From assembly GCF_002234675.1 (NCBI RefSeq), contig NC_019880.2:15737756-15801755 (forward strand): 64,000 bases of DNA. The letters are read 5' to 3'. Below the pieces are notes generated by a model, which was given only the letters and a program-made list of their open reading frames with translations, ran no database searches and was not told the DNA's origin. This document shows positions 1 through 64,000 of this stretch, in pieces. Both the position numbers and the translations under genes were made by a program. The DNA is from Oryzias latipes. Lineage: Eukaryota; Chordata; Actinopteri; Beloniformes; Adrianichthyidae. Positions within the stretch are counted from its first letter, which is position 1. Every line of letters begins with the position of its first letter.

Positions 1-641
1 CACTAAACTTTGTTCCTGTATATTATTGTTGACTGTGGCGCTCCATGTATGCTTTACCTGCCAGCATCTTACACCCTGCAGTTACGTGCTGGATTGTTTC
101 AGGCTCTTTGCACAGCCTACACCTTGGGTCTTGTCTGGTGTGGTAGATCTGAGCCTCTATCGCTCTGGTGCTCAAGGCTTGTTCCTGAGCTGCTAGGATG
201 AGTGCATCAGTGCTGTCCTGTAGGCCAGCCTTTTCTAGACATTGGTAGGATGTCTTGATATCAGCCACTTCAGTTATGGTCCGGTGGTACATCCCATGCA
301 GGGGTTTGTTCTCCCATGAGGACAAACACTGCATCCTCTGATATCCATTGCCTGAGACATTCACTGAGCACACTGTCAGTTGGGGCCTTGAGCTTGATGG
401 ACTCATGAATCTTGGATGTTTCATCCTGTATAGTTGCTTTTACGCTCACTAGTCCTCGGCCTTCTTCCTTGCGACTAGCATACAGTCTCAGGGTGCTGGA
501 TTTGGGATGGAACCCTCCATGCATGGTGAGGAGCTTTTGTGTTTTAACATCCTTGGTCTGTATATCTTCCTCTGGCCATCTTATTATTCCTACAGGGTAT
601 CTGATAACTGGCAGTGCGTAGCTGTTTATTGCCTTATTTTT

Positions 642-713
642 TTTTTTTTTTAACTTGTCCTGTCCAACAGCTGGGCAGGCAGATGAGAGCTGGGGGCCTC
701 TTGTGTTATTGTG
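642..713 (-). mobile_element. Nested 72-bp 5'-truncated retroposon with poly-A tail
   Basis: A 72-bp insertion interrupts the reverse transcriptase gene. It is flanked by a perfect 16-bp direct repeat, TTATTGCCTTATTTTT, at 626-641 and 714-729. Read on the minus strand the insert ends in a run of about ten A, so it looks like a short 5'-truncated, poly-A-tailed retroposon. Removing the insert and one repeat restores the polymerase reading frame across the junction (QLNGKNKAINSYALPVI), which confirms the insertion. Confidence 0.85.
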
Positions 714-1236
714 TTATTGCCTTATTTTTGCCGTTGAGCTGGCTTCTCGGGACTTGCCTTACTCGTTGGAGGTATTTAGCTGTTGCAGCTTTCCTTGTTG
801 CCTGCTCCAGGTTGCCATTTCCCTGCGGAATTCCAAGGTACTTGTAACTGTCCTCAAGTTCTGCTATTGTTCCTTCTGGGAGTGAGATCCCTCCTGCGTG
901 GACTACTTTGCCTATCTTTTTCACCATCTGGCTGCATTTCTCAAGCCTAAATGACATCCCAATGTCAGTACTGTAGATCGTGGTGGTGTGGATCAGGGAG
1001 TCAATGTCACGCTCACTCTTAGCATTTAGCTTGATGTCATCCATGTAGAGGTTGATGTTGGCCCCATTTCTGAGTCGGTTTCCATAGCCAGTCTTGTTGA
1101 TTATTTGGCTGAGGGGGTTCAGACCTAAGCAGAACAGCAGTGGGGACAGAGTATCAGCTTGGTATATCCAACATTTGATGGACACTTGTGCAAGTGGTTT
1201 GCCATTGGCTTCAAGGGTGGTTTTGCACAGCTTCAT
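706..1236 (-). pseudogene. Reverse transcriptase palm fragment with YMDD motif
   Basis: This is the longest single-frame stretch of the retrotransposon polymerase (176 codons, minus strand). It contains LSPLLFCLGLNPLSQII (palm motif B region, with P-L-L-F-C), YMDDIKLNAKS (motif C with both catalytic aspartates), RLEKCSQM (motif D region) and YKYLGIPQ (motif E region). It is interrupted at the low-coordinate end by an 88-bp disruption at 642-729, caused by a nested retroposon and its target duplication. No start codon context suggests expression. Confidence 0.85.
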
Positions 1237-2072
1237 TGAGTTTCCTATGAAGGCTCTTGGAGTCCTGTTGATGTTTTACAGCTCCAAGCATTCAGTGCTC
1301 CACGTGTGTGGCATTGAGTCATAAGGTTTCTTGTAATCAATCCAGGCTGTGCACAGGTTGGTGTGTCGTGACCTGCAGTCTTGAGCAACTGTTCTGTCAA
1401 CCAGGAGTTGCTGTTTGGCTCCTCTGGAGTCTCTACCAATGCCCCTATGTGTGTTGCTCATGTATTGATCCATGTGCCTATTTATCTTGGATGCAATGAT
1501 GTCTGACATGAGCTTCCATGTTGTGGAGAGACAGGTTATTGGCCGGTAGTTGGATGGGACTGCACCCTTTGAGGGATCCTTCTAGATCAGGATCGTTCGC
1601 CCTTCCGTTAGCCATTCGGGGTGAGTCCCATCTCTTAGCAGCTGGTTCATTTGTGCTGCCAGGCGCTCGTGGAGTGCGGTGAGTTTCTTTAGCCAGTAGG
1701 CATGTATCATGTGGTGTTGTATCATGTGGTGCTGTATCACCGGTGCTGTCCAGTTCTTCATACCTGAGACTCTTTCTTGGATGTCTGCCACTGTGATGGT
1801 TACTGGATTCTGTTCAGGGAGGTGGGATTACTTGAGTTGTAGCATTCACCTTGTTCTCACATCTAGTCCATTTCTTCGTCTTGTTCTAGTGGCCCACCTT
1901 CTATCAGGGTGCTCTGGTTACCCAGCACCTGATGCAGACCTTGTTTGGCCGGGCGACGTCTGAGCCGGCATGACATGTGGTTCATTGTCTCTCATTTTGT
2001 GAGGTAGGCAGTCTTGCCCAAGGACCCTCACTGGGTGTTGTTAATTGCTTACCATTGTTATGGTAATTGGGC

Positions 2073-2099
2073 CATATATATATATATATATATATATAC
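2073..2099. repeat. (TA)n microsatellite
   Basis: Simple TA dinucleotide tract next to the 5' side of the retrotransposon remnant. Confidence 0.95.
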
Positions 2100-3555
2100 A
2101 ATGATAATTAATATGAGGAAAATATAATAGGTAATGTGAAAAGAAATGCCTATCCATGTCTTAAAATTCTAGTAAATAATTTTCCAAAAATGTCTAGGTA
2201 CTCCTCAGTCATGATCAGTGCATGTTCTCTGCACTGTGACACTAAAGATATCTTGATTCAAATCCAGTTCAGCCCAAGATACAATGCAGTGTATCCATCA
2301 TCCAGCATCTGATCACTCAGAAAATAGCATGCATGCCAGTCTGTGGAGAATTTCATTTATTTCTTTGCCAATTTTGCCGTGCGGATGTTCGGTTCAAGAC
2401 ACAACCAACAAACAAAGTGACATCCACAGGCTTTACACCCATTTTTGTGATATGTGTGCAAGAAAATGGAACCAAACTCTCAATTTTGAGCATATTAACC
2501 TTCACTCTAGTTTCTGGCATTTGCAGGGAATGGATAAACAACATTTCTTCAATAAAAAAAGAGCTTATGTATGTAAGACAGAGACATGGGGAGATATAGA
2601 GACGGCTCAGCAGGTGCTAACACTGCTCCTTTGTCCTTGTGTGCGACTGATAGATTCTTTGCAGTTCCAAATTACTTCAGCACTGCAATAAAGCCTTCAG
2701 TTAATCAATTATATTGTAATAAAGTGAACATTCCTTTACACGTGCACTTCTTTCATCCATCTGGCAAAGTTATGTCGATCCTCTCATGGCCTGAATAAGG
2801 GCCCATCAGACAAGCATCCCTTTTAATTAAGTGGGCCGCATATAAGATAATAATAAGCCTTTAAAGAGAGAGAACTCCAGACATAAAATACAAATGAACT
2901 CCAATGGATAATTTAACGGGATTTTAAAATCAGAGGAGAAAAGAGACTTTAGCTCACTTACAATATACTTTTGTCACTCTCATTCACCTGGAAGATAACC
3001 CTGCTTCAATATGAATGTCTTATTCAAGTCTATTCATAAACCCGATGTTTTCAACTTTGTTATAAAGTTTACTTTTTGATGTAGCCTTTCTTTCTATATC
3101 TTTAAATCAAGCATGAGGAAGTGTGAAAAGAGTGATTGATGGATTATTTTGGACAACAGTTTGATCAACAAGGAACATTTGCAGTTTGACATCCATTGAT
3201 GGTAAAATGTGTGACATGGAATCCCACCCACTACCACCTGATGGATGTTAGCAGGTCACCTAAAAGCCATGAGAAACCAGTAGATCAGGGGAGCCAGTTC
3301 TCTCGCGTTTGTTAAGTGAAGTCCTCACTGTTCGGGATTTAAAACACCTTCCAGGCATCGATGATATGCTTGACTGACGCTGTTTTTTAGCAGGAGCTTG
3401 AAAAGTTCACCAGAATGTTTGGGGTCGAACAAAAAAAAACACTTATTTTGTTAAGTCATGAAAATGGCTCACGAGTGACGTTTATCTTTTCCTGTTATAA
3501 TGTGTCCAAAGGCAACAAGAATTACAAAACGAAGGATAAACAATTTCAAATAAAT
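2100..3555. other. Intergenic DNA, no gene recognised
   Basis: AT-rich sequence without convincing exons. A 135-codon open frame at 2284-2691 has no recognisable domain, and its codon use looks random. Confidence 0.6.
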
Positions 3556-3559
3556 GACC

Positions 3560-3721
3560 AAGTTCACCATGTTCCCCTGCTTATGCACACCTGATCCAGC
3601 TCATCATCAAGTTCTGCAGAAGCCTGCCATTTACAGTCATCAAAGGCAGGTGTGTTTGAGCAGGGCAAGATTGAAAATATGCATGACAGTGTTCCCTGAG
3701 GACCAGGGTTGGGAAACACTG
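3560..3721. mobile_element. hAT-like MITE fragment ending GGGTTGGGAAACACTG
   Basis: The stretch from CACCTGATCCAGCTCATCAT to GGGTTGGGAAACACTG resembles a very common teleost non-autonomous element whose terminus begins CAGTGTTTCCCAACCC. Only the right end is clear; the left end is degraded. The assignment rests on recall of the terminus. Confidence 0.6.
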
Positions 3722-3784
3722 CTCTATGAGAATTCTCCAGCACTTGTTTCAAATACGCTCAGCTTTTCACGGGGGGATGGGTTT

Positions 3785-3993
3785 GCCATTCATTTATTCA
3801 TTCAGCTTCTAAACCTGTTTGGTCCCTTTCGGGGTCACGGGGCTGCCGGAGCCTACCCCGGCCACTCATGGGCGAGGGCAGGGGACATACTGGACAGATC
3901 GCCCGTCTGCTGCAGGGCCACTAACATTCACATTCACACCTAGGGTCAATTTACAGTAACCAATTAACCCATGAAGAATGTTTTTGGACGTTT
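3785..3993. repeat. Common teleost interspersed repeat (TTCGGGGTCACGGGG type)
   Basis: The sequence runs from an ATTCATTTATTCATTC start, through TTTCGGGGTCACGGGG, GGAGCCTACC, a CTGGACAG..CGCCCGTCTG box and CACACCTAGGGTCAATTTA, to ATGTTTTTGGACGTTTTCCA. This is a repeat I recognise as widespread in teleost genomes. I do not assign its transposon class. Confidence 0.7.
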
Positions 3994-4200
3994 TCCAGTG
4001 ATATCCATATCAATTGTTAGCTTTGAGCAGGAAACACAAAATAGACCACAAAAAAGAATCTACATTTTCACATTCACAATAATGTGAATAACATAAATCT
4101 ATGCTGCAGGAAATAAAGAACAAAACTGGCAACATTTCTGCACACTGGACAGAATTCTGCGTACACATGCTTGATGGTCCAAAGGTACACAATCCAACTG

Positions 4201-4714
4201 TTGACTGTAGATGAGAACTGGAGCAAGTGAGTGTGACGTCTCCGATAGGAAATGCCTTACTACTGGTTCCAATGAAATGCAGTCAGTTCAGTCGGGTTGT
4301 CATTTTTTCGCAATACAGACACTACCACTGTAATCAGACTTAAGTAAGACTCAACATTTCTATGGCAACCACTCTCACCAATCAGAAACAAGACACCTAC
4401 CACATCAAACATTCTGAATGTTTAACATCGAACCACCTACATTTACTGAGGCATCTGATTGGCCAGTTTAAAACTTGAATAATTTGAACTAAAGACAAAG
4501 TATCAAGAAAGATAAAAACTGAATTGGCAAAAGCATGTTTGAGAAAGACATCAGAGCAGGAAGGGTTTTTCTGATAAATAGAATGACTGAGTAACAGCTG
4601 TTTATTTCTTTATAGAAGTCTACGGATTGTTATTTTTTTGGGACAAGCGGATACTTCCTGTTTGGAACATGAGTGGGGAGGGGGCCGCTCAGTCCAGTTC
4701 TCATATACAGTCAA
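4201..4714. mobile_element. 514-bp TIR element (non-autonomous DNA transposon)
   Basis: The left end begins TTGACTGTAGATGAGAACTG, and the reverse complement of the right end begins TTGACTGTATATGAGAACTG. This is a 22-bp terminal inverted repeat (extending GA beyond the quoted bases) with one mismatch. The interior contains no ORF of note. A clear target-site duplication was not seen. Confidence 0.8.
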
Positions 4715-6766
4715 TGAATCAGAAAACACCAAAGCAACAGAAAAGTGAGTAAGGGAAAGCAAAATTGCTCAAAAAACACAACATGAGGCCCTTAGAGAAT
4801 CTGTGAAAAATTGAACCATAAGGTGTCAATAAAAAGGGGGGAAAAAAGACTGTAATCAAATATGTCAAAGGAAAAACAACAAAGAAACGATAGCTAAACA
4901 ACTTTGTAGGCAAAGTTTGGAGGGGAGAGGATTGCTTTAATTTTATGCGACCAAGAAGGCTGACCTTAAAAAAAGCAGTTCCTAAAACAACAATAACCAC
5001 AGTCCATGGTTGGTGGTATGTCAGGGTTTATGAAAAGCTCTTGTTGAGAATTAATATTATTGGATGCATACTTTATGTGCTTTGAATGTCATAAAGTTAT
5101 TTAGTTATTTAGTGATAAAAAAACGAATTTAGATTTTTTTTGCAGCATTATCTCAGGAGACACTTAACTCCACTTTAACTAGGAAAAGCATGTAATATTA
5201 AAACAAATGGATGTATAACCACAGAGTAACAAACACAAATCAGTACCTTTTGCTAACATGACAACACAGCGGCTACTTTGAAATAAATCAAACATTAACC
5301 ATGACATACACACAATGGATGCTGTTGGCTGGCTGGCTGGCTGACTTATTTAGGAAGTGTGGAAATCGAGCTGTCAGGGACGCACTCCTCTCTTTCTTGC
5401 CTTACAAAGATTGACGTCTGGAAGCAGGGATTCTGATTTTACATACAGGCCTTGCTTCCTGTTGTCTTAAAGATATAGGTTCAGGTTAGACACAAGGCAG
5501 ACTATCAGGAATTAGGAACAATTTACACATAAGGCATTTAATTGGGAAAGACAAAATGTAAAGTGAGGCAAGAATTCACATTTACTTAAAATTATGATGT
5601 GAAACAAATTTTCTGTTTCTAAATATAGTCTAAAAGTAAATAGACGGGAATAAACAGCGTTGTCAAAGCATTGCATTTTTAATCTATTGGTTATGAAGGG
5701 ATAATGCTTTTCGAGGTGTCTGTTACAAAGAAACAAAATCCAAAGTCTAAATTGTTGAATTCATTCGTTGTCACCTCACTGTATCTCATCTTCTTGTTAT
5801 ATTCTTTTTTCTCTTTCTCTTCTGCTGAATTTCATTCTTTAATGTGATTAAATTCCCCAAAATGGTACCAAATCTTTCATGTTTTTTTTTTTTTACGATC
5901 TTGCTGTTGGGATAAACTCTCGAATGGGGTTAATTATGATGGTTAAACTTGAACTTCTCATTTTGTATCTGAAGAGCATGCGTTGTGTTCATACATTGAC
6001 TGAATGTACATTTTCTGATCAGCTTTTTGTACTGCCAGAGGCACAGCCTTATCACAGTATAGGCTTTCACATTTTATTGTTGAAGCGACCTGTTTAACTT
6101 ACACCATTTAGGGTCTCCCTTTGCCCTAGAGTGTGAAGCTGCACTCAGCTAAGGCATGGCTACATCTTGGGCGCAGTTTCGGCAGACACCTGTGAGTGAT
6201 AACTGCTCTGCAGCGAGCTAGTCATCACCTCACACTTTTATTAGATGTTATCATGCAGAGGTGATAGCCTATTCAAGGGCTCACTCTGCACTTCTGCTGA
6301 ATCAGAGTCTAAGTTCTGCTATGGTCTGCATACAGCGCATGTGCATGCACCATAAACTGTTTGGTGATCAAGTGATTTGGCTGAAAAAGAGTCAAACGTT
6401 GTGTCTCTAACTTTAGTTCTCTGAAAGACAGAAACACTTCTATGCTCAGCTGGGCAACCAGCCTATTTTATTGAAAGATGGTCCAGATAACACAGATTTA
6501 TCACATCATCGGCTACAAGAAATTAAAGAGGTGACTTTAGTCTAACCTGCAAGAGCGTGACAGCCCACACAATATTTGTTGTACCTCATTCATATCCTTC
6601 AGGTAACAGAAGTTGTAGACGTAAAACTCCATTTGAAATTTGCAGGAACTTTTTGAGTGCATTTTTATTTTCTTTAAAATGAATGGAACCCAAGTTGTAT
6701 TACAATACAAAAAACAGAGTCCATCAACTTCCTTGGTTAATCATCAAACAGATACTTACACATTTA
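4715..6766. other. Intergenic DNA, no gene recognised
   Basis: AT-rich DNA. The only discrete repeat I see is a short (GGCT)n tract near 5327-5344. A few open frames of 70-90 codons have no recognisable features. Confidence 0.6.
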
Positions 6767-7035
6767 AATGGTAAATGGCGTATACTTATATAGTGCCTTT
6801 CTACCTACAAGGCCCAAAGCGCTTTACAGTCACAGACCCATTGACTCGGTCACACACACATTCACACACTGGTGGCGGTTCAGCTGCCGAACTCTGGCGC
6901 CAACCTCCCACCAGAGGCAAGGTGGGGTTCAGTGTCTTGCCCAAGGACATTTCAACTCATTGGGTGTGCAAGGCGGCAATCTGCAATCTCATGATCGTGG
7001 GTCGACCACTCTAACGCTGCACCACGGCTGCCCCT
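6767..7035 (+). repeat. Teleost interspersed repeat, 'TGGTAAATGGCGTATACTTA' family
   Basis: Starts AATGGTAAATGGCGTATACT, has CAAAGCGCTTTACAGTCACA and CAGTGTCTTGCCCAAGGACA, and ends with CACTCTAACGCTGCACCACG. This layout is shared with two diverged copies in this window (20509-20632 and 42450-42756). The two open frames through it are frames of the repeat, not genes. Confidence 0.75.
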
Positions 7036-10000
7036 AATTAATTAATACAACCCCTGTTTTATTAGCATCAAAACTTTCCTCAAAAACTCATTGTAATTAA
7101 GTAGGTTCGTGTTTACTGACCTGTAGTTCATCATCATTCCACTAGAGGCAGTAGAAGGAGTTTTCCTGCCCATTTCAAAATGGCTTCTTCTGTGAAATCT
7201 TAAAAACACTTTTGGTAGGAAAAGGTTTTGCTAATTTTAAAAACTTAGTGGTGAAAGTAACTCATCTATTGCAATTCCTTACTTTTTTATTTGCAGCTGT
7301 GGGTAAGTAAGGTGTTTTTTGTGTTCATTCTTTGATGTAGTGGGCTTACAGGGTTAACTGAAAATGTAAAACTTGTTTAAATGTCATTTTTTGGCACAAC
7401 TATTACCTAGAAACTCAAAGAGATCTGGCTTGCAAAAAAGGGAAAAGGAAGCTCTTTATCTGTTATTTAAAAGGGGTTTGAGTTGCCTTTTTTTTTTAAC
7501 TAAGATTTGCAATAGTTAGGGTAATTTTTTGTAGTCTAATATACTGTGTTGTGTTTTTATCCATTCTTTTATTCATTAATTTTTATTTTACAAAGCCTAC
7601 ATCGACATTTTGTTAAGCGTTTTATAGTAAACAATATCCACTCGTATGATAATATTACCTTTGGCACACCAAAAAACGATTTTTAAAAAATTAAATATTA
7701 GTTATTTTCCAACACGGAAGACGGCTCGGTGTCCGCTTCTTGTGGGTGCCGCCCATTTCATGACGTCAACCTAAGGTTGGCCTCGGAAGCGTGTCTGTGT
7801 TTTACCAACGAAAACCAGCAACATCTGAACTTTTGCAAAGATAGATGTGCATATAAAAGGAAAGCGTCTTTGCCTATCATCTGGAGAAAGTCTGTTAGCC
7901 TGGGGTCGGTGCTGGCGACTCAGACTCTTCCTGGAAGGGGCGGTTCCTCACTTATCTACGTCACAATGGGAGAACCTGCTTGTTTTCGTGGGTTGGGAGG
8001 GGCTGGTGCTCAGAGTGCAGGTTTTTAAAGGAATATTCAGAGATGCATGAATGGATCAGAATACCGCTGTGTGAGGAATGAACATTATAATACACTTAAA
8101 AGCTAAAAAAGATAATTTTGCATTACATATAGCCCCTTTTAGTGTTTACATTTTTGATGTAAGGCGACTTTTTAAACTGTGGCCGTGTTAATGTGCCATT
8201 TAAATAAAGCTAAGATCAATTCAATGAATCATAAAATTACCATAGATTAGATTATTTTAATAAAACCAGAAATCCCAGATGTATTTAGTGTTGCACAGCA
8301 AAAACTGATTAAATTCCTGTTTTTTTTGGAAAAAATACAACCAAACTTTTCCAGTTTACTGAGTAAAGAAAATCTATTGCAGATTTTAGGACTTTTTAAA
8401 AAACATTTTTAGAGAATGAGCATCCCATTTTCTAAATAAATTTCACGTCAACAAAGTAATACCATCACAGAGATGTACTGTACAACATGGGAGCAGTCAA
8501 ACACAACAGGCTGGTGCGAGGCAGGTGTCAACAAAGGGAAAAGAAACCGCTGAAAGTTGTGCTCATTAGCTGAGATGAAGAACCGAATGGATCTATTCAG
8601 GTGAGTCACACTATTTGAGTCAGGGGGGAAACTTCCAGCATTTAAACTACTGTTTGATGTTCACAATGTAAATCCTTTCATATGGGGATTGGTATAGAGA
8701 GCCAGTCTCACAATACTGCTGGGAGAAAACAGAAATTGGTTTCTGTAACACATGTATGTACAGTAAGCTATCTAAACATAATTTCAAAATCCCATTAATG
8801 ACATCTGTGAACACACAAACCATCTGTTTGCTGCAAATCTAATGTTCAGGCTTTAATCAGGTTAAATTAATGGTTTGGATTTTTGTCATGAGCATGACCT
8901 TGTTCGATAACGGAGAAAGTCCACTGTTGTCCCAGCCAAGATATTAATGAGATGAATACAAGACTACATGCTGGCCAAATGTCCCACACAAACACACTCG
9001 CCACATCCCAACACCCCTTAGCTGCTGGGGACAAGCAATTATCACAAGTGGCAGTGTATAATAGGATAGCTCTCCTCCTGCTACAAAGGGGCAGAGTGCA
9101 CCACTTTAGGCACTAATGGGAACTGAGAGGACCAACAGGAAATGGAGGGACTCCAGTGCATTTTAAAGCTGTTCCTGTCCACCTGAGCTAAAGGACTTCC
9201 TTCCTATCGGAGAAAGGATTTGAGATGTTTACAAAATGATGGGCGGTGAGTGGAATGAATTCAATTTCATTCAATCCGGATTATACATACCTTCTTAATA
9301 AGGCATCAGTTCACAACCGAGGTAGTCACTGAAGGCAAGACATGTTAAACTGAGTCTCCTTAACAATATTTATTATTATCCAATGTCTTCCACTTTATTA
9401 TCATCCTGATCTAGTTTATTTCAATTTACACAAATTATAATACGTGTATAATAATGGCATACGTAAATGACCAATAAATCAATTTGAAGGGTTGTTTGGC
9501 CACCAATAAAAAACGACAGAAGAAATAGGAACAATTGATTTAAATTCAATATGTTTTTGTAACACATTTAGGCTTAAAATGGACACCATAGAGTCAGTGA
9601 AAATCATTACAAAGATGATTTGTCACTGACATCTAAAGTGAAGCAAATTTGAAAACAAGAATTACTAGAACAAGGTGAATTCACTAAGTAACCACATGGT
9701 GGCCAACTTAAAAACAGAAATAAAGACGTTTACAGGCAGGGCCAAAAAGAAAGAAAAAACAACCCTTTGAAGTTTGCATATGGAATCAACACTCCTTCTG
9801 CTTGGGGTGAATTTTTATGAACGTCGTGATTTATTATGATTTATTATGAACAAACCATCAGCTCTAGAAATGATTTAATGGTTCCAACAACAATATTGCT
9901 TGTTTTTCTGGCCTCTTTATATAATTTCAAAGAAGCTCTGTGGCCTTATTTCTGAAATGTAGAACTGGCTTTGGAGATAAATCAATTTACAATAAACAAC

Positions 10001-11338
10001 AATAAGAACAGCAATAAATTAGTCTTTTTTTTTAAACGGCCTCAAGTTGCACCAACAAAGCATCGACATAACTGTCTTCCTCTCTATTGGAGAGATTTGG
10101 AGAGGAAGGGAAAGAGCATGAAGCGACCCACTTCAGATGCTTCCGATCGGGGAAATAAGCGAGCGGCGTGCATGGGTTTGTTGGAGGTCAGATGTGTTGG
10201 TGTTGCTGCATGAGATCTTCGGCATGTGCAGCAGTAGACTGTCGGCCAACATGAATTCAGGAATTTTTTAATTTAACAAACGAAAAAAGGAAAACAGACC
10301 CAGGATGACTCAGAAATGTCAGAAGGCCATCAAAACACTGAACACTGAAGGGAAATAGATCTTCAAGTATAAAATTGTCTTTATTTCGTAAATCTTAAGT
10401 CGTAACTTTTTTTTAGTCTTCCTTGAGTTTTGCTAGCTTGCATCGATTCAATGACATTTCAATTTGTCATTAATACATATCCCACTTTAAAGATGCTGGC
10501 AGTGTTATTTTTTTTCTAAAAAACAACAACTTGGAGCAAACAAAGTTAAAACAGCAAACCGATTTCTTTATCCACCTTTTCATTTTCTGATGATTAAAGC
10601 TAATAATTTGTATTCCCTGCCGATGAATCAAATCCTTTCCGGTCACCCCGATCAAACATCCTGCAGCGCTGATTGTTTAGCGCTGGTGTGGGCTGCTTTA
10701 TTAGGCGGATATCTCCAAGTTCACTTCTCAGCGTGAAGCGTCTCACAAACAAAAATGGTCTGAAAGGTCTAGGCCTAATGACAACTATGTTACGGGATTT
10801 ACACATTCTTTAGGGAAAAATACGTGATTTTAGGAAGTCCAACTACTCTGTCATCTTAATTATATTTTACAGTTTAAAAATCATACCACAAGCTGCAGGT
10901 GAACATTTGGAACTATTGATTATTTGGCTATTCTGGACACTTCAAACTATCAATACTGTTTTTGCAAACCAACTTTATATAATACAGCAATATTAGAATA
11001 GGTGGAAAAGCTAATAAGAGGTTTAAGTCAGCACATAAATCACTGCTACAGGAGAAACACATGAGAAGGCACAAACCTGCCTTCTGGATCAGTGTCTACC
11101 CCCAGGTTAAAGGTTTAAACACAGCCATTTGCATACTTTAACATATGCATCTACATTATAGGTGCATTAAACAGTGTCCTCTGCATCCTCTCCTGAACCT
11201 CTAATGAAACAACAGTTCTGAATGTACAAGATAGTCTGTATTGAAGTGCTGCATACTGATACTAAACCTAAAGCATAAAACAAAAAATGGTTTAACTAGA
11301 GAGATAGTAGGATAAATGTGAGAGGAAAGATTGGTAAC
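7036..11338. other. Long AT-rich intergenic stretch
   Basis: No convincing coding exon on either strand. The region 8440-9300 is slightly less AT-biased and could hold regulatory sequence, but nothing in it is diagnostic. Open frames at 7729-8050 and 9971-10213 lack domains, and I treat them as chance. Confidence 0.55.
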
Positions 11339-11580
11339 GCTTTAAAATAAGATCCCTTATTATAGGAATCTTATTATAAATTTCAGGAAGTTCTAATTAG
11401 TATTATAGCAAGTACTTCTAAGACATTAACAAGCATTAGTAATGTGGTCTTAAACTGCTTATAAAAACTTTAATTAGCATTTGTAAATTTCTTAAAATTG
11501 ATTTACAAGTATAAATAAGCTGCTCATGAAGACATTAACTAGCATTTTTTAATCCTTTATAAAATATTTGTTAGCATTTG
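11339..11580. repeat. Degenerate AT-rich interspersed repeat
   Basis: Begins GGTAACGCTTTAAAATAAGA and continues with repeated ATTAGCATTTGTAAA-like and ACATTAACAAGCATT-like blocks. This is the look of an old AT-rich transposon end common in fish. The boundaries are approximate. Confidence 0.45.
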
Positions 11581-12943
11581 CAATTTTTTACAAATGCTTT
11601 AAAGATAATAATACATGTACTAATTATGTTAACAGTTTATTGAGTGTTTTGCAGCCCCCCAATCGAAAGCGTGGCCGAAAGATTATTTCATTTTACTTAT
11701 TTCCAACCTTTCATAAAAACAACATATTAATCAATACCCTCACTGATAATAATCAGTCATGCATCATTTTCAGTAAAAGATAAAAAAAAACTAAGACTTC
11801 ATTTGACAAAACTCAAGAAAAACATTTTTGAAAAGGAGATGGGCAGAACCTGTATGACACACACAAATAAAAGTATCTAAAAAATATATATTGCTGGTGA
11901 TTCATCAAGTGCCTGGTGGTGTTTCAGATTTATTTTTTGAGCGATAAATTAATGTCATTTGTTTATTTTAATTGAATCTAATATTTGCTGTGAAAGCCTC
12001 ATTTTGAAGTATTTTCATTGAAATTTGTGACGCTGTGGCACAGTGAAAGAACCCAGTCTAAATAGCAGGCATTCATCACAATCAATATGCGGCTCAGACA
12101 TCTACAACTATACATTGACCACATAACCAGCATCTATTGCGTTTTGGTGATATACAGGAAGGAAAACGGCAGAAAATCATTGAAGGTTGTGAGTGAAAGC
12201 CTGAGAATGCAGCCTTGCAACATTGACTTTCCACCCGACTGATCTAGATTTGTTTCAAGGTGACACCTAGAGGTAGTTTTTGAGAGGGATGGAATTTTAG
12301 TGTCACTCCCAAACCAGGAAAGTCTTCACAAACTTCCCACTGATGACTTTTGAAAAGATATAAATGATCTTAAAATGTAACCTCAAATTTGTCCCTTTTT
12401 TTATAAAGTGTTTATTAAAGGCATCTAAGATGATGTTCAATTCAGTGATGACTTTACATCAGTTTTCTTTTAAAGTAAAGAAACTTTAGGGAAATTTAAT
12501 TTTTTTTTTTTGCATTTCTTATAAGCATCCAACTTTTATTAAAAGTTTGGTAAAACAAAGGTGGAGAAAAACTTAAAAACGTACTTTAATTATTCATAAA
12601 TTAAACATTTTTTTTTTTAACTATTGTCATTGAATTCTTATGTGTGTCATGTAAGAAAGGGTTGGCTGCTTGTTCCTGTCTAAAAATAAAAGACTTTTTG
12701 TATTATTCAGGAGGCTGGTAATGCAGCATTTAAAGACCATTGTGGTAAATCTGCAGTAGCAGCGGTGAACTACAATAATTCTGTGGAGGTTTCAAAGAAT
12801 TGCATTGAATATGGACCCCTATTTTTAGTGCCTGTGTGATTATGATGTCTGACTACGTGAGTGCTTGCAGCCAGCACTTTGTCACTCACGGAGCGTGCAT
12901 TCGCTGTAGATCGAGCTGCCATGCTGAAAAGGTTCAATCCCTC

Positions 12944-12992
12944 CTTCTTCTTCTTCTTCTTCTTCTTCTTCTTCTTCTTCTTCTTCTTCTTC
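12944..12992. repeat. (TTC)n trinucleotide microsatellite
   Basis: About 16 tandem CTT/TTC units. It produces a spurious poly-leucine open frame. Confidence 0.95.
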
Positions 12993-13649
12993 CTTCTTTT
13001 TTGTTGTTGACAAACTCTAACTTTTTACCAAGCTGAGATATCAGGACTTGCAAAAATCAAAAGTTTTTGATTTGCACCCTAGATTCCCCCCCCAGATGAA
13101 TTTCTCATATTGCTCTTCTGTGTATTTTTTTAGAAGTATAAAAATTATGTAAGATGATGACAACTGTCTATGCAGTCTCTGGATAACACTCCACTCATCT
13201 ATTCTCTTTCCAACAGGAAGCCCCACTCTCATTCAGGATTGCCAACACTGGGGATGGCACTCATTCAGCGAAGCTCATCCACCCACAGAGAAGTTGACAC
13301 GGCACTTACAGTATAATATGACACAACAATTAGATCCCATGTGTGTTTAGAAACTTGTGTCACCTTGAGGGTGTTGTTTCCCCCTAAAATATCCTCATTA
13401 AGTCACATTTCTAGCAGTGAATGCCATTGGAAAAGATCAGTCTGACTTGTAATCAAAAGTGATGCACAGATGTGATTACAGTCTGGCTTTTATACTATTA
13501 ACACATTTAAAGGCAAAGTCTCCATCACAGCAGTAAAAGAAAATCCTCACACTGCTTTAATGCACCCTGCATTTACTGTAACATGACAGACTGTGTGCTG
13601 AAAGGCTGAGAAAACAATCAAGGAGAAATGCAGGTGTTTTTTTGTTTTG

Positions 13650-13955
13650 TTTTTTACCTTCTTCAGAGCTGACATCCTAGGTGAATCCTCCTCCCGCGAA
13701 GCCCTCTCACATCCTGGGGTCCCAAGCCAAGTTTGACGGGTGCGCAAATCTCCCCTCAGCCCGGTGCTGATGCTGAGCCATGAGTTGGCTGCTCAGTATT
13801 CTCATCTCGCTTCCACCCTGTTGTACAGCTGGCTTGCTGTGCGCACGCCCAAAGCTGCTGTTGTTACTGGATGCGAACACACGGGGTGCCCTAACTTGAT
13901 GCGGCGCTCCCAAGCCATAAAAGTTGTCAATCACAGGAAATGAAAGCGATCTTTA
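13650..13955 (-). other. GC-richer patch, possible first exon of an unseen minus-strand gene
   Basis: Within AT-rich surroundings, this 300-bp stretch is richer in GC and in CpG (CTCCCGCGAAGCC, GTGCGCACGCCC, GATGCGGCGCTCCC). On the minus strand it carries a 75-codon open frame (13934-13707) and, at its low-coordinate end, a splice-donor-like GAAGAAG/GTAAAA preceded by an in-frame ATG (MSALKK). It lies about 0.6 kb upstream of the erich1 start, so it could be a divergent promoter and first exon. No protein family is recognised. Confidence 0.3.
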
Positions 13956-14399
13956 GTATTAGACGGTCTGAGTGGTTTTTTAGCCTTAGTTGATGGGTAT
14001 CGTCAGGGACATAAAAACAGGGAAATCTCAGACTAATACTCCAAACACAAGGGATAAACTTAAAAGTTGAATATCTTTATTTATATTTCTATAAAAGCAG
14101 TCAAATGGTTTTTTAAACGTTCGGCCGAATTGACAACTGGATTGATTTGATTCGTGCAGTTGGTTATATGTACACATTTTGACCTTATTTTGAAAGAAAA
14201 AACCGGTTATTGTTGAATTAGCTTGTATCTGAATGGACTTCTGTGCAGCGCTGTCAGACTGTCCGTTTTCACCAATGCAATGCGACGGACAGCAGCAGGT
14301 TTAGCTTAGCCCTGCAGCTTACTTGTTGGTTTGGGATTTAATGTCTTTCAGAAAATTGTTGCTGTCGTTTTAGACTTACACGCTCAGAATTCTTTTAAC

Positions 14400-14549
14400 C
14401 GTAGCGTATGGCTTATATGTGCTGTTGTGGATGACTGACGGAGCACAAGAAATGTTGTTTGCTAATTAGCCTAGCGTCTGCCTCGTTGTCACCTTCGGGG
14501 TCATATTGTTTCGGAGCGTGTACGCCGTGGAGATGTCCTGTGTGTCCAG
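14400..14549 (+). promoter_or_regulatory. Probable erich1 5' UTR and core promoter region
   Basis: The region directly upstream of the erich1 ATG has several CpGs (CTTCGGGGTC, TTTCGGAGCGTGTACGCCG) and no TATA box near a plausible start, as expected for a housekeeping-type promoter. The transcription start cannot be fixed from sequence. An in-frame-incompatible ATG lies at 14533. Confidence 0.4.
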
Positions 14550-17500
14550 ATGGCACGAAGAAAAGAGGGTGAGCGTCAGGTTTGGCGATGTTTGAGTAAA
14601 CTACTACACAGGTGTTTGTAATCGTAGCTTAAATATCTCAGTTTAGCTAGCTTTGTGTTGTACTAAGTAGAACTAGCTTAGCTGTAAACAAACGCACGTG
14701 CTCTACTGTCAAAATAAAGGACTTTCTTTGTTGTTTCAATGTTTGTTTGTTGTTTTGTTATCAGACAGGGTTTTGTTAAAGTCAATGCTTAATATTATCA
14801 GTAAATCTAATAGATATCTCAGACATTCCCCTTAGCAAAAAGTAGTCTTCTTATGTACTACAATTTAGTCTACTAAAAGTGAGGCAGTTTACATTTATGC
14901 ACTTTATTGTAAACTTTAAACGTTGCAATTTAGTCTGAAGAAGTATTCAATTAGTATACTTCCTACACTCAAGTATACTTCATTAAATAAACGTCAAGTG
15001 TACCACTTTTTGCTAAGGGTTTCTAAGGCCACTCAGTATTAATAACTAACACCATATATAGTTAATAAAATCACTATCAGTCGATGTACCTGAACTTAAA
15101 TAATGTCTTATATTTATAAGAAATCAAGTGCGAAAAACAGTAGAGACACCCTCCACGTTATCAAATTATTCTTGTTCCAGAAAAATCATCTCCCTGTTAA
15201 AATATGTCTAATTTTTGTATTAGTTCTAACTTGTCCCTAAAGGCCATACCAACTAGAATGCTCAGGATTCTGTAAGGCAGTGTGAATGTTGAACAGTATT
15301 TGCCTTAAATTCTAAAAGGTTGTCATTAAAAAGAAGAAATTGGTTTGTTTAAGCTCTCCCATTTGTTCAATGATGCAAAACCTAAAGCAACTTTTAAATT
15401 ACTGTAAATGATTATCCTCTTATGTTATGTACTGCATGCAATACATCTTCTTTATTGCTTTAAAAGGGTGTTTCTAAGAAAATAAATAAGTAAAACTTCA
15501 CATAATATTTTAGATTTAGCATATTTTTTTAATTAACTTGTCTTTAATTGGACGGTCTATTCTTATCGTTTTTGTCTCACTATAATGACGTTTTTTTTAA
15601 TTTATTTGTACTATAAGGACATGATGATGTTTTTCACTAACCCAGATAAATGTTTATGTAAAGTATTAATATTCTATTGAAAATGCCTTATAAGTCTGTT
15701 TAGCTGTTGATATTTGAGGTAAGAACTGCAGTAGGAAGCTTGGCAAGTGTTATTTGTGAATAGGTTTTTAGTGTGTGCGTGTGTTGTTTCATTACGCCTC
15801 TGCTTTCAGTTTTTCAATCAAAAGTTCTCCAAAAGCTTTACCCTGCCCCACCTACGTTGGAGAAAGAAACCAGCGCGCCATCTACTGAAGCCTTAGCCAA
15901 AACAACAGACATAAAAAGGAAAACGTCTTCATTTGACACAGTATTTGGTAAGATTTCAGCTCTGTGAACTCTAATGATGGAGGCTAGTGTCCCTCTGTAT
16001 TTAATGACCTGGGGGGTATTCCAGAAAGCAGTTTATGCTAGCTTCCACGATAAGTTTGAGGCTAAGGAAGTTGATAACCCTTAGCTTTTGGTTCCAGAAA
16101 TGGAGGTATGTTTCAGGGTAGGTCAAGTTACCATGGCAACTCATGCTCTGAACATAACCTGGTCTGGAGCAGGTTTAGTTGAAGCTTAGTTTGTTTTCAG
16201 AGAGGTGAAGCAGCATGGCGTGTCCATTTAAAGATGACTTAGTGGATGAAAAAGCTCAGATAATACTTTTTCCACCATGAGAGGGTGATAAGACCACATA
16301 TGGATGTTGGAAAGATAAACTTTTTTACTTTGATCTAAATTAATTATTTGCTTCAGTTAAGATAAATCATTTTTTTTGTTAGGTCACCTTATAAATAACA
16401 TAGTTTTCAGACAATTATTTTCCTTTCGTTCAAATTAATTCAATTAAGTAGGTGTAACTTTGGTGCTGACGTTAGATCGGCACCGCAAGGGATTCTGGGA
16501 TACCATTCCCTTTGCCTGTCTGGACGGATTTGGGTTTAAGTGTGGGTTTTTGACCAAATAAGTTTAGTTGTATAGCTGTTTTACTGTGTTTCACCGTGTT
16601 TTGCCGAGCTATTTTGTCCTACTATGCTTACGTCTCTGCACCATGAGTGAGACTAAGGGAGAGGATGATGAGTTTATAAAGCACCCCTACCACCCAAACA
16701 TGTTATGACAGTGATGGAAAATTCTTTAATGAATTTTTGCACTCCGTGCATTTTTTTCCCGTTCTTTTTATTGTTATAAAAATGAGCATATCTGCCGGCT
16801 CAAACTTAGACATATAAAAGTTCAAGAAATATAAGTAATTAAGATGGAAAAAAGATTAATGGAGTAATGTGACATTTAGTTAGATAAATACGTAAATTTG
16901 AGTTGTATTAACAATTATTGTGTTTGAATTACTTTAACTAAATTGTTTAAATTATTTTTCAGCCATGTTACTTTTTTGATGGACTTGTAATTTCTTTCGG
17001 CCGTCATTAAAATCTCAGACTCCGTCTTACTAAAGTATAGCGCTCTTTGGTTCTCCACGCGTTTCCATGGTGACTCCAGAAATCGGCGATCCATTGAGAA
17101 TGTCTTTATGTACCTGCTGTGCACGTACATTAAACCAGGGTTACCAAGTCGAGCGCAATTACGCCAACTCATACCCGGTCTTTTGGAACCGACATACCCA
17201 GAGTAAGCAAGTTCAGGCGGATTTCAGCCAGAGTTCAGGGTTAAAGTCAGGCTAGTTTAAACATGCTTCCTGGAATACCCCCCTGACCTTTTTTTGTTTT
17301 GTTTTTTGTCTGCTTGTTTAAGAAAATGCAGGTAAAAAGCGGAGCCGGAAGATGTACACAGTCCTGCCGCCTCCACCTGGCCACAGTATTCATTCAGAGG
17401 AATGGGCCTCACTTCCCCAGCTAGGATTGGATAGTGACATAGCTGCAGCAGGTTGGTCTGCAAGCGTTCTTTTGCTTACCGTATTGTAAGTTGTCAGTTT

Positions 17501-20500
17501 TGGATTGCCCCTGCTTTGCACCGTAAGTGAGGGAATGCACCAGAATGTATTGCAGCTGCTGGTAATCCGGAGCGATTATGTGTTTGATCAGCATAAACTT
17601 TGATTCCCTCCCCACCGAATGAGTTATCCGTTGCTGATGCAATGTTCTAGACGGATTTTTTTGGCTTATCACTACAGTCTAAAGGTTCTTGTGATGAATG
17701 GATGGCATTGTGATTTACAGAGAAGTCCTCACATAGATGTGGTGCATTCGAGGCCTGCCTATTTATTTGCTGTCGTAAAAACGATAAGGATGCTGTAAAA
17801 TCCCTGCTCCGTTACACATCTCTTTGCTCATCAACCCTATAAATGCTGAACTTTTATCGACTGGATAGAGCAAGGCTTACTCAAGAAAATAAAACATGTT
17901 TGATAGCTTTCAGGCCACATTATTGAGGAGGACTTATTAGAAAGAGCGAGAAGGTTAGCTTCGATTCATTGGCAATAGACTTGTTCATAAATGAGCATAT
18001 TTGGGATCCGGTGGGTGTTCAAGGTCAGATATGTTGTTGTAAAATATGAAAATGAAGTTAAAGTTGAAGGGGTGAAGGCATAAACCTACAATCTGAGCCT
18101 CTGATCATTTTTAATGATCTCATTTTAGCCGTCATAAATAGAGACATGGGGGAGACGGCACAAATAGTCGTTTTTTTCTCCCCCATTTATGTGAATCACT
18201 CTTCCTCACTAGTTAACCCATTTCTAAATTGTCTTTTAGTTGTTTAAAAGACAGCCTGGCCCAAACCTGCTAAAACGTAGCAGTGTTTACGATTCACACA
18301 GCAACTTTTCTTCAAAACATCCACTAATACAGTGTTTTTCAACCAGTGTGCTGCGGCACACTAGTGTGCCGTGGGAGATGGTCAAGTGTGCCGTGAGAAA
18401 TTGCCCTCATTAACTGATCTAAAAACATTTTCCATCTCCAGGAAATCAGTCTTTGTTCATCCAAACTGGCCCTGATATAACACTGAGAAGTTAAGAATAT
18501 GAAATATCATAAAATTACTTTTTCTTTGTGTTTATTTAATTCTATTAAAGACATTTTGATAAGAATAACGGGATACCGCGATTTAGCTGCAGCTATAACT
18601 GTGTAAGGAAAAGTCCCGCCCCTTTAACTGTCTCCACCAATCATTCTTGAAGGCTTAATCACATGTCATCAGTCTGACCAATCAGAAGTGGTTAAAGTCT
18701 TCACTTCCTTGTTTCGATGTAGCGCAAAAAAGTCTCTCTGTTCTAACAAAAATACCAGCTAAAGCTCGTCTTTAGCGGTGTAGCTTTCCACATAATCTGG
18801 TATCAGACTGGAACAAGTGAACAAAACCATGAAGCTCAAAGACGCTGGTCTTTCTGCGGTCGGCGGATTACGGGCACTACATCTCCCATGATGCAGTAAG
18901 GTGACTGTCTTAGCGCACAATGAGTCTCTCCTCTTAACGTCTTAAAACAACGAACACACATCAAACAGTTTTTGAATCTTTTGACTGAATTTTTAATGCA
19001 TCTTTTAGAAAAAACAGCTGCAGCTTCCAGCGTTTTCTGCAACAATTATCACAAAAATGCATGTGAGATTGCTGTAGATCAATACAGACTGAGCTTTTTC
19101 TTTTTTTTTATTTATCTATTTTTTTGGATGCTGGTGTGCCGCGGGATTTTTGTCAAGGTTAAAGTGTGCCGTGGCTCAAAAAAGGTTGAAAAATACTGCA
19201 CTAATAGAAATCAAGCTCATGTTGCTCTTTTTCTTCTGAAAGGGGCAATACGAGGGTTTTGTAGGTTCAGTCGGGACTCCCACGTCCTCATCGCTCGTAA
19301 AGGCTCAAGAACAGATAAATATTTTCTTGTTTTCATGCAGCAGAACTTTTTCACTGCAATGTAGGAGACGCTCGCAACACTGGATCCAAAAGGTTTTTGT
19401 TTTTTTTGTATAATTTGCAATAGACACGCATGAATCTGTGGCGATTTATCAGATTAAAAAACAGGATCAAATACAAGGAGGCCCCATTTTACTGTAGGTG
19501 ACCTGATAAATGAGAGATCAGGAATGTACAGATAGATGATCACACCTACCCAGTAAAACTAAATGAAAATAACATTACAAAAAGAAAAACATAATCTTTG
19601 AATTGGAAAAAGAAAAAGTGAATTTTTTTGGTGTTTTTTAATAAAAAAAAAACTGAGTTGTAAAAATTATTAACAGCAGATCACACAGATCTTTTTACAA
19701 AGAATCCTTTGCGTGTTTTGTAGTAAATTCCCTCTTTGAGGATCTTTTGGGGTGTATTCAGACTGGGAACATTTGGTCTGCTTAAAGTGAACCAGAGTGC
19801 GTTTTCTCCCTTAATCCAGAACAAATGTTTAGGCAAGCGGACCCTGGTCTGAGACCAGAAGCCGCCCTAGGACCCATATTTGGAGGTGGTCTTGGTTTGT
19901 TTGTTTTTAATCAAGCCGAGCTTGGGTTCGCTCTGAGATTCCTCAGTCTGAATACAATCCGTCCTCGGAGCGGAACAACTGAACCGAAACGGCCACCGTA
20001 GTCGATGTAAACAGAGTAGGAATGTAGAAACAGATGAGCCGCAGACAAATATAAAGCAACGTTTGTGATGTAGTTTCTTTAACAGAATTCTCTTGAAACA
20101 ATGCCATAACCACAACGATGAGACACAGTAGCTCATTAAAATGTGGTCTGATGAATGCAGGCTCATTTAAACCATTTTTAATGTGATACACATTGCTTTT
20201 CACTGTTTTCCCAACAATCTATATGTCAGAAACACGTATCAGCGTACCTTCATACCCAACGTCACCTCAGCACTGCATTTGCTAGCATCCCTTGAGTTAA
20301 AGCACACATGGCACGTCTCTTTGCCAGTAACCGCCTTAAAGTAACGAGTAAAAAGTGTTCTTCCCGACGTTCAAAACTGCTATTTAAAATATAAAGTTTG
20401 AAGAAGCTAACTGTCCCAATAAGGATTGTGAAGACTGATAGTTCCTGGCCAATGACGGAACAGATCTTTAGTCACATGGTTTTGGTCACAAGCTTTGGTC

Positions 20501-23500
20501 CGTATCGCACATTCACACACTGATGCACTGGCGCAAACCTTGCCCTTGAAAACTTCACCATATGGGTGTGCAAGGTGGGAATCGAACCTCCCGATAATAG
20601 GTTGACCAGCCTACCACTGCACCACAGCCACCATAATTATGATTATGCCGATTTAAACAAAAACAACATAGTTGTTTCTGCAGAGTGGAATAGGTACATC
20701 AGCCCCCCTCCCCGTTGTCTGCTAGTGGATGCATCGGAATGGAGAGGAGCAGAGAGCTTGTGGCCATCCCACCTCATCTTCATCACAAATATGCGCTTCT
20801 TTGTATGGTATTTTCTCATCTGCACCTGATGCACAACAAATTGATTAGAGAAATACTCAGGAATGTCATTTGAATCTTAATTTTCTTCATATATATCAGA
20901 AATTCCATAAGAACACGTTAAAACCATTATTTTCATCGGAGTGGCTCTGTAGACCAGTGTGCTTATAGAAAAGATTTGACAATGAACTTGCAAATGTACT
21001 ATTTTTCTACAAACTGCATCCCCTCTTGCTTGCTTAGTGGAGTTTCTGATTGGTTACCAGGGAAAACGGCGTTTCTATGCTACCGCAGAGCACGCAGCCG
21101 CAGCTGCAGCCGCAGCCGCTCTGATGATGTCAAGTCTTTGTTGCTTTTGTTCTCTGGTTCTTATCACCAGACGTGAGACACCAGAAGCCTTTTAGACTTG
21201 TTAAATCGACATGAGCTTCTTCAAACTCAAAGGACGGCTCACACAAAAGAAAATAGTTCTATATTTACAGGGTTTTTTTTAGGCTCTTGAAAGATGAACT
21301 CATTTAATCGACCACATTAACAACCTTACTTTCTAATGAGCTTAAATGAGCTGTTGATTTATTTATTTCTTTGTTTTTTTGTCCAATATTGTAGTCACTT
21401 TTACTTCAGCTGTTCCAGCTTCCATCAGGGTCACCAAGAATTCATTGCGAGTGAGTCCGATTCCATTTGAGCTTTTATAGTCCTTTAATAAAAAATGACA
21501 GAGAGGGGAGCACTGGGACAAACATGCTCACATCAAATGGAAAAACAAAGAGAAACTGCTGTAAAAGAGCGTTACATAAGCCTGGAGCCTCGTTTCAGAG
21601 ACAGGAGGCTTGTGCAGTTCAGTGGGATGCCCTCCGCTTCGTCTTTAATTATGCATATTGTTGAATTCAGATAGAAAATTCCAGCAAGCTGCAGAGACTG
21701 GATGACTTTTTTCAGCTTTCTGTAATAGTGTTTGAAAGCTTTCGCTCCTTCCTTCTGCAGAGGAACGTCGCCACAGTGAAGAATCGGACGAGTCCACAGA
21801 AGCAAACCAGAGGAAAAAGAGGAGGCGAAAAAGGAAGCGGCATGCAGCAAACCCTCCCGGTTCTGGGAAAGAAGGCGCCGTTCCATGCGGCGAATCCAGC
21901 GCGGGTCAGGTGCCTGCGCAAAGAGGCGAATGCACGAGCAAGAACAGGAAGAGAAAGCTGAAGAAGAAACGGCACAAGGAGAAGCTGAAGTCCACGGGTC
22001 AGATGCCGCGGGCCGCTGCTCTGGAGTTCACCTTCCAACAAGTTGAGGAGGAGGAGGAGGAGGAGGAGGACAAAAGAAGAACTGTGGATCTGTTAGAGTT
22101 TTTAAGGAAAACAGCAGAAATCTATCTGTCTGATCGTAAGTATTCGCCAGGCCGGGGCTGCACTTAACACATAGATTTCATCATAAAACTTAAGAAAAAA
22201 GTTGTTAAATTCCTTATTTTTTTTGTCATTGTTTTTCATGACGGACCGGAACTGTTCTGCAAAAAAAAAAAACTGTAATTAATAAAAATCCTGAACTTGT
22301 GACACTAAATCAAATCAATGGAGGAATTTGTCAGTTGCCACCCAGTCCAAAAGGTTTTTGTCTGTGTAAAATACTCCTTCCCTCTTGTTGTGCTCCAGCT
22401 TCCCAGCAGAGAGAGCAGCTCCTTCATCTGTCAGCGTCTGTAGATGAGCTGGTTGACAGTATAGCATGTGGGTCGAAGGCCAGCTCTGCCGTGAAGCAGC
22501 TGTTCTGTCTGAAAACCTTTGCTGAGCAGAATAAGACCCAAAATCTCCAGAACGCTCTGAAGGAACTCAGCAACGACTCCATCCTGACCGCAGGTGAGTC
22601 GGACATCAGAAGATGTTTTCAAAGAAGGAAGACTTTTATTTTGGTATAAAAAAAAATGGTGTAACTTCTACTCTGTACCATACTTCTCTCTTTATGTTGA
22701 AACTTGCTTTAAACTTTGTTTTTATCGGTTAGCAGCCATTTCTGTCTGCGGGTTTCTGCCTTCCACCCTGTAGCCTTGTTGGGATTTTTACATTTCTGGA
22801 AGGAGATGGCACTAAAAATGGCGCCTCTCCTCTTTCCACGCTCGTGACGAGCTTTAAGGAAACCATACGATTATTCCGATGCATTTAAAAATTTCATGGT
22901 GAAATTTCTCCATATTTGTGATTTTTATTTTCCCAAACCACTTGATTTTAAAGTCCTTCTCCAATCATCTTTTGATCTATCGTGAAAGCATTTTCAGTGC
23001 CCTTTTTTCATGATTATGACGTTTTTAGCAAAAACGTGTTGTTTTCTAAGACGTAGTTTCTGCAGAGCGGCTGTAGTTCATTAAAAAGTCACTTCTGAGT
23101 TGTGGACGGGACTCTTTTTCTTATTTCCCATCATCCCTTTGTTTACACTCTCTCTTGCTAGCTTACAGCCCCTCACAACCCTAAGCTAACATTAGTGGTG
23201 CAACAAAAATGGCGACCAGCGTTGGAGCTATCCAGCCGTACAGGTTTGATCCAGATTCCCGCTCAGACGAGAAAAACAAAAATTAATATGGATCTTCGAC
23301 AGAAGATTTAGAAATTCTTGCGCCCGTCTTGTTTGTTGATTTAAATAACTCAAATATGTTTTCAGATTACATTTTTGTTGTCTAGGCAACAGTTTTACTG
23401 CTGAATCGTGATGCAGATGTGTCAAGTTTGGACATATTTATTTAAGAAATCCTCAAAGTTGTCTGCAGAAGTTTGTTTGATTTAACATTTGAAGCATTTT

Positions 23501-24320
23501 AAGAAGTCTGCAGAAATGGTGAAGCTTCTTGACATCAAATGAGTTTTTCAGAAAGCATTACATGTAAAAAAAATAGTAAACTTAAAGGCTAATGGTTAAC
23601 CATAGGTAATAAATCACTCTGTATGGGCCAAAAATGTAGTTGAAACGATAAAATAAATGTTTTAAATCAATTAATAAAAGATTAATCTGAGTTACCTAAT
23701 AGCATAGAACAAAAGAGTGAGCTTAGTATTTACATCTTTATTCGTTTATTGATGCATTCCTGTTCTCTGGATTAATAGAATAACAGTATATATCTCAAAT
23801 TTCTGTTACCTTCTGGTTCAAATTCCTGATTGGCTGTAATTTCAGATGAGCTTTCTGTTTCCGTTCTGTTTGTGCAGAAAACGGTGTGCATGTCCTACAT
23901 TCACATCATGCAGAAGCTAATTCAGGTGCATGCGTGCTTTTTAAGCCCTTCGGGAGAATTCCCTAAAGCTCTCCTCATTCTGTCTGCCTCCTGCAGTAGC
24001 AGTCGATTGACTCTAAAACGGCTTTTTAAGGAGATCACCTCCAACTTTATCTTACTGTGTACTGGAATTGTCATGTAACATTTGGCGCAGAGTTCTAATT
24101 TCTTCAGAAGAAACAAAACAAAAAAAAGAGTTTTGTCTCTAGAGGGAAGATGTAGGCTGCATCAAAGATTAGATTGGAGCTTAAAGATTTTGAAATGACT
24201 TTGGTTTTGTGTTTTTTTCTTTGTGTTTCAGAGGAAACGGCAGCAGTCACATCCCTGTTCCAGTACTGGCTGACAGACATTCTGCCCATGCGAGCAGAGA
24301 GGACGGGACCTGCAACATGA
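14550..24320 (+). CDS. erich1: Glutamate-rich protein 1 (ERICH1), seven exons, 332 aa
   Basis: Exons: 14550-14568, 15810-15947, 17323-17451, 21395-21450, 21763-22135, 22399-22593, 24232-24320. The summed length is 999 nt, in frame to a TGA. The N-terminus MARRKEVFQSKVLQKLYP matches the conserved start of ERICH1 (a KVLQ-R/K-L-F/Y-P block). A MYTVLPPPPGH block follows, then basic clusters (RKKRRRKRKRH, KNRKRKLKKKRHKEKLK) that look like nuclear or nucleolar signals, a run of eight Glu, LLEFLRKTAEIYLSD, and the C-terminal SLFQYWLTDILP block. These blocks occur in the same order in mammalian ERICH1; the long acidic repeat of the mammalian protein is reduced here to one Glu run. The molecular function is poorly known. 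The start at 14550 was chosen because it splices in frame; the upstream ATG at 14533 does not give this N-terminus. Exon 5 must use the second of two overlapping acceptors. AATAAA signals follow the stop. Confidence 0.9.
14829..15019. mobile_element. 191-bp MITE in erich1 intron 1
   Basis: The left end CCCTTAGCAAAAAGTAGT pairs with the reverse complement of the right end, CCCTTAGCAAAAAGTGGT (18-bp TIR, one mismatch). The interior is AT-rich, without an ORF. The superfamily is not assigned. Confidence 0.8.
16215..16280 (+). pseudogene. Transposase N-terminal stub (HARBI1-like)
   Basis: ATG opens MACPFKDDLVDEKAQII and then hits a stop after 21 codons. The MACPF-x-D-x-VDE-A start is one I associate with fish HARBI1-like Harbinger transposases. 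The remaining transposase is deleted. Confidence 0.5.
16915..17172 (-). pseudogene. Myb/SANT-like domain fragment of a Harbinger element
   Basis: The minus-strand frame contains LYFSKTESEILMTAERNYKS, which resembles the first helix of Myb/SANT-like domains that accompany Harbinger transposases (aromatic-S-x-T-E-x-E-I-L-M, then a Y-K). It is truncated and out of frame with its likely ATG. Confidence 0.45.
18330..19198. mobile_element. 869-bp non-autonomous hAT element with perfect 8-bp TSD, in erich1 intron 3
   Basis: The left terminus is CAGTGTTTTTCAACC and the reverse complement of the right terminus is CAGTATTTTTCAACC. Both sides are flanked by CACTAATA (18322-18329 and 19199-19206), a perfect 8-bp target duplication diagnostic of hAT transposition. 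Subterminal GTGTGCCG repeats occur at both ends (18360-18395 and 19132-19173). No intact transposase is seen. Confidence 0.92.
19753..19956. mobile_element. 204-bp TIR element in erich1 intron 3
   Basis: TGTATTCAGACTGGGA at the left matches the reverse complement of the right end, TGTATTCAGACTGAGG, over its first 13 bases. The interior carries GGTCTGCTTAAAGTGAACCA and similar sequence known from old teleost MITEs. The boundaries follow the TIRs only. Confidence 0.6.
20509..20632 (+). repeat. Diverged copy of the 6767-7035 repeat family
   Basis: The order of boxes is the same (CACATTCACACACTGATG, GGGTGTGCAAGGTGGGAATC, ACCACTGCACCACAGCCACC), but the left third is missing. Confidence 0.6.
20660..20955 (+). 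mobile_element. 5'-truncated copy of the TTAAAGTCCCACTCC TIR family
   Basis: Shares GTTTCTGCAGAGTGG, GTGGATGCATCGGAATGGAG, GCAGAGAGCTTGTGGC and ATTTTCATCGGAGTGGCTCT with the copy at 45306-45635. It lies in erich1 intron 3. Confidence 0.65.
22042..22070 (+). repeat. (GAG)n coding microsatellite in erich1
   Basis: Eight GAG codons and a GAC encode the acidic run after FTFQQV in erich1 exon 5. Pure codon repetition makes length variation likely. Confidence 0.9.
22945..23290 (+). mobile_element. Longest copy of the TTAAAGTCCCACTCC TIR family, with a coding start, in erich1 intron 6
   Basis: Begins TTTAAAGTCCTTCTCCAATC and is homologous, over the next 150 bp, to the reverse complement of the copy at 44717-45062 (shared TTCTGATCTAT-like, GTGTTGTTTTCTAA and AGTTTCTGCAGAGCGGC blocks). 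Downstream it retains promoter-like sequence and an ATG at 23209 opening MATSVGAIQPYRFDPDSRSD, with a stop after 25 codons. The right end is not found. Confidence 0.65.
23209..23286 (+). pseudogene. 25-codon 5' stub of a transposon-borne gene (possibly P2X7-C-terminal-like)
   Basis: The ATG sits in a good context (CAAAAATGGCG) and opens MATSVGAIQPYRFDPDSRSD, ending after 25 codons. I recall this opening from multi-copy teleost proteins annotated as P2X purinoceptor 7-like, which carry a zinc-binding domain resembling the P2X7 C-terminus. The domain itself is absent here, so the link is an inference. Confidence 0.35.
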
Positions 24321-24388
24321 TGCCAACGTTCACAGAAAAAAGACTTTTTTCCAACCCTTTCAGGGTTTTCCTTTTTCTTTTAACAAAT

Positions 24389-24524
24389 AATAAAGACGAT
24401 ATTTTTATTTTACTTAGTATCATGTTTGATTTACGTTTTTTCTTTATTCTTTAAAAAAATGATGTTACTGTTCTTTCCAATCCAGTTAATCTAAATCAAA
24501 ACAGTGAATTGATTTCACAATAAA
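24389..24524 (+). terminator. erich1 polyadenylation signals
   Basis: AATAAA hexamers at 24389-24394 and 24519-24524, 69 and 199 bp after the stop codon. Confidence 0.65.
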
Positions 24525-24539
24525 AGTCATTTCCTCTTT

Positions 24540-26167
24540 TCAGCCTTCTGAGAATAGGGACATACCAGGATTTCTGCTCCTGAATGCTAATATTTTGACA
24601 TTTAAACTCCAAGTTAAGTTAATTATTCAATTATCTGAAGTCCCTCTCTCTTCAAATCTAGTCTTGCTTTACTTTATTCCCTTTTAGCGCTTCAACTCAC
24701 TCCACTGTTTATAGGATCTCTTCTTTATATCCATTCACGCCTAAAATAGCTTCAAACCGTAACCTCCCGTTACATCATCACAACTCCTCATTGGCTAACT
24801 GGATGCCTAATATGGCAAAATGTCCTTAATAGCAACACAGATAGTTGTTGATGGACATTCAGAACCACCTGTGGAGTTTGGACTGTCTGCAGCTTAGAGA
24901 AGCTATCTTAAAGCAATTGTCTGAAGCTTTTGGCCAGGAGATGAGTTCAGGAAGAGGGCAAAGAATTATCTCAGCTGGGTGGTGGCATTTAATGACCTGA
25001 GGAAGAGCTGACTGTTGTTTACCAACTCAAGAGAAACTGCTGTTGGAGAAATAGGACAGCAGCTGACAGAACAGCTAGCCTCCAAAGGTCTTTGTAAGTG
25101 AATAAACACTTATCTGTGACCCACATTTATGAAGCTTCAGAACACAAACTTTAAATATGAAGATCATAGAGAGTGGATTATATAGATTATACTTAAATAT
25201 TCAGCTCATGGTCACAAAGAAGGAGAGAACCTCTCTCCGTTTTGACGACATTTGAGCTCACATTGAAAGAGATTTTGTACTTCAAATTAGAAACTTCAGG
25301 CTTTGAAGAAATGTCCACATTAAATGACTGTCCTGCTCTAACAATACATTGAAAAATCTTAACCATCCACTCTTCCCACTTGAGGCGTGTGATCAAATAA
25401 ACGTTGACATTAGTAGTGTGTAATGACCTCAACTGGAGGGGCATGTAAAAGTGACCCTAACGGCAAACTTTTCAAAGCCTGCTGCAGTCATTTGGATTTA
25501 AAGACCCACTCCCATTGTGTTTTTAACATGTTCTTGTGGCATTTTTCTGATGAAAGAGGACATAAAGAAAGTTACGTCTTTCTTAAAACGGAGTGAATTA
25601 AGAGCAGGCAAAAAAAAAGAGAGTTTGTGATGTAGAGGATATGCTGGACAACTGTTCTAATGCGTCTACACTCAAGGATTAATTGTTGGTTGAACATAAG
25701 ATTATGGAAAGTATCTCCATCTAAGTCGAATGTGTTTATACAGCAATAAACTTTTGTATCGGGAGATTTGAATGCAGTTATGTTGGTGCAACAATATTTT
25801 TTATGTTGCTGTAACATGATGATCAAGGTACAGTTTAACTAGATTTGTGTAAGTTATGGTATCAAAGTTTGATATGATGACATAATCTTGTTGAGTGGTC
25901 CAAACTCAAATTATAATGTTAGATATTGCATAATTTTATAGAGTACTTCTCAAACGTAAAATTTAAGGAGTTCATGCTCATTCATGGAAGCAAAGTTAAT
26001 TTAGATCAGTTATAGTGAACGCCGGTTTTATATTTTAGTCAAAAATCAGAAAGCGGTTATCATCCACTCCCTTCTCCTCACTCATGGTACTAAAAGAAAA
26101 AACAAAACAGGATAAAATAAAAGAGTAAAACAGCCAGACAACAAAACCCAAAGATAAAAATGCACAC
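24540..26167. other. Intergenic DNA between erich1 and the 27-30 kb ORFs
   Basis: No gene recognised. It contains a partial copy (25498-about 25600, TTAAAGACCCACTCCCATTG) of the TIR family seen at 44717 and 47638. Confidence 0.6.
25498..25600 (-). mobile_element. Partial copy of the TTAAAGTCCCACTCC TIR family
   Basis: TTAAAGACCCACTCCCATTG followed by ACATGTTCTTGTGGCATTTT matches the start of the copies at 44717 and 47638. The rest is lost. Confidence 0.65.
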
Positions 26168-26351
26168 TTAACCCTTATTATTCCTTAACCCATGTTATTC
26201 CTACCATGACAAAGGTGGAAAGATTTCATGTAATCCATGGACACCAGTGAAGATCACAAATCATTGAAGAAAAAAGGTTCAGAGCACTGTCTAGTGGGTC
26301 TAGATGACCCAACTCCCAATGTTAAAGTGCCTAGGATAGCACAACGGTTAC
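26168..26351 (-). mobile_element. piggyBac-like MITE, copy 1
   Basis: Bounded by TTAACCCTT and AACGGTTA. The interior (GGAAAGATTTCATGTAATCC, GGACACCAGTGAAGATCACA, CAGAGCACTGTCTAGTGGGT) is the reverse complement of the copy at 29873-30073. The CCCTTGTGCT-type ends next to TTAA suggest TTAA-targeting piggyBac-type mobilisation. Confidence 0.75.
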
Positions 26352-26539
26352 ACATCAATCCGCCCAGACAGACAAAGGTAATGGCATCCCACAATTCCTT
26401 GCAATGCCAGATTTGTCAGCAGGCCCAAAGTGCTTGTGACCTTCACTACAATACTTACTGATATTCAGTCATTTCAGTCAGACAACTCATGCAGTAGTAA
26501 TAATATTTATTTTTCACATCTTTTAGTTTTCTTTCACAT

Positions 26540-26785
26540 ACTTTGTTGCTTTCACATTCTTTGACATTCACTTTCCTTTAAATTAGCATTCACTTTCCTC
26601 CGAGTAAGCATTTCACATTCCTTCAAGTTAGCATTCACTTTCCTCCGAGTAAGCATTTCACATTCCTTCAAGTTAGCATTTCACTTTCCTTTTACTTGCA
26701 CTTCACTTTGCTTTCACTTTGCATTTCACTTGCTTTAACTTTGCATTTCACTTTGCATTTCACTTTCCTTTAGTTTGGCATAAAA
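26540..26785. repeat. Minisatellite with a 45-bp tandem duplication
   Basis: Built from CATTTCACTTTCCTT-like motifs. Units 26581-26625 and 26626-26670 differ by one base at the start (AATTAGC versus AGTTAGC) and are followed by a partial third unit. Shorter TTTGCATTTCACTT repeats continue to about 26785. Confidence 0.85.
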
Positions 26786-27045
26786 CTCCGTGCAATTCCA
26801 AGAGACAAATTTCCATAAACTTTTCGGTAATAAATACCCCTAACGGAGCTCACAGGTGGAAGCCGGGGAGGAGGGTGGGGCAAAGAACGCAGTGCTGCAG
26901 TAAAGAAGGATGAACAACTTACACACCTGGACTTAAATAGGATGCTGCACAGGTGAGTTGATTAACTGACCCACCCTAGGGGAGTGGCCTAAGTAAAAGC
27001 CTGCCTGAGTTGCCTGCCCGAAATGCTCCCAAGGTCGCTCACTTA

Positions 27046-27410
27046 GGGCTACATGATATGAGGAGAACTTGCAATATTAATGATCAATAATGCGACGATT
27101 ATATAATTTGCGATATATGAACAAATAGAAAAACAACCGAAAACATAATTTCCTTTCACTGCAACAGTTTAATTGAAATAAGAGTCAACATACTTTAAAT
27201 TCTACTCAAAATGACCCTAGTCTACAGGAGGCGAGCATCTGGCATACAAGGGCTCCTTCCGATTGGTCAAATGCATAAATTTATTTGATATGTTAAATAC
27301 TTCAAGCTGCCATAAGATTGTTTAAGCACATTTTGAAAAACTTTCATTGTAATTTTTGCCGTCTTTTGCGATAAACTTTATGGTTTATAAACTTTCACTT
27401 TATTCATTTA
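27046..27410. mobile_element. hAT-like element fragment (GGGCTACATGATATGAGG end)
   Basis: Starts GGGCTACATGATATGAGGAG, then TTGCAATAT and TTTGCGATATATGAACAAAT. The same opening occurs at 39417-39515. I know this TAGGGCTGCACGATATGAGG-type terminus from teleost hAT elements. The right boundary is uncertain. Confidence 0.5.
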
Positions 27411-27815
27411 GATGAAGAAACTTTTGATGAGTACTAAGCTTAGTTTGCATTTTTTTTAATTATGTCCTTATATTTGTATTTTTAAAAACATCCTATTTGC
27501 ATTCCTGGTTGTCCTGAATTGTATTTGCTCTTTATTACAGGTCAAATTTAATTTAGGAGAGATACTCAACCTGCTGAAAGCATGCCCAGTATGGATTTGG
27601 GAGATCCATCCTAATTTCCTGTAGTGTTGAAAGCATGTCCAAGTTACACAGCCAGCAAAATGCCTGAACTATCATTTTGGTTGAAGGAATTGCTGACATT
27701 CCTGGCTCCCAGACAATGCAAACCTCAGACTGTCCAGTGCTTTGATTCTTACTTGTGGCTTCACAGAAGATTTCCGAGAATCTATGTTGCAAAGCAATTG
27801 TTTTTCTTTTATTTC

Positions 27816-28131
27816 AGAGAGCTCTTGACTCAGGAGGCATTCAAACTTCCACAAAAGAGCGACTTTGTGACATTATTCCTGCAGTTAATCGTGACCGTTT
27901 GAACTGGGAAGCATTGTTGCATCCTAATGTGGGAAAAAACCTTCACCAGAAAGAATTCCTGAGGTTTGGAGCCACGCACCACGGCTACCTCAAATTGAGA
28001 CTGATAACCACGAGGCCAGGCGGGATATTGAAGCTTATGAGGAAATTTGCTGATATGGCAGGAAAGGCCATCCTGGACATCAACAGAATAAACTACTTCG
28101 CTTACATGACTTCATATCTATATGACTCCAG
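27816..28131 (+). pseudogene. Orphan exon-like ORF, possible decayed HAUS6-like fragment
   Basis: A 218-codon open frame (27755-28411) has its information-rich core between an acceptor-like TTTTATTTCAG ending at 27815 and a donor-like CCA/GTAAGA at 28131/28132. The core reads KERLCDIIPAVNRDRLNWEA, later TTRPGGILKLMRKFADMAGK. The PGG-x-LM-x2-FA pattern weakly recalls the N-terminal motif of the augmin subunit HAUS6. An overlapping frame has FRELLTQEAFKLPQKSDF, which recalls the preceding HAUS6 block, as if one frameshift separated them. No matching upstream or downstream exons were found. It could also be a chance ORF. Confidence 0.25.
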
Positions 28132-28419
28132 TAAGAACTGTGAGTGTTTGATTCTTTATTCTAACACGTCAACATCTTCCTCTTTGTATGAACAGTTACC
28201 TCGCTTAAAAAAGACTGCAAATATGGAAAAAAAAAAAACAGAAATTATAATCAGGGGGAAAAAAATCAGGAAACAGAGACTTCAAAAACAAAACCAAAAA
28301 GCAAAAAAAAAAAGATCTTTATTTAAATACATGACTGTACTTAAAGATTTTTTTTGGGTCTTTGAGTTAGATAAAACAGAAAAGTCTGTGGTTTTTTTAT
28401 ATATAAACTGACCTACAAC

Positions 28420-29600
28420 TCCATAAGTGACAGTTTTATTTGTTTAACTAACTACCAAAGCAGCTATCATGATGTAGGAATCTGTAGGAATCTGTAGGAA
28501 GAGCAAAAAACATTATATGTTACGACTAGAAGTCTTCGAGTTGCTTCTATATTTTTGAGATAGTTTGAATAGGAATATTGAACAAAGATTTTATTTTTTA
28601 ATAGAGCTTTACTGTAGATTTCCTTCCAGAACAAAAAAAGTAGTAGAATAATCAGTCAATATATTTTGTCTGCTATTTTTTACTCTGTATTACAGTGTTT
28701 TCTGATTTAAACAAAAAAATAATTTGAAGGAACTTTTTTAACTCTCGTTCAAAGTATCAGCTGGATGAATGTATTTTAGAAATATAAAATAGAAAAATAA
28801 GCCTCTTAGATGTTTTAACAATATAACATGTTGATGCATTATGCAGGTCTGACCAGGTTTGAAACATGAAAACCAAACATGAATGCAACAAAAACTGTTG
28901 GTTACAGCCACGACCTTATATTGATAACGTTGAGTCCATGCTGCAATTGGAGATCAATATATGGAAGCAATTTAGTGCTTGTTAATATTTTTTTTAAAGC
29001 AGCTAAACAAGAAATACATGTTTTATTCTGAACTTTTTTATGCTATATTTTGAAATTTGATTAATGCACAAATAATTTTTTTGGGGGGGGCTTGGAACAC
29101 AAATGTAAAAACTTTCTGCCTAATTCAAGTTGAAATTTTAAATAATGTGTTTTTTGTAAAATAAAAAGTAAAACTAAACTTGAATCCGATGTGGAACAGT
29201 ACATGTTCAGACACTTGTTTTGATGGCACATTGGTACAATTAAATTACCCCAAAAGTTAGATTTCCTTAAATTCAAAGAATCCTCTCGCCATGGCTCTGT
29301 TTAGATCCACGTCTTTGTTGGCGGCTCCTGTAATCCCCTTAGTCTGGCTTCCTGGAGCTCTCCTGTTATGTAAACAGTGGAGAGAGACAGTATAAGGGCT
29401 GAGCAGACCTTCCCGGCTCAGACAGCTGAGCAGAGGAGAGTTGAGAGGCACGGCCGGACAGACCCCCTGTCAGAGGGTTCCCCGTCCTGGGAATCCAGGA
29501 AGAAGAGCCGCACACACACACACACACACAAAAACAAAAAAAGCCAAGCGTCATCTGGCCTTTAATTCATCTGGTCACCCCAGAAAACCATCCTGGAAAG
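28420..29600. other. Intergenic DNA
   Basis: AT-rich. It contains three tandem TGTAGGAATC units at 28474-28502 and a (CA)n tract at 29509-29530. A 34-codon ORF from 29291 in good start context is too short to call. Confidence 0.6.
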
Positions 29601-29607
29601 CTCCAAA

Positions 29608-30836
29608 ATGTTTTTCAGACTCCCACGGCTGACTCCTGGATATATCAGGCTGCTGCAGGTCAGTAGGAGGCTGTGATAGCTGTGACAGCTCTTGTCTTTG
29701 TCATTAATTGTTCGAATTTAAAGAAAGGCTATGTTTTAACACCAATTTTTGAATTCACCAAATGCTAACAATACTCAAATTTCCTTCTTAAATATTCTTT
29801 TTTAACTCTTTCAAACAGAAAAAACATACATTTACGTTTTTTTGCTTTCATTTACCAAATGCCTTGTATGTAACCCTTGTGCTAGGCATTTTAACATTGG
29901 GAGTTGGGTCAAATAGACCCACTAGACAGTGCTCTGAACCTTTTTTCTTTAATGATTTGTGGTCTTCACTGGTGTCCATGGATTACATGAAATCTTTCCA
30001 CCTTTATCCACCTTTGTCATGGTAGGAATAACACGTCAATGTAAGGGTGGGGTCATCTAAGACAGCACAAGGGTTAAGATGACAGAACCTCCAAGCGCAA
30101 AGTGGATGATCTAATGATCAGAGTTTGTTGCATGTGCTTCACAGATATAGTTTTATGCACATGCTCAGATTTATCAGCATAAATCTTTTATCAAGTCCTG
30201 CTTTTCAGTCTGTTGTTTTGATAAATGTTGTGACAAGTTGGTTAAATACAGGACAGACTGGCAACCAGGAGGCGTTACCAGCCATCTGGGGCAGTAAAAT
30301 GGTAAAACAGCTCAACTGTGATTGTCCATTGGTTTGTAAGTGGCTGAATGGGTCACACACGCTTGATTAGAAACTATAAAGTCTCCATTTGCTCATTAAT
30401 GCACTTCCCAATAAACTAAGTTTGCCATGATGTAGGTTAGACTAGCTTTTGCAATGTTGAATGGGTTTTCAATCTTTCCAGAGTGTGTGGGAGGACTTTG
30501 ATGTGGGCGGAGCTTGTGCCTAAGACTATTTTGCTCTCCTTTCAGACCCAGGCCTACCACAACACGCCTGTGACAGCTCCGCCTGAGAAGACCATGCCCG
30601 GTGTGGCCATGCTGCTGGGGGCTGTCGGGATCGGGATGTGCGGGTACAGCTCCAGACAGCTGTCCCTCCACCACCGGCCCTCCACCCGCGTCCTCCACTG
30701 GGTCGGCACCCACACTGATGCGAGCAGCATGGGTGTGGGTGCTCACCGGGCCCCTGCTCTGGATGTCCCTCGCAGAGTCCCTGCATGTGCCGACATCCCT
30801 CCACCGTCCTTTGTAGGACAGAAAATTCCTTCAAAT
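29608..30836 (+). CDS. Candidate small two-exon protein with presequence-like N-terminus and one hydrophobic segment
   Basis: Proposed exons are 29608-29658 (MFFRLPRLTPGYIRLLQ, donor CAG/GTCAGT) and 30546-30836 (acceptor CTCCTTTCAG). They join in phase 0 to 114 aa ending at TAA 30837-30839. The N-terminus is Arg-rich, hydrophobic and free of acidic residues, like a mitochondrial presequence. A hydrophobic stretch GVAMLLGAVGIGMCGY follows TAPPEKTMP. The second exon is GC-rich against an AT-rich background. After the hydrophobic segment the reading frame is uncertain: another frame (30601-30816) contains WVWVLTGPLLWMSLAES, so a frameshift or pseudogene state is possible. I do not recognise the family. 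The intron holds a piggyBac-like MITE. Confidence 0.4.
29873..30073 (+). mobile_element. piggyBac-like MITE, copy 2
   Basis: Ends CCCTTGTGCTAGGC and, at the right, GACAGCACAAGGG (TIR CCCTTGTGCT). It is followed by TTAA at 30074-30077 and preceded by GTAA, a decayed TTAA. The interior is the reverse complement of copy 1 at 26168-26351, including GGTGTCCATGGATTACATGA. Confidence 0.82.
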
Positions 30837-31056
30837 TAAACGCTGGGAGTAGAACCACCAGCACCACGGATCGAGTCCGAATTTCTGCGCTACCACTTGT
30901 CTAAGATTGTAGCTATGCAGGCCCATTGCCGCAATGTGGCCCATGTGCTCTCTGAGGACAAGTGGGTGTGGTCGCTCGGTCTGATCTGTGTGTCTGCAGG
31001 AAATGGTACAACCTAGCAAAATCTAATTCTGTGATTAGCGCAATACAAGGACTGTG

Positions 31057-31531
31057 AAGCTACGTTCACACCGCCCTCGGGGAAACGCTTTCAAGCGGCC
31101 ACTTCTAAAGAAAATACATAAAAATGCCATTTGGGCTTCAGCGTTCAAAACCAATGCGTTCACACATTGCTATGCTCAACGCAGAGCCATTGAACGCAGG
31201 TTGAAAGATAAACCAGGTTGAACTTTGACAAATCAGGGACTCAGGATTTGGCAAAAAAGATGAGGTCCATTTAATTCACGGAAGTGTCAACAGTTTAAAA
31301 AATTGATCATTTGTGTCCTTTCATATATTGGAATAGAACTGTGAAAGAAAAAGCCTGGAGCAAGATTTGCACTACTTTCCAACTATAGGTGTCAGGCATG
31401 CGCTAGTAAATAGTAGAATAATTTTAAGAAGAAGCCCCTCCCTGATTATCCATTGTGAACCCCATGTGCTAAATTCATGTTCAAGAATGCACGTTTGAAT
31501 GCGGGTCACATGACCGGTGTGAACGTAGCTT
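31057..31531. mobile_element. 475-bp TIR element (AAGCTACGTTCACACCG)
   Basis: A perfect 17-bp inverted repeat: AAGCTACGTTCACACCG at the left and CGGTGTGAACGTAGCTT at the right. The interior has short palindromic CAACGCAGAGCCATTGAACG-like blocks and no coding capacity. A diverged inverted copy lies at about 39680-39935. Confidence 0.85.
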
Positions 31532-33798
31532 ACCAGGTGTTTCAACATTTTCATTAGCAGGTTTCTGAAGCATTGATATGGCGCCGAACAACAAGAGTGA
31601 CTCATAGGATTGTGTGACTGATGCTGGAACTTCCCAAATCTTATTGCTGATTGCTGCTTTTTCGAGTTGGCACACCTAATTTGAAGACATTTGTCTGTCT
31701 TCTGAAGCCCTGGCAAGGAGAAAGACGGAAGCTTGGCAGTGTGGCTCACAGATGGTTTGCCACAGTCTCTCTGTGCAGACCCCCCGCCCCCATCCAATTG
31801 GTTGTTAGGCAGAAAGCCATGTGTAATTGCTGAAGCAGCCCATCCCTGCCCATGACTTCATCTGAATCCCTCTGAGGAGGATCAGGTGCCACTTGTCAAC
31901 AAGCGTTTTCCTGGCACTGTCAGACTGTCAATCCCACAACACCTGAAGGAGACAGCTCTTTTATTCTTTTATGAAAAACTGGAGAGTGGCAGTAGACTTT
32001 ACAACAAGTAAACAACAGCAACTCTGTGCTGGATTACATCCTAGTTTGTGTGTCTGGGACACTGCGGGTGGGATTCCAGCTAGGTAGGATGGGGAATCCT
32101 CCTGGATTAGACCATGTCATCCTCATTAGGGATTAACCCTGGTGAAAAATCAATCCCGACACACACCCTTATTAACCTAATCAGCCGTTAAGACTTCCAT
32201 GGACCCGAGAGAGGCAGACAGATCCTGTGCATCCGAATGTTGCGGCGTTCTCCCTGCAGCTTCCACCAGTTATCTCACAGTCATACGTCATATATTGACG
32301 TTGGTATTTTCGGATTGCAAAATGACAGAAAACTTGGGACTTGAGATGTGGCGAGAAACTGAGAGTGGTTGAGAACGTGCGCTGTGCCTTATGGATTGAA
32401 CAGGATTACATCGTCTGCATTCGGTCTATCCGGTTGATATGCAAGTTTATCCCATAAATCGGCGACAAACACCATTAAAAGGAGTCTTTTATTTCTAATT
32501 TATTTCTAAAGCAATGAGGAAATTGCTGTGGTCTGAAAAGGATAAGCACAAAATGAATCAAAGTTGTGTGCTTCCCGATTTAGAGGTCAGCCAGACCTTG
32601 TAATCTTTTCTTTTCTTTTCGTTTTAGCTGAAGAGTCAGCTCAGAATTTCTGCCAAATTGGACACAAGGAAAGGTGTAGCAAGGTGGGAATTTTTTAGTG
32701 CCAACAGAGGCTCTGCAGGTCAGCTACAAAATGATCTTAATCTACGCCGCCAAAGGGGTTAATGGTTCCAGCAGGGATCAGATGCCAACCAACCAACACC
32801 TCTAATCCACAAAAATCTCTCAACTTCTAAATCCACATCTCACAAATATCTGAAGTGCATCAGAACTCCTGCTCTGCTGTCGCACTCCTCAGAGTGGTGG
32901 AATCGATGTGGTGATGGGCTGGAGGCTGTGTTATGCAGCTCGCTGGTTTTGATGGATTTTCTCCATGCTGCAGTGATGCACAGTGAACACAGATCACTGT
33001 GGAAACCTATTGATCTCAATCAGAGAGTGAGGGGAGGAGAGCTCGTCTCCTCTCTGCAGCAAATCTTCCCTGGCTGTTGTGCAGTAGAGGAAGGAAAAAA
33101 AAAAGGCGCCCCCGAAAACGCACAGAATGTGGAAAACTGAGTCTGAAGCTCTAAAAATAAAAAAAAATAAAATTCCGGGATGTTTGAAGGCGCAGCACTC
33201 ACCTGTCAGCTTGCTGTGAGTTGCACATCAATGCTTTTTCATCAGTTACTAGTTCTGAAAAACTGAGTTAAACATTACAGCAGATCTGAACTATTTGTAG
33301 AATAAACATGTTAAAATATAAAATAAACATATAAAGCAAATATTCTGCTTGACTTGAGTCTAAACTGTGAGCTTATCTGGATGTTTTTGTGAGATTAAAT
33401 ATTTATTTTTATTTTTCCCTCTTTTGTACAAAGAAATAAATGTTTTATAGTCAAAAAATGTCAGTTTATGTTGTTTGGTGATGGGGTTTAAGGACGATAT
33501 GAACTTCTTACGCAGAAAATAATTATGCATATATGTTTTTGCCTTAACACCTGTGTCAGCAGTATCTGAGAACCTGCAGCCTTACAGTCCACATCGAATC
33601 TCCTGTGTTTTATTTTGAAGCCTTATTGGAGATGAACAGTTAGAAGGCTTTGGCGAGTCCATTTTTGCTCCCTGTTATTTCTACATCATAAATATTGTGA
33701 CATGCTCATAAAAACAAAAACAAAAAAAGACTTAAAAAGCATTACTTTCAAGGCATTTGGTACTTGGAAAATATATGGAATACTTTGAAATTTTCTCG
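31532..33798. other. Intergenic DNA, no gene recognised
   Basis: Mixed-composition DNA. The block 31850-32600 is less AT-rich and could be conserved non-coding sequence, but no exon or RNA gene is evident. Confidence 0.5.
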
Positions 33799-33861
33799 AC
33801 CCTTATACTGTTCGGGTCAAAAGTGACCCGTTAATTTTTTACCCGATCACAATATAAGGGT
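33799..33861. mobile_element. 63-bp palindromic mini-element
   Basis: ACCCTTATACTGT at the left pairs with the reverse complement of the right end, ACCCTTATATTGT, and inner GGGTCAAAAGTGACCC adds a second palindrome. The 3' flank is TTAA, as for the piggyBac-like copies. Confidence 0.65.
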
Positions 33862-34069
33862 TAAATGTCCTTTTGGTTGAGACAATTTTAATATCTGGTC
33901 AAAATAAATCAAACCAAGTTTTTTATGTGATATCACAAAAAGTATGGAAACAGTGTAGTTTTTATAATTGTCAATGATCTGAAAAATATTGAGAGAGGTT
34001 TATAAAGTTTATTATAGACACACCATTGCCATGAGAGAGAGAATAAACTGAAATCAGGAAATCACAATA

Positions 34070-34340
34070 TTTTGATTTGATTTGATTTGGTTTATTTCAA
34101 GCAATCAAATAAGAATAACACAAAAAAAACAATACAATCATCGGTTATACATTCATACAATGACCTATGAAACTGGGGATAATTAGACATATTAATAAAT
34201 ATTGCTTGAAAGGGAGTGGAAGGAAGCAAATTTATGTAATCCCACCCCTGTTCTACCGTAACCATTTTATTACATGATTTATCATTATCCGGTTCATAAA
34301 TTTTATCAGACAGAATTCAAAATCATTATGTATCAATAAA
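34070..34340. repeat. Probable LINE/SINE-derived interspersed repeat
   Basis: Contains the (GATTT)n run and TTGGTTTATTTCAAGCAATC, then GGGAGTGGAAGGAAGCAAAT and TAATCCCACCCC. I have seen this layout in teleost retroelement 3' ends. Boundaries and class are uncertain. Confidence 0.4.
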
Positions 34341-34772
34341 GCACATGGCAAAGATGAATTACTTTATTATTATGTAAAAATAACTATCTTAGAAATCAAC
34401 TTGGCAAGTGCAGATCAGTTATCCAAAATATATGCAGATTATGTTACTTATAAAAGTCATTTATATAATTAAAAAATAATACTATATCGGTAAAATAGAC
34501 GTAACACTGTTTCAAAAATCTTCATAGCAATAAATGCTCAAGTATCAAAGTTAAAATATGTGCAAAATTACATTACGAAAAATCATGAATCATGATTTTT
34601 CAATTTTTGGAGGAAGTGAAGTAATATCATTAGAAATCAATCAATTCAACCATTTGCAATAATCGATTCAGCATTTTTTAAATTTATTTTTCATTTTTTA
34701 TAATAAGGTAATGCTGTGAAATAAAATACAATAAAAAGGGGTCCATATTCTGTCGAATTACCAATATAGGAT

Positions 34773-35320
<548 letters not shown>

Positions 35321-35326
35321 TACAAT

Positions 35327-35396
35327 ACAGACCAAAGGTTTGGACACACCTTCTTATTCAAATGAATGAGAAGGTGTGTCCAAACTTTTGGTCTGT
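35327..35396. mobile_element. 70-bp fold-back MITE (Tc1/mariner-like ends)
   Basis: Two 35-base arms, ACAGACCAAAGGTTTGGACA... and its near-complete inverse ending ...TCCAAACTTTTGGTCTGT, differ at three positions and meet with no spacer. The ACAGACCAAAAGTTTGGACA terminus is one I associate with Tc1/mariner-derived MITEs. Confidence 0.85.
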
Positions 35397-35399
35397 TCT

Positions 35400-37130
35400 G
35401 CACGTTTTTTGGTCTTCTGAAATGTTCCGGAAACACTAAAATAAATAAAAAAAAGGTCATTTGGCAAAAGAGAAAAAGCCCCAAAATGAGTCCAAAAGAG
35501 TCATTGAAGTAACTTGTGATAAGCAGCCCGGAAGAAATGTTAAAAAAAAATGAAATCTTAGCAGTTTTTATTAGGTTTTTCAAATATAAATATTAAAATA
35601 TTCTTTATTCTTTATTGATCCCACATTGAGGAAATTCAATTGTCAAATTCAATTTTGGATTAATTGTGAAGTTTGAATTCTGACTTTGTTTTTTTTTACC
35701 AGACTGGAAAAAGGAAATTTACCTGGTATTTAATAAATTACTCCAACTACTAATAATATGGTCAGCTTTTATTGTGGAAAGAACTTTTAATCTACCAGCC
35801 ATTTTAGTATCTGAACATCCAGAAAAATGTTGTTTTTTTTCCTTGAAAATCGTTGGCTTGTTCCATTTTGAAGACTGACCGTTCTCTCAAACTACCAGAG
35901 ATCTGAAGAAATTGGAAGAACAGCAAACAGGTACTTCACTGAATGTTGGGCTGCACTGCACCCACGCATGCTTTGGTTCCACTTTAGTTTTTTTTTTTTA
36001 TTCTTGCTGAACGAAGCTCTATTGTGATTTTCCTCTCCTCTGGTGTGCAATCTCTGTTTGCGTCAGTCTACATGTCGCATTGGAGGTGAATCAGGAAAAT
36101 TCTTGAAGGCACAACAACACTTTGACCAAAAGTCACATTTTTTCTGCAAATCTTTGAATGTTTTCAGGATTCAGTTGTATATTTTGTCCTAACTGTTTTT
36201 AGCAACACTTTTGTTGAGCTCTATACGAGCCATGGCCAGAAATCTTGTTAATCCGCCCTTGATAGACTTGAGTAGAAATGTTTTTTTGTTTTTTTTATGT
36301 ATCTATTTTTTTTTGTGGTGGTTAAGATGAATTTGGTATTTCTTTAATATTGTGTTGCTGTTATGTTGTTGCTCAGGTAAAATACAATTTGATAGCATTC
36401 ATGATATTTTGTCATAAATATGTTCATTAGCCCTGGTCCAATCTCTGTGCAACAAAACATTTTAGAATCTTTTTATTCAATGAAATCTAATAACATGAAT
36501 TATTATAATATGATTTAATCAAGTTATTTTTACTCCTAAAACAGTTTTTTGTTGCCGTTCTTATTTTGTTAACACAGGTTGTTTTCCCTTTCGGCATATC
36601 CCTTCAGAGGATCAACTTTCACTGATTCGCACAGGTTTGCCAGAGATTTTTACGCCCTGCCTGACACAACCCTGGATTTTAACCGGGCTGGGGACCGGCA
36701 CATGGGCAGTGTTTTTATCGAAATTGTAAAAAAGCGTTTTAAAGTTAAATGTTTTAGGGGACTAATCTTAAATGTAATAGTTTTAATTGTATAGAAATTG
36801 GCTAAATTAGATTTTTGTATTTTGCTATTTGATGTTTTATAGCTGACATGTAGGTAAAAAAAGTGAGCTTTTACCAAAGAGACATTATTTTTCCAGTTTA
36901 ATGAATAAACCATTTACTATTTGCCAGATTTTGGTTTTTACTTTTTATTTATTTATCTATTCATTTTTTCATTGTTCAATTGTTTGCCAATTATGGTTGT
37001 TTGTGTTTGTTTACTGGTTTTTATGAAAACGCTGAATAAAACGAAAGGCCTCAAAATAATAGAAACTGAAAGCAGTTTTGTTTTTCTTTTGTGTCCTCTC
37101 TACAATGGGGTGACCTCACTTGATTGTGAA
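35400..37130. other. AT-rich intergenic DNA with a repeat fragment
   Basis: No exon recognised. At 36630-36712 a block (GTTTGCCAGAGATTTTTACG, CCTGCCTGACACAACCCTGG, CCGGGCTGGGGACCGGCAC) matches a common teleost repeat. Confidence 0.55.
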
Positions 37131-37490
37131 TGGTTGAGGGCGGCCGCTGTTCGCCAGAATCAACAGGTCTCCTCGCAGCCTGACTGTGCCCTCCAGTGGA
37201 CGCGCGGAGCCTGATGCCGCCGGGAGATCAGCCATGTTCCTCTGGCGTCACTGTGGGGATTAAAACCACGTTTTTGTTTCTTTGATCGGGAAGCTTTGTG
37301 GAGGGAAATAATACAACTGCAGGGGGTTGAGCTCACTTCGATGCGACATGCGTGGAAGCAGCCGCGATCAGCTCTCCAGGATGAGGACACAGCGAGGCGG
37401 CGGCGCGTCTTGAGCCGCGGAAGACACGAGGATTAAGCGCAGATCTGAAGTTTGGAGGGATTTCTTCTTCAGCGTTGAGAGGGTTTGTAT
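37131..37490 (+). promoter_or_regulatory. CpG-rich region, likely promoter / 5' UTR exon of the cytospin-like gene
   Basis: An island of CpG (GGGCGGCCGCTG, GGACGCGCGGAGCC, GAGGCGGCGGCGCGTC, GAGCCGCGGAAG) stands out from the AT-rich surroundings. It lies 0.5-0.9 kb upstream of the ATG at 37988. No TATA box is evident. The exact first exon and donor are not determined. Confidence 0.5.
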
Positions 37491-37987
37491 CTGTTTTTCT
37501 TGTTTGTTTGTTTTTCAAATCACAGATGTGTGAGCAAAAAGTTGAGTGAATCTTACGCGCGTTTGGATAATGGATGAAAGTTTGGCACAGAGTGACCGAC
37601 ATTTGGACGCGCACAAACAAAGATGTAATGTTTATTTGTACCAGTTTAGGTGTTATCAAAATGACAATTTCAACGTTTTCCTCTTGTTTGGTCGCTTTTC
37701 TGAACTCAAAGGTGATCCCACATTTTAGTTTTTATCAGCTGGGGGACACATGTAGTGTCCAAACTCGGCTTCCGTGTAATTTAACCCTAATATTAAATAT
37801 ATTTCCTGCCAAGTAAATAGTGTTGTGATCTGCATGTAAACACTCCAAAAAAACCTTTAAGTCAATCACCTCTGGACTCTGTAGTCGCTTCCTCAGCTTG
37901 TGTGGAGCACCAACTTAGTGGATGTTCTGTGCGCATGCGTGTAGGTGAGCTGGACCTGAGGCACCTGCAGGGCCACATCACTGCAGA

Positions 37988-40900
37988 ATGGGCAACTTTT
38001 CAAGCAAGGACAACCACGGACCTGTAGGTAAGTGAGCAGCACACCCACATCATCCTGAGTAGTATTCATTTAGAGTCATTTCTGCTGAAATCCAGTGTAA
38101 CTAGTTTTTTTTTAGAACAAAGTTTGGGTCTTTCTGTTTTGAGGTAAGTTCTTTACCGCTGCATCCGAATAGTCAAGAGAGTGAAATCCAACCCAGGAGT
38201 AAAGGAGTAATTGTGAAACTGAAAGCAACACAGGAGAAATCAGCTGGTGTGTGTGTGTGGCTGCAGGAGTCTTGGCATCCCTCCTCAGTGACTGGTCATT
38301 CTCCTCGCGTCCCTGTGCGAGCTGTTCTTGGCCCCGCCTGGCCAGCTGTGATGAATCGGCAGAATTCCCCAGCTGAGTACAAGGGCAGCAGATTAATCAT
38401 ACGAAGCAGTCTGACACACACTCGCAGAGGCCATATAGACACACACATACTTATTCTTTCTGGTTAAGTTTATTGGCCACCCATGCAGATCTCTGGAAGA
38501 ACACTTGGGGGTTTGGAGTGGAGAAAAGTGGGGGAAAGAGTAAGGAATAGCATTCGAGCAAGAGGAAGAGTTCGTTTTTTAGGGCCTTGAAGCGAGTGAT
38601 GCATCGTTCTGTCATGTTCGACTGTTGCTCAAACATCACTCATAAGAAATTATGAAAAAAAAAAAAAGAGCTTCAGGGATTTTGACCAAACAAGGAAACG
38701 AAAAGAAGGAGACAACATTCCCATTGGTTCCTTGATGTTTAAAATTATTGCTGGTGCCACACTGTGGTAGGTGGGGGTGGGGGGGGGGGGGGGTGTTAAG
38801 CCCAAAAGGTATAAATCAGTTGTGTAACTTTGTTATTATTTTAGAAATTTAACACATATATTCATGCAGCTTAGTTGAATTATCTGCCTGGACTTGGGAA
38901 AGAAATGTTGGAGGAACACAATGGATGAGCAGTTCAGGAGGAATGTCTGTATGACGGCATTCATCTTCAGAGGCCTGGACGGTCAGATGGTCAGTGTAAT
39001 TCTGGCCGCCCCACGGCATGGTGTGGTTAGTGAGAACACACCAGACTGCTGAGGCCAGAACGTTGTGCTTCACTGTGTTTACCCATCGGTTTACAGTCTC
39101 TCTTTGAGGCTCACTCAAACAGGACATTTCAGTTGAGTTGTGTTGTTTGCCTTCAAATATGTCTTTTTTGTGTGTGTGTGTGTGTGCTCCTCATCACAAA
39201 AGGATGCTCGATAACATCTGCACAGCATCACTGTTGATAAATATTAAAAAGATAATCATCGGCAGTTTAGTTTTACCAGCATAGTTCTGCTTTGTCCATG
39301 CAGCCCAATGGCTGGGATTCAGTGAGCGCGCCTGTACCAGAGTTCAATGTGTTGGCCATGTGGGCGTCTTTGGAAATGTCAAAGACAGACAATGCTTGTA
39401 AACAGAAGAGACTTACTGGGCTGCATGATGTGAGGACAACTTGTGATGTGCGATTTCAGTGTTCAATATTGCAATGAGGATATTAGTTGCGATACCTAAA
39501 CAAATAGAATGTTGTTTACACCCGATACTATGCCTTGGTGTGAAATGTAAAAAAGCGGTGCAAATGTTGCACCCTGCTTTTTCTTTCCCAGCTCTTTTCC
39601 AAAATATGAAAAACTTTGTGTCATAAATCTGGAATCGCAATTGTAAATCTTTCCTCCATGATCAATCGTCAAATGGATGGCATTTCCATAAATTAAAGTG
39701 GTCGCCATCCATCCGTCAAATCCAAGTCCCTGATTGGTCAAAGATCAACTTGATTTAATTTTCAACGCACGTTTGATGGATGTGCGTTTAATACGTATGT
39801 CCTGAAAACAGTTGTGGAAACTATCAAAACTATGAATGTGAAAGTTTTCAACGTGGAAGCCAGCATTTACACAGACGTTTTATTGGAAGTGGTCTCTTGT
39901 ACGCATGATTCCTTGAGGCGGTGTGGACATATAAATGCTGAAGCTGAAGTATGAGGTTGGGTTTTCTGATGGAACTATGAACAAAGAAGGAAAATAAATG
40001 AATTTAAAGGCAAAGTTCAAGATGTACATAGTGCCGGTCCTTTGACCATCACTGTTTACACTTTCTCACAACATTTTCTAATATTTTTTCTTGATGTGCT
40101 TCTTTGGAATTACGGAATTACTTGGGAATACTCTGCCTCTTTTACGTTTTGCCTTTCTGAGAATTTAACCTTAATACACTGTGGTGAATAGCACCAGGGT
40201 TCACTTGCAAAGACCCTGTGGTGAATAGTTGAACCAGGGTTGTTTTTTTTTTTTGGACCAATCAACACCTGCTAATGGAAAGGGACTGATTGAGGACAGA
40301 CAGGCGATCTCCTAATTCCGTCACTACTCTCTTACCTCTAAAAGACTATGTGGTGGCTTGGATCTTAACTCAATTCAGACAAGTACTACTTGGAAAAAAA
40401 ATGGATGCCAATTATGAATTTGGTCCATTTTCCAAAGTAAAAAACGAATAGATATAGACATTTTACGAAGACTGTTTATGAATCCACTGTGATCTGTTGA
40501 TGAAAACTTAGATGTTTTTTACAAAAGTAAATTTAAATACATTGTTTTTCAAATGAAAAGTCATTCAATGCATTGCGGTCAATATTCGCCAATCTAGTGA
40601 GCATCAATGCAAACAGGCTTTTGCTTGAGGGATATTTCCAGGGAACTGGATTTTGGAATAGTAGATTCAGACACGCCAACTAAAGGGTTAATGCACTATA
40701 TAGTAGTGAGTAAATGAGGGAACTCAGACAAGATTAATTTATATTTCTGTTGTTCCCTTTTTGTGAACATTGCTTTAATACACATGTAGGGGTAGAAAAT
40801 AATTAAGAAATGATTAAAAACCATTTTTGGTTTAACGCATTTCTTTCGTCTGCAGGCTCCCATCTGGAGAACTTCCACACACCACCTTCTTCTCCGCTGA

Positions 40901-43900
40901 GTGATGGGACTGGATCCAGCCCCAGTCCTGCCCAGCTTCAAGGGTCCCCTACGGTTCAAGCTTCATCCTCCCCTGCATCACCAGTCGCTACGACAAGCGG
41001 GAAGAAGGCACAACTCAGCCCCCCAGTCTCTCCCAGGATTCCCATTCCACCCCCCGACTGGAGTCCCCCTCCACCAGCTAGTCCTGGAGTTACCCCCTTG
41101 CACAAGAGATCAGGATGCACTTTTGGAGGCAGAGGTCGATCTTCTTTGGGGAGGAACGGGGCTCCTCCGAGCTCCACACCAAGAACTTTGCCCTCTCCTA
41201 TAAAGAGTGTGGACATTAGCCCAATAAAGAGCCCTTCCTCGGTGTCCGCTGCTGCACCTGTTACCTGCTCTGTGGGGCAGAGCTTAAAGGAAAGAGACGG
41301 TGGTGAGGGGCAGCCTGTGGCACAGACCCCTGAGGATACACAAAGCCAGGATCGGGAGCTAGTGGAGCTGTTGAAAGAGTGTGCATCGACGCTGGGAGTC
41401 ACTTCAAGCCAGGACGGGACTCCAAAAGCAAAAGGCAAGGCAGCAACACATTTATCAGCATCAAATGAAATGTATCAATATCATTTCAAAACCCTTTTAT
41501 TCAATTTATTTTCAATTACATTTTTCAGCACTGATAGTGTCTTTTCATATTTCTACCTTTTTTAGAGATACTCAAACATCTGCTGACAGAGGTGAACAGT
41601 TTAAAGACTACTTTAAAGGTGAGCTGAGCTTGATGCTTTTATTTATCAATAATGCACCATGCACTGTGGTGTAGTGGTTAGCACTCTCGCTTCACATTGT
41701 GAGAACTATTTTAAATTCCGTCCGGGATCCTTCTGTGTGGAGTTTGCATGCTCTCCTCATGCATGTTTAGGTTTTCTATGTGGATGAAAGAGGATCATCT
41801 TAAAATGAATGAAAAACCACCAACCTCTAAATTTTGAAAAACAAACAAACATTGAAAGTAGGAAAACAGTTTTAATCTCAAAAGTACATATTGGAAACTT
41901 GAGATATTAAAAGTTAGGGGGGAAAAATTGAAGAAAGAAAATACAAATTTGAAACATAAATAAAAAATGTAAACCTAAAACTGTTTCCAAATGAAAAATC
42001 ATGTTTATTATTTTCCTTTTTTTTCAGTCCTCAGTTTACAGTTTCATTTCAGACTTTTCAAGTTTTGACTGTTGAGCCTAATTTTACGTGGGGGCGGGGC
42101 TTGTTTCAGATTTACAATTTTTATTTCAAATGTTTCTTTTAAGATTAAAATTGATTTTATTTCAAATTTAAATTTTTATTTTTCATATTTTTAATCATTC
42201 CTGTAATGTTAAAAGGCACTTCTAATAAAGAGTCATACAAAGTGCATGTAATTATATTTATAAAAACAGTTTTTAAAGCTGAGCAGAGAGCTGGGAAAAA
42301 TAAAATCTACTTTTTCCAAAAAATAAATCCTCTAAAACAGGGGTGGCGAACAAGTTTGACACAAAGAGCCGAAATTCTTTACTGTGAGAGTCAAAGAGCC
42401 ACACCACGCACTGACCTGCCAATAATAATAATATTAATAATAATAATGGCTTAGATCTATCTGCGCTTTTTCTTGGTGCTCAATGCGCTTACAATGTCTC
42501 CATTATTCATTCATACTTGGTGATGGTAACTACTAATGTAGCCTCAGCTGCCCTGGGGCAGACTGACAGAGGCGTGGCTAACAGTTCACGCCTACGGTCC
42601 CTCTGACCATCACCGGGACATTCATACACTTTCACCCACCAGTGGAGCCACACTGGAGGCAGGGAGGGTGAAGTGTCTTGCCCAGGGACACAACGACAGC
42701 TGGCTGGAGGGAGCAGGGATCGACCTGTTCTACCGCCTGAGCCATACTGCCGACAAGATGTACACACACATACACGCAATTAAAGCCATATTATATCCCA
42801 TAACACACTCCTCTCCTTACAGTAAACAGCAAGTATTGCACCTGTGTTTATTTCAAGGAAAGTGTCCACCCTCAATACACACATCAAATGCAGCTTAGCC
42901 AGAGTTAACAGGGTTAACCCTGATTCATTTTAGTTACTATGCTTATGAAGCAGGGTTTAACCTGAGCTTCATAAGCATGTCTCTTTGCAGGCGGCATTTT
43001 CAGGGTTTCCAAGACGATGTTGTTCTGCATAATGCTCATTCCTGCACTTTTGTACTATTCGGGGGGTGAGGGTGTCTTCTTTCATGTCCTCACATCACTC
43101 CTTAGCGTTCTTATGCTGTCCTCTCCTAGGTCCTCTTTACTGAAGTCATACAACAACACATTAGGTGCACCGCACCACAGTCGTATGGTCGTGAAAATAC
43201 GGTATATAGAAAATATGGTAAGAGGCAAAGAGGCGCATTCTTACTGGCCGAGAGCCGATGCAGCTCACGAGCCGTGTGTTCGCCACCCCTGATCTAAAAC
43301 AACAAATTCGAATGAATCGATTAATTGCCCCACCCAACAATCTTGTTTTTCATTCACTTTAAGATGACCCTAATTTGACCCCACAGTGTAAATTCATGCT
43401 TCTTAGGCTAATTGGTGTTTCTAACTTACCTCCAGGTCTGCATGTGAGTGGGATTTTGTGGCCCTGAAACAGACTGGTGACCTGTTCAGGGATCTACTCT
43501 GCCTTCGCCCAACAGTAGTAGCAGCAACCCCATGACCCCGAAAGAGATTCAGGGGTTCAAAAGATTGATTGATGGACGGATGGATGGATAGCTATAGTTT
43601 TTCAAATCGTTTCCTTACCAAAAGTGAAGTATTTTAACATAATCTTACTTGTTCCAAAATGGGTCACACCATTTAACTTAATGGATATGCACACTAAAGG
43701 AAGCTATCCATGACTTTTGGCAGATCTCATGACCTTTCAGCCACAAGATTACACCATTCTGTGTGTGTGTGTTTGTGTGTGTGTCCATCACAACAGAGCC
43801 TGGCCAGGCCCTGCTCGGCCCCATAGGAGCTCAGCTTTACTAATTAAAGTCTTTCCTGCGTTCTGCCTCTCCTGAGAGGCCCCAGAGGAGGAGAATCATA

Positions 43901-46900
43901 GAGCATCTTCTGTAAGATAGTGTTGACAGTTATAGCTCCCTTTGAAAGTAAAGTAGATTGGATCTCATAGTAGGAAAGCACCTAATAAGGGAAGACTTGA
44001 AAGACAAATCTCTTCCTCGAGCTGCAGTAAAAAGAGATTCCTCTCTGCAGCTTTTATGTTGCATAAGACGGTAGAAGCTGAATAAAATTCAGCCCTCTTC
44101 TTCTTGACTCTCCTTATTCTTCAGAATATGATACAGTATTTGGTCATTTCCTGTTGGTCGTCCTGTTCGTGACACTCCCTTATGAGGGTTGTTGCTGGAG
44201 GCTCCCAGTTTCCTTTGTGTCTGTCATAGATTACAGCAGCTGGAACAACCCAAACCAAAAGGCCTCCTTTTCCATCTGCAGGTTTTTTACAGTCCTCACT
44301 TTGGAATTGTTTTAGAGTCCGCTTTCTGGCAAATCTGAACATTTTTTCATACTTTTCCTCATCCATTCCATGCCCTTATAAGGTGCACAGAAATTTAATC
44401 CTAGATGCAGGTCAGCTAACCTCAGAGAGACTGTGGCAAGGCCCTCTGTTATGGAAATAGGAGCAATTCAACACCGTGTTTACATGGGCTCTCAGTAGGG
44501 CGATATGAGCTAGTGAAGCTGGACGTAATGAGCCCTCTTGGTCTGTTCTGCCATTCCAAATCTGTGTTTGTAGAGAATGGAATTGCAGAATGGAGGTGGG
44601 GGTTCATATTCAGCTGTTCAGGACACAAAACCTGTTTTGTGTTGTGCTGTGCGATAAGGCGGTGTGGGCTGGAGGCTGCGACTTTACTGATTCGCCAAGA
44701 GTTTTTGTGGCACTTTTAAAGACCCACTCCGATAAAAATCCCATTATTGCTGTTTGACACGTTCTTGTGGCATGTTCTCATCATGGAGAACATATATTTA
44801 GGAATTTAAGCTAAAAATAGCATTTCTGAGTTTTTCTTTATTCAGAATGTTGTGAATCAGGAGAGGACGGAAGAAATTCCTACACCAACAGTCCCCCCCA
44901 CAACTTAGAATTGAATTTCTAGTAAACTACTGCCGCTCTGCAGAAACTATGTTTTAGAAAACAACACAGTTTTTTCTTATTTTGGCTAAAAAAAGAAAAC
45001 CCGACATATTCATATTTTTAACTTTTAAAATAGATCAGAAGATGATTGGAGTGGGACTTTAAGACTTGTAAACAGATGCAAAATCTTCCCCTTTTTTTCT
45101 TTTTGCCTGGTTCCCCAGCTTTCGTTGTAAAACATTTCCCCTCTTTTAGCATAGAAACAGTTATTAACCTTCCTCTTTCTTTAGCCTTTTCTCCGTTTGT
45201 CTGCTTCTACTTGGTTCGTCATCCTTTCATTTGTGGACACTTTGTTTCACTTTTCGGATCTGACCCTGTGTTTTCTCTGTTTGTGTAAATAAAGTTACCA
45301 TGACCTCTAAAGACACTCCGATCATCTTTTAAGCTCTTTTTAAGACCAGTCGAAAGAAGTACATGGATCTATTTGTCTACAAGTGGATGCATCAGAATGG
45401 AGCAGAGCAGGGAGCTTGTGGCTTGCCGTAGTAACCTCTATGTCACTCCTTTAAGCTTTTTATATCCGCATTTTTGCCTTTGAGACTGATTCAAAACTAC
45501 TTAAATAAAGAAATACTCAGAATTGCAATTCTGAGTGTAATTTTCTTTATATATGTCCTCCATCATAAGAAAAATGCTACAAGAACATGTCAGAAATCAC
45601 AAAAACATGATTTTCATAGGAATGCGTCTCATTCCTTTACCTTTTTCTTATCTGATGCCTTCTGTTTTTGCAAAAGTCTGCAACTTCCTCCATGTTCACT
45701 CAGCATCTGTCTGTGCTTACGTGCTTGACCAGCCTTCAGCTTCTTAAGTCAGAGAAAACAGTCCAATTGGAGCAGAGGGGAGTTGTTGGTGTGTGTGTGT
45801 GTGTGTGTGTGGGGCTGGTCAGATTTGGGCTCCCGACCATTGATTTCAAAGCCCTGCCTTAAAATCAGATCCAGGTGACTGCCTCATGAGTCTCTCTCTG
45901 GCCCGGGTTCTTCTTGCTACACTAACTTTCCTCAGAGAGAGCTTGTATCTGGATGTCACACAGGCTAGTTACATGTCCAAAGAAGACTTACTGTAGTTTG
46001 GAAGGATCGGCGCTAGATTGCACGCTGTTGAGTTTTCGTGTGCTAGTTCTTGTGAATCTAATTTCCAACCTCTAAATAGGAACCTTGCGTGCTCTCTAAC
46101 TAATTTTGCCGTGTCACATGAGGATTTTCTGACTTGAGTGGCTGCTAAGGTCAGAACAAAGCGTGTCTTGCTGGGTCTAGCAGTACATTCTCACACTTTT
46201 TCAGCACAGACTACAGACTGTAAAAAAGTGAAGGCCTGTTGTAGAGTTGGGATGTTTCCCTTGACTATAGTGCGAGTGGGTGTGGAGGTAAACTTGGGAC
46301 AAACGCTTGGAAAAGACTTTTTCTAGTATTTCTAAACGTTCCCAGGAATTCTTAGGATTTGGGAGTAAAGAAAGTTTTGCGCCTGTCGAGGCTCAATGCT
46401 GCAGCTGGTCCTGCAGAGAGGCGTGAGGTCAAACGCCAAGGGACTGAGTGTGTGTAGAAGGAAAAAAAAAGACAATCCACGCCCTTATCTCATCGTTAAC
46501 CAAGGAGTGCCCCTTCCTGTTTTCCTGAGCTAACGCGCTCCAGTTGGAGTGTCAACATCCAGATAAGAAAGACACCAAGAAAACAACTTCCTGCCAGACC
46601 CCAATGGGTATTTTAGAGCCTTTTTATTCCATGTGGGTCAAACAGTCGGGAGCCACCGTTCATTTCATGTTGTCAGGCAGATCACAACAATGTGGTGCAA
46701 GAATCAAAGGGGGGGGTTGTGGGAGTGGAGGAAAGGAATATGAAATGTGTGTGTGTGTGTGTGTGTGTGTGCGTCCAGAGTAATCAGGTCCAGCTGCGGT
46801 CTTGAGTCACTGGTCAGATGAGGGAGCGACTTGGCGCAGACTTGTCCTCCTCCTCCTCCACATCTCTATCCATTCTTCATCTAATTACCAACATTTCCAG

Positions 46901-49900
46901 CCCCTCTGCTCCTCTGCATTCCATCCCAGCCTCTGACTTGCATTACTTGCAGCCTCTAGACTGTCTCCTTTCTGCCAATGTGTGATTTCATCCACTTTAA
47001 CACATTTACACTTTAAAAAAAAATATTTGCCTTTTTAATTTGAATAAATCTGTTTGTCTTTTAATATCTTTGGTTTGAGGGAACCCTTCTGATGTGTGGT
47101 GGGAATGTTTGCTCATGTCTGAAAACTAATATACCGAAAGACAAGCAAAAACATTTTTCCTCATGTGCAAAAGTATAAAAACAGATCATTAGCTCACAGG
47201 GCTACAGTTTCACCGAAGAGTTTCGCAATGTTTTCTTGGCCCGGCCTCAGAGTGTTGTTTTAATTGTTTTTTTCTTCCTTTTTCTCTGGATGCCTCCAAA
47301 CTTGTCTGGGTTTGGATTTTTTCCAAAAGAATTAGGAAATATAAAAGCATAAACCTATCAGAATTCATGATTCAGATATGATTTATTAGGGTTGATCTGC
47401 CAAGTGCGCTACGCCTAAGCATGTTTTAGGGTTTCAACTTAGGTTTGCTTCCTTTTTTATTCCCCCATTTCACATTAAGTAATGTTACCGTTGGCTAAAT
47501 GTACTTTAATTGTTTCAAACGAGGCAAAAAAAAATATTATTTTATTTATTTTTTTCATAAAAAGTCAATTATTTCTTAGATAAAAAAATCTAGTGTGATT
47601 TATGTAACTCAATAAAAATTGTTTTGCTATTGAACTTCTAAAGATCCACTCCAATGAAAATTGGGTTTTTGCTGTTCTTAATATGTTCTTGTGGCATTTG
47701 TCTCATGATGGAGGACATATATGAAGAAAATAAGCGTCAAATTGTATTTCTAAGTATTTCTTTATTCGAATTTTTAATGTACAAAAATCCTAGAAAACTA
47801 TGTTTTCTTCATTTTATCTTAAAATGTCATCATCATAATTAACACACTACTGGGAACACTTTTAAAATCGATTAAAAGACGATCGGAGTGTGGCTATAAT
47901 TGTTTTAATTTCTTATCCAGACGGAGCGTGAAGAATGGCTGCAGTTCCAAGCGGACCTCCAGGTGGCGGTGGCGGTGGCGGACCGTTTGAGAGCTGAGAT
48001 GGAGGAAGAGCTGGTTGCTCTCCGAAAAGCCCACAAAGACACAGAGAGGGAGCTGGCGGCTGCCCTGCAGAGGCAGAAGGAGGCTGACATGCAGCTGGTC
48101 TCCCTGCAAGGAGAGCTGAAGGAGAGCAGGCAAAGACTGACCATTTTGACCAGGGCCCCCGAGAAAGGTGAGGCCCGGGATCCGCATCAGACGCCAGACA
48201 GGTCCGGTGCAGAATCTAAGTCTGAACACAAAGACGGGAGTGAAAGAGGCAGGGGCATGGGAAGTAAAAGTCCAAGTGATGCCGGTGAAGGTGCAAGAAC
48301 GGATTGTAAAGGTGGGACTAAAGGGTATCTGAGAAATGTGACCAATGAGGACAGAGATGGGAAGGATGTGCAGCCCAGTGAGCCTCGAAGAGCTGTGACC
48401 TCAGAGAGGTCAAGGTGAGATTCAGTGTCTGCTATTGAAATTTCCTAAAGCTTTTTTGTGTTGTATTTGTCTGCCATTTTAGTCCTTAATGTTTATTCTT
48501 CATGGGCTATCTGTAGCTGTCCTTCAGCAGCTTACTCAGGGACGGTGTAATCATCACCTGCTTTGTCATCATTTTTTCTCTTTCTGCTGCAGAAGTCTGT
48601 CCAGATTACCTGCCTCCCCTGACTCCCCCACCACGCAGAATGGACCAACTCAACCCAAGGCTGCTTTAACACTTGAAGCCACCAAGGTGATATGCTTCCT
48701 TTTTAGGGGAGCTAACCCAGCCCTGTCACCATTCACCTCATTTAAACACGTTTGGTGCTTTATTTTTCAAGAACTTTGGACAGCAGAGAGCACGGAGAAG
48801 TTTGGATTGGCAGGACAGCCAGTTGAACAGCGATGCAGGTACGTGCAAAGCTGGGACGCAACATGTTTAGGCCTGAGATTATTCTGCATCTCAGAGACTT
48901 TGAAGTATTTTTGAGTAGTGGACAGACGTTTGTCCAGGTTGCCGTCTTTACTTAGTGCACTAAATAAGGCGTAACCCATTTTGTAAAGCACACCGAATCT
49001 ACAAGTGATTCCGTAATTTGAACTGTTTTTTTTTTGTTATTATTGACTTTAATTTTTTGTTTTTAGAAATTTTCAGATAAGACCAGCATTGAAAACACCA
49101 AATGAATATTTTGTATATAGTACAGAGTACATAAATGAAAATAGGTATGAGATATAAGAAAAACTCTTGAATAGATGAGACATGAAAAGAGGAATATATT
49201 GGCTTTTATCTATGTCAGCATTAAATTCTCTGTTTTTAACAAGCATCACATTATCGTCATATTGTGAAAAATGTTTTTATTTGTTCATTTTAGACACTTG
49301 TTTCATGTTTATGATCATTCTGACTTTATTTTGAATTATAATCGTATATAGTAAGACTATTCTACAAATTGTTTTCCTTTCAAGGTGATGCTAAATTTGG
49401 TGGAGTCGTGGATTTAGTGGTTCACTGCAGATTAGTATTATTTATATTTCCTCAATTTGATTGTTTTGATTCTGTTTTTTTCTCAATTTTAATTTTTGGA
49501 AACTGAGTAGAATAAAAAATGATAAAGAATGTTGTACCGTTGCTAACTATCAGATGGATCTTACTAAATGTTATTTTACAAAAATCAATGTTTTTTAAAT
49601 GTTGACAAAAGAAACGAGTGTTTTAAATGAGCTTCTTTGACTTTATAAAGAAATACAGATCTACAGATAATAGAAATAAACTATGAATGGCATCTCTAAC
49701 TGTTGCTTCACATTGCAGGAAAGCGTGAGGAGTCCCTGAATAAGCATAACTCGGCTCTCACTGAGCTGCCGCACACAAAGTGAGTTCTCACACGCACACT
49801 CTCCCGTTATAACAGTCAGGGTTCTGTCCAATCCATAGAAAAAAGGATTTTATACCCCATTAGTAATTGTCTTGCTGTTAGATCCCAGGATGGTCTGAGT

Positions 49901-50488
49901 GTCCTGCTGCGTCGTCACGGAGGCTCAAAGAGAAACTCTCTGCTCCGCTGGTGTCAGAACCGAACCCAGGGCTACAAGGTGACCGATCCTTTCATGTCAA
50001 ATACGTACACACATTTTTTGGAATGCAGTTTGGAGCAGCTCTCTAATGCAACAGCATGTCCTCCTCCTGCAGAACATTGACATCACTAATTTCAGCAGCA
50101 GCTGGGCAGACGGCCTGGCCTTCTGTGCCGTCTACCACACCTACGTCCCCTCTCACATCCCCTTCAGCACCCTCTCTCCAGAGAACAAGGTAGACGCACT
50201 GCATGCAGCCTGTGATGCAGACAAAAAAAAAAAAAAAAACCTCGCCTCACTAGCCTTTTGTTTGCAGAAAGAGAATCTCAGCCTGGCATTCAAGACCGGA
50301 GAGGGTGTGGGGATTACACAAACTCTGGTAAGAATCACAGGTGTCCAACACAAAAAGTGAGTTTCTTCACAAGTTTGACCGAAGTCTCTATTTGACAGAC
50401 AATAGAGGAGATGCTGCGAGCAGGTGGACCGGACTGGCAGAGGGTACTGAGCTACGTGGAGAGCATGTACCGCCACTTTGAGATGTGA
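37988..50488 (+). CDS. Short cytospin-family protein (SPECC1/SPECC1L-like) with C-terminal CH domain, 11 exons, 583 aa
   Basis: Exons: 37988-38027, 40856-41434, 41566-41618, 47921-48414, 48593-48686, 48772-48838, 49719-49779, 49882-49978, 50073-50189, 50268-50327, 50399-50488. The sum is 1752 nt in frame to TGA. Cytospins link actin and microtubules and act in cell adhesion and cytokinesis. Residues 1-14 read [14 protein letters not shown], an N-myristoylation-like start. About 15-207 is Ser/Pro-rich. About 225-290 contains [18 protein letters not shown], a family hallmark, then a Glu-rich coiled coil. The C-terminal ~110 residues form a calponin-homology domain ([52 protein letters not shown]). 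The long central coiled coils of vertebrate SPECC1 and SPECC1L are absent, so this is either a short paralogue or a short-isoform locus. Intron 2 needs a GC donor. Which paralogue it is cannot be decided here. Confidence 0.9.
38773..38794. repeat. Poly-G-rich tract in cytospin-like intron 1
   Basis: GGGGGTGGGG followed by a run of about 13 G. Confidence 0.9.
39414..39520. mobile_element. hAT-like terminus fragment in intron 1
   Basis: CTGGGCTGCATGATGTGAGG, then ACTTGTGATGTGCGAT and GTTGCGATACCTAAACAAAT, match the element at 27046. Confidence 0.5.
39680..39935. mobile_element. Diverged inverted copy of the 31057-31531 TIR element
   Basis: AAGTCCCTGATTGGTCAAAG, TTTTCAACGCACGTTTGATG and GAGGCGGTGTGGACAT match the reverse complement of the element at 31057 (GAGTCCCTGATTTGTCAAAG, CTTTCAACCTGCGTTCAATG, GAGGGCGGTGTGAACGT). 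Confidence 0.7.
42338..43291. mobile_element. 954-bp hAT element with perfect 14-bp TIR, in cytospin-like intron 3
   Basis: CAGGGGTGGCGAAC at the left is matched exactly by GTTCGCCACCCCTG at the right. The flanks CTCTAAAA and ATCTAAAA form an 8-bp target duplication with one difference. Subterminal AAAGAGCCGAAA / GCCGAGAGCCGA motifs are present. An (AAT)n tract (42419-42447) and a copy of another repeat (42450-42756) are nested inside. Confidence 0.9.
42450..42756 (+). repeat. Nested copy of the 6767-7035 type interspersed repeat
   Basis: Shares the CAATGCGCTTACAATG-like, CACTTTCACCCACCAGTGG-like, GTGAAGTGTCTTGCCCAGGG and CTGTTCTACCGCCTGAGCCA boxes. It lies inside the hAT element at 42338-43291. 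Confidence 0.6.
43741..43783. repeat. (GT)n microsatellite
   Basis: GTGTGTGTGTGTTTGTGTGTGTG within the cytospin-like intron 3. Similar (GT)n tracts lie at 45790-45811 and 46747-46771. Confidence 0.85.
44717..45062 (-). mobile_element. 346-bp copy of the TTAAAGTCCCACTCC TIR family
   Basis: The left end TTAAAGACCCACTCCGATAA pairs with the reverse complement of the right end, TTAAAGTCCCACTCCAATCA. The interior matches the copy at 22945 in reverse, with the coding part deleted. Confidence 0.8.
45306..45635 (+). mobile_element. 330-bp copy of the TTAAAGTCCCACTCC TIR family
   Basis: Starts TCTAAAGACACTCCGATCAT and ends ATTTTCATAGGAATGCGTCT. The internal GTGGATGCATCAGAATGGAG and ATATGTCCTCCATCATAAGA match other copies. 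Confidence 0.75.
47638..47899 (-). mobile_element. 262-bp copy of the TTAAAGTCCCACTCC TIR family, abutting cytospin-like exon 4
   Basis: Left CTAAAGATCCACTCCAATGA and right GATCGGAGTGTGGCTATAA. The interior has TATGTTCTTGTGGCATTTGT and ATGGAGGACATATATGAAG. It ends 21 bp before exon 4 (47921), so the branch-point region of this intron may come from the element. Confidence 0.8.
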
Positions 50489-50599
50489 CTAGCAAAGTTA
50501 GGAAGATACAAGTATTTAAAGCAATGGTACCTCTAATGCTACCTTCTCTTGGATATAGAAATTCTATTATTTTTTCGATGCAGATCACCTTTGGAAACA

Positions 50600-51324
50600 A
50601 ATAAAAGTTTGCGTTTAGCTCAACGGCAAGAGGGCAAGAACTTCTAAATCCCATAAAGACCAAAACAACATCATCTAAAAAAAAGTATCTTATTAAGCTG
50701 AAGTAAAATTCATAAATTCTTATGATTAGAAAAAAAATGAACTTTCAAACTTTCTGACCCCTTTTGATAAAAGAAAATGTTTAGTTGCTGTACATGTGTC
50801 TACACTGGTACTCAACGCTTAGAAAGTACTGTAGTGCATAAAAGCTTTAGCTTTACATGGTTTAAGCTGCCAAAATATTTGTCTTTTAGCTTTTGTATGT
50901 TTTCCTTTCCAGTTTTTTTACCCACTCTGTAGACGAGCACTTCTGCTTTGTGCTGTGATTGCATCAGTTCTTTGTTTCAAGCTTTAAAAAAGCAAGAATT
51001 AGTATGAGAAAGTCCAAAAGATTCGATTTTTCTTCCCTTTTACACTGTCAAAAGTGCCTCAGTGTTCTATCTGCGTGTGTCCTTGGTTGTGCTTTGCAAA
51101 AAATAATAAAGCAAAAGCGAATGCAGGCCCATACAAGCATGCCCTATTCATTTCCACATCACCTGAAGTTTCTCATGCATCCACACTCTCACACACACCT
51201 GGAACTGCTTTGACAACTTTGAAGGCAGGTCTGTTGCCAAAGCTGTACACGTCAAACTGGAAAAAACGTGCCTTTGATTGTGAAATGTATGTATCTAGTG
51301 TTAAAAAAATGCAAAAGCAATAAA
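50600..51324 (+). terminator. Candidate polyadenylation signals of the cytospin-like gene
   Basis: AATAAA at 50600-50605, 51105-51110 and 51319-51324, which would give 3' UTRs of roughly 0.1 to 0.85 kb. Confidence 0.55.
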
Positions 51325-51508
51325 GAGTTAAAAATATTCCTGTCAGTGTTGAGTGTACATTTGGGGAAATGAAAGGACGTGAACGTCTGGTCACTGGTTT
51401 TTAATTTAAGTCGAGGAATTACCAACTGTGTTCTAAGTCATGTCTTTTACTGCCCTCTAATGGTCAAAAAGAGGATGTGCAGGCACTTTTTTTTGACACC
51501 ACCTAGTG

Positions 51509-52129
51509 CAGGGCTCTGCAACCTGTGGCTCTCTAGATAAAGAAAAATAAAACGTTTTGAATTGTAAAATTTAACTAAAGTAAAATAAAATACCTCAAAC
51601 TTCATTCCAGTCATTCAAAAACAGAAGGACATACATATCACAAGTCGTACTAAGGCTTTTTGACAGATTTTTGTACCACAGACATCAATTGGAGGGCAGT
51701 ACACAAAAGCCAGAATAAAGGCACACAAAATTCTATTTTTAACACATTTAAAGATTTTAAGTCCACCTTATGGTGCGAAAAATGCCGTAATTAGCTCTGA
51801 CTTAATTTTAATGAAATTTACAAATTTCTTGCCCAGATTCACTACAATCACTGCTGACATTTTACTACCCATTACTGAATTACTGAACTTCTGTCAAAAG
51901 TTATAAACTTTTTTGTATTTGGGAGGGAAAAAAAGCTATTTTCTCTTTATGTATGTGTTTATGTAAGCCAAAAAACTGCATAAAACCTGTTTGTTATATT
52001 TATCATATTAGTAACATACATACAAATTATTTTTCTAGAGTAAAGTCAGATTTTGCGGCTCCTAATGGTTGTGGTCAGTGAGAAACTGACCCTAGTGGAT
52101 CTTTAAGTGTTGAAAGCTGCAGACCCCTG
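51509..52129. mobile_element. 621-bp hAT-like element between the cytospin-like and CD109-like genes
   Basis: Left CAGGGCTCTGCAACCTGTGG and right GCTGCAGACCCCTG (reverse complement CAGGGGTCTGCAGC) form an imperfect TIR of about 12 bp. The flanks ACCTAGTG and ATCTCAGG agree at five of eight positions. Confidence 0.7.
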
Positions 52130-52716
52130 ATCTCAGGGTTTCAAAGATCCTTTATTTTCTCTTTAACTTGCTTTATTATCTTTTAAAGAAATAAAATTTT
52201 TAATATATTTTGAACTTTAGGGATGACTGGCATAAAAGGTGAAAGCATTTCCTTTTCCTAAGGTTTAATTAAATTAAATTTGGAGACTCCTTGTCACGTT
52301 TTAATATCCATTTTGGGACATAAGGTTCATAAAATGTTGAAAAGAAAAGATTCTTTAGAACATGACTGATCTGTAAAGCAGCAAAATTGCATCTCCCTGT
52401 GATTACTTTGTCCCCAATTTCATAAACTGAGTCACCATCATGGGGTAAAAAGTCTTTTTAGCTTTCACTATGAATGAATGAGAACGGCTGGACAGGAGCA
52501 GGAATTGTCAGAGTGACAGTTGAGACTCATCCCCCTCAAGGCAAAGATGTAAAGAATATGAGGAAAAATTCCAAAGGAACGGAATAACAATGTGTTTTGG
52601 GTTTATTGGCACAAAAGCAGGGGGTGGAGTTGTCATTTGTTGCTTTATTAACATGAAGCAGAAATGTGTCAGGTGATTTGAAAGCAAACGTGTAACCGAG
52701 GAGGTCGCTGGACAAC

Positions 52717-55700
52717 ATGAAGCAGGTCTGGATCCTCATTTTGATTTTCTCTGCTTCGGGTTTGAGCTCATCCAAGTAAGTCCTGTTGTTTATGTGAAGG
52801 TAGATGTCGTTTTTTTTTTGCCTCCACGCCCTCAGTCATGGCAGGACTGATCTTTAAAAGTCCTCTTTCCCTGCTGTTCTAGTACAACAACGTTTCTGAT
52901 CTCAGCTCCAGAGATGCTGCATGCCGGTGCACCCACTCCACTGGCTGTCACCCTCTTCTCTGACTTTTCTGCGAGCGTGACAGCTGAGTTGGTGCATGGC
53001 AACACCAAAGTAGCTCTGACACAGAACTTCCAAGGAGGTGACACTTCAATTATACTCAGATTTGATTTTCTTGTGGCGGTCAAAACAAACTAAAACATAT
53101 TTTTGTTTTTAAGGTTCAACCAGTGTTGTTTTTCTTCCTCCTGTGAGTCAAAGTCTCTCATTTTTCAGTAAGTAAATACAATAAGGAAAAAATTCTTTAC
53201 ATTTAATATGTTTCTTATCTTCATTCCAGCTTCCTGGCTCCATACCAGACAACTCCCTCTTGAAGTTGAACGTTTGGGGCTACAAGGACAACCGGATCAT
53301 CTTTGCCAACACGACCGACATCACCTTCAGCCACAGGAATGTCTCTTCCTTCATTCAAACGGACAGATCGTCTTACAGACCGGGCAGCACCATCAAAATC
53401 AGAGTTGTGTTTATCCAGCTGGATAACCGTCCCTACAGAGGGAAACTGAACATTTCTCTGCAGGTGAGTCACATTCTCTGAATTTGGTGCATTTTGAGTA
53501 TCCCGTTCCCAAAAAATTTACCACAATAAAAAAGTGAACATTGGATCAGACGAGGGACCAGATAAGTCTCTCAAAAAATATGTTAGGCATCCCAACAATG
53601 ATTAGAAATTAATTTGTGACTATCTTTGTTTTAAATTCAGCCCCTGATGGGACAATCTGACTTCTGTATGATTATAATAAAACTTATGTCTTCCAGTTTC
53701 TTGGTAATCACCTGTCCCTTGTGTAATACAACCCTTTATTAGTATATTTCATTTGATTCTAAATTATTTTAGTCTAAGTTCAACTTTGAGCCCTGTAGCA
53801 ACAGTGTTTTCTTTTTGTTATGGGGTTATAGATTTTAACTAAATCTACACTAACTACAATATGGAGCATCATGTGGAATGAGGAAAACAAGTAATCCATA
53901 TTCTAAGACATAATTATTTTCCCTGAACAACAGTAAATATAGTTTTTGCATGTAACAGAGTTGAAAGGTTGAGCTTGACTGTGTCAATCTGAAAATAAAG
54001 GATAGTGTGAGTGGGAAAAACATTTAGTGATGTCAGCTCCTTAAGAAGTTGGACTAAATAAAAATAAAATAATAAAAAAGGGAGGTTTGATGGGTTTGTA
54101 TGGGGTTGAACAAAACTGAGCGACATAAGAAGATGGTGGCACATAATAAATAATTTATGTTTTTTTTTTACATATTACTTTTATTTAGGTGAAAGCAGAA
54201 AACAAATGATTACTTTAGAGAAAAAAAGCTATTATTATTTTTTTATATCATTTTCAATAAAGATTTGTGTGAAATAATGTAGAGATACATTGATCTTTTT
54301 TTAAACAAAGTTTGGGGTTTACTTTAATATAAAATGATTTGAGGTAAGGTGAGTATCTTTACTTTTTTTTGCTTAAAAGCAAATAGAAACATTAGATTCC
54401 AAAGTGTTGTCAGGTTGGAAGCATGGATGATTTTTGTCCTGCAGGATCCTAGTGGAGAAACTGCTGCTAAATGGGAGTCCACAGGGAATCTGGGAATTTT
54501 CGTACAACAATTTGCTTTGCCACCGAAGTGTCCTCTTGGAAAATGGATGATAACAACAGCAGAAAATGTAGGTTTTTAAAAAAAGAAAAGAAACAAGCTC
54601 TGCTTTGAATGCTGTTTCAAATGAAAACTATCACCTTTATGCCTCCTTTCTCCTTTTTTTTAGGACGCAACTGACAAGAAAGCGTTCACTGTGGAAGAGC
54701 CTGGTAACTGGTTTATTATTTCTAAATATGTAGATATGTGTTATACACTGTTTAATTTTTTCTATGAAGATGAAATTTCTTAAACCAGTGGGGTAACCTT
54801 CAAACTTTTACTTTGCATTGATATAGAATGACAGGTATGTAGTTATCTATTAGCATTTCCATAGAAATCAATAAAAATGATTATAGGATTTTTAAAAAAC
54901 TGTTTTTCTTTTATAACAAAATAGCAAGAAAAACAGACCCCTACCTCTTTTATTTTTTTAATCATTTGGTGTCAATTAAGAGAATGAAAATGTTGTGAAA
55001 GCGTCACTCAACAGATTTTCACCATCCTGCTACGTGGTGAAGGCCAAGCTCATAGTTACTCCAAAAGAAGAAACCCTTGAAATGCCAAGAACTTTATTCA
55101 TTTATTTATTTATTATCTTGTGGTCACAAAATAAAAGCTTTTTCACTTCCTGGCACTGCAAGGGTTTCATCCAAAACCACTAAATACTCTCTAAAAACTT
55201 CCAAAAGTGGCCATTCCATCATTTTTGATAATATTTTGCAGATATACCCACCAAAACTTTTTGGATATTTTGTAACATTTCATACATAATATTGTAAATA
55301 ATTTGTTTGGACCTGAACATTTTTTTTGTATTTTTCCTAACTAAAACGTCTTTGAGTCTCCAAATGTTTCTTGGGACATTGTGTCATTGGTTAGAGTTTC
55401 ATGATCCAAAAATGTACAAATTTGATACATGTATTAAAAAAGAAATGGTATTTTTTCATGAATCCTGCTGCTTGCAGTTGCTGAGGCTCCTCGGTTCGAA
55501 GTGTTGGTCAAGACGTCTCCATGGGTCCTCGCCGGAGACGACATTCCTGGATCAGTTCGAGCACTGTTAGTTACATTTTGAAGAGTTAAACATGGCTTAT
55601 GGAAAAGTATCCCTAATCTATAGTTTGTTTTTCTTTAGTTATCGCAGTGGACAACCTGTACAAGGGACATTAGAGGTTAATCTAACCTATAATATAGCTA

Positions 55701-58700
55701 CCAGCAGTCCCCCCTCTTTCTTGCAGGTCAAACAAACCAAGAAGGTGAGCTTTTTATTTCTCTGTTGCTCTTCGTATCCTCATTTAATCAATTGTATGTA
55801 AAAATGGATCCTAAAGGAGTTAATTGTGTAACCTGTTACAGATTTATGGATCAGCGCAATTTATATTTAGCAAAGACCAACTTCAGGGTCTGCAATCTAC
55901 GGCGGGCAGCAGGGATTCGGTTGTGGTGCACATCTCTGCCCGTGTTCATGACCCCTCCACAGGTACGCTCTGTCAATGCTGCTAGATATATATATACTGT
56001 ATGTGTGTGTGTGTATAGTTTATATTTATATTTTCTTTTTGCTATTTGCTGAATCAAATGTTCTGCTGTTCCTCCAGGATATGAAGTGAACAAATCTGCT
56101 GAAGTCCACATCACTCACAGCCCCTACCAGCTTCAGTTCCTCCATTTTTCTCAACCTCTAAAACCTTCGTTAGACTTCTCTGCAAGAGTGAGGGAATTTT
56201 TTATTTAGAAACATTTTTATTTAATGGAACGTTTTATTTTAAATGTCTTTTCCACAGCTTCAGATATCTAGATATGACAAAAGGCCTCTTGGCTTAGAGG
56301 AGCTGCTGAACTCTGCAGTGGTTGAAGTCACTCAGACTGACTCCTCCAGGAACGCCAAAAACACAACTCTGATGCTTCCTGTGGCCGAGAACGGGACTGC
56401 CAAAGTTCAATTCAAACTCCAGGAGCACATTGCGGCACTTTTTATTACAGTGAGTAATTTACCTGGGGAAATCACCAAACAGTCCTTTAGGGGAAAAGAT
56501 GCACCAGTTTTGTTGCACGTAAGATGAGTAGTTTCAATGTGATTTTCAGGGATATTCTATAAAAACATGACTGTAGGACATTTGAATCATGGAAGATGGA
56601 ATTTCAGAACGCATGCTCTGGATCTTAGATAACACAAAAGGAATGGGAACACATTTTTTAGAGGATTTATTCTCTACACTTACAAAAAATGTAGATTTTC
56701 ATCTTTGTTTTCAGGCCAAATTCAGAGCCAGTCAGCAGAGTCTGACGCTCTACAACAACTACTCCTCCCCGAGCGGCTCCTATGTTCAGATCTCACATGA
56801 CAGTGAAACACCTGCACAGGTGACACAAATTTAAATGATAATATTATAATATGACTAATATATCTAAGCTAATGTATTACTGAATATATGCCTCCAATTT
56901 TTTACTTTCAGATTGGATCACCCCTTCAACTTAATGTAGAGAGTACATTTAAACTGGGGAGTCTTCAGTATGTGGTAGGATAGTTTCCATTGTAAATGTC
57001 CTTAAAATGCATATTTTTTAATAGATCATATGTAAAAACTAACTGTTTCCTATGTTTTATTAGCTCTAATTCGGTTGTTTTTTAAACAACTGAGTTGTGG
57101 AATAAAAAGTGGGTTTTTTTGTCCCCCCCCCCCCCCCCCCCCCAAAAAAAAGGCTGCTCAGTTGATGTCAGATCTTCTGTATAAGTGCTGCTGAATTTTG
57201 AGGTTGTGTCTTGGCAGACCTGTTACCAAGACACACAAGAAATCTGTAAATTTCCATGTCTGTTATGAACAGCGAACCCCTATATTAGCAATTCTGCCTT
57301 TTCTTGGTTCAGTCATGACATGGTGAGAGTGACCTGACTGTGGATAGAAAAAAATCTGTCTTTTTTCCACCTCTTTAGACCCTGCGCGGGGTCATGGGGG
57401 TTGTTGGAAACTATCCTAGCTGCTTTTAGGGTGAAGGCAGGAGTGTTTAAGGTGAAGTACAATGCTGATCTTAATATTGTTTCATTTTAAGGTGAGCTCC
57501 AAGGGTCAGGTGGTGGCAGCTGGAACCAAAAACTCCTCGTCTTTCTCCCTGACTCCAGACCTTTCCTGGTCCCCCCAGGCCTGCGTCACTGTCTACTGCC
57601 TGCTTTCTGATGGAGAGCTTATCAGTGATTCTGTGTTTATACCTATCCAAAAACACAATCTTGTACGATCATCTTTAGTTAAACAATTGGTTTCTTTATT
57701 AGGTACACCTCACTTGTATCCTTCAATAGGTATTCTACAGTTACAGCAAATGTGTCATGATTAACACATTGAGCAGCCAATGGGAGGTAGATACGCTGTA
57801 CTCATACAAGGATCATCATGGTCAACAGCAGCTTTATGGTTGTCTGGGAAGTTGAAACCATTCTCAATTTGTACAGAGCGGCAAAAAAAATCTCCCCCAT
57901 CCCATGACACCACCACCGTTGGCCTAATTTAACCAAGTAAAAGATACCTTACACCCACCGGGGTGGGTGTAAGTTATCTTTACGGGCGTTACGGGTGATA
58001 CGGGTGTTTTCCACATTTGACCCTTGCCCTGAGGGAGGGTTGAGCTACAGACCATGCTCAGGAACCATTTGGTGGTTTAATTCCCCCAATGCCATACCTT
58101 CATGCTGAGTGTCTTTGGTATGACCCAACTGAGGATATGAACTCACAACTTTCCACTCTGAGGGAGGACACTCTACCCCAATGCTATTGGGTTTGATAGA
58201 AGTATAAATAGTTAAATGATTTTCCATTGTTTGTGCCAAATTCTAAACCAGCCACACAATTCCAGCTAACATTAAGACTCATGAGACAGGGCAGCGGATT
58301 TTTCAAAACTTTGCATGGTTGTATTGTCTACTCTTAGTGAGCCTATGGGAGTTGCCGTTTTTGTTGGGATTTTTGGCTGCCAGTTTCCCAACTAAACCAC
58401 ATCTAGAACCAAAGCTCATCTGTGTCATGATTGTCTCTGATGTCCTTCCATCACCTCATCTGTCCATTCTCATTTGATCTTTGACACAAGCAGAAGATTT
58501 CTGTCCTCACAACTTCTCGGTCACTTGATATTCTCTTTATCAAACCATTTTCTTCAAATCTTTGAATTTTTTTTTTCTAAAAATTCACAAAGAATCAGCA
58601 ATTTTTAAAACACTGAGACCATATTTCTCTATCACCAACAATTATTTCCTGTGTTCCTCATTTGGACGCTCCATTTGAGCTGGGTCAACCACTGGTCATG

Positions 58701-61700
58701 TGTTTGCGAGATGAGGTTTTTGCGATACGTAGTGTAAGGGTTGTACCTAATAAAGTTACTGTTAGGTTTATTTACATGCATTTACATTTCTGTTGCTGGT
58801 AATTGTTAGCTTGCTTCCCCTCAGGTAACTCTAAATTGGAGCAAAGAGAAGGCTCAGCCAGGTGAGCAGGTGTCCCTCACTGTAGCTGCAGCTGAATCCA
58901 AAGTTCAGGTTGGAATTGTGGTAATGGGGGCAGACAGTTCAATGCTTCAGTCTGCTCCGGATTTCAAGCTCGAACAGGTATGTTGGTCGGCAAAAATTGT
59001 CTAGCATAACTTTTCATACAAGTGATGATGACTTCAAGGTTCAAAACGATGATCCACTAACAGACATATTTTGTTACGTAGGACTTGAGAAATCGGTGAC
59101 AAACAAAAGAATAGGAATTTAAACTCTGTAACATAAACTCCTGAGAATTGGATCCAGTCCCAGTATTCCCCCCTGCCAGTAGGACACCATGAGAACACTA
59201 GCATAGTCCTTAAAACCGGCCGGACAGGATGAAAAGAATCTGTCCGCTTTGTTTGGAGGTGACTCCTTTCTCCAGGAAGAGGAGGCTCTGCAGACTTTTG
59301 GAGAAAAAACTTGAAGAATTATTGAAGTCCTTGAATGAAGAAAACACTAGTTCCCCACCTGTATTGTTCTGCAGATATCTGGTGGCTTGTATTGTGTAGG
59401 AGACTGGATTATCTAAACGCAACATCCTTCAGGCAAACAGTCACCTGACTTTATTGTATATGCTGTTCCTACTAGTATTGCTAACTATTGCAATAGAGCT
59501 CCTTAAGGTGTGATAGAAAAAGATTGAGAAAAATATTGACTAATTTTTGTTTTTCCAAAACAGATTTACAACCTAAAGACGATGAGCAATGTGAGAGTGA
59601 ATAACAACATGTTGCCTAGAAATGGTATGTTTTTCATCACTGGTTATGGTCAATTTTTTTCTTTTCAAAGCTCCAATGTGGGTTTTTTATGCCTTTTAGA
59701 GAATGATCTTTTCAATAATCTGGATAACGATCTTACGGTTGAGAAGCACTGGAGATACTGGATGGACGGAACTGACTCTGTGTCCTGGTTTGACACTTTT
59801 GTAAGGTAAGAGCTGAAAGAAATGCTAAGAAATGTTGGAGGATTTCTTTTTTACTCTTGCTTCCTATATTTTTTTTAGTGATAAATCGTGGACCAGTGAG
59901 AAAATCACAGTTCCTGATGGTGTGACTTTTCTGGGAGCTGTTGTTCTCGTCATGTCAGAGAATCTGGGTTTGGGTTTCACTCCGGTGCCACAAAAGGTAA
60001 GGATTCTGCTTCTTTGAAAGCATCAAGATGTCCATGGTCTGATTGACTAATGACACAAAGAGAATAGAATATTAAAAGCAAAAAAAAAAAGAGTGATGCA
60101 GCTGACTGTACCTGTTTATTCTCCTGAATGAGTAGCTTTTTCAGTTTTATGCAGCTTTCTTGGTAGTTGCCATTTTTAATCAACAAATTGACAAACGGTA
60201 GATTTGAAAATTGGTCTCTTCCATTTATTTTTAATCCTTTCAGCAAAGATAGAAGTTCCTTCACACAAAGCAGGAGATGTGGTTCCAGTGTAAAAATAAT
60301 TAATTTTAGGATTTACCAAAAACACAGGCAAGAAAGCCTGAATACAGCTGTTGTGTAAGGAAATGAAGAAAAAAAAGAAACCATATCTGCCTGAAGAGTA
60401 TTGATGAAGACTATGTTAGGAACAATGAAGTGAACACAAACAAAAAGGCAGATAATTCCACTCATGTGACAATCTCATTCATTCGCCTGTGACGGAGGGA
60501 ACTTCAAATCCTTAGGGACACAGCGGATAAGAAAGATAAAATTCCACCTTGCCAATTGGTAGACACTGTGGGTTCCCAGGACCTGGTGAGACTGCAGCTG
60601 CTGCACCCTTGGATCAGCTGACGGTCCTGTGAATCAGGTGACAGGCCTAAATGTGGCAATGACAACATCTAAGTTGGAGCCCAAACAGCACGGAGCACAG
60701 AAAGAAAAAAAACCTAGAACTAGACCTAGAATGGATTTCCATTCAGAAGTTCTAGGTCTTTATTGAACATCCTTCAAATAATCCTGTTATAAGAAATCTC
60801 GCCTTTGAGTGAATGCAGTTTACCTGAAAGGCAAGGCACTGTTGCAAATGGAGCATAGTTTGTACAAAAAAACAATTTTTTACATCCCCACTTTGATCCT
60901 TTATTAATAATGGCCAATTTGACAGACTGTAGTTCACCTCCCAACACCAGAAGAGTCGGGGTTTTTTTTTGTGTGTTTTTTTTTTACATTGGATTGGTTG
61001 TCAGATCTTTGCAGAAGACACAATTTCCAAGAAACACTTTTTACTTTTAGTTTGTCTGTAATAAATCGGCTTTCCTCCAGAGACGATCAGTTATGTTGTG
61101 CATCTTGTCATTAACAGTTGACGGTATCCAAAGACTTCTCCTTGTCTCTTGTGGCCCCTCCACACATCATCAGAGGAGAGGAGATTGTCCTAGAAGCAAA
61201 CATCTTCAACTATTTAGAGCACAACCTTGAGGTGTGTTGGACAGAACCTTTCCTCTGCCTTCATAGACATAAATCAAAGAAACTACCACTTGATTGATGA
61301 TGTTTCTGTTTGCAGGTCATTGTGTTGCTTGCTCAGAGTGAAGCTTTCAAATTTGTGTTGAGCAATCAAAGAGACATGTCTGTGATAAACGCCAAGCAGT
61401 TGACCATAGGGAGTCATGCTTCTGCCTCAGCCTTGTTCCCTATAGAGCCTTTGGTTCTGGGCGAGATGGAAATATCAGTAGAAGCTGTATCTATGGAAGC
61501 TTCCGACAGCGTTGTTTGGAAGTTACTGGTGAAGGTAAAATAGAAGAGAAAATGTCCAATGTGAACCTGAATTTGCAGATTTCCCTACAACTTCTAAGTT
61601 TCTGCACGGCTTTTGAGTTGACCCTGAGTTATTGTCATGTGTTCTGTAGCCTGAAGGAATCGAGCAGTCGTCCTCTCAGACTCTTTTCCTGGAGCTGGCG

Positions 61701-64000
61701 CCGCAGTCAGACAGCTACTCCAGATCCGTCTCTTTCTCCTTTCCACCACACGTGGTACCGGGCAGCCAGATGGCTCGTGTGGCTTTGGGCGGTATGTTTA
61801 ACATTTCCCTCTGTCTTGTACCGATAGCCTTTCCATTTAAAAACATTTAATGTTTAGTGGAGGTTCTGCAGGAAATGGTGAGGAGCAGTATGAACCAGTT
61901 GCTCATGAAGGTCGATGTGATGGAGGATCCTGACAGTTATGAGTGCATTCAAACAAAAAACTCAAACGTTTGAAGGTTTAGAGTTGTTACTTGAAAATAA
62001 GCTGTTGTTTTATTTTTTACTTAATGTAACGACTAAAAAATACGAGGGGGTATGAGGACCACGCACAAAAATAAATTAAAACATAAATAAATTTACAGGA
62101 ACATAAACCTAAAATTATGAGAAAAAAGTTGTAATTTTAAGAAATTAAAGTCGTAAATTTATTAGGAAAAGTTATGATTTTATAAAGATAAATTCCTAAA
62201 ATTATGAGAAAAAACTTGTAACTTTACCACATTTTTCCACATTAAGTGTCAGCTAAATCCATTAATGCAGCCATTTATAGTGACCAAAAGGCTTTCTGTA
62301 TACCATAATGCATTTGGACCTCTGCGACTAAATGTTTCCTGAAAATATTTTTCAATGTCCTAATGCTTATAATAAAATCTTGTTGACTCACTAAAAGACT
62401 TAGCATTATTAATCTGTAAAATCCCATATTGGTTCTGTTTTTGTTGTTTATCTGTGACTAAGTAAACAAACTTTTGCCTCATAAATTTATGACTTTATTC
62501 TCATCATTTTTCAGCTTCAAACTTATGTAAGGTTAAAACTTTATTGTCATAAAAAATGACTTTTATACTCATGATTCTACGAGTTTACCCTGGTAAAATG
62601 TTAACCTTTTTCTCATAATTTTATGACTTTATTCTCGTAAATGTATTTATTTATTATTTTTATGGTGACCCTTATACTACGTCATAGAAAATGGTAAATT
62701 GCAAAAATGAAAGGTATCTAAAACGGGTCTTGGTAAGAATTTCCAGTGAAGGGGCAGTCACGTCTCCTTCATCTGTTTAGATTATATTTTTTAATGCATT
62801 TTGATGAGAGAGTAATCTCTAAAATGAAACACCCACAAATACATGAGATGTATGATTACTTGATACATTTATAAAACGAAAATGCATTTCCTGAACTTCA
62901 AGGGAAAAAGTCCCACACACTTATTCCAAACCTCACTTGTATATTGGCAAAGGCACATTGCACTTTAGTTTCTTGCACATTGACTGTCAATTTGATATCA
63001 TCTGCTATGTTTTTGGTTTGAGATTCTAGGTGTTTCAAATTCCTCCACCTCTACATTTCTGAACTCTGACCTCCACCGTAAATGAGTTCGGGAATTAATA
63101 CTTTTTTAAATAATTACATAGTTTTTTTTCAATTATGTTCTGATTGAATGTTTTATTCTTTATGAGTAGAAAATGGTAACATATTATACTGATAATTGAA
63201 AAGGGAGCCTTTATCTCCTGGTTTGACTCTGTTGTGGTCCTTCGCTGCCTTTTGTAGGTGATATCTTAGCGTTGTCCATCAACAACTTGGATTCACTGGT
63301 CCAGGTCCCAATTGGATGTGGGGAGCAGAACATGATCCACTTAGCTCCAAGTCTTTATGTCCTTCAGTATCTGGACAAGTCAGGCCAGGACGATGCAGAG
63401 ATCAGAAGCAGAGCTTTGGGTTACCTGACTAAAGGTGAACGGTCTTTGCATCACTTCCCTTCTTCACAAACACGTAGTAACTTTCTCCAAACTTTAAATA
63501 AAAAATATAAAATCTTGGATTTACTTCTGTAGGATATAAGACGCAGCTGTCTTACCAACGAGATGATGGTTCTTTCAGTGCTTTTGGGGAAAGTGATGCA
63601 TCTGGTAGCACTTGGTGGGTCACAAATCTTCTGACTTTGAAACAGCACACACCTAGGATTTAAAAATAATGATGTTACCATGTTATATACAATTCTTTTA
63701 CAAGGTGACCGAACTCCATGTTAATCCCAGACATGGAACGGCTCAGTAGATCTGAGAACATATTTTTATATGGTGGCAGCTGAAACACAGTTGACAGTAT
63801 TATTGTTTTAACTGTTGTAATTGAAAATCAATTTGGACAAAGTGCTTACAAAAACCAACATATTTATTTTTATTTTTATAAAGATGTCCCTTTGAAATTC
63901 ATTTGTTCATAATGCTTCTTATCCCCACCACTGCTGTCCAGGCTGACAGCCTTTGTGCTGCGGTGCTTTCTCCAAGCTCAGACCTACATCCAGGTGGACC
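52717..64000 (+). CDS. cd109: CD109-like alpha-2-macroglobulin family protein, 5' 24 exons, truncated by window edge
   Basis: Exons: 52717-52775, 52883-53037, 53114-53142, 53230-53463, 54445-54567, 54664-54703, 55478-55565, 55639-55744, 55842-55962, 56078-56187, 56258-56449, 56715-56819, 56912-56974, 57492-57662, 58825-58977, 59564-59624, 59700-59805, 59879-59996, 61118-61231, 61316-61534, 61650-61791, 63258-63434, 63533-63614, 63942-64000 onward. All join in frame (about 942 codons). Residues 1-19 form a signal peptide ([19 protein letters not shown]). Macroglobulin blocks follow ([60 protein letters not shown]), then a short bait-like region, then the thioester GCGEQN with Cys near residue 857, and [20 protein letters not shown]. 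The order and wording track CD109 more closely than A2M or C3. CD109 is a GPI-anchored thioester protein that modulates TGF-beta signalling in mammals; whether this copy is GPI-anchored cannot be seen because the 3' end is missing. Confidence 0.92.
57123..57143. repeat. Poly-C tract (21 C) followed by poly-A
   Basis: Uninterrupted C run directly followed by eight A in intron 13 of the CD109-like gene. Confidence 0.95.
57694..58755. mobile_element. 1062-bp TIR element in CD109-like intron 14
   Basis: Left CTTTATTAGGTACA and right TGTACCTAATAAAG are exact reverse complements (14 bp). The left end continues CCTCACTTGTATCC, typical of a teleost element I recall with CTTTATTAGGTACACC ends. It contains the 40-bp hairpin at 57941-57980. 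No transposase ORF is seen. Confidence 0.8.
57941..57980. repeat. 40-bp near-perfect hairpin
   Basis: The left arm AAGATACCTTACACCCACC and the reverse complement of the right arm, AAGATAACTTACACCCACC, differ once in 19 bases and are separated by GG. Confidence 0.9.
59220..61110. other. CD109-like introns without further assignable features
   Basis: Intron 15 (58978-59563) and intron 18 (59997-61117) hold no recognised coding exon or transposon end. A short inverted pair (CTAGACCTAGAATGG and AGTTCTAGGTCT) lies at 60718-60761. Confidence 0.5.
62040..62690. mobile_element. Inverted-array element in CD109-like intron 21
   Basis: The left half has AAAATTATGAGAAAAAAGTT units and the right half has CTTTTTCTCATAATTTTATG units in inverse orientation. 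The outer ends (GGGTATGAGGACCACGCACA and the reverse complement of GGTGACCCTTATACTACG) also pair loosely. This is the 'ACTTTATTCTCGTAA' type repeat seen in fish. Boundaries are approximate. Confidence 0.65.
63258..63434 (+). other. Thioester-encoding exon of the CD109-like gene
   Basis: Encodes [17 protein letters not shown] followed by [21 protein letters not shown]. The Cys-Gly-Glu-Gln tetrad needed for the internal thioester is intact, so the protein is predicted to be chemically competent. The exon is in phase with its neighbours. Confidence 0.93.

Follow-up and report, generated by a model that had tools for sequence, protein, structure and literature searches.

Results

Six decayed copies of one family

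The window, by which we mean the whole 64-kb stretch of DNA analysed here, contains six copies that are related to one another and decayed. They were identified through a BLAST self-comparison and a search with the copy at 22.9 kb, and are labelled A to F. In the feature list, a hyphen separates the target site from the first bases of the element.

20639..20952, plus strand: copy A; left terminus unrecognisable (similarity begins internally); the sole recognisable terminus is the right one, CTAC-AG at 20952, minus strand
22948..23286, plus strand: copy B; left end TTAA-AG, followed by a left region of about 260 bp and an open reading frame (ORF); no right end found
23209..23286, plus strand: ORF remnant MATSVGAIQPYRFDPDSRSDEKNKN of copy B; 25 codons from the ATG at 23209 to the stop at 23286; putative, probably a KolX-like (P2X7 ballast-type) start
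25498..25601, minus strand: copy C; very short; right end TTAA-AG at 25498, tentative decayed left end TTAA-TT at 25601
44716..45062, minus strand: copy D; 347 bp including both TTAA; right end 44716, left end 45062; the best-preserved short copy
45307..45633, plus strand: copy E; decayed; left end CTAA-AG at 45307 (2-base gap needed), right end AATG-AG at 45633
47638..47899, minus strand: copy F; complete, decayed; right end CTAA-AG at 47638, left end TTAT-AG at 47899

The 3' limit of copy B was set at the stop of the ORF rather than by alignment, and copy E begins 245 bp beyond copy D. A preliminary description of this DNA had proposed at least six copies of a single TIR family, and pairwise BLAST together with arm profiles bears out all six. 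Its six loci stand, although two of its positions require correction, as 20660 is internal to copy A and copy B starts at the TTAA at 22948 rather than at 22945.

Left arms of B and D are 74% identical over 176 bp (E 1.9e-22); the other BLAST comparisons between copies gave 78% over 143 bp for D and F (E 2.3e-21), 80% over 121 bp for E and F (E 1.6e-23), 71% over 187 bp for A and E (E 2.7e-14), 80% over 61 bp for A and F (E 3.7e-6), 84% over 58 bp for C and E (E 2.0e-9) and 87% over 47 bp for C and F (E 7.1e-9). To judge from these identities of 71 to 87% in the aligned parts, the copies are old. Profiles built from eight copy arms and then run on the whole window recovered all eight source arms with E-values of 9e-19 to 3e-51, which are not independent because the profiles were made from the same copies. 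The right-arm profile matched at 47638 (plus), 44717 (plus), 45629 (minus, profile start), 20952 (minus) and 25499 (plus), with E from 6e-38 to 9e-19, and the left-arm profile at 22948 (plus), 45062 (minus) and 47899 (minus), with E from 3e-51 to 7e-29. The left arms of E (0.014) and A (0.015), both outside the profile, were matched weakly. No correctly oriented partner for copy B was given by the right-arm profile before copy C, and copy C itself was rejected as the missing right end of B because its right end is wrongly oriented.

A common internal segment, 71% identical, is found in A (20715-20897) and E (45373-45557). Only its right-arm end (20838-20897) aligns to F and none of it to B or D, and the family therefore has at least two internal types.

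Ends and target site

The family end consists of TTAA followed by AG(T/A)CCCACTCC, together with decayed forms of it, and the sequences TTAAAGTCCCACTCC and TTAAAGACCCACTCC could serve in inverted-pair searches. The inner ends of copy D, AGACCCACTCCGAT and AGTCCCACTCCAAT, are identical at 12 of 14 positions, and TTAA lies on both sides. When TTAA-bounded inverted pairs 60 to 800 bases apart were required to match at 12 or more of 14 positions, D alone passed, and 100 dinucleotide shuffles of the window yielded no such pair. This shuffle control covered the level of 12 of 14; relaxing the match to 11 of 14 added three low-complexity pairs beside D and no other copy. A second end pattern, written after the copies had been seen, matched seven times, where 100 shuffles gave 1.01 matches on average and at most 5; six of the seven matches are copy ends, and the remaining one (38706) is not. 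The bare 15-mer end occurs exactly only once (45062-45048, minus strand) and six times at up to three mismatches versus 1.96 expected, with 1 of 100 shuffles also reaching six, so that taken alone it is poor evidence for a family.

Nine termini could be placed, the left end of A and the right end of B being missing and the tentative left end of C, with TT where AG is expected, being left out. AG adjoins the target site ungapped at eight of the nine; at the ninth, the left end of E, a 2-base gap must be allowed in the repeat to obtain AG, and the ungapped reading is AA, also RR. TTAA is exact at four placed termini (B left, C right, D right and D left) and carries one mismatch at two (F right, CTAA; F left, TTAT). 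The target site of E left has one mismatch with the gap and three without it, and TTAA is absent from A right (CTAC, two mismatches) and E right (AATG, four mismatches). Such decayed target sites fit old copies, yet they do not themselves prove a TTAA rule. Moreover, since TTAA is its own reverse complement, a duplication and a repeat are indistinguishable within one copy.

The ORF remnant of copy B

The ORF remnant opens like MATSVGAIQPYRFDPD, putatively the start motif of teleost P2X7-like proteins, and its ATG has a AAAAATGG start context behind the left arm of copy B. As had been proposed, this copy is the only one of the six to keep the ORF: no other copy aligns to the region, and the alignment of D with B goes no further than 23116, which leaves 93 bases to the ATG. 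The length of the ORF is not above chance in the window, where frames of 25 codons or more that begin with ATG number 634 on the two strands together, nested ATGs included. A Pfam search with the peptide gave no match, and no relatives of it were found in the viral and prokaryotic collections searched.

A KolX-like query was composed by hand, its first residues being written after the finding had been read. It matches Pfam P2RX7_C (PF20478) over query residues 24-158 (E 1.5e-20) and is therefore a fair ballast query. In a tblastn comparison of this query with the window the ORF was the best match, although over 12 residues with an E-value of 0.24 it is not significant, and it is not independent because the query was written after the finding was read. 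Among the best 30 matches listed there was neither a ballast-domain match between the ORF and copy C nor a credible ballast-domain remnant elsewhere in the window. By its position and its putatively P2X7-like motif, the ORF is probably the start of a KolX gene.

Searches in other collections

In viral contigs, two left-end patterns and a right-arm pattern gave 0 matches each, as did the right-arm pattern in contigs of prokaryote genomes. The KolX-like query protein produced 92 pattern matches in viral contigs, none of them confirmed by tblastn. A degenerate IQPYRF(D/E)P pattern matched four viral contigs, three of which share one identical stretch with two stops straight after the motif; in the fourth, the surroundings are unrelated and a stop follows further on. 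We read all four as chance rather than as relatives because of these stops and unrelated surroundings. Neither the ORF motif in various spellings nor the phrase "P2X purinoceptor 7-like" was mentioned in the literature searched.

Discussion

Kolobok elements are described as having TTAA duplications and 5'-RR and YY-3' termini (Kojima and Bao, 2022; PMC9587614), and full-length Kolobok elements of Xenopus as having AG ends in 10 of 10 cases and TTAA intact at all sites but one (PMC6004289). The ends of piggyBac elements bear CC[C/T]T (PMC2872659). In the window, TTAA stands on both sides of D and the termini are of the 5'-RR...YY-3' type (AG ungapped at eight of nine, AA at the ninth), while beside the TTAA there is AG(T/A)CCCACTCC, or a decayed form of it, and no CC[C/T]T. 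TTAA with AG...CT ends and no CC[C/T]T fits Kolobok and not piggyBac, and the idea put forward in the preliminary description, that the copies stem from a DNA transposon whose target site is constant, thereby gains support. An autonomous Kolobok element is defined by a DDD/E transposase with a C/DxxH motif. Neither a transposase nor a full-length copy was seen in the 64-kb window, and our preferred reading of the copies is that they are non-autonomous Kolobok elements, either internally deleted or truncated.

Two published groups resemble the family closely. The Kol0 elements of the Kolobok-1_XT type, with a transposase and KolX, share the TTAA target and the RR...YY (AG...CT) ends, and the lineage encodes an accessory protein of the P2X7-ballast type (PMC9587614), whereas the window lacks a transposase and an intact KolX and has only a putative gene start. 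The T2-MITEs and XKol of Xenopus likewise have TTAA sites and AG ends, the T2-MITEs being short non-autonomous elements with a described terminal AGGRR motif; the AGTCCCACTCC end of the window, however, is absent from the ten Xenopus pairs of Table 5 in that work (PMC6004289).

We consider it likely that the six copies represent an old non-autonomous Kolobok-type family, probably Kol0, of a fish-like genome, in which B is the fragment of a longer element leading into an accessory gene, most likely KolX. Elements with TTAA and AG(T/A)CCCACTCC ends would have moved into TTAA sites by cut-and-paste, with a Kolobok transposase presumably acting in trans from a full-length element outside the window. 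Copy B would retain the left end, the 5' region of about 260 bp and the start of the accessory gene, which would most plausibly be KolX. The gene is absent from every copy other than B, and of the arms these copies retain only parts. Common arms, inverted ends, TTAA in the best copies and the lack of B's ORF stretch in D can be read directly from the window, and the short copies may have arisen via internal deletion. The earlier suggestion that they are deletion derivatives is supported for D: its left arm follows B over 169 bp of B, after which the part leading to the ORF is missing. For the others, such an origin is presumed.

One competing account concerns the identity of the ORF. The Kolobok-type short copies could be real and the frame at 23209 a chance one, or the start of a transposase or another gene rather than of KolX. 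The peptide is without a family match, its likeness to P2X7-like proteins is presumed, and 634 ATG frames of such length occur in the window; yet the frame stands behind the left arm with its AAAAATGG start context and is the top-ranked window match to the KolX-like query, albeit one neither significant nor independent, and on balance we regard this account as unlikely. Considerably more improbable is that the copies are piggyBac-type MITEs mobilised by a piggyBac transposase in trans, with the ORF either unrelated or derived from a piggyBac element carrying a KolX-like protein. A piggyBac family was rejected on the terminal motif, AG here as against CC[C/T]T in piggyBac, with AG ungapped at eight of the nine placed termini.

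The possible link between the ORF and P2X7 belongs to a known context. The Kol0 lineage encodes KolX, which resembles P2X7 residues 476-595, the C-terminal ballast domain; the P2X7 gene has been proposed to be a P2X4-like gene fused with KolX, and Nanor to be a likely domesticated KolX (Kojima and Bao, 2022; PMC9587614). Rump et al. (PMC7016195) report that nanor-like genes are duplicated in most species possessing them and lie outside conserved synteny; the string "transpos" is absent from their main text. Nanor and P2X7, as proposed domesticated KolX relatives (PMC9587614), are host genes with the ballast domain, unlike the window, where no more than a probable gene start is present, ahead of any such domain. 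The preliminary description had supposed that P2X7-like proteins belong to a DNA transposon. This was right in substance, and given the KolX-P2X7 link described by Kojima and Bao it had already been published in general form, as the KolX of Kol0 Kolobok (PMC9587614). The window copies are thus an ordinary instance of a published phenomenon.

The chances seem to us evenly balanced that the window copies belong to a teleost Kol0 family carrying KolX as the first gene behind its left end, with many multi-copy fish genes annotated as P2X7-like being its KolX and not receptor genes. If that reading is true, the end sequence can sort fish P2X7-like genes, and if the gene start is that of KolX, the terminal repeat can separate transposon genes from host genes among them. 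A P2X family expansion has been reported in giant clams, in passages where the word Kolobok is absent (PMC11700175). Such expansions elsewhere may bear on the KolX question, although their identity with KolX is speculation.

Other features of the window

Neither a tRNA gene nor an Rfam family scoring at its gathering threshold was found in the window. The minus strand carries reverse-transcriptase fragments at 23-1275, with RVT_1 matched at E 4.4e-10 and zf-RVT falling short of its cut-off; they probably represent a broken element of the non-LTR type. BLAST also revealed an inverted pair of another repeat, about 160 bases long and 88% identical (26193-26352 and 29869-30033), and a further inverted pair (31178-31378 and 39552-39788), which aligns as two pieces with identities of 73 and 83%. 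A long TA-type simple repeat with IYIYIY frames on both strands occupies 34691-35163. Finally, in the interval 47638-47920, the end of copy F is followed after 21 bases by a likely 3' splice site (CAG, with its G at 47920). The exon belonging to this site is coiled-coil-like and putatively cytospin/SPECC1-like, with a CH-domain ORF downstream of it at 49983-50360, and this end of copy F may supply the branch-point region for the exon at 47920.
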